Positions 1 through 51,801 of a stretch of 51,801 nt of DNA are shown piece after piece. The notes under the pieces are model-generated. The model was not told where the DNA came from. It did no database searches and saw only the letters and a list, made by a program, of their open reading frames with translations. How positions within the stretch are numbered: the stretch's first letter is position 1; the number at the start of each line of letters is the position of its first letter. The position numbers were made by a program, and so were the translations under genes. The DNA comes from Bacillota bacterium (GTDB lineage Bacteria > Bacillota > Bacilli > Alicyclobacillales > SLC66), in the NCBI GenBank assembly GCA_021821085.1, contig JAKACV010000017.1, forward strand, positions 1-51,801, read 5' to 3'.

Positions 1-2
1 GA

Positions 3-95
3 GCAGTTATTTTAGCCGGAGCATTTCTTGCCAATCTTCGTTCACGACCGAAGATGAAGGTTGCCACACTTGATGAAGGAACGCGACAACTGTAA
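3..95 (+). CDS. C-terminal end of an unidentified protein (partial, cut by window start)
   Basis: An open frame enters from the left edge and stops at TAA (93-95), leaving 30 residues. The fragment begins AVILAGAFLANL, a hydrophobic helix-like stretch, and ends in a basic and polar tail (RSRPKMKVATLDEGTRQL). I do not recognise the family and there is too little sequence to assign one. That the frame is truly coding is inferred from its residue composition and from the abrupt switch to non-coding, element-like DNA right after the stop. Confidence 0.4.
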   Translation, partial: AVILAGAFLANLRSRPKMKVATLDEGTRQL

Positions 96-206
96 TCGGG
101 ATTGCAGTAAGCTTGTGAGCTTTTTTCACTGTTCATTGAGTCCAGTGTGAGAGCGGGTTGTCTAATCTCAAAAAATAACTTTCCCCCATCCACTGGCGTA
201 TAAAGT

Positions 207-223
207 CTTTTTGAACAACCTCT
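207..223. repeat. 17-bp repeat identical to an end of the 49.3-kb MITE-like element
   Basis: CTTTTTGAACAACCTCT here is identical to 49410-49426, the outer right arm of the inverted repeat at 49268-49426. Both copies are followed by TATAA, after one extra T in this copy. No matching left arm was found within the preceding 200 bp, so this looks like a solitary element end or the border of a deleted insertion. Confidence 0.6.
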
Positions 224-297
224 TATAAAACAAGGCTGTGTTTTCGCAAAGTCGTACTCAGAAGTCAAATCAACTCCAAACTTTATGACGTAAAAAT

Positions 298-369
298 CAT
301 ACAGGTGCGCCCCAATCTGATAGAATGGACGTGTTGAAACAACTAGTACCAAAGGGGTTTACCTGTATG
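298..369. repeat. Interrupted hairpin overlapping a transposase start codon
   Basis: CATACAGGT (298-306) is the exact reverse complement of ACCTGTATG (361-369). Inside, CCCC (310-313) can pair with GGGG (354-357) across a symmetric 3x3 internal loop. The right arm contains the ATG (367) of the transposase remnant. It may be a terminal structure of a decayed insertion sequence or an RNA fold that masks the start. The pairing is read directly from the sequence; the function is inference. Confidence 0.5.
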
Positions 370-480
370 GTGATGATCCCACAATTAAGCATATTTTTAT
401 GGAACGAAATTGACTCGTTGGGAGAGACTTGGCCTGCGGGCACCGATGACCGTGGAGCGACGGATTTTCACACCGATTGA
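367..480 (+). pseudogene. Transposase N-terminal remnant (decayed IS, possibly IS1182/IS4-like)
   Basis: From ATG 367 the frame reads MVMIPQLSIFLWNEIDSLG and then changes to low-complexity-like residues before TGA at 478-480. The first 19 residues resemble, from memory, the N-terminus of transposases common in Alicyclobacillus-type genomes (a V-x-P-Q-x-S-L-F-x-W-x-[DE]-[ILV]-x-x-L-G-D-L pattern). The catalytic DDE region is absent, so the element cannot be autonomous. The family assignment is tentative; the truncation is plain. Confidence 0.4.
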
Positions 481-558
481 CCGGAGTTGATGTGCAGTCT
501 GGTACGGGGCGTATCAAAGCGGAGCTAGCGTTGTAAGTAAATCGTTGAAACCAACTTA

Positions 559-622
559 ACACGCATACTGGCCCCTGCTTGAACATGGCTGTTCCGAACT
601 CGCGACAGGCTCAGTATGCGTG
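559..622. repeat. 11-bp perfect inverted repeat (hairpin) in IS debris
   Basis: CACGCATACTG (559-569) and CAGTATGCGTG (612-622) are exact reverse complements. CCTG and CAGG just inside can extend the stem across a small internal loop. There is no T-tract, so it does not look like an ordinary terminator. It may be a terminal hairpin of the decayed mobile element. Confidence 0.5.
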
Positions 623-799
623 ACTACCTGAGGCACAAATTTGCTCAAAAAGGACCTTTGAAAGGTTCAATTTCTGAAAAAAATGAGGACAGCGCAAAAT
701 ACTCCTTGTGGTATGAGCTTGCTTTTTTTTTTGCGATATGTGTATATTCTTTTGAGTATATATATTGTAATTGCAAGAGTGTAGATATGGGGGTAGCTA

Positions 800-2176
800 A
801 TGGCCATGTCCATGGAACAGCGAAGAAAGGCACGATACGGAAATCGCACATTTCAGATAGAACCATATGGAGTTGAACGAGTTGGACAGGAGGAACGACA
901 CGGCGACGCACGTAGCCAGTTTACGCTGTGGCTAGGAAGCAACTTAACTATTGCTGATTTTGCACTTGGATTTTTGCCGGTGAGTCTAGGTTTACCGTGG
1001 CCGTGGATTATTGTATCTATTCTTGTTGGCAATTTGGCCGGTAGCCTGTTGCTTGGCGCTTGTTCTGCAATGGGGCCTTCATATGGCGCGCCGCAGTTGA
1101 TTATTGGTCGCTATTCCTTTGGGCGTATAGGGGGAGTACTACCTGCTCTGCTAAATTACGTAAGTACAATCGGTTGGTTCGCAGTGAATAATATTCTGGG
1201 GACATTCGGTCTTCGTGTACTGTTTCCAGTACTTAGCTTTTGGCAAGGGGCATTCATTTTAGTTTTTATCCAAGGGTTACTTGCTATTTATGGATATAAT
1301 TTGATTCATGCTTACGAACGTGTCATGTCTGTGGTTCTTGCCATTTTATTTGCGATTGTAACTGTACTTTCCGTTACACAAACGGGACGATTGGCTGCGT
1401 ACCATCCAACGACGACAGGTGTATGGCCGCTCTTTGCCATCATGGTTGCAGCTGCATTCTCCTATGTAGGAAGTTGGGGTCCATACGCTTCCGATTATAG
1501 TCGCTATTTGCCAGCGCATACGGATCGCAAGAAGATCATTGCCTATGCTTTTTTTGGATCCTTTCTTGCGTCTATTTGGTTAGAGCTTGTCGGTGCAGTT
1601 GTGGCGGTACTTGCAGGATCAGCCGCGAGTGACCCTATTGCCGCATTGCATAGCGTAACAGGAGGATTTGGAGCGATCGCGGTTATTGCGGTTGTTCTAG
1701 GTGGAACTGCTGCTGACGCCTTGAATTTGTATTCGAATGCGCTATCGGCAGGAGCACTCGGTATTCGGTTGCCACGCTGGATTCTCGCGGTGGGAGCAAG
1801 TTTGCTTGGATTGATTCTTAGTTTGCTCGGTTCAGGGAATTTTGAGCAAAATTATGAAAACTTTCTTTTGATGCTAGGTTATTGGATGACTCCTTGGGTT
1901 GGCGTATTGATCACTGACTTTTTTGTTTTACAACGTTATCGCATGGCTTATGAAGATCGTCGTGCGTCGCGCAATGTATATTGGCCAGGGTTGATGAGTT
2001 TCCTGATTGGGATTGTCTGTTCGTTACCTTTTATGGATGGTCCATTTTACGAGGGGGCGATCTCAAAAGCGATGGGGGGAGCGGATTTGAGTTTTTATGT
2101 CGGATTTCTCGTTGCCGCTCTCGTGTACTATTTCGCGTCAAAAAATAGAACGCATCGATTCACACATGAGGTTTAG
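800..2176 (+). CDS. NCS1 family purine/cytosine-type permease
   Basis: Encodes 458 residues with about 12 predicted membrane segments, the usual size and topology for NCS1 (nucleobase:cation symporter-1) transporters, which import cytosine, purines, hydroxymethylpyrimidine or related rings. The N-terminal cytoplasmic segment with EPYGVERV, then LWLGSNLTIADFALG opening the first helix, is typical of the bacterial cytosine/purine permease branch. A later segment GGTAADALNLYSNALS and the YWMTPWVGVLITDFF helix also fit. The ATG at 800 is preceded by GGGGG at 789-793 with 6-nt spacing. The gene is alone, ending in a strong terminator. Substrate cannot be read from sequence; guaA and the purine operon lie downstream but are not co-transcribed with it. 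Confidence 0.85.
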   Translation: MAMSMEQRRKARYGNRTFQIEPYGVERVGQEERHGDARSQFTLWLGSNLTIADFALGFLPVSLGLPWPWIIVSILVGNLAGSLLLGACSAMGPSYGAPQLIIGRYSFGRIGGVLPALLNYVSTIGWFAVNNILGTFGLRVLFPVLSFWQGAFILVFIQGLLAIYGYNLIHAYERVMSVVLAILFAIVTVLSVTQTGRLAAYHPTTTGVWPLFAIMVAAAFSYVGSWGPYASDYSRYLPAHTDRKKIIAYAFFGSFLASIWLELVGAVVAVLAGSAASDPIAALHSVTGGFGAIAVIAVVLGGTAADALNLYSNALSAGALGIRLPRWILAVGASLLGLILSLLGSGNFEQNYENFLLMLGYWMTPWVGVLITDFFVLQRYRMAYEDRRASRNVYWPGLMSFLIGIVCSLPFMDGPFYEGAISKAMGGADLSFYVGFLVAALVYYFASKNRTHRFTHEV

Positions 2177-2192
2177 TGTGTATTAACGAGTA

Positions 2193-2231
2193 AACGCAAT
2201 GCCACAGTGAGTAGTGGCATTGCGTTTTTTT
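2193..2231 (+). terminator. Intrinsic terminator after the NCS1 permease
   Basis: A 13-bp perfect stem (AACGCAATGCCAC at 2193-2205 with GTGGCATTGCGTT at 2214-2226) encloses an 8-nt loop and is followed by a T-run to 2231. It separates the permease from the moxR operon. Confidence 0.93.
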
Positions 2232-2287
2232 ATGGCTCATGTAAAGATGAAAGGGTCAACTAGATATGTAAGAATTGGGGGGATCGT

Positions 2288-3259
2288 GTGCGAATTCGGC
2301 AGACAACTCCACACGAAAGTTTATCAGGCATGCAACACGTGCTCGACGCGATTAGCCAGGTAGTGGTTGGAAAAGACGACGTGATTCGCTTGTGCCTCGC
2401 AGCATTGATGGCGAACGGACACGTGTTATTAGAAGATGTTCCGGGAGTTGGGAAAACACGACTGGTACGTGCACTCGCTAAAAGTTTGCAGTGTCAATTT
2501 AAGCGGATTCAATTTACTCCAGATCTGCTTCCGTCAGATGTTACAGGTACGGAGATTTATAATCGAAAAACGGAGCAATTTGAATTTCGTAAAGGGCCTA
2601 TTTTTGCCCAAATTGTACTTGCGGATGAAATAAACCGCACATCGCCGCGAACGCAGTCGGCTCTCTTAGAAGCACTTGAGGAACATACCGTATCTTGTGA
2701 TGGGGTAACGCATGAACTGCCGTCACCCTTTTTTGTTTTGGCGACGCAGAATCCGATTGAATATGAAGGTACGTACACGTTGCCTGAGGCCCAATTAGAT
2801 CGTTTTTTAATGAAATTGACGCTTGGCTACCCAACGCCAGAAGAGGAAAGGTGCGTGCTGATGCAGGGGCTAAGCGGCCTGGGAATTGATGCGATTGAAC
2901 CTGTTGTTGGATCGCCTGAGATTGCACAGTGGCGCCGTGCAGTGGCAGAGGTTACTGTGGATGAAAGTATCTACGATTATCTTGTGGAATTGATTACAAA
3001 GACGCGCAATCATCCGAAAGTGTATTTGGGAGTATCTCCACGTGGGGGGGTGGCGCTCGCCAAAGTCGCACAGGCATTCGCATTGCTTGAAGGGAGATCA
3101 TTTGTGATTCCAGATGATATAAAACGGTTGCTGGTTCCGGTTCTAGGTCATCGCCTTATTCTTCATCCCAAAGCACAACTGCAGGGACTCAATGCTGCAA
3201 TGGTGATTGCTCAAATTGCGGGAGAAACGCCCGTTCCGGTTGCGGCCATGCGGAGGTAG
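2288..3259 (+). CDS. MoxR-family AAA+ ATPase
   Basis: A 323-residue AAA_3/MoxR ATPase, thought to act as a chaperone that activates partner proteins. Walker A is GVGKT at residues 53-57 and Walker B is VLADEINR at about 110-117, followed by sensor-1 (FFVLATQNP) and the C-terminal lid domain. GTG at 2288 is preceded by TGGGGGGA. The stop is followed at once by a DUF58 gene, then a transglutaminase gene and guaA, the same order as yeaC-yeaD-yebA-guaA in B. subtilis. MoxR, DUF58 and transglutaminase genes are commonly linked and probably act together at the cell envelope. Confidence 0.92.
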   Translation: MRIRQTTPHESLSGMQHVLDAISQVVVGKDDVIRLCLAALMANGHVLLEDVPGVGKTRLVRALAKSLQCQFKRIQFTPDLLPSDVTGTEIYNRKTEQFEFRKGPIFAQIVLADEINRTSPRTQSALLEALEEHTVSCDGVTHELPSPFFVLATQNPIEYEGTYTLPEAQLDRFLMKLTLGYPTPEEERCVLMQGLSGLGIDAIEPVVGSPEIAQWRRAVAEVTVDESIYDYLVELITKTRNHPKVYLGVSPRGGVALAKVAQAFALLEGRSFVIPDDIKRLLVPVLGHRLILHPKAQLQGLNAAMVIAQIAGETPVPVAAMRR

Positions 3260-3261
3260 CT

Positions 3262-4491
3262 GTGCGCAATCGATTGATCATTGTGAGCTTATATGTGATT
3301 CTTATTTTATTAGGTCTCTATGCTGTATTCGATGGTCGTCGTATGGCATGGCTATTATTTGCCGGCTATATCGGCTTGGTTACCTATGAAACGATCGTGT
3401 GGATGTCTTTACAAACTTCTTTTCATGTCGTGCGAACTTTATCGGAGATATCGGTAACTGCAGGGACGTCTCTGTCAATTCATGCGCAAGCTAAATCGAA
3501 CAGGAAAATATGGGGTGTTTCATCAATAATCCATGTGGAAGATGTTGTTCCACATGGATTAGAAAAATCAGTAATGTTAACTGCGCATTGGGTGAAGGCA
3601 GCGCGAAAAGATCCACTGAACGAGTGGAATAGATGGCATGATCGCTATGAATTGTGTGAGGTTGAGCGCGGGTTATATGATTTTACAGCTATTATGATTA
3701 TTTCTGGAGATGTTTTTGGGTTATTACACAAACGAGAGTTCATTCCCTGTCATACGCGAATTGTCGTTTATCCTGCAGTGAGAATGATTTCTCGTTGGGA
3801 TGTGTTTGAGAAAATGATGCGAAGAGCCTCTACGCAAAACTTACTGGATATAGGAACCGCAGGACGAGTGATTGCAACGCGGGCCTATGAACCGGGGGAT
3901 CGCATGCACCGTATCCACTGGTTAGCTACAGCTCGCATGGATGAGTTGCGAGTAAAGGAGTTAGAGTGGATGCAGCGGTTGGTCTTATCTTTGGTGTTGC
4001 ACGCTCCTGTTCCATCTGAGTTCACTATAGCGGAATCCAGTCGCTTAGATTTTGAATTGGCAATATCAATCGTAGCGACCATTGGACAATTCGCGCTGCC
4101 GCGACGTATAGAGGTGTGTTATTACGAGATGGGACAACCTGCCTTCGCTGTTTATAGAGGAGCACAGATGCAAACTAATATGTCCTTTTTCACGGATTTA
4201 GCGGTTTCAACACCAAAATCTTCAATTGATTCATCCGTTTGGCATATTCTGAATGGATTGAAAGGAACAATCTACATCGTCGTAACAACTGCATTAAATG
4301 AATTCTATCAGGATGTGATGCGCGAAGGGATCACATGGCCGCAATCCACGCTGATTTTATCGATATGCCAAAGTGATCATGAACGAACGGAAATGGAAGA
4401 GCACATCATCATGTCTTGGAGTGCACGTGGTTGGAAAGTAGCGATGATTCATTCGTTAGATCAGTTTGTGGATGAATGCCTAAGGAGGTAA
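3262..4491 (+). CDS. DUF58 domain membrane protein (YeaD-like)
   Basis: 409 residues. Two N-terminal membrane segments (about residues 4-21 and 28-45) precede a soluble region. The DUF58 signature is clear at AYEPGDRMHRIHW, followed by LATARMDELRVKELE. DUF58 proteins pair genetically with MoxR ATPases and are proposed to be their targets; the biochemical role is not established. GTG at 3262 lies 2 bp after the moxR stop, with CGGAGG (3252-3257) overlapping that stop as the ribosome binding site, so the two genes are probably translationally coupled. Confidence 0.88.
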   Translation: MRNRLIIVSLYVILILLGLYAVFDGRRMAWLLFAGYIGLVTYETIVWMSLQTSFHVVRTLSEISVTAGTSLSIHAQAKSNRKIWGVSSIIHVEDVVPHGLEKSVMLTAHWVKAARKDPLNEWNRWHDRYELCEVERGLYDFTAIMIISGDVFGLLHKREFIPCHTRIVVYPAVRMISRWDVFEKMMRRASTQNLLDIGTAGRVIATRAYEPGDRMHRIHWLATARMDELRVKELEWMQRLVLSLVLHAPVPSEFTIAESSRLDFELAISIVATIGQFALPRRIEVCYYEMGQPAFAVYRGAQMQTNMSFFTDLAVSTPKSSIDSSVWHILNGLKGTIYIVVTTALNEFYQDVMREGITWPQSTLILSICQSDHERTEMEEHIIMSWSARGWKVAMIHSLDQFVDECLRR

Positions 4492-4497
4492 GCTGCA

Positions 4498-6519
4498 TTG
4501 TTTGCTCGTACGAATGCTTCATGGGCGAACGTTGCCGCTAGGTTAGTCTTGTGGGGCTGGCTCGTATTGCTCATCGCAGAATCTCCAGTTGGCAATCAGC
4601 GTGCGTATCTTACGTGGTTCGGGATATATGTTCTGTTTTTACTTTTTTACACCCTCGTACAAATGCGGGTACGTGTGATCTTCTGGTTGGTTTTTGTGGG
4701 GATCTTCTTCCTCATGCCTGTGACTATTCAACCGCATTTGCAAACTGTTGCGCAGATGATGTGGTTGTTCTTGCATCATCAATTACTTCATGGCGAATTG
4801 TTTAGACGACCATTTGCTCGCGACCTAGTCGTTTGGGGGTTTGTTACATTTGGAACAAAATTGATTGAAGAGTGTTTGTCACGACCCGTTTGGCTGTGGA
4901 TATTTACGCTCCTCAGCGAAGGAGTTTTGTTCCTTCTGAATCCTGCAGGTGCATTGCAGTCGATAGGTGTATACGCTGCCTTCATCCTGTTGGGATTTTT
5001 CTTGCTTGTTATGTCAGAGGAACTCGCGCTGCAATCACATCCTGTGCGTCAAGAGCCGCCGTTACTGACTCGCATGATGCGTATGGTAGGGCCGCTTGCA
5101 GTTTTGACACTGTCTGTACTCTTCTTGCCCTCTTTTTTTACCTCATGGGTGCATGTTCATAGGGTGCAAGCTAACACACAGCTTCCATCCACGCAAAATG
5201 GTCTTATGATAGATGGGTTGAACTCCCGTCATCTCGGCGGTCCCTTTACAGGAACGTCTCAAGTGCTCTTGCGCGTATTCGCGAAACATTCTTCGTACGA
5301 TCTTGGCGAGGTGTTCAATCAATTCACAGGTCAGGGTTGGATCAATCGCAAGACGTCTTTTCATTCACAATTTGGAAATCATTTTGCTGCAGGGGTGCCT
5401 ACGCGTGAATTGCAGCAGAAGGTTGATGTGGTGGCGGGACAGTACCCGGTCGTATTTGGCGCGTATCAGATGGTTGCGGTGAAGGCTCTGCAGGTTGGAA
5501 TGCGTGACCGCTACAGTCGTACAGCAGATGCTTTTTCGCTTGGGACGATTGGCCCTGGCACTGCGTACACGGTAACATCGCTCCAACCTGATCCAAGTGA
5601 ACAGATGTTAGCACAGGTCCACGATGGTAATCTAGCATATGCATTTCCAAATGATCTGCAACTTCCGTCGAAGTTGCCTACGCGTGATGTCATCTTAGCA
5701 CAGCGAATTACTGCACAGGCGAGTGGTACGGAGGGAAAAGTTCTCGCTCTTATCCGCTATTTGCGTTCTCACGAAAAGTACGCCACGACGGATATCCCAA
5801 AGTTGTCACCAGGGCAAGACTTTGTCGATCAATTTTTATTTGTTACACATCGGGGCTACTGTGATCAGTTTGCCAGTGCACTGACCATTTTGGCACGAGC
5901 AGTTGGCATCCCGGCGCGTTATGCTGTGGGGTTTGTGGCGGTACCGCCAGAGCGCAGGATAGGTAACTCTCTGTATGAATATGTGTTACGCGGTGCGGAT
6001 GCTCATGCATGGACACAGATCTGGTTTGCGGGGTATGGGTGGATTTCATTTGACGCTACACCACCAAGTACCCGACCGTTCATTCAACCAACTGTGGTGC
6101 ATCCGCTCAGTCCGGCAGCACTGAGTAAGACGTCAAACATAAAGGTTGCAGGAACAACGCCTATTGGATTTTTGCAGAGCAAGGTAAATCCATGGTTTCG
6201 ATTGCTTGTTTTTGCTGTGGTGAGTATTGTACTATTCGGACTGACCCCCTTTTTAGTAGTTCGCAGAATAAAGGACAAAAAAATACAGCTCGACCATGCA
6301 ACGGAGTTACTACGTGATGAGGAAACTCGAGTGATGAATACAGAAATCCTAACGAACCTGTATCAAAAGTACGGACTGCGCTTTCATTCAGAGACGTTGC
6401 GCGAATATGCACGAAGAGTACAGGATGATAATACGCGAAGCGAACTCACACAGGTTATATGGGAGTATGAACGTATCTTTTATGGGCATGAACCGACACA
6501 TCCGCATGATGATGAGTGA
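4498..6519 (+). CDS. Transglutaminase-like membrane protein (TgpA/YebA type)
   Basis: 673 residues: a block of N-terminal membrane helices (about residues 11-220, TgpA/DUF3488-type), an extracytoplasmic transglutaminase-like domain, one more membrane helix at about 570-590, and a cytoplasmic tail resembling DUF4129. The catalytic triad is intact: Cys455 ([10 protein letters not shown]), His503 ([10 protein letters not shown]) and Asp519 (WISFDATPP). The start is TTG 4498 behind AAGGAGG (4483-4489). It is third in the moxR-DUF58-tgpA-guaA operon. Homologues are membrane enzymes of unclear substrate; in some bacteria they are essential for envelope integrity. The family is firm, the exact substrate unknown. 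Confidence 0.88.
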
Positions 6520-6539
6520 ATAAAGGAGCTGCTATTATT

Positions 6540-8078
6540 TTGAATGAACAGAGAGAGCGAGTGGTCGTCTTAGATTTTGGCGGTCAATATAATCAGTTAA
6601 TTGCTCGTAGAATTCGAGACTTGCATGTTTACTCCGAACTTTTGCCTCATGATACGACGGCGGAAGAATTGCGTTCCATGAATGTGAAAGGAATCGTATT
6701 TTCTGGTGGACCGCGCAGTGTCTATGAAGAGGGTGCACCAACTGTCGATCCAGCTATTTATAAGTTAGGCATACCGATTCTTGGTATTTGCTATGGGATG
6801 CAATTGATGGCGCGCGATTTTCATGCGAATGTGGATCGGGCGCATACGCGCGAATATGGACAAGCTGCAGTCGAGACAGTGGAGGGTGCGGCACTTTTTG
6901 CAGACACCCCCATGCAACAGCGTGTATGGATGAGTCACAGCGACATTGTCGTATCGCCGCCGGCAGATTTCCAAGTAGATGCAGTGACAGGAAGTGCTCC
7001 AGTCGCTGCGATGAGTTCAACTGCGCGAAAGTTGTATGGCGTGCAATTTCACCCAGAAGTGCAGCACACAGATTATGGGGCGCATATTTTGCAAAACTTC
7101 CTGTTTAAGATCTGCGACTGTAGCGCAAATTGGAGCATGGATTCGTTCATCGATCGGGCAATCGAGGAAATTCGCACACAGGTGGGTGATGAACGTGTGT
7201 TGATGGCTCTCTCTGGCGGAGTGGACTCCTCTGTGACGGCGGCGCTCTTGTATCGCGCGATTGGCGATCGCTTGACGTGCGTATTTGTCGATCATGGGTT
7301 GCTGCGCTTGGGTGAAGGGGAACAGGTTATGGCGATGTTTGAAGGTGTGTTTCATATGGACATCCGCAAAATTGATGCGAGTGAGCGCTTCTTCGGATTA
7401 TTGCATGGCGTGAGCGATCCTGAGATCAAGCGTAAACGTATTGGAACTGAATTTGTGAAGTTATTTGATGAGACTGCTCAAACCTTGGGTGAATATGCAT
7501 TTCTAGGACAAGGTACACTTTATACGGATGTAATTGAAAGTGGAACGAAGACCGCAGCCACAATTAAATCCCATCATAATGTGGGCGGATTGCCGAAAGA
7601 TATGCGGTTTCAATTGATTGAACCGCTGCGGACGCTCTTTAAAGATGAAGCGCGAGTGCTTGGCGAGCAGTTGGGACTGCCTCATTCGTTTGTGTGGAGA
7701 CAGCCTTTTCCGGGGCCAGGATTGGCCATTCGCATTATGGGGGAAGTGACCCCCGAACGCGTGGATATTTTACAAAAGGCGGATGCAATTGTACGTGAAG
7801 AAGTGATTAAAAACGGATTGGATAAGGAAATTTGGCAATATTTTTCTGTTTTGACAGACACGCGCAGCGTCGGTGTAATGGGGGATGAGCGAACTTATTT
7901 TGCTACCGTGGCGATCCGTGCGGTAACCTCCAGAGATGGGATGACGGCAGAATTCGCTCATATTCCATTTGAGATTCTCGCTGTGATGTCCAATCGAATT
8001 TGCAATGAGGTTCCTGGGGTAAATCGTGTGGTTTACGATGTGACATCGAAACCCCCCGCTACGATTGAATGGGAATGA
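6540..8078 (+). CDS. guaA: GMP synthase (glutamine-hydrolysing)
   Basis: Converts XMP to GMP using ATP and glutamine, the last step of guanine nucleotide synthesis. The class I amidotransferase domain comes first, with nucleophile Cys in [11 protein letters not shown] and the His-Glu pair in QFHPEVQ. The ATP pyrophosphatase domain follows with the PP-loop LSGGVDSS, then the C-terminal dimerisation/XMP domain ending in TIEWE. I place the start at TTG 6540, giving 512 residues starting [19 protein letters not shown], behind AAAGGAG (6522-6528). An in-frame GTG at 6516 would overlap tgpA and swallow this ribosome binding site. The gene is last in the moxR operon, as in B. subtilis. Confidence 0.97.
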
Positions 8079-8648
8079 TTACGGTGAGTGATTGATCGCT
8101 TGTTGCCAGACGGAAAACGTATGCTCACCGACAAGTTTCTCAACTTGTCCATGTGCAGGACGAAAGATAAGCATTGGAAATTCTGGGACAAGTGAATGCC
8201 AATCAGCAAGAAGGTAGTAGGTTTGTACATGGTGAATCCCAAAGGCTGTTGCTTCCTCATCCGTCAAATGTACTGCGGATTGCAGTGATGTGCCCGGAAC
8301 AAAGCCTGTGCTGATGAGAGTGGGAAAGTGGCGCAATTGCGCCCTTTTCTTGTTTAATAGAACGAGTGTACGCTGGCAGTGTGGGCACCAGTAAGCCTCA
8401 AATAGCAGGGGAGTGGTCGCTGCATTTAGCACGACCTTCTTTCCTGTAGCCGTATAAACAGTGAGCTGTGTATAGGCAGTTGCATTGGAAACTTGTTGTG
8501 GTTGATAGATGGTGATCGGCGTTGTTTCTTCGGATGTGAGACGATTTGTGAAGGGCGGATTGGTGTTCTCAGCATGCCACTGGTAGATCTGAAGCCCTGC
8601 GATCAGAATCACTGCTCCCACTGCCCCTGCAGCAAATTTGTAGTTCAT
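8079..8648 (-). CDS. Membrane-anchored thioredoxin-fold protein (CPHC)
   Basis: 189 residues. One N-terminal membrane anchor (about residues 5-21) is followed by an extracytoplasmic thioredoxin-like domain with the redox motif CPHC at 88-91 (EAYWCPHCQR). A likely cis-proline lies near residue 158 (EFPMLIF). CPHC is the DsbA-type active-site dipeptide, so a thiol-disulfide oxidoreductase working outside the membrane is likely, but its partner (DsbB/BdbC type) is not in the window. AAGGAG lies 7 nt before the ATG. The gene converges on guaA: its stop codon starts at the base after guaA's stop, leaving no space for a terminator. Confidence 0.75.
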   Translation of the reverse strand: MNYKFAAGAVGAVILIAGLQIYQWHAENTNPPFTNRLTSEETTPITIYQPQQVSNATAYTQLTVYTATGKKVVLNAATTPLLFEAYWCPHCQRTLVLLNKKRAQLRHFPTLISTGFVPGTSLQSAVHLTDEEATAFGIHHVQTYYLLADWHSLVPEFPMLIFRPAHGQVEKLVGEHTFSVWQQAINHSP

Positions 8649-8746
8649 CTGTATTCTCCTTATTGCATTCTCGATTGATCAGGTTGATGGATACATTTCT
8701 TATTATAATCTTGTTGGCAAACAAATGCAGATTCACATAAAGATCA

Positions 8747-8782
8747 TTGCATAATTATTAACGAAGATGTATAGTATTCAGA
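8747..8782 (+). promoter_or_regulatory. argJ promoter with two ArgR-like (ARG) boxes
   Basis: TTGCAT (8747-8752), 17-bp spacer, TATAGT (8770-8775) form a sigma-A promoter. Two matches to the ArgR box pattern TGnATwwwwATnCA overlap it: TGCATAATTATTAA (8748-8761, one mismatch) over the -35 and TGTATAGTATTCA (8769-8781, one base short in the centre) over the -10. Centres are about 20 bp apart, as expected for one ArgR hexamer bridging two boxes. This predicts arginine repression of argJ-argA. Confidence 0.7.
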
Positions 8783-8812
8783 TCATATGCATGATTTGAG
8801 GAGGTCGATCAG

Positions 8813-10024
8813 ATGGATATGTCGTCTGCGATCAGTATGACAGAGGTACCTGGAGTGTCCTGCGCAAGTGGTTGGATTGGAATAAAACGAGATGGGATAC
8901 CCGATGCGGCACTGTTTATTTGTGACAAAAAAGCTACCTATGCGGGCGTCTTTACAACTAACCAATTTCGTAGTGCCTGTGTTGAAAGCGCACTATTGCG
9001 CTTGCACGGGGGCAAGAAAGCACAAGCTGTTCTTATTACAAGTGGTAACGCGAATGCGGGGACAGGGCTCGCCGGTCGGGCGGATACAGAGTTGCTGGCG
9101 GCAGGTGTCGCAGAGCAATTAAGCTGTCAGGCAGATGAAGTGATTGTACTACATACAGGGGTGATTGGTGTGCCGCTGCATGCAGAACGTCTCCTTCCCA
9201 AACTTGAAGCATTGGCAAAGGGCGCCAATCGATCGAAAACGGCTGGAATTGCGGCCGCTACGGCGATGATGACAACGGATACCTTCCCGAAAACAAGTTT
9301 GCACAATATGCAATCGGGGAATTTCTCTGGAGTGATCGGCGGTGTAGCAAAGGGCGCAGGGATGATTCACCCACGTCTGGCGACGATGTTGGCGGTTATG
9401 ATCACTGATTTATCGGTTCACCCTGTGGCTTTGCAAAAGGCACTTAGTAGGGCAGTCAAATCCACGTTTAATGCAATTTCCGTTGACGGGGACACAAGTC
9501 CAAATGATAGCGTCATTTTACTTGCGACGGGTGACAATAAGGTCATGTTAACGGAAGACTTACCAGAATTTGATGCGTTCTGTGAGACGCTCACAGAAGT
9601 ATGTGAGGATTTGGCAAAGATGATTGTAAAAGACGGAGAAGGTGCCACAAAGTTTATCGAAATTGCTGTACAAGGTGGAGGATCAGAAACAGATGTGGAA
9701 CGGGTGGCCGCCACGATTGCCACTTCACCGTTAGTTAAAACTGCGTTTTATGGTGAGGACTTTAATCCTGGCCGGATTATTTCTGCCATTGGACGGGCGG
9801 GCGCACATTTTGAATTAGATCAGATCGAAGTGAAAATCGGCACCCAAACGGTGTTTGCTCAGGGGGTATTTACAGAAGTAGAGACGACTGTAGGCAAAGA
9901 CGTAATGAGTCAGACGGAGATTGTGATTGCAGTAAATCTCCGCGCAGGTTCTTTTTCCGGGAGATATTTCACATGTGACTTAACACATGATTATGTGCAA
10001 ATTAACAGTGAATATACGACGTAA
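8813..10024 (+). CDS. argJ: Glutamate N-acetyltransferase / amino-acid acetyltransferase
   Basis: Transfers acetyl from N-acetylornithine to glutamate, closing the acetyl cycle of arginine synthesis; some bacillary ArgJ also use acetyl-CoA. It is made as a precursor that cleaves itself before a Thr nucleophile, here Thr191 in KGAGMIHPRLATMLAVM. The N-terminal SGNANAGTG and the C-terminal GRYFTCDLTHDYVQINS are also family hallmarks. Length is 403, normal for the family. ATG 8813 follows GAGGAGG (8798-8804). Unlike in B. subtilis (argCJBD), argJ is not inside the argC cluster but forms a unit with the argA gene 49 bp downstream, behind its own ArgR-type operator. Confidence 0.95.
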   Translation: MDMSSAISMTEVPGVSCASGWIGIKRDGIPDAALFICDKKATYAGVFTTNQFRSACVESALLRLHGGKKAQAVLITSGNANAGTGLAGRADTELLAAGVAEQLSCQADEVIVLHTGVIGVPLHAERLLPKLEALAKGANRSKTAGIAAATAMMTTDTFPKTSLHNMQSGNFSGVIGGVAKGAGMIHPRLATMLAVMITDLSVHPVALQKALSRAVKSTFNAISVDGDTSPNDSVILLATGDNKVMLTEDLPEFDAFCETLTEVCEDLAKMIVKDGEGATKFIEIAVQGGGSETDVERVAATIATSPLVKTAFYGEDFNPGRIISAIGRAGAHFELDQIEVKIGTQTVFAQGVFTEVETTVGKDVMSQTEIVIAVNLRAGSFSGRYFTCDLTHDYVQINSEYTT

Positions 10025-10073
10025 TAGGTGAATGGCGAGTATTTGATCGTATGATGGAGAGGGATGAGGTACA

Positions 10074-10583
10074 GTGTTACGAAACGCGACGATTGAGGAT
10101 GTAGGTCAGATTGCAGCCATGTTGCGTGGTTATGCCGAACAAGGATTATTGCTCCCTCGGTCGCAACAATCAATCTGTGAAAGCATTCTTTCCTTTTATG
10201 TGATCGAAGAGGAGGCTGGTGCGGTTGTTGGGACGGCTGCACTTCATGTATTAGGGGATGACCTTGCAGAAATCCGTTCCCTTGCCATCGCGGAGAGCGC
10301 ACAAGGCAAAGGATACGGACGGATACTTGTAGATGCTTTATTTGTGCGAGCAAGAGCGCTGAAAATTCCTCGCGTGCTTGCGCTCACATATCAGGAAACA
10401 TTTTTTGAAAAATGCGGATTTCATATGGTGGAAAAGAGCAATTTACAACAAAAAATATGGAAAGATTGTATTAATTGTAAAAAATTCCCTTCATGTGATG
10501 AAATCGCCATGGTTCGTAAGACTGATCTGCATGCAGTACATGAATCTTTTATCACACAACCGCTTTATGGGATTACGGGTTGA
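10074..10583 (+). CDS. argA: Short-form GNAT amino-acid N-acetyltransferase (N-acetylglutamate synthase type)
   Basis: 169-residue GNAT enzyme. The acetyl-CoA loop is AQGKGYGRILVDAL and the C-terminal block FFEKCGFHMVEK with the cysteine-rich tail DCINCKKFPSCDEIAM is typical of the short, kinase-less N-acetylglutamate synthases annotated ArgA. It would prime the pathway with acetyl-CoA while ArgJ recycles acetyl groups. It follows argJ by 49 bp with no terminator, so a shared transcript is likely. GTG 10074 has two possible ribosome binding sites upstream (GGAGAGGG, GATGAGGT). The CxxC and CxxxxxC spacing might bind a metal; that is inference. Confidence 0.8.
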   Translation: MLRNATIEDVGQIAAMLRGYAEQGLLLPRSQQSICESILSFYVIEEEAGAVVGTAALHVLGDDLAEIRSLAIAESAQGKGYGRILVDALFVRARALKIPRVLALTYQETFFEKCGFHMVEKSNLQQKIWKDCINCKKFPSCDEIAMVRKTDLHAVHESFITQPLYGITG

Positions 10584-10605
10584 GTCAATAAAAGGTTGAT
10601 TGGAT

Positions 10606-12327
10606 CTATCTTTGCGCAGACGAAGAAAGCCAGTTTCTAAGTGTCGAGACATCCCACGTGTTGATGATGCGATCCGGAGTAAGCAATCCTTTACGGGCGA
10701 TGGTGGGGCCGTAAAGTGTAAGACGTTCTAAGTCATATACACTGTGCGCATCGCTGTCTACAGCAAAGAGGCAGCGAGTTTTCATGGCCAGACGTAGCCA
10801 CTCCGGATCTAGATCGAAACGATTCGGATTGCAATTTAATTCAAGAGCCACATGACTATGTTCAGCTGCACTAAAAATGCGGTCAAAATCGACTGCATAG
10901 CTGTCTCGTTGTCTCAGCATTCGACCTGTCGGATGGCCGATCATGTCTATGTACGGTGATTCAATCGCGTAGAGAAGACGTGCAGTGATCTCCTCTTTTG
11001 ATTGTGTCATCGAGGAATGAATGGAGGCGACGACAAAATCTAACGACTCTAGAATCACATCGGGAAAGTCAAGCGTTGCGTCGGCTAAAATATCCACTTC
11101 TGTGCCGTGAAAAATGCTGATTTGAGGATATTTCTCGCGCAATGCTAAGACTTCATCTCGTTGCTTCATGAGTCGATCTATTGTTAGTCCATGTGCGATA
11201 TCCAGCGACTGTGAATGATCTGTTAGCGCAAGAAACGAATACCCTTTTTCGACGCAACGATGAACCATCATTTCCATCGTATCCGCCCCGTCACTGTATC
11301 GCGAATGCATATGCAAATCACCCTGTATGTGGTGAAGTTGTACCAGCTGTTGTGCATTGCTGGTAAATGTGTCTTTCTCCCGGAGTTCAGGTATGACATA
11401 AGGCAACTTGGCTAGCTTGTACACTTCTTCCTCTGTGATGGCCGTCTTGATTATCCCTGCAGGTACAGTACTAGTCTCAATCTGCCGCCACAACCATTCC
11501 TCGTGCGCACGATCTCCTGTTGTGATTGTCCAGGCAAATGCAAATGAAGTGGGTTTCACAAGATAGAGAATGAATTGAATATCTAGCTCGTCTTGTTCTA
11601 CATTTTTTTCAAAAGTCGCTTCAATCAATGCACCCTCTGAATTTCTCAAATTCGTGAATATACTCGGGGAACGCGTATATCCATCCGTACTGAGTTTGGA
11701 AAGCGTCTCGACATCTCCATCCCATGCACATAATAACTCGAGTCGCGTGGAAATCGGGCACATGCGGCGCAGTGTGCCCGTCATTTCGATGCGTACAAGG
11801 TGGGGATACGTGTGTAAGATGCTTTCGATTAGGTCAGTTGCTATTCGTAACCCAATCGGGATGGGGATCGTAGCCTTTCTTTCACGTAAGCGATGAATGG
11901 CAACTGGTAACTGTGTAAGCTTTTCATTCGGAAGGACGCGAGCGAATGCAAGAGCACCTTTTGTCAAAGCGGTTTCAAGCTCGTCAAGCGAACGGATGCC
12001 AAGTGTTCGATAAAGACGTCCCGTGAGCTTTGGCCCAAATCCCGGTAGTTCCAAGACTTCGAGTAAAGTGGTGGGAATGCCAATCGACAGTTCGCTCAGT
12101 GCGGCTTTACGTCCTTTGGTGAGTAGCAGGTGAACACTCTGCAGTACAGATTCTGAAAAATAGAATTGCGTGCGTAATTGATGGATATCCAGATTCACAT
12201 GTGCGGGTAACTTGCGAATGGTATCTGCAGCGAATCTATAGTGCGCGGCTTGTTCTTCTCCGTCGCGCATGATCAAGTAAAGAGCAGAGATCGCGCGGAG
12301 GTTACGGGCGATACTTCGCTTATCCAT
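10606..12327 (-). CDS. polX: PolX-family protein: degenerate polymerase core plus PHP nuclease domain
   Basis: 573 residues, normal PolX length. Order: N-terminal 8-kDa-like region, helix-hairpin-helix at about 92-112 (LELPGFGPKLTGRLYRTLGI), Pol beta-type palm/fingers, and a PHP domain from about 335. The PHP metal sites look complete: DLHMHSRYSD, ALTDHS, HGTEVDIL, ASIHSS, IGHPTGR, DSDAHS. In the palm, however, the usual GSLRRG...GDIDxL motif reads GTLRRMCPISTRLELLC (residues 184-200), so the two catalytic aspartates appear as Arg and Glu. The third Asp may survive (DELDIQF). I therefore expect a 3'-5' exonuclease or AP-endonuclease-type activity rather than a working polymerase. AGGAGA lies 7 nt before the ATG. 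Confidence 0.85.
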   Translation of the reverse strand: MDKRSIARNLRAISALYLIMRDGEEQAAHYRFAADTIRKLPAHVNLDIHQLRTQFYFSESVLQSVHLLLTKGRKAALSELSIGIPTTLLEVLELPGFGPKLTGRLYRTLGIRSLDELETALTKGALAFARVLPNEKLTQLPVAIHRLRERKATIPIPIGLRIATDLIESILHTYPHLVRIEMTGTLRRMCPISTRLELLCAWDGDVETLSKLSTDGYTRSPSIFTNLRNSEGALIEATFEKNVEQDELDIQFILYLVKPTSFAFAWTITTGDRAHEEWLWRQIETSTVPAGIIKTAITEEEVYKLAKLPYVIPELREKDTFTSNAQQLVQLHHIQGDLHMHSRYSDGADTMEMMVHRCVEKGYSFLALTDHSQSLDIAHGLTIDRLMKQRDEVLALREKYPQISIFHGTEVDILADATLDFPDVILESLDFVVASIHSSMTQSKEEITARLLYAIESPYIDMIGHPTGRMLRQRDSYAVDFDRIFSAAEHSHVALELNCNPNRFDLDPEWLRLAMKTRCLFAVDSDAHSVYDLERLTLYGPTIARKGLLTPDRIINTWDVSTLRNWLSSSAQR

Positions 12328-12500
12328 CCTTCATCTCCTATGTTTAGCATTTATGCAGATAGTATATCACTTGTAGCATATGTGTAATCATGGTTATCGC
12401 GAATTGTATTAGGGGTTAATGTGAAGAGTTGTATTATGAAGGTTTAATCCTTTATCATGTACAGCAGGTCATATGTAGAACCACACAAGGAGGGGTATAT
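12328..12500. other. Divergent intergenic region between polX and the amino acid permease
   Basis: 173 bp separate two diverging genes and must hold both promoters. AT-rich stretches (AGTATATCAC, GTGTAATCATGG) are present but no -35/-10 pair is good enough to assign. The frame of the permease stays open back to about 12429, but those residues do not resemble a permease N-terminus and lie before the clear ribosome binding site. Confidence 0.4.
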
Positions 12501-13895
12501 TTGTCTCGTTCGCATGAACGACAGACAGGGAGAGGCGTAGAACTTAGTTCTGAGGGGCTCAATCGCAGCTTATCGAATCGACAGATTCAGATGCTTGCGA
12601 TTGGCGGCGTCATTGGAGTTGGGTTATTTTACGGCGCTGGTCTATCCGTTAGACTGGCGGGACCTGCTGTGATTATTGATTTTGCCGTTTGCGGATTGCT
12701 TGTGGCCATTGTGATGCGGGCGCTGGCTGAGATGACAATTGAACACCCCTTATCGGGATCGTTCGGTATTTTTGCAAAAGAGTATCTTGGAGAGCGGGTT
12801 AGTTTTATCACGACGTGGATGTGGTGGTTTTATTGGGTAGCCACGGTCATGTCCGAACTTGCTGCAATAGGAAAATTAGTACAATATTGGGTTCCGCCCT
12901 TTCCGGCGTGGATCCCTGGACTGATCGCATTATTTCTATTTATTGGAACAAATTTGCTGTCTGTCCGTATTTTTGGCGAGGTGGAGTATTGGTTTTCCGC
13001 ATTAAAAGTGCTTGCAGTTGTTATTTTTATGGTTTTTGGTGCATTGATAGTTACAACTGGCGTTTTTAATGGTGGACATGCGTTGGGGTTTATTAATTTA
13101 TGGAATCATGGTGGATTTGCACCAAATGGCTTTCTCGGCATTGCAATGGCTATCTCACTAACAGTTCAAGCTTACAGTGGGATTGAGACACTTGGTGTAG
13201 AAGCGGGGGAGACAGAAAACCCTGAAAGAAATATGCGTCGGGCGTTTCGGACGGTTGTTTGGCGTATTGGAGTTTTGTACATAGGTTCAATTTTTATTAT
13301 GCTCTGTGCATTTCCATGGAACTATTTAACGGCTCATTCAGGAAGTCCATACGTATTGTTATTTGATAAGATAGGTATTCCGTTCGCAGCAGGTGTGGTC
13401 AATCTGATTGTTATCTTCTCGGGTCTTTCTTCGTCCAATACCGGGTTATATGGTGGAAGTAGGATGATGTTTAGCAGCGCGCGAGGGGGGCGTTATGAGA
13501 AGTGGGTGAGTAAATTAAATAACCGTCGAGTTCCGTATGTTGCGGTCTGGATTACTGGGTGCGCGATCGCCCTTGGTATTGTGATCACGTATCTTGCGCC
13601 AAATAACGTGTATGTGTGGATCACCAGTGCTTCAGCATTTGCCGACCTGTGGGTATGGGCGATTATTTTAATTAGTGAACTAGTCTTTCGAAGGAAGAAA
13701 AATCGCTTGGGTCAACGACTGAAATATCCTCTTCCATTTTGGCCACTGACTCCGATTCTCGGGCTAATCTTAGTAGCCTTATCTTTTATTTCGATCTTCG
13801 TATCCCCTTTGACGCGAATTTCGGTATTGTCTGGTGTTGTTTTTCTCGTTTTTTTATTTGTCTATCATATGGCCACTGTGCGAAAGACATCATAA
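12501..13895 (+). CDS. APC superfamily amino acid permease (AAT family)
   Basis: 464 residues, about 12 membrane segments, moving an amino acid with protons across the cytoplasmic membrane. The N-terminal LNRSLSNRQIQMLAIGGVIGVGLFYGAG is the AAT-family opening (AnsP, GabP, ProY, RocE types). ENPERNMRRAFRTVVWRI in the middle is another family landmark. TTG 12501 sits 7 nt behind AAGGAGG (12488-12493) and gives a normal-length protein; the open frame upstream is rejected. The gene is single, ending in an inverted repeat. Substrate cannot be fixed; nearby arginine genes do not share its transcript. Confidence 0.85.
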   Translation: MSRSHERQTGRGVELSSEGLNRSLSNRQIQMLAIGGVIGVGLFYGAGLSVRLAGPAVIIDFAVCGLLVAIVMRALAEMTIEHPLSGSFGIFAKEYLGERVSFITTWMWWFYWVATVMSELAAIGKLVQYWVPPFPAWIPGLIALFLFIGTNLLSVRIFGEVEYWFSALKVLAVVIFMVFGALIVTTGVFNGGHALGFINLWNHGGFAPNGFLGIAMAISLTVQAYSGIETLGVEAGETENPERNMRRAFRTVVWRIGVLYIGSIFIMLCAFPWNYLTAHSGSPYVLLFDKIGIPFAAGVVNLIVIFSGLSSSNTGLYGGSRMMFSSARGGRYEKWVSKLNNRRVPYVAVWITGCAIALGIVITYLAPNNVYVWITSASAFADLWVWAIILISELVFRRKKNRLGQRLKYPLPFWPLTPILGLILVALSFISIFVSPLTRISVLSGVVFLVFLFVYHMATVRKTS

Positions 13896-13917
13896 ACTGG
13901 TGTGCGCAGCATGCAGT

Positions 13918-13957
13918 TCTCCCGTTATGCGGCGATAGGGAGCTGCATAACGGGAGA
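13918..13957. terminator. 13-bp hairpin between convergent genes
   Basis: TCTCCCGTTATGC (13918-13930) pairs perfectly with GCATAACGGGAGA (13945-13957) across a 14-nt loop. It lies between the permease stop (13895) and the stop of the minus-strand CapK-like gene (13967). Neither strand has a T-tract, so it would be a non-canonical bidirectional terminator or a 3'-end stabiliser. Confidence 0.6.
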
Positions 13958-13966
13958 GCTATCGTG

Positions 13967-15337
13967 TTAGTTGAGCGAGAATTCGCGAATTGATGTACGA
14001 TATTTTCCTGAACTTTGCCGTGCGATCTCAGGGACTAGTTCAACAATTACGTTGATTTTCCCCATTCTTTCGAGAATACCCTCGCGAAAGGCATCGATAT
14101 CTACCTGGTCTAATTGATCATGCTGCAAAATTCGAAGAACAAGTTCATTTCGCGACTTTTGAACGACTTGAAATTGGCGAATGGTCGGCAATATCCTCGC
14201 TAAATTTGTAAAAAATTGTCCATTTACATATGCCCCATCGAGAGCGATGAACGTATCATTTTCTCTGCCTTCCAAGCTTTTCAAAAGCGGTAAAGCCCTT
14301 TTACATGTACACGTTTCATCCGATAAGGACACGACATCTCCTAATTGGTATCTTAGCCTTGGCATGACGAAGTTGTGTAAGTCGGTGATGACGATGAGTC
14401 CCTTTTCGCCTGTTGCGACAGGTTCTTTTGTATCTATGTCAACCACTTCAATCCAGGCTGTCTCTACATTCAAATGCATGTTGCCAGATGGGCATTCATA
14501 GGCTAACAACCCGCCGTCTCGCGCTCCATACTCGTTGATAACGGGACACTCAAACGCTTTTTCGATCAATAGGCGATCGTGTGGATAGAGCATCTCTGCA
14601 GTGTTAAGTACAGCTTTGATTGGCCTGCGAAGCTTTCTGCTTTCAGTAAGCATAAATTCTGCGAAGAGAACAAGTGCAGAGGCCCACCCAAATAGGTAAA
14701 CTGGATGATAGGAGTCAATTAGATCTAAATACTCTGCGATCTTTTCCTTATGTAAATCAAATGACGGGATAAATACTTGGTTTTTTAACAATCGATCTTT
14801 TAATCGTTGTGTCTGCAGTTGCTGACGTGTGAGCTCAATTGGAGATCCCCAAATCATGACGCATGGATCGCCAATATGGATTCCCCACCAATTGAGACCA
14901 CGCCAACGCGCTGCCTCATAATACTCTACTGTGAGCCTGTCCATATAAAATTGGGTAGGTTGTCCAGTTGAACCGCCTGTCCGATTTAAGATCATGTGTT
15001 CACGCTTGGCTTGATCGGAGATGAGGCGGTCAAATTCTGTACGCACCATTTCTTTTGTCAAGACTGGGAATCGTCTCAACGCGGCGCCGGGATCTTTCTC
15101 AATTAATGGACGCAAATGTGCGTATTCCTTGTAAAAAGGAACATGGTCAATTGTATGCAGTAATAGTGTGCGCAACATGTTATCCTGAAGTTGTTGTAAT
15201 CCGCTTGATGACAGGCTTTCGGACGCTTGCAATTCACGTAAATGACGGCGAATTTGGTTTCCTTTCATTGTTTCCATCATTGGAAAAGCCACATTGCGAA
15301 TGAATACACTCTTCAATCTCAACAGAATCCAACTCAT
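13967..15337 (-). CDS. CapK/PaaK-like AMP-forming ligase (surface polysaccharide context)
   Basis: 456 residues of the phenylacetate-CoA ligase/CapK branch of adenylate-forming enzymes. The ATP-binding loop is NRTGGSTGQPTQFYMD and a second core motif is INEYGARDGGLLAYEC. Neighbouring sugar-nucleotide dehydrogenase and glycosyltransferase genes argue for CapK-type work on cell-surface polysaccharide rather than phenylacetate breakdown; the acyl substrate is unknown. It is transcribed divergently from those genes. The ATG at 15337 has no good Shine-Dalgarno sequence and lies about 20 nt from the predicted transcription start, so a later start is possible. Confidence 0.78.
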   Translation of the reverse strand: MSWILLRLKSVFIRNVAFPMMETMKGNQIRRHLRELQASESLSSSGLQQLQDNMLRTLLLHTIDHVPFYKEYAHLRPLIEKDPGAALRRFPVLTKEMVRTEFDRLISDQAKREHMILNRTGGSTGQPTQFYMDRLTVEYYEAARWRGLNWWGIHIGDPCVMIWGSPIELTRQQLQTQRLKDRLLKNQVFIPSFDLHKEKIAEYLDLIDSYHPVYLFGWASALVLFAEFMLTESRKLRRPIKAVLNTAEMLYPHDRLLIEKAFECPVINEYGARDGGLLAYECPSGNMHLNVETAWIEVVDIDTKEPVATGEKGLIVITDLHNFVMPRLRYQLGDVVSLSDETCTCKRALPLLKSLEGRENDTFIALDGAYVNGQFFTNLARILPTIRQFQVVQKSRNELVLRILQHDQLDQVDIDAFREGILERMGKINVIVELVPEIARQSSGKYRTSIREFSLN

Positions 15338-15363
15338 TTCGTGTCATTAATTTTTGTCATTCT

Positions 15364-15372
15364 ATTATAACA
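15364..15372 (-). promoter_or_regulatory. Extended -10 promoter for the CapK-like gene
   Basis: Read on the minus strand, TGTTATAAT is a perfect extended -10 (TGnTATAAT) 27-35 bp upstream of the ATG. No good -35 is present, which extended -10 promoters can tolerate. Confidence 0.55.
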
Positions 15373-15400
15373 TATCATGAATTGCTGGCTCCGTTGACAA

Positions 15401-15430
15401 TTGACATCCTTGTCATGTGTTCTCTATACT
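15401..15430 (+). promoter_or_regulatory. Sigma-A promoter for the nucleotide-sugar dehydrogenase
   Basis: TTGACA (15401-15406), 18-bp spacer, TATACT (15425-15430). The predicted transcription start near 15437 lies downstream of an in-frame GTG at 15417, which supports the GTG at 15480 as the true start. A second TTGACA at 15394-15399 is too far from the -10. Confidence 0.75.
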
Positions 15431-15479
15431 ATTTGGGATTAGATACAATAGCGTAATTATGGGCTGGGAGGGCACTTTT

Positions 15480-16820
15480 GTGCAGAATTCAACAGCAGGA
15501 CAACCTACCGACTCGAACAGAGTTTGGCCAACTGTTGCGATTGTTGGGGTTGGCTATATTGGGCTACCTCTAGCGATGTCATACGCTCGCCTCGGTTGTC
15601 GCGTCATCGGTGTAGATGTCAATGAGAGCTATGTGGCGCATTTACAACAAGGAATGACGGATAGCGTTGAACAATATGAAGGATTACCATTATCCCATTA
15701 TCTAAAAGAAGCGATAGCGAGCAACTCTTTTACTGCAACAACTGATTTTGCGCAAGCTGCTAAGGAATCCAATATTTATATTGTGACAGTAGGCATCCCT
15801 ATTTATCAGGGAATTCCCTCTTATGATGCGATCGATGCAGCAACCACTTCGCTTGCAAAGGTTGTTAAATCAGGTGATCTGATTCTTTATCGTAGCACCC
15901 ATATTCCTGGAACCGTGCGTGAACGCTTGATTCCGTTATTGCAGAGTCTCTCCCCTTACGAGATGGGTCGAGATGTACATGTTGCGTATGCGCCAGAACG
16001 CGTCGCGGAAGGTCGTGCGATGGAAGAGTTTCAAACGGTTGACGTATTGGTCGGCGGTGTGAATGAGAGCAGTTTGGCACATGCGATGGAAGTGTTGCGT
16101 GTGATCAATCGAGCGACATTGCATCCTACAAGCATTGATATGGCGGAAATTGTGAAAGTGGTCGAGAATGTACAACGCGATGTGAATATCGCGATGATCC
16201 AGGAAATTGCAAAGTATGTACAGGCGGTTGGATTGCAAACCAGCGAATTAGTCCAATTGGCTAACACGCATCCTCGTGTGCAGTTGATGGTGCCAGGCGC
16301 TGGGGTGGGTGGGTACTGTATACCTAATGCGTATTATTATTTACAATATAATGCGGATAAAATGGGAGTCGATTTGCCTATTCTGTCTGCGGCGCGCAAG
16401 ACGAATGACATCGTACCTATGACCATTCTTAACCGCATTGAACGTAAGTTGAATTGGTCTGCCACATCGTGGCAGGGAGTACGCGTGGCTGTGCTTGGAT
16501 TAGCTATGAAAAATTACTCGAATGATGATCGGATCAGTCCAAGCATTGCGCTTGTACATGAAATTGAAAAGCGCCATGCAGTCGTGAAAGCATATGATTC
16601 ATTAGTAGCAGCGGAGAAGTATCCAACATTCGCCAAAAAATCTCTTTCGGAATGCGTAAAAGATGCAGAGATTATTCTGGTGACCATTCGTCAAGAAGAA
16701 TGGGATCAGTTGGAGTTTGCCGAGTTATTGCAAGAAGCGAAACAGTGCCGTCTTGTGTTTGATGCATGTGTTGCGATTCGTGCTCATGGAAATGAAGATA
16801 TTCCGTTGTTGCGAATGTGA
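15480..16820 (+). CDS. Nucleotide-sugar dehydrogenase (UDP-ManNAc/UDP-Glc dehydrogenase family), atypical active site
   Basis: 446 residues. N-terminal Rossmann fold (VGVGYIGLPLA, residues 23-32), central helical domain (AEIVKVVENVQRDVNIA) and C-terminal domain match enzymes that oxidise UDP-sugars to uronic acids, closest in style to the WecC branch (APERVAEGRAMEEF; ANTHPRV). The catalytic Cys280 is present in VPGAGVGGYCIPNAYYY, but families normally have an Asp four residues later (GHCIPVDPYY or GGYCLPKD); here it is Ala284, and the usual YRSTHIPGT region also departs (Arg where Glu is common). GTG 15480 lies 8 nt after GGGAGG. The next gene is a glycosyltransferase 13 bp downstream, so both likely serve one surface glycan. 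Confidence 0.82.
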   Translation: MQNSTAGQPTDSNRVWPTVAIVGVGYIGLPLAMSYARLGCRVIGVDVNESYVAHLQQGMTDSVEQYEGLPLSHYLKEAIASNSFTATTDFAQAAKESNIYIVTVGIPIYQGIPSYDAIDAATTSLAKVVKSGDLILYRSTHIPGTVRERLIPLLQSLSPYEMGRDVHVAYAPERVAEGRAMEEFQTVDVLVGGVNESSLAHAMEVLRVINRATLHPTSIDMAEIVKVVENVQRDVNIAMIQEIAKYVQAVGLQTSELVQLANTHPRVQLMVPGAGVGGYCIPNAYYYLQYNADKMGVDLPILSAARKTNDIVPMTILNRIERKLNWSATSWQGVRVAVLGLAMKNYSNDDRISPSIALVHEIEKRHAVVKAYDSLVAAEKYPTFAKKSLSECVKDAEIILVTIRQEEWDQLEFAELLQEAKQCRLVFDACVAIRAHGNEDIPLLRM

Positions 16821-16833
16821 GGAGAGTTTTTGC

Positions 16834-18192
16834 GTGAAAAATGTGTTGATCATCGCCCACGGATTTCCGCCGATTGGTGGTGTGGGCGTGCAACGCCCTT
16901 ATAAGTTCACTCAGTATCTTCCGGACTTGGGGTGGAATCCGATCGTTTTGACTCAAGTGGCTCGCTATAGCGCGACGTGGGATGAGTCGTTGCTCAACTT
17001 ATTGGAGCAACGTCATACCCCGATTTACCGTGCCCAAAATCCGATGATGACATTGCAGTATTATATGCACAAGCGCAAGAACCGCCGCGATCATGCGAGC
17101 TCTCTTAAGGTGGATCGAACGATCGCACAGTCAGTTGCCGCTGAGGGACAAAGCGCCAGAAGGAAGATGATTCGCCTTCTTAAGGGGTTGCGCGATCAGT
17201 TGTTGATTCCTGATGCGGAAATTTTTTGGTTACCTTATGCCGTCGCTGTAGGATTACGTGCATTGCAATCGCACCCGATCGATGCGATTTATGCGACTTC
17301 GCCTCCGGAAACAAGTCTTTTGGTTGCGGCAATTTTAAGTCAGATGACAGGCGTACCACTAATCGCTGACTTTCGCGATCCTTGGGTTGCCAATTTGCAT
17401 CGTAAGGAATCAGGGTTTCGACACGCAATCGAGAAGCGGCTAGAAGGATTCGTTTTTGCTCGCGCGGCGCGCATCACCACTGTAACGGAGTCGTTTCGTG
17501 TTGCGTTTGCCACACGCTATCCGCAATACAGGGATAAAATTTTCGTGATTTCAAATGGATATGATGCAAGTGATCTTGAGTTACCAGGAGATATTGTGAA
17601 TTCAACGCATGAACGCATGCACATTTACTATGGAGGAATTCTCTATGAGAAACGGTCACCAACTGTTTTCTTATATGCCCTTGCACGTGTGCTTGAACAA
17701 CAGCCGAACATGCGCGATCACATTCGCGTCCAATTTGCTGGAGTGTTTGACTATCCAGGGAGATCTGCAAACCGCGAGTTGGTTGCAAAACTTGGCTTAG
17801 AAGATGTTGTCGAGGTGATTGGTTACGTTGCGCATGCAGATCATATGCGCTATATGGCACGTGCAGATTTGCTTCTTGTCATTGGCGATCAAACGCCTGA
17901 AGCGGCTGCATATGTTCCGGCAAAGGTATATGAATATCTAGGAAGCGGCAAGCCGATCTTGGGGTTGATTCACGTTGGTGAGGCGAGTTGGTTGGTGCAA
18001 GAGTGTGAAGCCGGACGTGTCGTGGATGTTCAGGATGAAGATGGGGCGGCCGATGTCATCCATTATTTCTACGAGACATGGGTGTCAGGTGAACTCGCGA
18101 ACTGGAAACACCATCCTTTAGCGAAAAAGTACGAGCGTAAGGAGCAAACTCATCTTCTTGCAGAACATCTTAACGCAATCGTTCGTCAGTGA
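16834..18192 (+). CDS. Glycosyltransferase, GT4-like (GT-B fold)
   Basis: 452 residues. The N-terminus (NVLIIAHGFPPIGGVGVQRP) shows the glycine-rich acceptor-side loop of GT-B enzymes, with LIADFRDPWVAN in the middle. The C-terminal donor site motif PAKVYEYLGSGKPILGL is typical of GT4 family proteins that add sugars to lipid-linked or surface glycans. GTG 16834 follows GAGGAGA at 16819-16825 and the start is 13 bp after the dehydrogenase stop, so they are co-transcribed. An open frame upstream overlaps the dehydrogenase and is not used. Donor and acceptor are unknown. Confidence 0.8.
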   Translation: MKNVLIIAHGFPPIGGVGVQRPYKFTQYLPDLGWNPIVLTQVARYSATWDESLLNLLEQRHTPIYRAQNPMMTLQYYMHKRKNRRDHASSLKVDRTIAQSVAAEGQSARRKMIRLLKGLRDQLLIPDAEIFWLPYAVAVGLRALQSHPIDAIYATSPPETSLLVAAILSQMTGVPLIADFRDPWVANLHRKESGFRHAIEKRLEGFVFARAARITTVTESFRVAFATRYPQYRDKIFVISNGYDASDLELPGDIVNSTHERMHIYYGGILYEKRSPTVFLYALARVLEQQPNMRDHIRVQFAGVFDYPGRSANRELVAKLGLEDVVEVIGYVAHADHMRYMARADLLLVIGDQTPEAAAYVPAKVYEYLGSGKPILGLIHVGEASWLVQECEAGRVVDVQDEDGAADVIHYFYETWVSGELANWKHHPLAKKYERKEQTHLLAEHLNAIVRQ

Positions 18193-18270
18193 TATGTAGA
18201 GCGTGTTACATAGACTTCCTCTTTATTCCTCGTTATTTCAGCCCCTATAGTGAAATCATAGTACTGTTGA

Positions 18271-18486
18271 TCACTTCGAGTCGTCTTCCTGTTTGATCGT
18301 ATATTGTTGGCGTGGTGTCCAACAGTTAAATTTCCATTTTGGCTGTGTTTCATAACCAAGTCGTGAGCACATAAAATGAACGCGATTTGCTTTGTGAATC
18401 GGTTTTATATGATAGCATGTGGCGCAAAAATGGACATCGCGTTCGCGCTGATCAAAGTGAGGAGCGGATGGAGAGCGATCGTGCAT
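18271..18486 (-). CDS. Small four-cysteine (zinc-ribbon-like) protein
   Basis: 71 residues from ATG 18486, chosen because AAGGAGG sits 8 nt upstream; an in-frame ATG 13 codons earlier lacks one. Cysteines at 21, 24, 40 and 55 (CATC then FMC and FNCW) could form a single structural zinc site. The stretch SRLGYETQPKWKFNCW looks conserved in style, but I do not recognise a named family. It is transcribed away from purB and shares the intergenic region holding the PurR-type boxes, so it may come under the same control. Function unknown. Confidence 0.6.
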   Translation of the reverse strand: MHDRSPSAPHFDQRERDVHFCATCYHIKPIHKANRVHFMCSRLGYETQPKWKFNCWTPRQQYTIKQEDDSK

Positions 18487-18544
18487 ATCGTTTTCCTCCT
18501 TCAATTGACATCTGAATTTCTGCATTATGGATAATAAGACAACA

Positions 18545-18587
18545 AGACACGAACGATAGTTATGACAGGCAAATTAACGTTCGTATT
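18545..18587 (+). promoter_or_regulatory. Pair of inverted PurR-type boxes upstream of purB
   Basis: Two inverted ACGAACG cores, at 18549-18555 and (as CGTTCGT) 18578-18584, have centres 29 bp apart. The right box read on the minus strand, AAATACGAACGTT, matches 11 of 13 positions of the B. subtilis PurBox AWWWCCGAACWWT; the left matches 9. They lie about 43-78 bp before the predicted transcription start, as for the B. subtilis pur operon. Two weaker CGAA-containing sites follow at 18601-18613 and 18649-18661. Confidence 0.65.
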
Positions 18588-18591
18588 TTCA

Positions 18592-18620
18592 TTGACCCTA
18601 GTGTCCGAAGTTGATAGACT
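18592..18620 (+). promoter_or_regulatory. purine operon promoter
   Basis: TTGACC (18592-18597), 17-bp spacer, TAGACT (18615-18620). The predicted transcript starts near 18627, leaving a leader of about 70 nt before purB, too short for a purine riboswitch. Confidence 0.6.
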
Positions 18621-18697
18621 GATGGTGAAGAAACTTACATGTATAGCATAACACGAACATAACCCATGTGTTTGTGGGTAGGAACGAGGGATTGCAA

Positions 18698-19996
18698 TTG
18701 ATCGAACGGTATTCGCTGCCTGAGATGGCTGCGATTTGGACATTGGAGAATCGCTATCATGCTTGGCTTGAAGTGGAGATTGCAGCGTGCGAAGCGTGGG
18801 CTGAATTAGACGTTATTCCACGAACGGATGTAGCGCTCATTCGGGCAAACGCTCGGGTGGATGTAGAACGTGCACTTGAGATTGAAAAGCAAACACGTCA
18901 CGATGTGGTGGCATTTACTCGTGCCGTATCAGAGACACTCGGTGCAGAGCGCAAATGGGTGCATTATGGCTTGACGAGTACTGATGTGGTGGATACGGCG
19001 CTTGGTGTGCAATTGAAACAGGCCAATGCACTACTATTGCAAAAGCTGCAGGAGTTGACGAATACGCTGCGAACACAGGCACTGCGCTACCGCGATACGG
19101 TTATGATGGGGCGCACGCATGGCGTACATGCAGAACCGACTACGTTTGGACTCAAGTTAGCACTATATTACGCAGAAATGGTACGCAATTTGGATCGCTT
19201 CGCGCATGCGAGTGAAACGGTGCGTTATGGTAAACTTTCTGGCGCTGTTGGAACCTACGCCAATATTGACCCGCGCGTGGAGGAAATTGTTTGTGAGCGC
19301 CTCGGATTAAAGCCTGCGCCGATCTCGACGCAGACTTTACAGCGAGACCGTCACGCAGAATATATGGCGACTCTTGCTTTGATTGGCACTACGCTTGATA
19401 AGATTGCAACAGAAATACGTGCACTGCAAAAAACGGAGATTCGCGAAGTGGAAGAACCGTTCTACGCGGGACAAAAGGGTTCTTCCGCGATGCCTCACAA
19501 ACGAAATCCTGTGACTTGTGAACAGATCTCTGGACTTTCACGCATATTGCGAGGCAACATGGTGGCCGCTTATGAGGATGTTGTGTTGTGGCATGAAAGG
19601 GATATTTCACACTCGTCTGTGGAACGTGTGATTCTTCCTGACAGTACAATTTTGCTCCATTATTTACTGCACAAAATGAATCATATTCTCGCGAATTTAA
19701 CTGTATTCCCGGAAAACATGAAACGCAATATGAATCGGACGTTCGGCCTTATTTATTCACAACGGGTACTTCTTGCACTCGTAGAGCACGGAGTGGCACG
19801 CGAGGAAGCGTATGATGCTGTACAAGCAAAGGCGATGCAGGCTTGGGAACAACAGCGGCCATTTCGTGAATTGATCGAAGAGGTTCCCCTCGTGCAACAA
19901 TATCTTTCCGCACAGAAGTTGGACGCGTGTTTTGATTACTCTTTTCACTTACAGCACGTTGAGATGATTTTTGAACGACTCGGTATCAAAGAGTAA
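18698..19996 (+). CDS. purB: Adenylosuccinate lyase
   Basis: Catalyses two fumarate-releasing steps: SAICAR to AICAR in IMP synthesis and adenylosuccinate to AMP. The family signature [10 protein letters not shown] is present, as are the active-site blocks TSTDVVDTA and [17 protein letters not shown] 18698 gives 432 residues beginning [14 protein letters not shown], the normal N-terminus, 7 nt behind GAGGG; a TTG two codons earlier is less likely. It is the first gene of the purine operon here, where B. subtilis has purE and purK ahead of it. Confidence 0.97.
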
Positions 19997-20045
19997 TAGG
20001 AGAACGTGTTTCACAGAGAGAGTATGCGAGATGGAGGAGACTGCT

Positions 20046-20756
20046 ATGCAAAAAGGTCGGATGATATACGAAGGAAAAGCAAAACGCGTCTATGAGTGTG
20101 AACGGGACGATGCGTATATTGTTGAATTTAAAGATGATGCGACCGCCTTTAACGGGCAAAAGAAGGGCTCCATTGCGAAAAAGGGACAATACAACAACGC
20201 AATTAGCGCTATTTTTTTCGATTGGGTTCAAAAAGAGGGGATTGTTACACACTATCTGGATACGCTCTCTGAGCGTGAGATGCTAGTGAAAAAGGTGCGT
20301 ATCATCCCTGTCGAAGTCGTCACGCGCAATGTCGTAGCGGGGACACTCGCCAAGCGTGTAGGGCTTGCAGAAGGAGTTGAACTCGCACAAACAGTTGTAG
20401 AATTTTACTTAAAGGACGACGAGCTTGGAGATCCATTGATTAATCGGTCGCATGCGGTGGCGCTTGGCATTGCAACGCGAGAGGAGTTGGATCATTTAGA
20501 AGAGACGGCACTCAAAATTAATCGGATTTTACGCAACCATTTAAACGATAAAGGTTTATTGCTTGTTGACTTTAAATTAGAGTTCGGCGTGACGCAAGAG
20601 GGAGAGATTGTTTTAGCAGATGAGATTTCTCCAGATACCTGCCGGTTTTGGGATGCACAGACAAAAGAAAAGTTAGATAAAGACCGATTTCGCCGCGATT
20701 TAGGACGGGTAGAAGAAGCTTATCAGGAGATTTTGCAGCGAATTCAACAGGAGTAG
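20046..20756 (+). CDS. purC: SAICAR synthetase
   Basis: Phosphoribosylaminoimidazole-succinocarboxamide synthase joins CAIR and aspartate using ATP. 236 residues, the bacterial length. [11 protein letters not shown] at the N-terminus, [15 protein letters not shown] in the middle and [11 protein letters not shown] then [14 protein letters not shown] are family landmarks. ATG 20046 follows GGAGGA (20035-20040). It lies 49 bp after purB and 47 bp before purS, within the operon. Confidence 0.97.
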
Positions 20757-20803
20757 CTATCGTTACACGGGCTGCTGTTTGTCATTGTTGAGGAGGAAGA
20801 ACG

Positions 20804-21055
20804 TTGGATTTCTTGGCGAAAATTTATATTACGTTAAAAGAGAGTGTTCTTGATCCGCAAGGAACGGCCGTTACGCATGCACTGCACACCCTGCACTATC
20901 GCACAGTCAGTGACGTCCGTGTAGGAAAGTATATGGAGGTTACGCTATCTGCAGCATCAACGGAAGAAGCCAGCACTTTGATTCGCGGCATGTGTGATGA
21001 CTTATTAACCAATCCTGTCATTGAAAAGTACACGTATGAATTGGTGGAGGCGTGA
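20804..21055 (+). CDS. purS: FGAM synthetase subunit PurS
   Basis: 83-residue bridging subunit of the three-part phosphoribosylformylglycinamidine synthase (PurS-PurQ-PurL) of Gram-positives and archaea. [22 protein letters not shown] is the family opening and [10 protein letters not shown] the usual end. TTG 20804 follows GAGGAGG. Its stop is 2 bp before the purQ ATG. Confidence 0.95.
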
Positions 21056-21057
21056 TC

Positions 21058-21750
21058 ATGAAATGTGCTGTGATCCAGTTTCCAGGGAGTAATTGTGACG
21101 TTGACGCATTGAAGGCCATCGAGGAAACAACCTCACAACCAGTTGATCTCGTGTGGCACACAGCAAGGGATCTCTCGTCGTATGATCTGATTGTCGTGCC
21201 CGGGGGATTTTCTTATGGTGACTATCTGCGGGCAGGGGCGATCGCTAAATTTGCTCCAGCGATGAAGGAAGTTGAGAAAGCTGCCGCGGATGGGAGATTT
21301 GTTCTTGGGATTTGCAATGGATTTCAGGTCTTGACGGAATCAGGCTTACTTGAAGGTGCTTTGCGACGTAATGACTCCTTGCAATTTCGCTGTGAGATGA
21401 CTGAACTTGTGGTGGCAAATCATCATACGGCGTTTACGCGTCACTACGCTGTGGGCGAACGAATTGTGATTCCAATTGCACATGGCGAAGGGAATTATTA
21501 TGCGGACGAACAGACGTTAAAAAAATTAAAAAAACACGGACAAATTGTGTTTCGTTATGCCAAAGAACATAATCCAAATGGGTCTGTAGATGATATTGCA
21601 GGAATTGTCAATGAACGTGGCAATGTGCTTGGGATGATGCCTCATCCAGAGCGAGCGATTCACTCGCGACTTGGGAGCGCGGATGGGCGACGGCTGTTTA
21701 CATCGATCTTAGAGGTTTGGGGGGAGACGCATGCCGCAATCCAGTCCTAG
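21058..21750 (+). CDS. purQ: FGAM synthetase glutaminase subunit PurQ
   Basis: Supplies ammonia from glutamine for FGAR amidation. 230 residues; the class I amidotransferase nucleophile is in [10 protein letters not shown] and the His-Glu pair in [11 protein letters not shown] 21058 ([18 protein letters not shown]) is 7 nt behind GGAGG; a GTG two codons earlier overlaps the purS stop and is less likely. The 3' end overlaps purL by 20 bp, implying translational coupling that would help assemble the complex. Confidence 0.96.
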
Positions 21751-24025
21751 TCAACACGTAGCGTTGGCGTCCGCTCGCACAGTGAAGGAAGAGAAAATCT
21801 ATCGTACATTTGGTCTCACAGACGCAGAATATGAGCACATCGTAGAACTGCTCGGGCGCGAACCAAACTACGTTGAAGCGGGCATTTTTAGCGTTATGTG
21901 GTCTGAACACTGCAGTTATAAGAGCTCACGCAAGGTTTTGCGTCGATTTCCGACACGGGGTCCGCAAGTTTTGCAAGGTCCTGGCGAAAATGCGGGAATT
22001 GTCGATATTGGGGATGGCATGGCAGTTGCATTTAAAATCGAAAGTCACAACCACCCGACGGCAATCGAACCGTATCAAGGGGCTGCAACAGGTGTTGGTG
22101 GAATTATCCGCGATGTATTTACGATGGGGGCAAGACCCATTGCATTGCTTAACAGTTTGCGATTTGGGGAATTAGATGATGCACACACACGATATTTGTT
22201 TGCGGAGTCGGTGGCGGGAATTGGCGGCTATGGCAATTGCATTGGCATTCCGACTGTAGGTGGCGAAGTGGTGTTTGACAATCGTTATCAACATAATCCA
22301 CTCGTCAATGCGATGTGTGTCGGTCTCATGACGCATGAGGAGATCGCGACAGGGAGTGCGAGTGGTGTGGGGAATCCTGTGTTGATTGTGGGAACCCGAA
22401 CGGGGCGTGATGGAATCCACGGCGCAACGTTTGCTTCGGCTGAAGATCCACATGCAAAAGAGCGTTCGGCTGTTCAAGTTGGAGATCCATTTATGGAAAA
22501 ATTGTTACTTGAGGCTTGTCTAGAGTTGATTGCTACGGGGAAGGTTGTTGGCATTCAAGATATGGGGGCGGCTGGACTGACATCCTCTTCGGCAGAGATG
22601 GCAAGTCGCGCAGGAAGCGGGCTCACGATTGATGTCACGCTGGTTCCGTGTCGCGAGACAGAAATGAATTCATATGAGATCATGCTCTCTGAGTCCCAAG
22701 AACGAATGCTTGTGGTCATGCAACAAGGTGAAGAAGATCTTGCGAAACAGATTTTTGAAAAGTGGGATTTGCAAGCCACGGTAATTGGTCGGGTAACAAC
22801 GGATGGGATGTTACGCGTGCTAGAAAAGGGCATTGTTGCGGCAGAAATCCCTGTGTCAGCACTTGTCGATGAGGCGCCTGTATTAGACCGTTTAGCACTG
22901 CGACCTGCCTATCTAGACGAGTTGGACGAGAACGGCCCCTTGTTCGTTGAGTCAGAGGATTTTGCAGAACAGTTATATGCTCTTTTAGCGCGTCCAACGA
23001 TTGCAAGTAAGGAATGGGTTTATGATCAGTATGATTCGATGGTGCGAACGGAGACATTTGTTCGTCCTGGTTCTGATGCGGCAGTCGTGGGGATTCCAGG
23101 GACGCAAAAGGCCATCGCTATCGTTACGGATGGTAACGGACGCCACGTCTATCTCGATCCCTATACGGGAGGCGTGCGTGCGGTCGCTGAAGCGGCACGT
23201 AACATTGTGTGTAGCGGAGCACAACCGCTGGCCGTGACCGATTGTCTAAACTATGGCAATCCAGAGAAACCAGAAATTTTCTACCAACTCGAGCGTTCCG
23301 CAGATGGATTATCGGTTGCTTGTGAGGCATTTAAGACTCCTGTGATCAGTGGAAATGTCTCGTTGTATAACGAATCTCATGGCGTCGATATCTATCCAAC
23401 ACCAGTCATTGGCATGGTGGGATTGCTTGAAGACCGCGATCAACTGATTACCTCAGATTGGAAAGCGGATGGTGATGAGATCTATGTACTTGGAGATCTG
23501 GAGCGCGCGCAAAAAGCAGGTCTTGGTGGATCCGAATATCTTTTTGTGAAACAACCAGAGCAAGCGTTGCACTATCGCCTGCCAGAATTTGATTTAAAGG
23601 CTGAGGTTGCACTGCAAGCATGTATGTTGAGTCTTGCCAAACAAGGGCTTGTTCAATCTGCTCACGATGTGTCGGATGGAGGATTGCTTGTCGCTTTAGC
23701 TGAGTCGGCGATTGCAGGAAACCTGGGTGCAAATATTCATTTGGATGCAGTAAGCGGCGTTGAACGATCCCTGCAATATCGCGAGGTACTATCTCTGATG
23801 TTTGGAGAAGGAGTAGGTCTGATCGTCATTACTGCAAAAGTCGGAATGACCGAAGCATTAGAACGAGCGGCAAGGGCGCACGAGGTTCCTATACGTCGGA
23901 TTGGCAATGTGTCAGTGTCTCCTGTTGTGCGTGTATCCATTCTTGATCGCCTTTATATACATGCACCAATTGAGCGACTTCAAGTAGCTTGGCGAGGAGC
24001 GATTGCATCATGGATGAGGCGCTAG
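21731..24025 (+). CDS. purL: FGAM synthetase large subunit (small-type PurL)
   Basis: 764 residues, the short PurL that needs PurS and Pur[46 protein letters not shown] and [25 protein letters not shown] mark the first ATP-binding half (in pieces along residues 50-230), and [18 protein letters not shown] the second. It performs the ATP-dependent amidation of FGAR to FGAM in the cytoplasm. It overlaps purQ at its start and purF at its end. Confidence 0.96.
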
Positions 24026-25449
24026 ACGTATTTGACAAAATGCATGAGGAATGCGGCGTGTTTGGCATTTGGGGACATGAACAGGCGGCTCAACTCACCT
24101 ATTACGGCTTGTACGCATTGCAGCATAGAGGTCAAGAGAGCGCTGGGATTGCCGTGATTGATGGGCAATCAATGCACAGTCACCGAGGCATGGGCCTTGT
24201 TACGGAGGTATTTTTTGGTGATCGCTTGAAGACATTGCCTGGGTTTGCCGCGGTTGGACATGTACGTTACTCAACTACTGGGCAGAGTTCCATTCGCAAT
24301 GCACAACCGCTTGTCTTTGACTTTCGACAAGGCAATATCGCGCTTGCGCATAATGGAAATTTGGTTAACGCCAGGCAAATTCGCGATATTTTGGAGCATC
24401 AAGGAAGCATTTTTCAATCAACCAGTGACACGGAAGTTGTGGCACATCTGATTGCTCGGGGAATGTATAAAACAATCCCCGAGAATGTACGCGACAGCAT
24501 GTCTATGTTAAAAGGTGGCTACGCATTTATCATTCTGACTGACCATGAACTGATCGCTATGCGTGATCCGCAAGGCCTGCGTCCGATGGCGCTCGGACAA
24601 TTGGATGGTGCCTACGTGGTCGCCTCGGAGACATGTGCATTTAATACAATTGGGGCGACGTTTATTCGCGACATTGAACCTGGGGAAATGGTTATCATTG
24701 ACGAGAAGGGACTACATGCGGAGCGTTTTTCTGAAACTTCGCACAAAGCGCTTTGTACCTTTGAATATATCTATTTTGCTCGTCCTGATAGCGATATAGA
24801 TGGATTCAATGTGCATATGGTACGTAAGCAGTTAGGCAAGCTTCTTGCTCATGAGGCACCCGTCGAGGCTGACGTGGTGATTGGTGTGCCTGATTCGAGC
24901 ATCTCGGCGGCCATTGGCTATGCGGAGGAAGCGCATTTACCGTATGAAATTGGATTAATTAAAAATAAGTATAGTGGTCGTACGTTTATTCAACCGTCGC
25001 AAGAATTGCGCAGTCTAGGTGTTCGACTAAAACTCAGTGCTGTTAAAAAAATTGTGGCAGGTAAGCGGGTTGTGATGGTGGATGACTCGCTTGTTCGAGG
25101 AACGACAAGCGCGCGACTCGTTAGCCTTTTGCGTGAAGCGGGGGCAACGGAAGTGCATGTCCGCATTTCCTCGCCGCCAGTTCGCCATTCATGTTTCTAT
25201 GGGATCGATACTTCGGCGCGAGAAGAATTGATTGCAGCACAGCATTCGATTGTGGAAATTCAGGAATTTATCGGAGCAGATAGCTTAGCGTATATGGAAG
25301 AAGCGACGATGCTCTCTGCTTTTGGAGTAAAAATGAGTGAGAAACACGGATTTTGCAATGCATGCTTTACTGGGATGTATCCTACAGAGATTTATCAGAG
25401 CACAAAAACGATTCTCGAAGAACGGGGTAAACAACCTGTAGAAAGGTAG
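24010..25449 (+). CDS. purF: Amidophosphoribosyltransferase (Fe-S type)
   Basis: First committed step: PRPP plus glutamine to phosphoribosylamine. ATG 24010 gives 479 residues with a short propeptide ([14 protein letters not shown]) before the nucleophile Cys15 ([10 protein letters not shown]), as in B. subtilis. The phosphoribosyl site is [13 protein letters not shown]. Four cysteines match the B. subtilis [4Fe-4S] ligands: [18 protein letters not shown] and GFCNACF. An oxygen-sensitive cluster and AMP/GMP feedback are therefore expected. Its start lies inside the purL end (16-bp overlap). Confidence 0.96.
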
Positions 25450-25455
25450 GGTCGC

Positions 25456-26499
25456 ATGGCAGATTTGTATCGAGCGGCTGGAGTGGACATTGATGCGGGG
25501 AATGAAACAGTCGAACGTATCAAGCCACATGTGAAACGGACGCTACGCAAAGAGGTTTTGGGCAGTATTGGTTCATTTGGCGGTGGGTTTCTGTTGCCTA
25601 GTGACCGTTATCGCAATCCGGTGCTTGTCTCTGGAACGGATGGAGTTGGGACAAAATTAAAATTGGCTTTTGCGCTGGAACGGCACGATACCATTGGCAT
25701 TGATGCGGTCGCGATGTGTGTGAATGACATCTTGACAACTGGCGCAGAGCCACTCTTTTTCCTCGACTACTTTGCAACGGGAAAGTTACATCCACAAGTA
25801 GCAGAGCTTGTGGTCAAAGGCATCGCAGATGGGTGTGTGGCTGCAGGCGCTGCGCTGATTGGTGGAGAGACGGCTGAAATGCCTGGGATGTATGCGAACG
25901 GGGAATACGATATTGCTGGGTTTGCGGTGGGAGTCGCTGAACGCGAACAGATGATTGACGGTCAGCGTGTGCAACCAGGTGATCTCGTGATTGGCATGAG
26001 TTCTTCTGGTCCGCATTCAAACGGCTATTCGCTTATTCGAAAACTAATTGAGGATCATGGGCATTCCTATGATGAACCATTTGGCAATGAAGGACAAACA
26101 CTCGGCGAGGTACTGCTCACTCCAACAAAAATTTATGTAAAGCCGATCTTAGCACTGCTACCGTCTGATTCAATCCATGCCATGGCGCATATTACAGGCG
26201 GGGGGTTGTTTGAGAACATCCCACGCGTCTTACCAGAGGGAATGAGTTGTGTGATTGAACTTGGATCATGGCCTATACCGCCAATTTTCAAGTGGCTTCA
26301 AACCCTGCAAGAGATGGATGAGCAGACCCGCTATCGGACGTGGAATATGGGCATTGGTTATGTTTTACTCGTCGCACAAGATGATGCAAAGCGCATTGTG
26401 GAAGCACTTCGGGAACAGGGTGAGTCGGCGTTTGTGATTGGTCGGATTGAGTCGGGTGAGATAGGGGTTTCTTTTGTGGCTCATGAGGATGTGCGATGA
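25456..26499 (+). CDS. purM: AIR synthetase (phosphoribosylformylglycinamidine cyclo-ligase)
   Basis: Closes the imidazole ring, FGAM to AIR, with ATP. 347 residues. Landmarks: LVSGTDGVGTKLKLAF, CVNDILTTGAEPLFFLDY, LIGGETAEMPGMY and HITGGGLFENIPRVLP. ATG 25456 lies 6 bp after purF. The stop overlaps the start of purN by 4 bp. Confidence 0.96.
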   Translation: MADLYRAAGVDIDAGNETVERIKPHVKRTLRKEVLGSIGSFGGGFLLPSDRYRNPVLVSGTDGVGTKLKLAFALERHDTIGIDAVAMCVNDILTTGAEPLFFLDYFATGKLHPQVAELVVKGIADGCVAAGAALIGGETAEMPGMYANGEYDIAGFAVGVAEREQMIDGQRVQPGDLVIGMSSSGPHSNGYSLIRKLIEDHGHSYDEPFGNEGQTLGEVLLTPTKIYVKPILALLPSDSIHAMAHITGGGLFENIPRVLPEGMSCVIELGSWPIPPIFKWLQTLQEMDEQTRYRTWNMGIGYVLLVAQDDAKRIVEALREQGESAFVIGRIESGEIGVSFVAHEDVR

Positions 26500-27095
26500 A
26501 TCAGGTCAGAATTGCCGTATTTGCCTCTGGGGCAGGGACAAACTTTCAGCGGCTTGTAGAGAGCGAGCGTGCAGGTGAACTTGGTTACGGACACATTGTG
26601 CTATTGGTGAGTGATAAGCCAAGTTCTGGGGCTGTGACGGTTGCAAAGGCTGCGGGTATTGATATCTTCGCTCACACATATAAAGAGTTGTTGGGAAAAG
26701 ACGATTGGGAGCAGGCTGTGCTACTGGAATTAAAACAGTATGATATCCAACTCGTGGTGTTAGCTGGATATATGCGAATCGTCGGCACAAATCTTATTGA
26801 GGCATTCTCAAAACGTATGATTAACTTGCACCCCTCTTTTTTACCGGATTTCAAGGGTTTAGATGCAATTGGCCAGGCGCTTGAGGCGAATGTCGATCAA
26901 ACAGGTGTGACCGTGCACTATGTGGATGCGGATTTAGATGCGGGACCAATTATCGAACAAGAACGTGTACCTATTCACTCTGGTGACACGCACGAAGAAT
27001 TGACTCTGCGTATTCGGCGTGCAGAGCATGAGTTGCTGCCGCGCGTTGTAAAACAGTGGTGCGAAAGGGAGATCGAATCATGGCAAGAGCGTTAA
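26496..27095 (+). CDS. purN: Glycinamide ribonucleotide formyltransferase
   Basis: Transfers formyl from 10-formyl-THF to GAR. 199 residues, starting RIAVFASGAGTNFQRLVE. The catalytic Asn-His-Asp set is visible: NLHPSFLPDFKGLDAIGQAL and HYVDADLDAGPII. The family usually reads HPSLLPxFxGxxA, so the sequence is a near match. It overlaps purM and runs 16 bp into purH. Confidence 0.95.
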   Translation: MNQVRIAVFASGAGTNFQRLVESERAGELGYGHIVLLVSDKPSSGAVTVAKAAGIDIFAHTYKELLGKDDWEQAVLLELKQYDIQLVVLAGYMRIVGTNLIEAFSKRMINLHPSFLPDFKGLDAIGQALEANVDQTGVTVHYVDADLDAGPIIEQERVPIHSGDTHEELTLRIRRAEHELLPRVVKQWCEREIESWQER

Positions 27096-28621
27096 TTAGC
27101 GTCTCAGATAAAACTGGAATTGTTGCATTGGCACAGACTCTACAGGCGGCTGGTGTCGAACTTCTTTCTACAGGCGGAACCTTTCGCGCGATCACAGAGG
27201 CGGGGATCGCAGTAAAAGAAGTAGCTGAGATCACTGGCTTTCCAGAAATGATGGATGGGCGCGTAAAGACGTTGCATCCGCTGATTCACGGAGGGTTGCT
27301 TGCACTGCGCAACAATGCTTTGCATATGCAGGCGGCTAAAGAACACGGAATTGAAATGATTGATTATGTAATTGTGAATTTATATCCTTTTTCCCAAACG
27401 ATTGCAAAAAATGATGCGACATTAGACGATGCGATTGAAAATATTGATATTGGCGGACCGAGTATGCTTCGCGCTGCGGCTAAAAATTACCCTTATGTGG
27501 TCGTTTTGGTTGATCCAAGTGATTATGGCTGGGTTGGGGAACGTGTGGCCAAAGCGGAGGTCATTACGCAAGAGGAGCGGTTTTCATTAGCGGCAAAGGT
27601 TTTTCGGCACTCAGCAGCGTATGATGCGAAAATTGCAGAGTACTTGACAAAGCAAGTGGGTGAAACGTTCCCTGACTCTCTTTCTCTTACTTATACAAAA
27701 GCCATGAATTTGCGTTATGGGGAAAATCCACATCAACAGGCTGCGTTCTATACGTCGTCACAAAAAGTATATCCTTCGTTGCAGACGGCGGTTCAAAAAC
27801 AGGGGAAAGAGTTGTCTTATAACAATATTCAAGACGCCAATGCAGCGTTGGATCTACTCCTCGAATTTGAGGAACCGACCGTAGTGGCGGTTAAACATAT
27901 GAACCCATGTGGTGTTGGTACAGGGCGCAATGCAAGTGAAGCGTTTAAACGCGCATATGAAGCTGATCCGGTATCCATTTTTGGCGGGATTATCGCTTGT
28001 AATCGTGTCATTGACGCAGATGTTGCTAAAGAGCTGACAGAACTTTTCTTGGAAATTGTGATGGCGCCAGCATTTACAGAGGATGCCTTAACTGTCCTTG
28101 GCAAGAAAAAAAATGTGCGCGTGTTAGAATTGGGGGAATTCGGCCCTGTGCAGATCTCCTCTTCTGGCAGTACACTACGCAATGTTCGTGGTGGATTGCT
28201 GGTTCAAGAATCTGACTCGCGGATAGTAACATCTAAAGATTTGAAAGTTGTTACACATCGGGTGCCTACAAAGGAAGAGTTAGATGAACTTCTCTTTGCT
28301 TGGAAAATTGTAAAACACGTGAAAAGCAATGCGATCGTTTTAACGAAAAATCACCAGTCGATTGGCATTGGCGCAGGGCAAATGAATCGCGTGGGTGCGG
28401 CGCAAATTGCGATTGCGCAGGCAGGCAATGAGGCTACCGGATGCGTGCTTGCGTCCGATGCCTTTTTTCCGATGCCCGATACGTTAGAAGCAGCAGCAAA
28501 GGCAGGGATTCACGCCATCATTCAACCAGGTGGGTCGATTAAGGACCAATTGTCAATTGACGTTGCCAATGAATTTGGAATCGCTATGGTGTTTACTGGA
28601 GTTCGACATTTTCGCCACTAG
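27080..28621 (+). CDS. purH: Bifunctional AICAR transformylase / IMP cyclohydrolase
   Basis: The last two steps to IMP. 513 residues. The N-terminal MGS-like cyclohydrolase domain starts ARALISVSDKTGIV with STGGTFRAI. The transformylase domain carries LRYGENPHQQAAFY, LSYNNIQDANAALDLL, KHMNPCGVG and the end SDAFFPMPDTLEAAAKAG. ATG 27080 is chosen (MARALIS) behind GAAAGGGA; the open frame 8 codons upstream lies inside purN. Confidence 0.96.
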   Translation: MARALISVSDKTGIVALAQTLQAAGVELLSTGGTFRAITEAGIAVKEVAEITGFPEMMDGRVKTLHPLIHGGLLALRNNALHMQAAKEHGIEMIDYVIVNLYPFSQTIAKNDATLDDAIENIDIGGPSMLRAAAKNYPYVVVLVDPSDYGWVGERVAKAEVITQEERFSLAAKVFRHSAAYDAKIAEYLTKQVGETFPDSLSLTYTKAMNLRYGENPHQQAAFYTSSQKVYPSLQTAVQKQGKELSYNNIQDANAALDLLLEFEEPTVVAVKHMNPCGVGTGRNASEAFKRAYEADPVSIFGGIIACNRVIDADVAKELTELFLEIVMAPAFTEDALTVLGKKKNVRVLELGEFGPVQISSSGSTLRNVRGGLLVQESDSRIVTSKDLKVVTHRVPTKEELDELLFAWKIVKHVKSNAIVLTKNHQSIGIGAGQMNRVGAAQIAIAQAGNEATGCVLASDAFFPMPDTLEAAAKAGIHAIIQPGGSIKDQLSIDVANEFGIAMVFTGVRHFRH

Positions 28622-28649
28622 AAGAATGGTTTCAGAAAGGGGTAAAGCG

Positions 28650-29936
28650 TTGAAAATTCTTGTGATTGGCAGTGGAGCGCGCGAGCATGCGATTGTTCGC
28701 AAGCTTGCATTAGATGCAAAGAATGCTCAACCAGCGCACGCACTCGAATTGTATGCGGCACCAGGTAATCCAGGGATAGAGCAATATGCTACCTGTGTGA
28801 ACATTGAAGCGACAGACATTGTGCGATTGCTCGATTTTGCAGAAGAGGAGCAAATTGAACTTGCCGTTGTAGGACCTGAAGCTCCGCTCGCTGAAGGAAT
28901 TGTCGATCGATTTTTAGAGAGGAATTTGCGAGTTTTTGGCCCTACAAGGAACGCGGCGAAGTTAGAGGCGAGTAAGGCATTTACACGGGAATTAGCGCAA
29001 CAGGCGGGTATTCCTTCACCTTATTTTGAAATATTTACTGATCTTACACTGGCACGCGATTATGTTCGTGGTCTTGCTGGTCCTATTGTCGTAAAAGCGG
29101 ATGGGTTGGCAGCTGGGAAAGGGGTTGCGATCGCGCAGACAAGTGAAGAAGCCGAGCAGGTGCTTCATGCGTTGATGGAGGAGCATACATTTGCCGGTGC
29201 GGGAGACACTGTTGTGATTGAACAATTTCTCGTCGGGCGTGAGGTTTCAGCGATGGCTTTTGTAGATGAATCCGGGTATGTTCTTATGCCTTTGATTGAA
29301 GATCACAAACAACTCTACGCGGGGGACCAAGGTCCAAATACGGGGGGGATGGGGACGTATAGTCCTGTCCCTTTTGTGAGCGAAGAGGCGCTTTCTCGAA
29401 TTCGTACAGACGTGTTTGATCGCATTCTTACGCAGTGTCGGCATGCAGGCATCCCTTTTCGCGGTGTGCTCTTTGCAGGTCTTATGATGGTGGATGAACG
29501 ACCCTATCTGATTGAATTTAATGTTCGTTTTGGCGATCCGGAAACGCAAGTCGCATTAGAACTGCTCGAGACGGATTTATTGACCATTTTTGAGGCGGTC
29601 ATCGATAATCGGATTGCTGAAGTTGACGTTCGCTTTGCAAAGGACGCTGCACTGTGTGTGGTTCTTACAGCGGAGGGATACCCTGAGTCACCGCGTAAAG
29701 GAGATCTCATTACGGGAGTCGCCCCTACCAAAGATCAGGAATTTGTGTATACTTTACACGCGGGTACAAGTCGCGCAAACGATTCAACTGCTCTTGTTAC
29801 GCATGGTGGACGCGTTCTAAATGTAGTTGGCCGAGGTGACTCGCTTGCAGTTGCGCGGCAACGGGTTTATGAGCGGATACAGCAGATTTCTTTCGCTGGG
29901 AAACATTATCGTGAAGATATCGGGACACGCGCGTAA
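28650..29936 (+). CDS. purD: Phosphoribosylamine-glycine ligase (GAR synthetase)
   Basis: Joins phosphoribosylamine and glycine with ATP. TTG 28650 gives 428 residues, MKILVIGSGAREHAIVRKL, behind AAAGGGG. The ATP-grasp core is visible in IVVKADGLAAGKGVAIA, QGPNTGGMGTYSPVPF and FNVRFGDPETQ. It is the last biosynthetic gene of the operon. The frame remains open upstream into purH, but the conserved N-terminus fixes the start. Confidence 0.96.
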   Translation: MKILVIGSGAREHAIVRKLALDAKNAQPAHALELYAAPGNPGIEQYATCVNIEATDIVRLLDFAEEEQIELAVVGPEAPLAEGIVDRFLERNLRVFGPTRNAAKLEASKAFTRELAQQAGIPSPYFEIFTDLTLARDYVRGLAGPIVVKADGLAAGKGVAIAQTSEEAEQVLHALMEEHTFAGAGDTVVIEQFLVGREVSAMAFVDESGYVLMPLIEDHKQLYAGDQGPNTGGMGTYSPVPFVSEEALSRIRTDVFDRILTQCRHAGIPFRGVLFAGLMMVDERPYLIEFNVRFGDPETQVALELLETDLLTIFEAVIDNRIAEVDVRFAKDAALCVVLTAEGYPESPRKGDLITGVAPTKDQEFVYTLHAGTSRANDSTALVTHGGRVLNVVGRGDSLAVARQRVYERIQQISFAGKHYREDIGTRA

Positions 29937-29984
29937 CTTTGATCAGAGATTCCCGACAATGAATGATGGAGCAGTTTGTGAGAG

Positions 29985-30896
29985 ATGAAGCAGGATCGTG
30001 GGTCAAATAGTCTTTTTGCACTTGCCGTTTTACTAGGTGGGGCGAGTTATGGGTGTGTGTCACCCGTTGTCAAACTCGCCTATCAACGTGGTTTTTCAGC
30101 GGGGGAAGTTACAACAGGTCAATTTTATTACGCGGTTGTAATTTTATGGATGATTGTGCTGATTACAATTAGAAGTGGCAGCAAATGTGTTCAGTTGAAA
30201 CGTATGGATATTGTGAGAATTGTCGGACTCGGGTTACTTGGTACAGGCACTGCTGTTTTTTACTACGGGGCACTTCATTTGCTTCCGGCATGGCTGACGA
30301 CCATTTTGTTATTCCAATTTTCCTGGATGACGTTTGTGATTGATTATGTGGTACGTCGCAAAAAACCAACGAAATGGCAATGGATTAGCATTGGGTTTAT
30401 TGTCATCGGTACTATTTTGGCTAATCTCCACATGCAAGCGACACATTCGTTCTCGCTGATTGGAATGATTGAAGGACTGTTATCAGGCGCTACGTATGCT
30501 GCTTTTTTGTATATTAATGGTAGTTTGAAAACGCCGATCCCCCCATTTTTGCGTGCGGCGCTCATCACAACTGTTTCAGCTGTCGCCGTTTCGTTCATCT
30601 ATGTCGCTGATGCAGCGACAGTCGTATCGGCTTGGCGCGGGATGTGGATCTATGGTTCACTGATTGGGCTATTGAGTCAGGCGATCCCAACTTCGCTGTT
30701 TGCCATAGGGATTCCGCGTATCGGTGGATCTGCTGCCGCCATTTTGTCGAGCGTAGAGTTACCTGTTGCAGTCATTCTTGCGGCGATGATTTTGCATGAA
30801 CAGGTTGGACTCTTCGCATGGGCGGGAGTATTGCTGATCATTGTCGGCATCGGCTTTGGACAACGACAACAGCGTGAGCTGAAGGCAAGTGGTTAA
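29985..30896 (+). CDS. EamA/DMT-family transporter
   Basis: 303 residues with ten likely membrane helices, the two-repeat EamA (drug/metabolite transporter) fold. The second repeat ends in ILSSVELPVAVILAAMILHEQ, a hallmark of this family. It begins 48 bp after purD with no terminator between, so it may be transcribed with the purine operon. DMT exporters move amino acids, nucleobases or other metabolites; none can be chosen here. The ribosome binding site (GTGAGAG) is weak. Confidence 0.75.
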   Translation: MKQDRGSNSLFALAVLLGGASYGCVSPVVKLAYQRGFSAGEVTTGQFYYAVVILWMIVLITIRSGSKCVQLKRMDIVRIVGLGLLGTGTAVFYYGALHLLPAWLTTILLFQFSWMTFVIDYVVRRKKPTKWQWISIGFIVIGTILANLHMQATHSFSLIGMIEGLLSGATYAAFLYINGSLKTPIPPFLRAALITTVSAVAVSFIYVADAATVVSAWRGMWIYGSLIGLLSQAIPTSLFAIGIPRIGGSAAAILSSVELPVAVILAAMILHEQVGLFAWAGVLLIIVGIGFGQRQQRELKASG

Positions 30897-30968
30897 TGGA
30901 ACGACATTGTACACATACTATCGTCGGATGACGTTTGTCTTATACTGACGACGCGAGGGGGATGAAAT

Positions 30969-31109
30969 ATGGATAACAAAACAAGTCGAAAAGCGGATGA
31001 ACCTTCTGCTACCAGGTTATCCCCTTTAGCTTCAAAAAGTCAGGCGCGTGGCGAAAGCATTGAAGAGCTTAAAGATCTGGAGCGCGCGCACAATCGTGAT
31101 CGGAAGTAA
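30969..31109 (+). CDS. 46-residue hydrophilic protein of unknown function
   Basis: ATG 30969 follows GAGGGGG (30955-30961) by 7 nt and the frame ends at TAA 31107-31109. The product is highly charged (MDNKTSRKADEPSATRL..., ending DLERAHNRDRK), with a possible short acidic/basic helix in its last 20 residues and no hydrophobic core. A strong terminator follows within 15 bp, making a compact unit. I do not recognise it. A true small gene is supported by ribosome binding site, spacing and terminator, not by homology. Confidence 0.55.
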   Translation: MDNKTSRKADEPSATRLSPLASKSQARGESIEELKDLERAHNRDRK

Positions 31110-31121
31110 ACAGGGTGCATC

Positions 31122-31166
31122 AGGAGACGTACCACACAGGGGTGTGAAGGTACGTCTCCTTTTTTA
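31122..31166 (+). terminator. Intrinsic terminator after the 46-residue ORF
   Basis: AGGAGACGTACC (31122-31133) pairs perfectly with GGTACGTCTCCT (31149-31160), with an inner ACAC/GTGT pairing in the loop, followed by TTTTT. It also ends any read-through from the purine operon and EamA gene. Confidence 0.93.
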
Positions 31167-31189
31167 ATCTTCTATGACTGTCTGTTTTG

Positions 31190-31218
31190 TTGACTGTAGA
31201 CCATCTGCCATGTATCGT
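31190..31218 (+). promoter_or_regulatory. Candidate promoter for the small membrane protein
   Basis: TTGACT (31190-31195), 17-bp spacer, TATCGT (31213-31218), about 80 bp before the gene at 31299. The -10 is a moderate match. Confidence 0.4.
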
Positions 31219-31298
31219 AAGGGTGTTTGTTGATCGTTGCACATGAACTTTTACGATGAATGAGTACCCTTTAAATGAAATAGGAAGGGGTTTGGCAG

Positions 31299-31640
31299 TT
31301 GCTCGCGATTCACGTTGTATTAGGATTGGCGATTATTATCATCTCGTCACTTTTGTTGCTGTGGAATGCCCTGCGATTCGGTAATGGATGGAAAAGGCCA
31401 GGATTTGGACGGATTTTAATTGGTCTTTTAGATTTGCAGATTTTGATTGGGATCATTGTTTTTATCCAGCATCCAATTTGGGGTTGGTTTTTGCTCCATC
31501 CGATTATTATGATCGTGGTTGTGGGGTTGGCGCACGTCCTTGTGGCGGAGAAACGAAAACCTCAAACACAGTTAGTCGGCTACTTATTGACCACGTTGTT
31601 ATTGATGGTAGGCGTCTATTTTGCAACGCAATTCGGATAG
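31299..31640 (+). CDS. Four-helix membrane protein with conserved-looking histidines
   Basis: 113 residues from TTG 31299, behind GGAAGGGG. Four membrane helices are likely (about 3-22, 38-57, 63-83 and 91-110). Histidines at 5, 58, 67 and 79 sit in or at the ends of helices (IHVVLG, IQHPIW, LLHPII, LAHVLV), which could ligate haem b as in small cytochrome-b-like proteins, though that is inference. It resembles short DUF-type membrane proteins of Bacillales but I cannot name one. Single gene between its own promoter and the argC region. Confidence 0.65.
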   Translation: MLAIHVVLGLAIIIISSLLLLWNALRFGNGWKRPGFGRILIGLLDLQILIGIIVFIQHPIWGWFLLHPIIMIVVVGLAHVLVAEKRKPQTQLVGYLLTTLLLMVGVYFATQFG

Positions 31641-31668
31641 AGCATTACATGGTCCAACTAAACGATAG

Positions 31669-31698
31669 ACCGGGATGAGAATTTCCGGTTTATTTTTA
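31669..31698 (+). terminator. Weak terminator after the small membrane protein
   Basis: ACCGG and CCGGT around GATGAGAATTT, followed by TTATTTTTAT. The stem is only 5 bp. It lies just before the argC promoter. Confidence 0.4.
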
Positions 31699-31707
31699 TC
31701 GGCATAA

Positions 31708-31742
31708 TTGAAACTTTATGCACATAGTTGTATAATGATTCA
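31708..31742 (+). promoter_or_regulatory. argC operon promoter with two ArgR-like boxes
   Basis: TTGAAA (31708-31713), 17-bp spacer, TATAAT (31731-31736) is a near-perfect sigma-A promoter. TGTATAATGATTCA (31729-31742) matches TGnATwwwwATnCA at all but one position and covers the -10. TGAAACTTTATGCA (31709-31722, 12 of 14) covers the -35. Centres are 20 bp apart, the same layout as at argJ. Arginine repression by ArgR is predicted; no argR gene is in the window. Confidence 0.75.
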
Positions 31743-31758
31743 GGAGAGGAGTGATAGA

Positions 31759-32826
31759 ATGCGGATTGCCTTATTGGGCGCCACCGGGTACGGGGGCATT
31801 GAAGCGTTGCGACTCATACAAGGACGTGAGGATCTTGAGTTGTTAGTCGTCTTTTCTGATCGTTATGCAGGAGAATCGATCGCACAGGTATTACCTCAGT
31901 TTAGAGGTACTGCCATTGGACGAGTGACGTTTTCGTCTCTTGCTCAGTTTGATGACTCTGTTTGGGTGGATGTCGCCTTGTTAGCGATGCCGCATGGAGA
32001 AGCTCCTAAATATGTGGAACGGTTGCTTGAGCGCGGTGTACGCGTGATTGATTTCAGTGGTGATTATAGGCTTCCTAATGAAACGTATGAGTTGTGGTAT
32101 AAGGCTACTCCAGCAAAATGCTATGCACCTGCTGTTTACGGTTTACCAGAGATGTATCGTGAGCAAATCCGCAAAGCGACATTAGTCGCAAATCCAGGGT
32201 GCTATGCAACTGCCTCTGAACTGGCGTTGTTGCCGCTTGTAGAGCAGCGGATGATTGATGTGACCCGAATTGTCATCGATGCAAAGTCGGGTGTATCTGG
32301 TGCAGGAAGAAATCCGAAAGTGAGTTCTCTCTTTGGTGAAGTCGATGGGAATACGCTTGCGTATAAGGTTGGACAGCATCAACATACACCAGAGATCGAG
32401 CGAATTTTGAGTGATGCATGGGGACAGACAACAGAATATGGTGGTAAGTCGAATGGGAATCACTCGGTTCGAGTGTTATTGACTACACAACTACTGCCGA
32501 TTAAGCGTGGGATTTATATTACGGCTTATGGGCAATTGGAAAAAACCATGACAACAGTGGATATAATTGGAATTTATCGAAGGCGTTATGAAAAGGAACC
32601 ATTCGTGACCGTTCTGGATCCAGGCGATATGCCGGAAATTAGACAAGTGACGGGGACGAATCTATGCCAGATCGGCATTTACGTGGATGAACGAACGGAT
32701 ACGGTGCTTGCCGTTGCGGCGATTGATAATCTTTTAAAGGGTGCTGCGGGTCAAGCGTTACAAAATATGAATTTGATGTTTGGTTTGAAAGAAACGACGG
32801 GACTTGTGCATAGCTCGTGGTGGTAA
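31759..32826 (+). CDS. argC: N-acetyl-gamma-glutamyl-phosphate reductase
   Basis: NADPH-dependent reduction of N-acetylglutamyl phosphate to the semialdehyde. 355 residues. The Rossmann start is RIALLGATGYGGIEALRL; the catalytic Cys is in VANPGCYATASELALLPL. AKSGVSGAGR is another family block. ATG 31759 follows AGGAGAGGAG; the upstream open frame would begin inside the promoter. It is the first gene of argC-B-D-F-G-H, with no argJ between argC and argB. Confidence 0.97.
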   Translation: MRIALLGATGYGGIEALRLIQGREDLELLVVFSDRYAGESIAQVLPQFRGTAIGRVTFSSLAQFDDSVWVDVALLAMPHGEAPKYVERLLERGVRVIDFSGDYRLPNETYELWYKATPAKCYAPAVYGLPEMYREQIRKATLVANPGCYATASELALLPLVEQRMIDVTRIVIDAKSGVSGAGRNPKVSSLFGEVDGNTLAYKVGQHQHTPEIERILSDAWGQTTEYGGKSNGNHSVRVLLTTQLLPIKRGIYITAYGQLEKTMTTVDIIGIYRRRYEKEPFVTVLDPGDMPEIRQVTGTNLCQIGIYVDERTDTVLAVAAIDNLLKGAAGQALQNMNLMFGLKETTGLVHSSWW

Positions 32827-32837
32827 GGAGTGGTAAG

Positions 32838-33644
32838 ATGCAGACGCTCGTAGTGAAGTACGGCGGCAGTGTGAAAGAAGATTTTACCTTCTTGCTGGAA
32901 GAAATTTCCTGTTATGTGCGAGAAGGCGTTCATGTCGTGATCGTACATGGAGGTGGACCAGAAGTCACACATTGGCTAACGAGGCTTGGTCACGTAACTG
33001 AATTTGCACAAGGGCAACGCGTGACAGATGAGTTTACATTGCAAGTGGTGGAAATGGTGCTTTCGGGACGGGTCGGGAAACGCATCGTTCGGCAGTTGCA
33101 AAAGTTTGGAACGGCTGCGGTGAGTATAAGTGGTCAGGATGCAGGAATGGTGCAAGCAAGTTCCTACTCGAACGGAATCTTAGGCTATGTTGGGCAAGTG
33201 GTCGAGGTCAATACAACTTTGGTGCAAGATCTACTTTCAGCACATTATGTGCCTGTGATCGCGCCACTAGGACTTGATGAAGCAGGACAGCTGTATAATA
33301 TCAACGCGGATTTTGTCGCTGCAAGTATTGCTGGAGCTCTTCGCGCAGATGCGTTTATCTTGGCAACTGACGTTCCTGGTGTTCGCGAGAGTGCGCATTC
33401 ACCGCATACCCTCTCTCAACTCACGGAGACGGAAGCACTTGCCATGATTGCGAATGGGCAAGCGGTTGGTGGAATGATTCCCAAATTGCAGGCGGTAGTT
33501 CATGCAGTGCAAAATGGTGCAAAAGCTGCCTATGTAGTTGACGGTCGGATGGCGGATGTACTGCATGGTGTGATGGAAGGGTGTTCGGTTGGAACTCGCA
33601 TTATTCCTGTCGGAGTGACAGAAGGGGGAGTGCATCATGCCTGA
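32838..33644 (+). CDS. argB: N-acetylglutamate kinase
   Basis: Phosphorylates N-acetylglutamate, the second step of arginine synthesis. 268 residues. VKYGGS and VIVHGGGPEV are the phosphate-binding loops, and YNINADFVAASIAGAL the nucleotide side; most ArgB read NINAD(T/L)VA, so the Phe is mildly unusual. No N-terminal helix is present, which in other bacteria goes with lack of hexamer-type arginine feedback (inference). AAGGAG is 7 nt before ATG 32838. The 3' end overlaps argD by 8 bp. Confidence 0.94.
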   Translation: MQTLVVKYGGSVKEDFTFLLEEISCYVREGVHVVIVHGGGPEVTHWLTRLGHVTEFAQGQRVTDEFTLQVVEMVLSGRVGKRIVRQLQKFGTAAVSISGQDAGMVQASSYSNGILGYVGQVVEVNTTLVQDLLSAHYVPVIAPLGLDEAGQLYNINADFVAASIAGALRADAFILATDVPGVRESAHSPHTLSQLTETEALAMIANGQAVGGMIPKLQAVVHAVQNGAKAAYVVDGRMADVLHGVMEGCSVGTRIIPVGVTEGGVHHA

Positions 33645-34863
33645 ATTGCAAAAAGTAGCTACCCATGAGTTGACGTCAGAAGACGTTCAGGTGCAAGTGT
33701 TGGATCGTGAAAATGTGATGCAGACTTATGCGCGACAGCCAATCGAGATTGTTCGTGGTGAAGGGATGCATGTGTTTGATGACCAAGGAAAAAAATATTT
33801 AGATTTCACAAGTGGAATTGCAGTGTGTGGACTTGGACATTGCCACCCCGCACTCGTCGCGGCCGCGACCGATCAGTTGCACCAATTGTGGCATATTTCA
33901 AATCTTTATCTGACAGCTCCGCAAGCTGAGTTGGCCGCGCGGTTAACGAGTATCAGTGACATGGATCAAGTCTTTTTCTCCAATTCCGGCGCTGAAGCGA
34001 ATGAAGCTGCCATAAAGCTTTCCAGACGTTATTCGAAGCAAAAGTACGGGGCGCATAAAGGTGAAATCCTGACGTTTATGCATTCGTTTCACGGCCGCAC
34101 GTTGGCTACGATTACGGCGACCGCTCAACCGAAATACCAAGAGGGTTTTGGTCCGCTTCCAGGAGGATTTCGCTATATTGAGGAACCGACGATTCAGTCG
34201 GTGAAAAGTGCTGTAACTGAGAAGACGTCAGCAATCATGATTGAGCCGATTCAAGGTGAAGGAGGAGTGCGTCCTTTCTCAACTGAGTTTTTACATGAAC
34301 TGCGTGACTTTTGTACGCGAATGGGTTTTCTCCTGATTTTTGATGAGGTGCAAACGGGTGCGGGGCGCACAGGTACATGGTTAGCGTGGCAACGCCTATC
34401 TGTAAAACCGGATATTGTCACAATGGCGAAATCGTTAGCAGGCGGGTTGCCTATGGGGGCAACGCTTGCGACAGAAGAGGTTGCACAGGCGTTTACGCCA
34501 GGCGCACACGGTTCGACATTTGGCGGCAATCCCGTTGCGGCACGCGCTGCGCTTGCATTGATCGATGTTGTGATGGCGCCGGGATTTCTGGAGCATGTCC
34601 GCCGCCGCGAACAACAGTTGTATGGTGAGCTTGTCAAATTAGCTGCGACACGTTCTGATATTGTCGATGTGCGTGGACTTGGCCTCATGTGGGGTATTCA
34701 GTTGAAGACAGCGCGAGCGGGCGAAGTAGTAAACCGTTGCCGCGATGTAGGTTTACTTGTGTTGACTGCAGGTGCAGATACGATTCGCTTACTACCGCCG
34801 CTTATTGTGACAAGTAAAGAAATTGAGCTTGCAATATCCCTGTTGCAAGAAGCGTTAGGCTAA
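33637..34863 (+). CDS. argD: Acetylornithine aminotransferase
   Basis: PLP enzyme converting N-acetylglutamate semialdehyde to N-acetylornithine. 408 residues of the class III fold. FSNSGAEANEAAIKLSRR, DEVQTGAGRTGTW and the Schiff-base lysine in VTMAKSLAGGLPMGA are clear. About 25 residues before the usual start of the fold form a slightly long N-terminus. ATG 33637 lies behind GGGGGA within the argB end. Confidence 0.94.
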   Translation: MPELQKVATHELTSEDVQVQVLDRENVMQTYARQPIEIVRGEGMHVFDDQGKKYLDFTSGIAVCGLGHCHPALVAAATDQLHQLWHISNLYLTAPQAELAARLTSISDMDQVFFSNSGAEANEAAIKLSRRYSKQKYGAHKGEILTFMHSFHGRTLATITATAQPKYQEGFGPLPGGFRYIEEPTIQSVKSAVTEKTSAIMIEPIQGEGGVRPFSTEFLHELRDFCTRMGFLLIFDEVQTGAGRTGTWLAWQRLSVKPDIVTMAKSLAGGLPMGATLATEEVAQAFTPGAHGSTFGGNPVAARAALALIDVVMAPGFLEHVRRREQQLYGELVKLAATRSDIVDVRGLGLMWGIQLKTARAGEVVNRCRDVGLLVLTAGADTIRLLPPLIVTSKEIELAISLLQEALG

Positions 34864-34883
34864 AGAGAGGGGTGGTTCGGGAT

Positions 34884-35846
34884 ATGAGTATGACTACAGC
34901 GCGTGAAAGTGGTTTGAAAGGAACTCATTTTCTTGATTTTTCAGGATGGACGTCACATGAAATGAATACTGTCTTAGCGCTAGCAAATGAACTTAAGCAA
35001 AAGCGTGCAAAACATGAGGCAACCCCTTATTTGCAAGGCAAGACGCTTGGTATGTTATTTGATAAGGCCTCGACAAGAACTCGTGTTTCATTTGAAGTGG
35101 GAATGTATGAACTGGGAGGGCACGCGCTTTTTCTGTCCGATCAAGCGACGCAAGTAGGACGCGGTGAACCCCTGTCAGATACGGCTCGCGTATTGTCGCG
35201 TTATGTGCACGGGTTGATGGTTCGGACGCACGCACACGCGAATGTAGAAGAGTTGGCGCGGTATGCATCCGTTCCTGTGATCAATGGCCTGACAGATGAT
35301 CACCACCCGGTGCAAGTTCTGGCTGATTTCATGACGATTTTTGAACAAAAAGAACAACTGCGAGGACTCACTCTGTGTTATGTTGGTGACGGCAACAATA
35401 TGGTGCATTCACTGCTTCAGGCAGCTGCTCTTGCAGGGATGAATATCCGTGTTGCTGTACCAGAGGGCTATGGACCGCGCGAAGATATTGTTGAACAGGC
35501 ACGACGTAGAGCATTGTCGGCGCATTCTGAGATTACGATTACGCATGATCCATTATTGGCGGCAGAGGGTGCCGATATTGTCTATACGGATGTCTGGGCG
35601 AGTATGGGGCAAGAAAAGGAATCGGCCCAACGTTTAGACGATTTCAAAGGATTTCAAGTGAATCGTGCATTGCTTGATTCGGCAGATCGGGATGCGATTT
35701 TTATGCACTGTCTACCCGCGCATCGCGGCGAGGAAGTTTCTGAGGAAGTATTGGAAGGCGCACAGTCTGTTATATTTGAGCAGGCGGAGAATCGTTTGCA
35801 TGCACAAAAGGCTTTACTAGTAGCCCTTATGGGGGATCATCGATAA
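34884..35846 (+). CDS. argF: Ornithine carbamoyltransferase
   Basis: Forms citrulline from ornithine and carbamoyl phosphate. 320 residues. Carbamoyl-phosphate motif STRTR (KASTRTRVSFE), DDHHPVQVLADFMT and the ornithine-side HCLPAHRGEEV are intact. I use ATG 34884, since a GTG four codons earlier overlaps the GAGAGGGG ribosome binding site. B. subtilis has carAB between argD and argF; here they are absent, so carbamoyl phosphate must come from genes elsewhere. Confidence 0.95.
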   Translation: MSMTTARESGLKGTHFLDFSGWTSHEMNTVLALANELKQKRAKHEATPYLQGKTLGMLFDKASTRTRVSFEVGMYELGGHALFLSDQATQVGRGEPLSDTARVLSRYVHGLMVRTHAHANVEELARYASVPVINGLTDDHHPVQVLADFMTIFEQKEQLRGLTLCYVGDGNNMVHSLLQAAALAGMNIRVAVPEGYGPREDIVEQARRRALSAHSEITITHDPLLAAEGADIVYTDVWASMGQEKESAQRLDDFKGFQVNRALLDSADRDAIFMHCLPAHRGEEVSEEVLEGAQSVIFEQAENRLHAQKALLVALMGDHR

Positions 35847-35858
35847 GGAGTGGGAGAA

Positions 35859-37064
35859 ATGGGAAAACAAAAGTTAGTCTTAGCGTATTCGGGTGGTCTT
35901 GACACATCTGTTGCCATTAAATGGTTGAGTGAAAAGTCGGGGTATGATGTCATTGCATTATCTGCTGATGTGGGGGAAGGAAAAGATTTGGGTTTTGTAA
36001 AAGACAAGGCGCTCTCCATTGGTGCAGTTGAATCGTATATGATCGATGCGCGGGAACAGTTTGCAGAAGAGTTTATTTTACCTAGTCTATATGCCAATGC
36101 TTTATATGAAGGGGTATACCCGCTTTCCGCAGCTCTTTCCCGCCCGCTGATCTCAAAATTGCTCGCTGAAGTGGCTGCGAAATTAGGCGCTGAGGCAGTT
36201 GCTCACGGATGTACCGGAAAAGGCAATGATCAGGTGCGCTTTGATGTTTCAGTGGCGGCTTTAGATCCTTCGCTAAAAGTTGAAGCTCCGGTTCGGGAGT
36301 GGGCATGGTCGCGCGATGAAGAGATTGCTTATGCGAAAGAACACGGGATTCCGATTCCCATTACACTCGATAGCCCATTTAGTATTGATGCTAACTTATG
36401 GGGAAGAAGCTGCGAGGCAGGGGTACTTGAAGATCCTTTTGCTGAAGCTCCAGAAGAGGCTTTTGACTGGACAGTAAATCCGATGGATGCCCCTAATTCA
36501 CCAGAGTATGTCGAGATTGAGTTTGTAGCAGGTCGCCCAGTTAAACTGAATGGAGAATCTTTGCCGCTTGTCTCGTTGATCGAACAATTGAACAAACTGG
36601 CTGGTGCGCATGGCGTCGGTCGCATTGACCACGTTGAAAATCGCCTGGTTGGTATTAAATCGCGGGAAGTGTATGAAGCGCCCGCTGCCATTACCCTCAT
36701 TAAGGCACATCAGGCACTTGAGTATTTGACACTCACACGAGAAGTTGCGCAATATAAACCGATGATGGAACAAAAATATTCAGAATTAGTCTATAATGGG
36801 TTATGGTTTTCTCCTTTGAAAGCTGCTGTTGACGCCTTTGTTTTAGAGACACAAGCGCATGTGACGGGAACTGTGCGCATGAAGCTATTTAAGGGAAATG
36901 TGTATGCGGCAGCATCTCGCTCACCGTATTCCTTGTATAATAAAGAGATGGCGACATATGCGGGCGGCGATACATTTGATCATAAGGCGGCGATCGGTTT
37001 TATTTCCTTATGGGGATTGCCCACGCGCCTTCAAGCAACCGTGCAATCAAATACAGAAAAGTAA
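35859..37064 (+). CDS. argG: Argininosuccinate synthase
   Basis: ATP-dependent joining of citrulline and aspartate. 401 residues. The PP-loop [16 protein letters not shown] opens the protein; [14 protein letters not shown] and [13 protein letters not shown] are family blocks. ATG 35859 is 8 nt behind AAGGAG; a GTG three codons earlier overlaps that site. It is 12 bp after argF and 15 bp before argH. Confidence 0.97.
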
Positions 37065-37079
37065 AGGGGCGGGTGTTAC

Positions 37080-38465
37080 GTGGAAAAGCAGTCCAATGCC
37101 ATGTGGGGCGGTCGCTTTACTAAACAGCCGGATGAGTTGGTGGAGGCGTTTGGCGCCTCCATTTCTTTCGATCATCGTTTGGCCTTTTATGACATTGCAG
37201 GAAGTAAGGCGCACATCCGAATGCTCGCAAAGCAGGGTGTGGTCACGGTCAGTGAGTCAGAAGCGATTGTAAAAGGGCTTGATGAGATTCGGCTAGATAT
37301 TTTGTCGGGCAATTTTGTGTGGCAGCAGTCGCTAGAAGATGTGCACATGAATATTGAGCATCGTTTAATTGAGCGAATTGGTCCGGTGGGAGGTAAGCTG
37401 CATACTGGGCGAAGCCGCAATGATCAAGTGGCGCTCGATATGCATCTATTCGCGCGGGATGAAATCGAACAAGTATACGAACTGGTAAAGGAACTCCAGG
37501 TTGCGCTTGGTGATTGCGCAGAAAGTAACTTTGACGTGATCATTCCGGGGTATACTCATTTGCAGCGAGCACAACCTGTTTTATTTGCACATCATCTACT
37601 TGCCTATGCATGGATGTTCCAGCGGGATCGCGAACGATTAGAAGGTGTGCGCAAACGCGCAGATCTAATGCCGCTTGGAGCAGGTGCGCTAGCGGGGACA
37701 ACTTTTTCAATTGATCGCGAATGGGTGGCGAAAGAGCTAGGATTTACCGCACTGTACGAGAATAGCATGGATGCGGTGAGTGATCGCGATTATATCATTG
37801 AGGCATTATCTGCTCTGTCATTGATTATCATGCACTTATCACGTTTGTCTGAGGAATTTATTTTGTGGAGTAGTACTGAATTTAGTTTTATCGAATTGGA
37901 TGATGCGTATACTACGGGTTCTTCCATGATGCCGCAAAAGAAGAATCCGGATATGGCAGAATTAGTGCGAGGCAAGACAGGACGGATTTACGGACATTTG
38001 CTTGGGTTGCTCACTACCTGTAAAGGGTTGCCTCTGACCTATAACAAAGATATGCAGGAGGATAAGGAAGGGCTCTTTGACGCGATTGATACTGTCAAGA
38101 CGGCTTTGCGTATTTTTTCGGGCATGATATCGACTCTGATTGTTCGTAAAGAAGATGTCGAACGTGCTTTGCGTCAAGACTATAGTGCGGCAACCGATGT
38201 GGCTGATTTACTCGTTCGCAAAGGTCTGCCGTTTCGTGAAGCGCATGAGGTTGTGGGTAGCATGGTCCGCTATTGCATTGAGACACATAAACCACTAAGT
38301 GAACTTACGAACGAGGATATTTTGACGTTTACTTCCCTGCTCAACCAGGAAGAACTCGCTTTGCTTACGCCAAGCGCGCTCGTTTCCGCACGCAACTGCC
38401 GAGGTGGTACTGCACCTGATGCAGTAATTGAGCAATTACACATATTTCGAACGCAATGTCTGTAA
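37080..38465 (+). CDS. argH: Argininosuccinate lyase
   Basis: Releases fumarate to give arginine. 461 residues. NAMWGGRFT near the start, HTGRSRNDQVALD, and the fumarase-superfamily signature SSMMPQKKNPDMAELVRGKTGR are clear. GTG 37080 follows AAAGGGG. It ends the arg operon, and about 138 bp separate it from ftsE, with no strong terminator visible. Confidence 0.97.
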   Translation: MEKQSNAMWGGRFTKQPDELVEAFGASISFDHRLAFYDIAGSKAHIRMLAKQGVVTVSESEAIVKGLDEIRLDILSGNFVWQQSLEDVHMNIEHRLIERIGPVGGKLHTGRSRNDQVALDMHLFARDEIEQVYELVKELQVALGDCAESNFDVIIPGYTHLQRAQPVLFAHHLLAYAWMFQRDRERLEGVRKRADLMPLGAGALAGTTFSIDREWVAKELGFTALYENSMDAVSDRDYIIEALSALSLIIMHLSRLSEEFILWSSTEFSFIELDDAYTTGSSMMPQKKNPDMAELVRGKTGRIYGHLLGLLTTCKGLPLTYNKDMQEDKEGLFDAIDTVKTALRIFSGMISTLIVRKEDVERALRQDYSAATDVADLLVRKGLPFREAHEVVGSMVRYCIETHKPLSELTNEDILTFTSLLNQEELALLTPSALVSARNCRGGTAPDAVIEQLHIFRTQCL

Positions 38466-38603
38466 TGGAATGATAGCATGGTAATTAGATCCACATGCAG
38501 GAGTTTCGATGCAAATGTCGAATACTTTGTCGAAGCGTGACGTGTTGTGGTTTTTATTCCACTGCGTTGCGAATATGAGGTCAACTCCGCATGGGGGATC
38601 GTT

Positions 38604-39290
38604 ATGATTGAAATGCAAGATGTCTGGAAGGAATATGGGAACGGTGTCACGGCTTTGTCTGGTATCTCTGTTCGCATCCCGCAAGGGACATTTGTTTATG
38701 TGGTGGGACCGAGCGGCGCAGGAAAATCCACGTTTATTAAATTGATGTATCGGCAGGAACGGCCGACAAAAGGGCATATTTTTGTTGGCGGCTTCAATAT
38801 TGAGCGTTTGCGTGAACGTCAAATTCCTATCATGCGACGGCATGTGGGCGTGGTATTTCAAGACTATAAATTGTTGCAACAGCTTACTGTTGCTGAAAAT
38901 ATTGCTTTTGCTCTGGAAGTGATCGAAGTCTCTCGTAAGACAATTCAAAAACGTGTCAATGAGGTCTTAGAACTTGTAGGGATCGAGGATAAGCGAAATA
39001 TGATTCCTCGCGAGTTGTCTGGTGGCGAGCAGCAGCGCGTAGCGATTGCACGAGCGCTTGTCAATAAACCTAAGGTGGTTGTCGCAGACGAACCAACGGG
39101 GAACCTTGACCCAGATAATTCGTGGTCAATTTTAAAATTACTCGAACGCGTGAATGACCGTGGGACAACCATCGTTATGGCAACGCACAATCGAGAATTG
39201 GTGAATGCGAGTAAAAAGCGAGTGATCGCGATCGAAAATGGTCGGATCAGTCGTGATGAAGAGCGCGGGGATTACGGGTATGAAGATTAG
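38604..39290 (+). CDS. ftsE: Cell division ABC ATPase FtsE
   Basis: ATPase half of FtsEX, which regulates septal or sidewall peptidoglycan hydrolases (in B. subtilis, CwlO). 228 residues: Walker A GPSGAGKST, signature LSGGEQQR, Walker B VVADEPTGNLD. VFQDYKLL is typical of FtsE. ATG 38604 gives MIEMQDVWKEYGNG. FtsX overlaps its 3' end by 11 bp. Confidence 0.95.
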   Translation: MIEMQDVWKEYGNGVTALSGISVRIPQGTFVYVVGPSGAGKSTFIKLMYRQERPTKGHIFVGGFNIERLRERQIPIMRRHVGVVFQDYKLLQQLTVAENIAFALEVIEVSRKTIQKRVNEVLELVGIEDKRNMIPRELSGGEQQRVAIARALVNKPKVVVADEPTGNLDPDNSWSILKLLERVNDRGTTIVMATHNRELVNASKKRVIAIENGRISRDEERGDYGYED

Positions 39291-40158
39291 AACAATCGGG
39301 CGGCATGGCCGCGAGGGATTCAAAAATTTATTTCGCAATGGCTGGATGACGTTCGCCGCAATTAGTGCGGTCGCAGTAACGTTACTCATTTTAGGAGCAT
39401 CGCTTGTTTTAAGTGTAAATATCCAAGCAATGTCTTTAAATATTGAAAGTCAGTTGCAGTTTAATGCGTATGTGTCAGATCATGTACCTGCAAAAGAGTT
39501 GCCTGTAATAGAACGACAACTTCATGTCATTAAAGGTATTCGATCCGTGACTTTTGTGTCAAAAGCAGCAGCTCTAAAGCGCATGAAACAGATTTTGCAA
39601 TCAAATTCGGACTTGATTAACGGACTTGGAAATCCGCTTCCAAATGAGTTTGTGTTGCAGGTTACCAACCCGCGCGATATTTCAAAAATCGCAACTGCGG
39701 TTGAGCGCATTCACGGGATCGATAAAGTGCAGTATGGCGCCAGTGTCGTTCCTAAATTGCTTTCTGTGATGACCATGGTTCGCGATACAGCCATCATTTT
39801 TATCGCAGGCTTAGTGATCATGGGGATGTTTCTCATCTCCAATACAGTTAAAATCACGATATTTACACGGCGGCGCGAGATTGAGATCATGAAACTCGTT
39901 GGCGCTACAGACGGATTTATTCGCGGGCCGTTTTTTGTCGAAGGAACTTTAATGGGTATAGTTGGGGCGCTAATTCCCAGTGTGCTGCTTTATGCAGGGT
40001 ATCAATGGGTGCGCAAGACGGTAGCGCTTTTTCCACCCTTTACATTATTACCCACTGCGTATGTTATGGATCGCGTTGTATTTGTTCTGCTCGCTTGTGG
40101 GCTATTTATCGGAGTTTGGGGTTCAGTTGTGTCTATGCGCAAATTTTTGCGCGTCTGA
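39280..40158 (+). CDS. ftsX: Cell division protein FtsX
   Basis: Four-helix membrane partner of FtsE. 292 residues: helix at about 25-47, an extracytoplasmic loop domain (about 48-165), then three helices in the FtsX permease domain. RHGREGFKNLFRNGWMTFAAISAVAVTL is the usual opening (spread over residues 7-34), and FTRRREIEIMKLVGATDGFIRGPFFVEG lies between helices 2 and 3. ATG 39280 overlaps ftsE. The target hydrolase is not encoded nearby. Confidence 0.94.
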   Translation: MKIRTIGRHGREGFKNLFRNGWMTFAAISAVAVTLLILGASLVLSVNIQAMSLNIESQLQFNAYVSDHVPAKELPVIERQLHVIKGIRSVTFVSKAAALKRMKQILQSNSDLINGLGNPLPNEFVLQVTNPRDISKIATAVERIHGIDKVQYGASVVPKLLSVMTMVRDTAIIFIAGLVIMGMFLISNTVKITIFTRRREIEIMKLVGATDGFIRGPFFVEGTLMGIVGALIPSVLLYAGYQWVRKTVALFPPFTLLPTAYVMDRVVFVLLACGLFIGVWGSVVSMRKFLRV

Positions 40159-40257
40159 TCGTACGAGGTGTTACTGCCAGACTCGTCCGCATAGAGTATA
40201 GAAGGTCGTATGAAAGTACGTTCATTCTGATTTGCGGATGAAAGTCAGGTGGTACAC

Positions 40258-41673
40258 ATGGTTAACAATCGAATAGGGAAGTGGAGTCGGTTGCTTGGTA
40301 CGGTTGTCATAACGGCAACTGTCACGGTCCTCGGTCTAAAATGGGTAGGGGCAGATTTTTCTCCGCTAGCAGGCGAGGCTTCATATCAAAAATTTCTATC
40401 AGCATATGAGTTGCTCTCGGAGAATTACTTTCAACAGGTTCCTCCGCAGAAGTTGCTTGAGGGCGCGATTGGCGGAATGGTTCAATCGGTAGGCGACCCT
40501 TTTTCTCTTTACATGAATCCTGGGATGACTGCGCGTTTTCGTGAACTTGTGACATCGCATTTTCAGGGAATTGGCGCAGTGTTGTCATTGCAATTGCAGA
40601 GTGGCAATATGGTTATTACAACTGTGATGCCTGGTTCTCCTGCGCAAAAGGCGGGTTTAGCGCCGGGTGATGTTCTTTTGAAAATCGCAGGTGTTTCGAC
40701 ATCTGGTATGTCGCTTGAACAAGCAGTGGAAAAGATACGCGGACCACAGGGCACGTATGTGACTTTGGATATACGCCGTGGAGATCAAGAACACACGGTG
40801 AAGGTGATGCGCGCCCGTTTGGCTCAAGCGACTGTGTATGCACGGATGTTACCAGATCAGATTGGCTATTTGCTTATCACGCAGTTTAGCGAAGATACTG
40901 CGACTACGTTTGTGCGCGATTTGGATATTTTGAAAAAGAGTGGAGCGCGCGCTTTGATTATTGACGTGCGCGACGATCCTGGTGGATTATTGCAAAGTGT
41001 TGCGCGGATTTCTGACGCTTTGTTGCCGAAATCAAAAAAAATCGTTCAGATTCAAGATCGCAATGGCAAGCGAGAGGTTCTCAGATCGACTGGCGGCGGT
41101 GTACAGATGCCAATGGTGTGTTTGATCAATGGGAACAGTGCCAGCGCGGCGGAAATTTTGGCCGGTGCACTGAAAGAATCAGCAAACGTTCCGCTCATTG
41201 GCGAACGCACGTATGGGAAAGGGACGGTACAGGAGACTCGTGGCTTTACAGACGGATCAAGCATTAAATTGACCGTCGCACGCTGGCTTACTCCAGATGG
41301 GCAGTGGATCCATAAACGTGGGATTGCCCCTACGATTGCAGTGCCCACGCCATCCTATTATCGGTTGTCTGCACTATCGATGAATTTATCCACTCCATAT
41401 GGCTTGAATGCAAATAATGTGCAAATTGCTGTACTTCAACGGATGCTTCTTGCATTAGGCTTTAATCCTGGACGAACGGATGGATACTTCAGTCAGGAGA
41501 CAAAAGATGCTGTGTCTGTGTTCCAACGACAAAATCACATTCCTGTCACTGGAGAATTAAATAATGCGACCGCATATGCGCTTAATGTTGCGATGCTTCG
41601 ATTAAAACAACGTGAGGATCCACAGTTGACTGCCGCGATCGGATATTTAGAGCAGAAACTCATACGCCAATAG
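40258..41673 (+). CDS. ctpB: S41 carboxyl-terminal processing protease (CtpB-like)
   Basis: 471 residues: N-terminal membrane anchor (about 12-30), PDZ domain (about 100-180), S41 catalytic core and a C-terminal peptidoglycan-binding domain (about 375-440). The Ser-Lys dyad is in GNSASAAEILAG and ERTYGKGTVQE. This architecture is that of B. subtilis CtpB, which cleaves SpoIVFA during sporulation; gene order ftsE-ftsX-ctpB is also conserved. ATG 40258 follows CAGGTGG. Whether this organism uses it for sporulation or general envelope proteolysis is not visible here. Confidence 0.88.
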   Translation: MVNNRIGKWSRLLGTVVITATVTVLGLKWVGADFSPLAGEASYQKFLSAYELLSENYFQQVPPQKLLEGAIGGMVQSVGDPFSLYMNPGMTARFRELVTSHFQGIGAVLSLQLQSGNMVITTVMPGSPAQKAGLAPGDVLLKIAGVSTSGMSLEQAVEKIRGPQGTYVTLDIRRGDQEHTVKVMRARLAQATVYARMLPDQIGYLLITQFSEDTATTFVRDLDILKKSGARALIIDVRDDPGGLLQSVARISDALLPKSKKIVQIQDRNGKREVLRSTGGGVQMPMVCLINGNSASAAEILAGALKESANVPLIGERTYGKGTVQETRGFTDGSSIKLTVARWLTPDGQWIHKRGIAPTIAVPTPSYYRLSALSMNLSTPYGLNANNVQIAVLQRMLLALGFNPGRTDGYFSQETKDAVSVFQRQNHIPVTGELNNATAYALNVAMLRLKQREDPQLTAAIGYLEQKLIRQ

Positions 41674-41703
41674 CAGGAAGCTCTACGATTGGTGTCGAAT
41701 AGT

Positions 41704-41737
41704 TAACCTGTGGATATCCATGGGTTATTTTTGTTTT
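41704..41737 (+). terminator. Intrinsic terminator after ctpB
   Basis: TAACCTGTGG (41704-41713) pairs with CCATGGGTTA (41718-41727), including two G-T pairs, around the loop ATAT, followed by TTTTTGTTTTT. It ends 20 bp before the minJ-like gene. Confidence 0.85.
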
Positions 41738-41755
41738 TCGCGATAAGGAAAGGAC

Positions 41756-43018
41756 ATGTTCGTGATGATGTGGCAGCAACTCAGTAATGGCTATATGCGA
41801 CTATTGACTGAACCGTGGATTTATTTGCTTATGATCGTTTTTGTCTGGTTGCAGTATCGTCGAGCAGAGGGGATGGAACGGTCGTCGTTTGGGGTTAAGG
41901 TGAACTTTGCTGATTTAGAGTGGATGATTTCAATCGCTTATGGAATACTTGTCGGAATACTTGCCAGTATTGTATTTTGGCTGTTGGACGTGCACGTAGG
42001 ATTTGTGGAAGTGATAACGATTTGGGCTATTATTCTCGTGTTATTTCTCATTGATGTACGCCTGACTTGTATTGCATATGCAGGACCCGTGTATATTATG
42101 GGAGCGCTTGGTTTACAACTATTCGCTTCGATGAATCATGTATTGCAGTTTTCTTGGCTACGGCAAGTGGCGCAGTCTTCAGGGCATTTTGCGTCCCTGT
42201 TGGTTATGGTTGGGGTTCTGCACGTGCTCGAAGGGGCATTGGTGTTTTTAGGAGGGTGGCGGGGTGCATCACCGCTATTCGTGGAGAGCCGGCGGGGGCA
42301 AGTGATTGGGGCGTATGCATTACAAAAGTTTTGGCCGCTTCCATTAATTCTTGGGACAACAGGCGGGTCCGTACCTTTTCCTATTATGGTTGGATTTAGC
42401 TCGCTTACTATCAGTGCCGTTCCCAAACAAGTTGCACGCACCACAGCGCTGCCGCTCATACTCTATGGCGTTGTGATTGCGGTGAGTGCATTGGTAAGTC
42501 GCGGGCATGTCTTATGGATTGCCATTGTCGCAGTGCTTGCCTTGTTGTTGCATGAACTGTTATATCGCTTGATTCGCCGCAAAGAAATGAGCTCGGTACC
42601 ATTATTTGTTCGTCCTGGCCGAGGTGTGCGAGTGCTCGCTACATTGTTGAATAGTCCTGCACGCGCCATGGGTCTCCAACCTGGTGATACGATGGTTAAA
42701 GTGGGAACGATGGCGGTGAATAGCGCCTATGATATTCATTTTGCGCTTGATCAAAATCCGGCGTACGCGAAAATAGAAGCTGTAGATCTTCAGGGTGAAG
42801 CGCGCTTTCTAGGGACGCCTGTGTTCGAAAATGATCCGCATCAACTCGGGGTCATTATGGTTCCGGATGAACATGCGCGCGAATACGCTCAAATATATGC
42901 TTTTTCTGCGGGACGCTGGCTGTTTGAATGGTGGAGGCGCAGAAAAACGGTGGATGAACAGGGAGCAAAGCGAAAGCGGGCACGCTCTGAAGCGGAATCA
43001 ATTACGTCTGGATCGTGA
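41756..43018 (+). CDS. minJ: MinJ-like polytopic membrane protein with PDZ domain
   Basis: 420 residues: about seven to eight membrane helices up to residue 280, then a cytoplasmic PDZ-like domain (about 285-375; LNSPARAMGLQPGDTMVKVG) and a basic tail. Size, topology and place after ctpB and before uvrBA match B. subtilis MinJ, which links DivIVA to MinD and so positions the division site; DivIVA and MinCD are not in the window. The assignment rests on architecture plus gene order. Start is ambiguous between ATG 41756 and ATG 41765, both near AAGGAAAGG. Confidence 0.75.
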   Translation: MFVMMWQQLSNGYMRLLTEPWIYLLMIVFVWLQYRRAEGMERSSFGVKVNFADLEWMISIAYGILVGILASIVFWLLDVHVGFVEVITIWAIILVLFLIDVRLTCIAYAGPVYIMGALGLQLFASMNHVLQFSWLRQVAQSSGHFASLLVMVGVLHVLEGALVFLGGWRGASPLFVESRRGQVIGAYALQKFWPLPLILGTTGGSVPFPIMVGFSSLTISAVPKQVARTTALPLILYGVVIAVSALVSRGHVLWIAIVAVLALLLHELLYRLIRRKEMSSVPLFVRPGRGVRVLATLLNSPARAMGLQPGDTMVKVGTMAVNSAYDIHFALDQNPAYAKIEAVDLQGEARFLGTPVFENDPHQLGVIMVPDEHAREYAQIYAFSAGRWLFEWWRRRKTVDEQGAKRKRARSEAESITSGS

Positions 43019-43102
43019 GTTTTGCAATTGCACTTTATCGAGATAGAACACATACACATATAGGTTTCATATTATGCTAGCAGTAGAATAGGAGTTATAA
43101 AG

Positions 43103-43912
43103 ATGATGGATATTACGACGTTAGTTGGGTTACTCCTGAGTTTAGTTTCACTTCTCGTTGCGTTTATGATGGAGGGAGGTTCTCCACTTGCGCTGTTTGG
43201 ATTATCTGCTGGACTGATCGTCTTTGGTGGAACAATCGGCGCTTTGATCGTTTCGTATCCAGGCGCACAGCTTCGAACGATTCCCTCTCTTTTTAAAATT
43301 GCCTTTACCAATCGCCTGCAAGAACCACTTGATACGATTGATGAACTCGTTTCGCTCGCTACGACGGCGCGACGAGAAGGCATTTTGTCCCTGGAGGATA
43401 AAATCACGGGGTTGACAGATGAGTTTTTGAAAAATGGCGTGCAGCTGGTTGTGGATGGGGTGGATCCAGAACTTGTGCGGACTATTCTTGAGACAGAATT
43501 GACGGCCATGGAGGAGCGCCACGAGACAGGAGCCGGGATTTTTGAGGCGGCCGGAGGATTTTCTCCTACTATGGGGATTCTTGGTACGGTGATGGGGCTT
43601 ATCCACGTATTAAGCAATCTCTCCAATGTTGCGAGTCTTGGACCGCTCATTGCCACGGCGTTTATTGCCACGTTATACGGTGTGGGTACCGCAAATCTCT
43701 TCTGGTTGCCTATTGCAAGTAAGTTGAAAATGCGTTCGAAATCAGAGATTACTGCGCGAGAATTGATAGTAGAAGGAGTGCTCTCCATTCAGGCGGGAGA
43801 GAATCCCAATACGTTGCGACAGAAGCTACAAGTCTTCTTGCCTCCAGCCGCGCGGGAGCGAAAGGCGAGCGCATCAGGGATGGACAGTCAGACTGAAGCT
43901 GCAGACGCATAA
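43103..43912 (+). CDS. MotA/MotP-type flagellar stator protein without adjacent MotB
   Basis: 269 residues with four membrane helices. GLIVFGGTIGALIVS in helix 2 and FSPTMGILGTVMGLIHVL then ATAFIATLYGVGTANLFWLPIA in helices 3 and 4 are the MotA/ExbB-type core; the cytoplasmic loop RREGILSLED is a MotA hallmark. Stators need a MotB partner with a peptidoglycan-binding domain, normally the next gene, but here uvrB follows. ATG 43103 is 8 nt after AGGAG. Proton (MotA) or sodium (MotP) use cannot be told. Confidence 0.85.
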   Translation: MMDITTLVGLLLSLVSLLVAFMMEGGSPLALFGLSAGLIVFGGTIGALIVSYPGAQLRTIPSLFKIAFTNRLQEPLDTIDELVSLATTARREGILSLEDKITGLTDEFLKNGVQLVVDGVDPELVRTILETELTAMEERHETGAGIFEAAGGFSPTMGILGTVMGLIHVLSNLSNVASLGPLIATAFIATLYGVGTANLFWLPIASKLKMRSKSEITARELIVEGVLSIQAGENPNTLRQKLQVFLPPAARERKASASGMDSQTEAADA

Positions 43913-43936
43913 GGCAATGATGGATTATCAGTACGG

Positions 43937-43965
43937 TTTATATCGAACGTATGATCGTATATAAT
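43937..43965 (+). promoter_or_regulatory. uvrBA promoter with embedded LexA (SOS) box
   Basis: TTTATA (43937-43942), 17-bp spacer, TATAAT (43960-43965). The spacer holds CGAACGTATGATCG (43944-43957), which matches the Gram-positive LexA/DinR box CGAACRNRYGTTYG at all but one position. Repression by LexA and induction by DNA damage are predicted, as for B. subtilis uvrBA. Confidence 0.75.
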
Positions 43966-43997
43966 AGAAGGAGGAGTGCATAAGGAGGATTGGCAAG

Positions 43998-45980
43998 ATG
44001 GACACTGCGTTGCCTGGATCATTTCAACTGGTGTCAGACTATACGCCGACTGGAGATCAACCAACTGCCATTGAGGGGTTAGTCGAGAGTTTGAATGATG
44101 GAAATGCATTTCAAACGTTGCTGGGTGTAACTGGATCAGGGAAGACGTTTACGATTGCCAATATCGTTGCAATGATCAATCGACCGACCCTCGTGATTGC
44201 GCATAATAAGACGTTAGCGGCTCAGTTGACGGCTGAATTCAAAGAATTTTTTCCACATAATGCAGTCGAATACTTCGTGAGTTACTATGATTATTATCAA
44301 CCAGAAGCTTACATTCCACAATCAGATACATTTATTGAAAAAGACGCAAAGATTAACGATGAGATTGATAAGTTGCGTCACTCTGCGACAAGCTCACTAT
44401 TTGAGCGTAATGATGTGCTCGTTGTGGCGAGTGTATCAAGCATTTTTGGTTTAGGAAGTCCGTTTCGTTACAGAGAGAATGTATTATCATTGCGAGTAGG
44501 GATGGATCGCCCGCGCAATGAGGTTTTGCGTCGCCTTGTCGATATGCAGTATGAGCGAAATGATATTAATTTTACCCGTGGGACGTTTCGCGTTCGGGGT
44601 GATGTGCTAGAGATCGTACCTGCTTCACAGGGTGAGCACGCATTGCGAGTGGAGTTTTTTGGGGATGAAATTGATCGGATTACGGAAGTTGATATTGTTA
44701 CAGGAGAATTGATCGGCCGACGGGAACACATTGCGATTTTTCCAGCCTCGCACTTTGTGTCGTCGAAGGAGACAGTGGAACGCGCCGTCAAAAGTATTCG
44801 CGCTGAGGCTGAATTGCGTATTGCAGACTTGCGCAATGCGGGCAAACTGCTTGAGGCGCAGCGACTCGAACAACGAACAAACTACGATTTGGAGATGTTG
44901 ATTGAGGTCGGATTTTGTTCAGGCATTGAAAACTACTCTCGTCATTTGGATGGGCGCGCAGCGGGTGAACCTCCCTATACATTGTTTGATTATTTTCCGA
45001 AAAATTTTTTGTTTGTTATTGATGAATCACACGTTACGATTCCACAGCTGCACGGAATGTATGGTGGTGATCACACCCGAAAAATGACCTTGATCGAGCA
45101 TGGATTTCGCTTGCCATCAGCGGCTGACAATCGACCGTTGCGCTTTGAAGAGCTCAGTCGCTACAAATACCAAACAGTATTCGTATCAGCGACGCCCGGG
45201 GATTATGAACGTAACATAAGCGGGGAAATCATCGAGCAAATTATTCGCCCAACAGGATTGCTTGATCCTTTGATTCACGTACGTCCTATTAAGGGGCAAA
45301 TTGATGATTTAATCAGCGAGATCCGCAAACGCACGAGTCGTGATGAGCGTGTGCTAGTCACCACCCTTACGAAGAAAATGTCTGAGGATTTGACCGATTA
45401 TTTAAAGGAAGTCGGCATTAAAGTTCGGTATTTACACAGTGATATTAAGACTCTGGAGCGGATGTCTATTTTACGTGACTTGCGGATGGGTGTATTTGAT
45501 GTTCTGATTGGCATCAACTTATTGCGCGAAGGGTTGGATCTTCCGGAAGTTTCTTTAGTTGCTATCCTTGATGCGGATAAAGAGGGGTTTTTACGTGCAG
45601 AACGTTCGTTGATTCAAACGATTGGACGCGCCGCACGCAATGCATCCGGGGAAGTTATTATGTACGCCGATAGGATTACGCGTTCGATGGAGATTGCCAT
45701 ATCTGAGACAAATCGCCGTCGTCAGTTACAAATGGAGCATAATAAGACTCATCAAATTGTTCCGCAAACCATTAAGAAAGCAGTTCGCGATGTGATTGAA
45801 GCGACGAAGTCGATCATCGAGACAGATGATTTTGAACGTCAAGTGAAGAGCATGACAAAAGTGGAACGAAAGGAGCTAATTGGACGACTAGAAAAGGAGA
45901 TGAAGGATGCAGCAAAAGCGCTTCAGTTTGAACGGGCGGCTGAATTACGTGATTTGATCCTGGAACTCTCAGCCTCATGA
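43998..45980 (+). CDS. uvrB: Excinuclease ABC subunit B
   Basis: Damage-verifying helicase of nucleotide excision repair, loaded by UvrA and recruiting UvrC. 660 residues. Walker A is [11 protein letters not shown]; the beta-hairpin is [32 protein letters not shown] and the C-terminal UVR motif ([23 protein letters not shown], in pieces) are present. AAGGAGGA precedes the ATG by 10 nt. uvrA follows after 51 bp. Confidence 0.98.
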
Positions 45981-46031
45981 GGAGCTTTTGAATCAATGGT
46001 ATTCAGAAGTGTAATGAAAAGGAGAATGTGC

Positions 46032-48887
46032 ATGGCCCATGAACACATTGTGATCAAGGGCGCTCGCGCCCATAACCTACAGAATATTGATGTGGTGATT
46101 CCACGTGATCGTCTTGTCGTTCTTACAGGGCTAAGTGGGTCTGGAAAATCGTCACTCGCATTCGACACATTATATGCGGAAGGACAGCGACGTTATGTAG
46201 AGTCGCTCTCTGCATATGCACGTCAGTTTCTTGGGCAAATGGAGAAGCCGGACGTCGATGCGATCGAGGGCTTGTCACCAGCTATTTCAATTGATCAGAA
46301 GACAACAAGTCGGAATCCCCGCTCAACGGTGGGTACGGTAACGGAAATCTACGATTACCTGCGGCTATTGTTTGCGCGCATTGGCAAACCACACTGTCCG
46401 AAATGCGGCATACCGATTTCTTCGCAAACAGTTGATCAGATGGTCGACCGTGTGTTAAATCTAGCAGAGGGTTCACGAATTCAGATCTTAGCCCCTATGA
46501 TTAGTGGTAAAAAAGGCGAGCATGTAAAAATGTTAGAAGATCTGCGTAAAAGCGGTTATGTGCGAGTGCGCGTTGATGGAGAGTTACGAGATTTAGGCGA
46601 TGATATCCGACTCGAGAAAAATAAGAAGCATAGTATAGCCGTTGTGGTTGACCGGATTGTTGTAAAACCTGAAGCGCAAGCTCGTGTCGCGGACTCTCTT
46701 GAGACAGGACTTGGTTTGACAGGTGGTACCGTCATTGTCGATGTGATTCAGCACGAAGAGTTGCTGTTTAGTCAGAATCTGGCTTGCCCTAGTTGCGGTT
46801 ATAGTGTTGGGGAAATTAGCCCGCGTATGTTTTCTTTTAATAGTCCCTTTGGTGCATGCGAGGCATGTGGTGGACTTGGCGTGAAATTAGAAGTTGATCT
46901 AGGTTTGGTGATTCCAGACCGCAAGAAGACGCTTGGAAATGGGGCAATTATGCCTTGGATGGGATCTACATCTACTTATTATCCACATCTCCTCGAAGCT
47001 GCGTGTAAGCATTTTGGAATTCCAATCGATGTCCCAGTTGAGCAATTAGATCCTGAGCAAGTGGACCAATTGTTGTATGGAGCGCCAACGGAGAAAATTA
47101 AATTTACATATGACAATGACTTTGGACAGATCAAGCAAGTGGAGTTGCTGTTTGAAGGGGTTATTCCTAATCTTGATCGACGCTATCGGGAAACCGCATC
47201 GGAGTCAATTCGGGAATTTATCGAAGAATTTATGGCAAGTCGACCTTGCCCTGCCTGCAATGGTCAACGGTTGCGTAAAGACACTTTGGCTGTGCGGATC
47301 AATGGCAGCAATATCGCAGAAGTGACAAATCGATCGATTGGTGAGGCAATACAGTTTTTTGATTGTTTAACTTTGACGCAAAAAGAACAACAAATTGCCC
47401 ATCTGATTTTAAAAGAGATTTCCTCCCGTCTTGGCTTTCTACGTGATGTCGGATTAACGTATCTTACGCTGGGGCGTGCTGCAGGAACTCTATCTGGTGG
47501 AGAGGCGCAGCGCATTCGACTTGCAACGCAAATTGGGAGTAGTCTGGTTGGCGTGTTATATATTCTGGATGAACCGAGTATTGGATTGCATCAGCGCGAT
47601 AATGCGCGATTAATTCGAACACTTACGCAAATGCGTGACTTAGGGAATACACTGATTATTGTTGAACATGATGAAGATACGATGTTTGCAGCCGATCAAA
47701 TTATCGACATTGGACCCGGGGCAGGAGTTCATGGAGGGCGCATCATGGCTCAAGGCACTGTCGAAGAAATCATGGAAGATCCGCAATCGCTGACTGGACA
47801 GTATTTGAGCGGACGAAAATTCATACCTGTTCCTGAGGTGCGGCGCACGCCAAATGATCGCTATCTCGTTGTCAAGGGTGTGGAAGAAAATAATTTGAAG
47901 GGTTTTAGTGTACAAATTCCGATCGGACTGTTCACCTGTGTAACAGGTGTCTCTGGTTCGGGGAAGAGTACCTTAATCAACGAAATTGTATATAAATTAT
48001 TAGCCTCTAGGTTAAACAAGGCTTCTGTTCGCCCTGGGAGGTTTAAGTCGGTGAGCGGGCTTGAATACTTGGAGAAAGTGATCAACATTGATCAGTCGCC
48101 GATTGGGCGAACGCCGCGTTCGAATCCCGCTACCTATACTGGTGTCTTTGATGATATTCGCGATGTATTTGCCACGACTTCAGAGGCTAAGATTCGGGGA
48201 TATAAAAAAGGAAGATTTAGTTTTAATATTCGTGGCGGACGTTGTGAGGCATGTCGTGGGGATGGGATCATTAAGATCGAAATGCACTTTTTGCCGGATG
48301 TGTACGTCCCATGTGAGGTGTGTAAAGGGCGCAGATATAATCGGGAAACGCTTGAGGTTCACTATAAAGGAAAATCAATCGCTGATGTACTCGATATGAC
48401 GATCACTGATGCGTCTGTGTTTTTTGAGAATGTGCCGCGGATTACGCGCAAACTGCAGACTTTGGTTGATGTAGGATTAGGTTATATGCGACTTGGTCAA
48501 CCGGCAACAACTCTGTCTGGTGGAGAAGCGCAGCGAGTGAAGCTGGCCTCTGAATTGTACCGCCGCAGTACGGGAAAAACCATGTATATTTTGGACGAGC
48601 CAACGACGGGACTGCATGTGGCAGATATTGAACGTCTGCTGGTTGTCCTGCAGCGGTTAGTGGACGCTGGGGATAGTGTCGTGGTGATCGAGCACAATCT
48701 TGATGTGATTAAAACGGCCGATTATTTAATCGATTTGGGACCTGAAGGCGGCGATCGAGGTGGATGGCTTGTGGCCCAAGGTACACCTGAGCACATCTGT
48801 GAGACACAAGGATCTTACACGGGACAATATTTGGCGCCCATTTTGTTGCGGGATCGCGAACGAGCGCGAATAAAATGCAGCGTATGA
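46032..48887 (+). CDS. uvrA: Excinuclease ABC subunit A
   Basis: DNA damage sensor, an ABC-type dimeric ATPase. 951 residues. First Walker [21 protein letters not shown], second [13 protein letters not shown]; two ABC signatures ([24 protein letters not shown]). Zinc modules: CPSCGYSVG...CEACGG (about residues 255-285) and CEACRGDG...CEVCKG (about 735-765), plus CPKCG near residue 120. ATG 46032 is 7 nt behind AAAGGAG; an ATG two codons earlier is too close to it. Confidence 0.98.
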
Positions 48888-48905
48888 TGGAGAGGGATGA
48901 TCTGC

Positions 48906-49235
48906 GTGGCTGGTATCGAAGATTTTGATAAACTGGATCTAAGGATCGGTACGATTTTATCGGCAAGAGCGCACCCAACAGCAAAAAAGCCTGCTTATCA
49001 GTTAGAAATTGACTTTGGGACACTTGGTATCAAGTGGAGTTCCGCACAATTGACCACACTCTATGCAGCCGATGACTTAGTTGGTCTGCAGATCGTCGCG
49101 GTCACTAACTTCCCACCACGTAAAATTGGTAGCTTTGTGTCCGAAGTATTGGTTCTCGGAGCATTAGAAGATCACGATGGAGTTATTCTTTTGACGACTG
49201 AACGTCCGGCCGCCCCGGGAGACCGCATTGGTTGA
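48906..49235 (+). CDS. csaA: CsaA-like tRNA-binding-domain chaperone
   Basis: 109 residues, an EMAP/Trbp111-type OB-fold homodimer. FDKLDLRIGTILSARAHPTAKKP and KWSSAQLTTLY, VVTNFPPRKIG (AVTNFPPRKIG), SEVLVLG follow B. subtilis CsaA closely. CsaA was described as a secretion-associated chaperone and also binds tRNA. GTG 48906 is preferred, as GGAGAGGG lies 9 nt upstream and the length then equals CsaA; an ATG three codons earlier overlaps that site. It follows uvrA by 18 bp and is probably co-transcribed. Confidence 0.9.
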   Translation: MAGIEDFDKLDLRIGTILSARAHPTAKKPAYQLEIDFGTLGIKWSSAQLTTLYAADDLVGLQIVAVTNFPPRKIGSFVSEVLVLGALEDHDGVILLTTERPAAPGDRIG

Positions 49236-49267
49236 GAGCGTCATGGCATTCCACTTCAGATGCTAGA

Positions 49268-49426
49268 AGAGCCTGTTCAAAAAGGGTTGAGGTAAGATGC
49301 AAGCAGGGGTTTGGTGAAGTCTGGACATGCGCGCGGAGTGTACGATAGGTGGGACATGAGCACGCATGTCCAGCACAAGCCGAAGCCCTGCGCCGCAGAG
49401 TTCTCGACCCTTTTTGAACAACCTCT
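49268..49426. mobile_element. MITE-like 159-bp inverted-repeat element
   Basis: 24-bp terminal inverted repeats match at 21 positions: the core TGTTCAAAAAGGGTTGAG (49274-49291) mirrors 49403-49420. The interior is also self-complementary: CTGGACATGCG (49321-49331) pairs perfectly with CGCATGTCCAG (49362-49372... right arm near 49363-49373), and GCAGGG/CCCTGC pair further out. No reading frame of note lies inside. A 17-bp copy of one end occurs at 207-223. This fits a non-autonomous miniature transposable element or a mobile structured RNA; no clear target-site duplication was seen. It ends 4 bp before the ribosome binding site of the next gene. Confidence 0.65.
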
Positions 49427-49444
49427 ATAAGGAAGGTGTGAAGA

Positions 49445-50479
49445 CTGCAATTACATCGACAACTTATCGATACATTTAAGGAACGATTACAATATGCGCA
49501 TGATATTCCAGAAGAGGTTGCAAGACGTTCACCCCAAGAAGTGAGAAATGGGGTGATGCTAGGGAACTATGTGTGGTTTTTGGTTGAGGAAAAAGAGGGA
49601 ACTTTTATATATGCATTTCTCGAAAAGGAGCGAATGAGTAGTACAGAATGGGAACTTTTACATCTCGTTTTGCTTCGCGAACAGGAACATGAGCAGGAAA
49701 ATAGGTCCCAATGGCAAAATCGTTTGGTGAGCATTTTGCGGGAATCACCAGAGGCGTTTGCAGCGGCGATGCGCATCGAGGATGACCTGGAGGACATATC
49801 TGTGCCTTGGGCTTGGCCTGTATTTTTGATCTCTGTGCGCCCAAAAGATCGCACTGTGCAGAAAATCAATGCGGAAGTGAAACGGACGCTTGAGTCGCTT
49901 GTGCAAAATGTGGATGAAACCCCGTTTGTTGTGACAGATACGACCTTGCTTTTAGGTATATTTCCGATTTCGCCTAAAGATCGCGAACTGAATGAAGGGA
50001 TCATGCAAGAGACTGCCTGTGCTCTAGTGGATGGATTAATCTCTGAATCCTTTGTCGAGGCGAGAGTCGTTTGGACAAGTGCGATTCGCAGCTTTCCTGA
50101 ATTGTTGCGCACAGCACAGCGCATGCTTTATTTGACACTAACAGCAGAGCGGTTTGTTCCTGAACAGAGGGTGCTATCGTTACGTGGACTAGGGATGTAT
50201 GAATTGCTTTACTCGATTAAACCGCAATTGGGTCAAGCTTATGCCGAGCATGTACTCCCACTGCCCGCACTGGCTACACTTGGGAATGAATTGGAGCAGA
50301 CAGTCACGATGTTTATTGAATGTGATCTCAATATTAGCGAAACTGCGCGGCGACTTTACTTACACCGCAATAGCCTGTTATATCGCATCGAGCGCATTCG
50401 CGATCTTACTGGCTATGATATTAGGCGTTTTGATGATGCTGTGACCGTATGGAGTGCGCTGCTGCTAAGGCGGATGTAA
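49445..50479 (+). CDS. PucR/CdaR-type transcriptional regulator, probable CTG start
   Basis: Up to 344 residues. The C-terminal helix-turn-helix (FIECDLNISETARRLYLHRNSLLYRIERI, in pieces at about 280-310) is the HTH_30 type of PucR/CdaR regulators; the N-terminal part is a sensory region with no motif I can name. The first ATG/GTG/TTG in frame is GTG 49541 with no ribosome binding site, but the frame is open and protein-like back to CTG 49445 (LQLHRQLIDTFKERLQ), which lies 8 nt behind AAGGAAGG. A TGA closes the frame just upstream. The gene abuts the MITE and precedes a sugar-type ABC ATPase it may control. Confidence 0.72.
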   Translation: MQLHRQLIDTFKERLQYAHDIPEEVARRSPQEVRNGVMLGNYVWFLVEEKEGTFIYAFLEKERMSSTEWELLHLVLLREQEHEQENRSQWQNRLVSILRESPEAFAAAMRIEDDLEDISVPWAWPVFLISVRPKDRTVQKINAEVKRTLESLVQNVDETPFVVTDTTLLLGIFPISPKDRELNEGIMQETACALVDGLISESFVEARVVWTSAIRSFPELLRTAQRMLYLTLTAERFVPEQRVLSLRGLGMYELLYSIKPQLGQAYAEHVLPLPALATLGNELEQTVTMFIECDLNISETARRLYLHRNSLLYRIERIRDLTGYDIRRFDDAVTVWSALLLRRM

Positions 50480-50622
50480 GACATGTCAAGGTTGTCTTTA
50501 ACGATCTATCCAAAATGGACCCGTCATCTTTGTATACGTTGCCATATAGTGTGATTGTTCAAGGGCAAGCTATACTTAAGGAGAAGTTTATCCGATGGAA
50601 GCTTGTGAAAGGGGAATCTTTT

Positions 50623-51732
50623 TTGGCAGAGGTCATTTTATCTCACATTTATAAAAGATATTCGGGGAATGTAGTTGCAGTTACAGATTTCAATCTGGAC
50701 ATTGCAGACAAGGAGTTTATTGTTTTGGTTGGACCCTCTGGTTGCGGAAAATCAACCACGCTGCGAATGATCGCTGGATTAGAAGAAATCTCGGATGGAG
50801 ATCTCACGATTGACGGTAAACGCATGAATGATGTAGCACCAAAAGATCGCGATATTGCGATGGTGTTTCAAAACTATGCATTGTACCCACATATGACAGT
50901 GTATCAAAATATGGCGTTTGGGTTAAAGCTTCGCCATTTCCCTAAGTCGGAAATTGACAAGCGTGTGCGCGAAGCGGCACAGATTCTCGATATCGCACAT
51001 TTGCTTGAGCGTAAACCAAAGGCGTTATCTGGTGGTCAACGACAACGTGTAGCTCTTGGCCGTGCGATTGTTCGTGAACCAAAGGCATTTCTCATGGATG
51101 AACCGCTTTCCAATTTGGATGCTAAGTTGCGCGTGCAAATGCGTTCTGAGATTAGTAAGTTGCATAAGCGATTGCAGACGACATTCATCTATGTGACTCA
51201 CGATCAGACGGAAGCGATGACGATGGGAGATCGGATTGTCGTAATGAAAGATGGTCTTGTTCAACAAGTTGCTACACCGCAGGAAATATATAATCATCCA
51301 CGCAATTTATTTGTTGCAGGCTTTATTGGCTCTCCTTCGATGAATTTTATTTCGGGGAAAATCGAAGAGTCGGGTCGCGAGATCAAATTTGTGTCTTCGG
51401 GAATGTCTTTGTTAATTCCTGAAGGTAGGTATGATGCGATTCGCCAAGAAGGGATTATCGGTAAAGAAGTCATTTTTGGCATTCGCCCAGAACATGTTCA
51501 TGATGAACCCATGTATATCGAGACGTTTCCAGGGGGTGTGTTTGAGGCTCCGGTTGATGTGGTTGAACACATGGGTTCAGAGATGTACCTATTGCTTGAT
51601 GTCAGTGGACAAATGGTTAATGCACGAATTGTGGCGCGCGGCGATATGCAGATTGGAACGAAGATGCGGCTTGCCATTGATATGGGTAAGATTCATCTGT
51701 TTGATAAGGAAACGGAGCTCGCCATTTTTTAA
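50623..51732 (+). CDS. ugpC: MsmX/UgpC-type ABC sugar importer ATPase
   Basis: 369 residues, the normal length for ATPases that energise carbohydrate importers. Walker A GPSGCGKST, signature LSGGQRQR, Walker B FLMDEPLSNLD, and a C-terminal TOBE/OB domain with FGIRPEHVHDE. TTG 50623 (MAEVILSHIYKRYSGN) is 8 nt behind AAAGGGG; the open frame further upstream overlaps the regulator and is rejected. No permease or binding protein is encoded beside it, as with B. subtilis MsmX, which serves several importers. It lies 143 bp after the regulator. Confidence 0.92.
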   Translation: MAEVILSHIYKRYSGNVVAVTDFNLDIADKEFIVLVGPSGCGKSTTLRMIAGLEEISDGDLTIDGKRMNDVAPKDRDIAMVFQNYALYPHMTVYQNMAFGLKLRHFPKSEIDKRVREAAQILDIAHLLERKPKALSGGQRQRVALGRAIVREPKAFLMDEPLSNLDAKLRVQMRSEISKLHKRLQTTFIYVTHDQTEAMTMGDRIVVMKDGLVQQVATPQEIYNHPRNLFVAGFIGSPSMNFISGKIEESGREIKFVSSGMSLLIPEGRYDAIRQEGIIGKEVIFGIRPEHVHDEPMYIETFPGGVFEAPVDVVEHMGSEMYLLLDVSGQMVNARIVARGDMQIGTKMRLAIDMGKIHLFDKETELAIF

Positions 51733-51764
51733 TGAACTGGCAACGATATTATAGTACAGTAAAG

Positions 51765-51801
51765 GGATGATGTCCGGATTGGGCATCCTCTCTTTTTTCT
51801 T
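51765..51801 (+). terminator. Probable terminator after the ABC ATPase
   Basis: GGATG (51765-51769) pairs with CATCC (51784-51788), with further CC/GG pairing inside, followed by TCTCTTTTTTCTT running to the window end. The stem is short, so this is a moderate call. Confidence 0.5.

Follow-up and report, generated by a model that had tools for sequence, protein, structure and literature searches.

Noncanonical PolX proteins make up 27.5% of prokaryotic PolX and have several origins, as reported by Prostova et al. in 2022 (PMC9226535). They are recognized by the substitution of at least one acidic residue of the polymerase triad, altered dNTP-binding residues, an intact nine-residue PHP site, and frequent but optional deletions in the fingers and/or palm. 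The phyla listed for their main cluster are Bacteroidetes and Deinococcus-Thermus, and many of the smaller bacterial groups fall in the Firmicutes, where 11 of 12 genomes with an altered PolX had NHEJ (PMC9226535). In the same study, the purified PolX proteins of Deinococcus radiodurans (triad AEE) and D. gobiensis (ARE) were strong Mn2+-dependent 3'-5' exonucleases but did not act as polymerases, and the D203A substitution in Bacillus subtilis PolX abolished polymerase activity alone; an older claim that the D. radiodurans enzyme polymerizes DNA may reflect contamination, according to these authors (PMC9226535). A 2026 survey found the PHP site to be more strongly conserved than the polymerase site (PMC12926913). 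Alicyclobacillus is not mentioned in the main text of either paper; single sequences of its order may sit in their data sets.

We analyzed a 51,801-nucleotide stretch of Bacillota DNA (contig JAKACV010000017.1, here called the window) from the order Alicyclobacillales, family SLC66, which carries a polX gene of this already known kind. What is new is an order-wide clade of predicted nuclease-only PolX to which the gene belongs. Its ORF starts with ATG, contains no internal stops, and is preceded by the bases CTAAACATAGGAGATGAAGG, a plausible ribosome site. The gene and the domains of its product are arranged as follows:

10606..12327, minus strand: polX, encoding a 573-residue PolX with triad REI and an intact PHP site (ORF and translation)
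12079..12327, minus strand: 8-kDa-like N-terminal domain, residues 1-83 (Pfam HHH_8 at residues 3-44, 19 bits, below the cut-off of 30)
11872..12078, minus strand: HhH/thumb region, residues 84-152 (Pfam HHH_5 at residues 89-120, 14.5 bits, below its cut-off)
11557..11871, minus strand: palm domain, predicted to be inactive, residues 153-257 (AlphaFold2 model and alignment)
11338..11556, minus strand: fingers and linker, residues 258-330 (alignment)
10609..11331, minus strand: PHP nuclease domain, residues 333-573 (Pfam PHP, 52.8 bits, cut-off 26.4)

The boundaries of the 8-kDa-like and HhH/thumb regions were placed by hand, the former from the alignment. The protein matched NCBIfam PRK08609 over residues 1 to 569 with 368 bits (E 8e-110), which is under the curated cut-off of 426; of the Pfam models, PHP scored above its cut-off and the HhH and thumb models below theirs. 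An AlphaFold2 model built with 20 members of the order as input (pLDDT 88.9) matched the known PolX structures 3au2, 3au6, and 2w9m with Z scores of about 36. Thermus thermophilus PolX (3au6) was matched over 538 residues (rmsd 5.4), and D. radiodurans PolX (2w9m) over its whole length (Z 36.4, rmsd 10.1), the latter deviation being expected if the domains sit differently. With the 8-kDa, HhH, palm, fingers, and PHP domains in this order and a fold match over the whole length, the protein is a prokaryotic PolX, and it resembles the canonical PolX of Bacilli (B. subtilis YshC type) and T. thermophilus (3au2, 3au6) in domain order, overall fold, and PHP active site.

The polymerase site is where it departs from these enzymes, which combine an Asp-Asp-Asp triad with a YF/HF-TGSKxHN motif, neither of which occurs here. 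The residues that bear on this are encoded at the following positions:

11764..11778, minus strand: G184-T-L-R187-R188, retained GSxRR-type motif (among the order's altered PolX, R187 occurs in 24/26 and R188 in all 26/26)
11743..11745, minus strand: Arg195 codon, first catalytic Asp position (alignment with canonical PolX)
11737..11739, minus strand: Glu197 codon, second catalytic Asp position (alignment with canonical PolX)
11569..11571, minus strand: Ile253 codon, third catalytic Asp position (alignment with canonical PolX)
11503..11517, minus strand: G271-D272-R-A-H275, altered TGSKxHN motif (column counts)

Residues 184 to 200 read GTLRRMCPISTRLELLC, exactly as the preliminary description had given them, and align without gaps to the canonical GSLRRMRETIKDLDFII. 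That description had also reported two catalytic aspartates replaced by Arg and Glu, which the alignment bears out for Arg195 and Glu197; it overlooked the third, which lies in canonical VSVDFRLV and has become Ile253 in IQFILYLV. All three Asp positions, whose alignment with canonical PolX had been proposed as a check, are thus substituted, and two of the residues now present (Arg and Ile) are not acidic, as opposed to the three acidic palm residues of canonical PolX. The dNTP-binding part is likewise changed, as had been claimed, from canonical HHFTGSKDHN or YFTGSKAHN to TITTGDRAHE. Within it, GS has become GD, the equivalent of N279 is E276, the steric-gate YF/HF is IT, and the basic residue stays as R273, while Gly184, Arg187, Arg188, Gly271, and His275 are unchanged from canonical PolX. 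At position 272, Asp replaces Ser in 25/26 proteins of the altered clade, compared with Ser in 28/29 canonical proteins. The strands that once carried the triad (residues 195-202 and 248-257) are still predicted in the AlphaFold2 model, so the fold is kept and the metal site gone.

The PHP site is complete. All nine metal ligands (HHDHEHHDH) are present as H339, H341, D346, H371, E410, H437, H465, D526, and H528, in agreement with the earlier reading that every PHP metal motif is kept, and the same nine occur in all members of the order aligned over this region. Also intact, and invariant across the altered clade, are four residues along the DNA path of the PHP domain, R469, R474, N498, and R503; in B. 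subtilis PolX, mutating these residues leaves every nuclease activity severely reduced (PMC6616362). The protein thus shares with noncanonical PolX (PMC9226535) the PolX architecture, a wholly substituted triad, dNTP-site changes, and an intact PHP site. It also shares shortened fingers, since the stretch from the TG motif to the linker is, in the window's genus, some 10 residues short of its canonical length (alignment). A point of difference is the palm, which is not shortened (105 versus about 93 residues over the same columns).

We searched all 59 genomes of the order in the collection for PolX and found 28 proteins, of which the window's family accounts for 11 and its sister family for 17. 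The latter is Alicyclobacillaceae: in the region compared, some of its rows do not differ from the PolX of Alicyclobacillus hesperidum (L071) and A. acidiphilus (L085). PolX is absent from the other 31 genomes, counting one (G034) whose match covers the PHP domain only. The triad is altered in 28/28 proteins and none has three acidic residues, so that chance or sequencing error does not account for the loss; a sequencing or assembly error was ruled out because the loss is common to 28 orthologues. The question of whether close relatives share the change, raised with the first description, is answered by the same count.

On the full-length tree, the altered PolX of the order form one clade (99/97), and they do so without the triad columns as well (100/99). 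On the PHP-only tree, the two families form two strong clades that are not joined, and an AU test did not reject joining them (p-AU 0.29). A single loss of the polymerase site in the ancestor of the order is the simplest reading; it falls short of proof, since shared decay of the core could draw both families together on full-length trees. The order's PolX represent a new, apparently separate clade of noncanonical PolX. Unlike the main cluster of PMC9226535, this clade belongs to the Bacillota, outside the phyla listed there, and is not named in the main text.

In a sample of the class outside the families of the order, 35/40 PolX had Asp-Asp-Asp, and the remaining 5/40 were altered to NND (families f13 and f43; L143 in G132 and L150 in G213), QDR and RDR (f18; L157 in G094 and L168 in G074), and GLD (f3; L135 in G059), some of which retain one Asp. 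On the tree, none of these five groups with the order's PolX, and altered triads therefore probably arose several times in the class, which matches the prokaryote-wide result of Prostova et al. We also noted a Poribacteria MAG contig (L090) with an altered PolX (SER) and the same TTGDxxH fingers motif as the order, which groups elsewhere on the trees. In one further contig (L026), the PolX of G047 is split over two frames, one covering query residues 1-140 and the other 121-573, through either a frameshift or a sequencing error.

Selection has acted unequally on the domains. At a PHP identity of 0.6 to 0.7, identity in the altered clade versus canonical Bacilli was 0.31 versus 0.51 for the palm, 0.41 versus 0.63 for the 8-kDa domain, 0.49 versus 0.60 for HhH, and 0.43 versus 0.62 for the fingers. 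Nei-Gojobori dN/dS, calculated for altered pairs with usable dS, was 0.26-0.42 for the palm and 0.05 for PHP in the window's genus, values that are rough because synonymous sites there are near saturation. Other altered pairs gave 0.06-0.42 for the palm, compared with 0.02-0.06 in canonical pairs, and the PHP values across altered pairs were 0.05-0.13. The ratio is well below 1 in every domain of the orthologues; the polymerase core is under relaxed yet purifying selection, and the protein is maintained. PHP is the domain under the strongest constraint in the order's PolX. The proposal in the preliminary description of a lineage in which PolX turned nuclease-only is thus supported by this constraint and by the order-wide loss, but its novelty is not, such proteins having been described and assayed in 2022 (PMC9226535) and confirmed since (PMC12926913).

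Two genomes of the order show further reduction. In G008 and G010, the PolX ORF is about 430 amino acids long and starts near query residue 151, so that the 8-kDa/HhH region is missing and the palm is kept:

L123:7050-8333: PolX of G008 without 8-kDa/HhH, dead palm and PHP kept
L122:5589-6896: PolX of G010 without 8-kDa/HhH, dead palm and PHP kept

In both, an upstream glycosyltransferase gene ends about 20 bases or less from the PolX start, leaving no space for the missing region. An internal deletion is suggested for G008, whose protein retains a short N-terminal SFMNNR string that also occurs in its relative G003; beyond this string, a global pairwise alignment of the two gave nothing sensible. 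Since G008 groups with full-length G003 on the PHP tree (100/99) and is not sister to G010, the two losses may be independent. The preliminary description had called the enzyme HhH guided. The data do not support this: the Pfam HhH matches are below cut-off, the 8-kDa/HhH region evolves faster than in canonical PolX, and two relatives lack it entirely, so the clade as a whole does not depend on such guidance. A PGFGP hairpin in the HhH/thumb region is conserved across the altered clade. Like the PolX-like proteins of Actinobacteria (PMC12926913), the order's PolX would have given up polymerase function and kept the nuclease part, but those proteins have no polymerase region at all, whereas the order's PolX retain the palm and what has been shed, in two relatives, is the 8-kDa/HhH region.

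We consider it highly probable that the protein in the window is a noncanonical PolX, once a gap-filling polymerase, that now acts through its PHP domain only. In this scenario, the palm would be unable to bind the two catalytic metal ions, and polymerase activity would be lost. The C-terminal PHP domain would most likely act as a 3'-5' exonuclease that depends on Mn2+ and cleans 3' ends, and may or may not be an AP endonuclease as well. Damaged or mismatched 3' ends would serve as substrates, and other polymerases and ligases would complete the repair. The dead Pol-beta-like core probably persists as a structural, DNA-holding scaffold. Our literature search found no biochemistry on the PolX clade of this order; by the precedent of the Deinococcus enzymes, a nuclease-only function is very likely. 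No second, canonical PolX that could cover for the altered copy occurs in the window's genome, where it is the sole copy. The role is dispensable in the order, given the many genomes without PolX.

The pathway served appears to differ among members. The window's polX is flanked by an argJ-like/acetyltransferase pair (argJ named by sequence reading) and an amino-acid permease gene, with no adjoining repair gene; the mutS2 linkage of other Bacilli was not seen, mutS2 being on a separate contig (C23) of the same genome. Two nearby minus-strand ORFs, of 456 amino acids (13967-15337) and 189 amino acids (8079-8648), had no Pfam match at E 0.001, the latter being 59-61% identical in both congeners, and no RNA families were found in the window. 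In two relatives, polX sits near a split LigD NHEJ set:

L121:2246-6636 (G015): polX, ku about 45 bases further on, then ATP-dependent ligase and LigD-type primase-polymerase genes
L122:5589-11864 (G010): polX, two intervening genes, and about 2 kb downstream ku, ATP-dependent ligase, and LigD-type primase-polymerase genes

Both Ku and the LigD PrimPol are thus present in G010 and G015. Neither Ku (PF02735) nor LigD PrimPol (PF21686) occurs in the window's genome or its two congeners, all three 97.5-99% complete, and most genomes of the family that carry PolX lack them too. In Alicyclobacillaceae, Ku occurs in 17/17 PolX-bearing genomes and also in most genomes without PolX; co-occurrence of PolX and Ku was not significant by Fisher's test, uncorrected for relatedness (p 0.50 in the window's family, 0.13 in Alicyclobacillaceae). 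The LigD nuclease domain (PF13298) was found in 0/59 genomes of the order, by a search that matched only 1/14 control genomes. It has been suggested that PolX supplies the nuclease missing from NHEJ. This idea fits G010, G015, and Alicyclobacillaceae, and in Ku-bearing relatives PolX would probably give the nuclease that their split LigD system is without. It is inapplicable to the window's genus, which, unlike most Firmicutes with altered PolX (11 of 12 with NHEJ in PMC9226535), lacks NHEJ; there PolX cannot serve classical NHEJ and must work in another repair route. The window's genus has no exonuclease III gene (xth), nor does most of the family, and endonuclease IV (nfo) is present. A complementarity of PolX and exonuclease III is suggestive only, and with Nfo present though Xth is absent, PolX is not the sole AP-endonuclease candidate in the genus.

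A different fate of the core, namely, that the dead palm and fingers gained a noncatalytic role such as nucleotide or DNA-end sensing, with R187 and R188 facing Asp272 in a possible palm-fingers lock, seems to us unlikely. GxxRR and TGDxxH are near invariant in the altered clade, Asp272 is almost fixed where canonical proteins have Ser, the dN/dS of the palm stays well below 1, and the palm is retained in both relatives that lost the 8-kDa/HhH region. The same residues may, however, merely hold the fold, and most other palm columns vary freely. A contact between R188 and D272 is a guess on our part; in Pol beta, R183 is reported to touch the GS motif. The more specific version, in which the fixed GxxRR-TGDxxH pairing makes the dead core a noncatalytic sensor of DNA ends or nucleotides that steers the PHP nuclease, outside NHEJ in the window's genus, is a speculative and distinctly unlikely one. 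That polX is a decaying pseudogene heading for loss would be in line with its absence from 31/59 genomes (G034 counted) and with the relaxed constraint on the core domains, but the full-length frame with its plausible ribosome site, dN/dS well below 1 throughout the orthologues, and the complete PHP ligands across the order make this very improbable. Hardly credible is a weak or altered polymerase activity with metal held by Glu197 and other acidic residues, for although Glu is common at the second triad position and one old report credits the D. radiodurans AEE enzyme with activity, a fully acidic triad occurs in no member, its third position never holds an acidic residue and often has Arg, and the pure AEE and ARE enzymes were inactive (PMC9226535).

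Returning to the reading of a PolX that acts through its PHP nuclease, our analysis adds to the noncanonical PolX a putative nuclease-only clade that spans an order including Alicyclobacillus and stands apart from canonical Bacilli PolX on full-length trees. Within it, reduction appears stepwise, the triad being lost in all members, the fingers shortened within the window's family, and the 8-kDa/HhH region lost in two genera. As some of its hosts are free of NHEJ, the clade opens the cellular role of a nuclease-only PolX to study apart from Ku and LigD.
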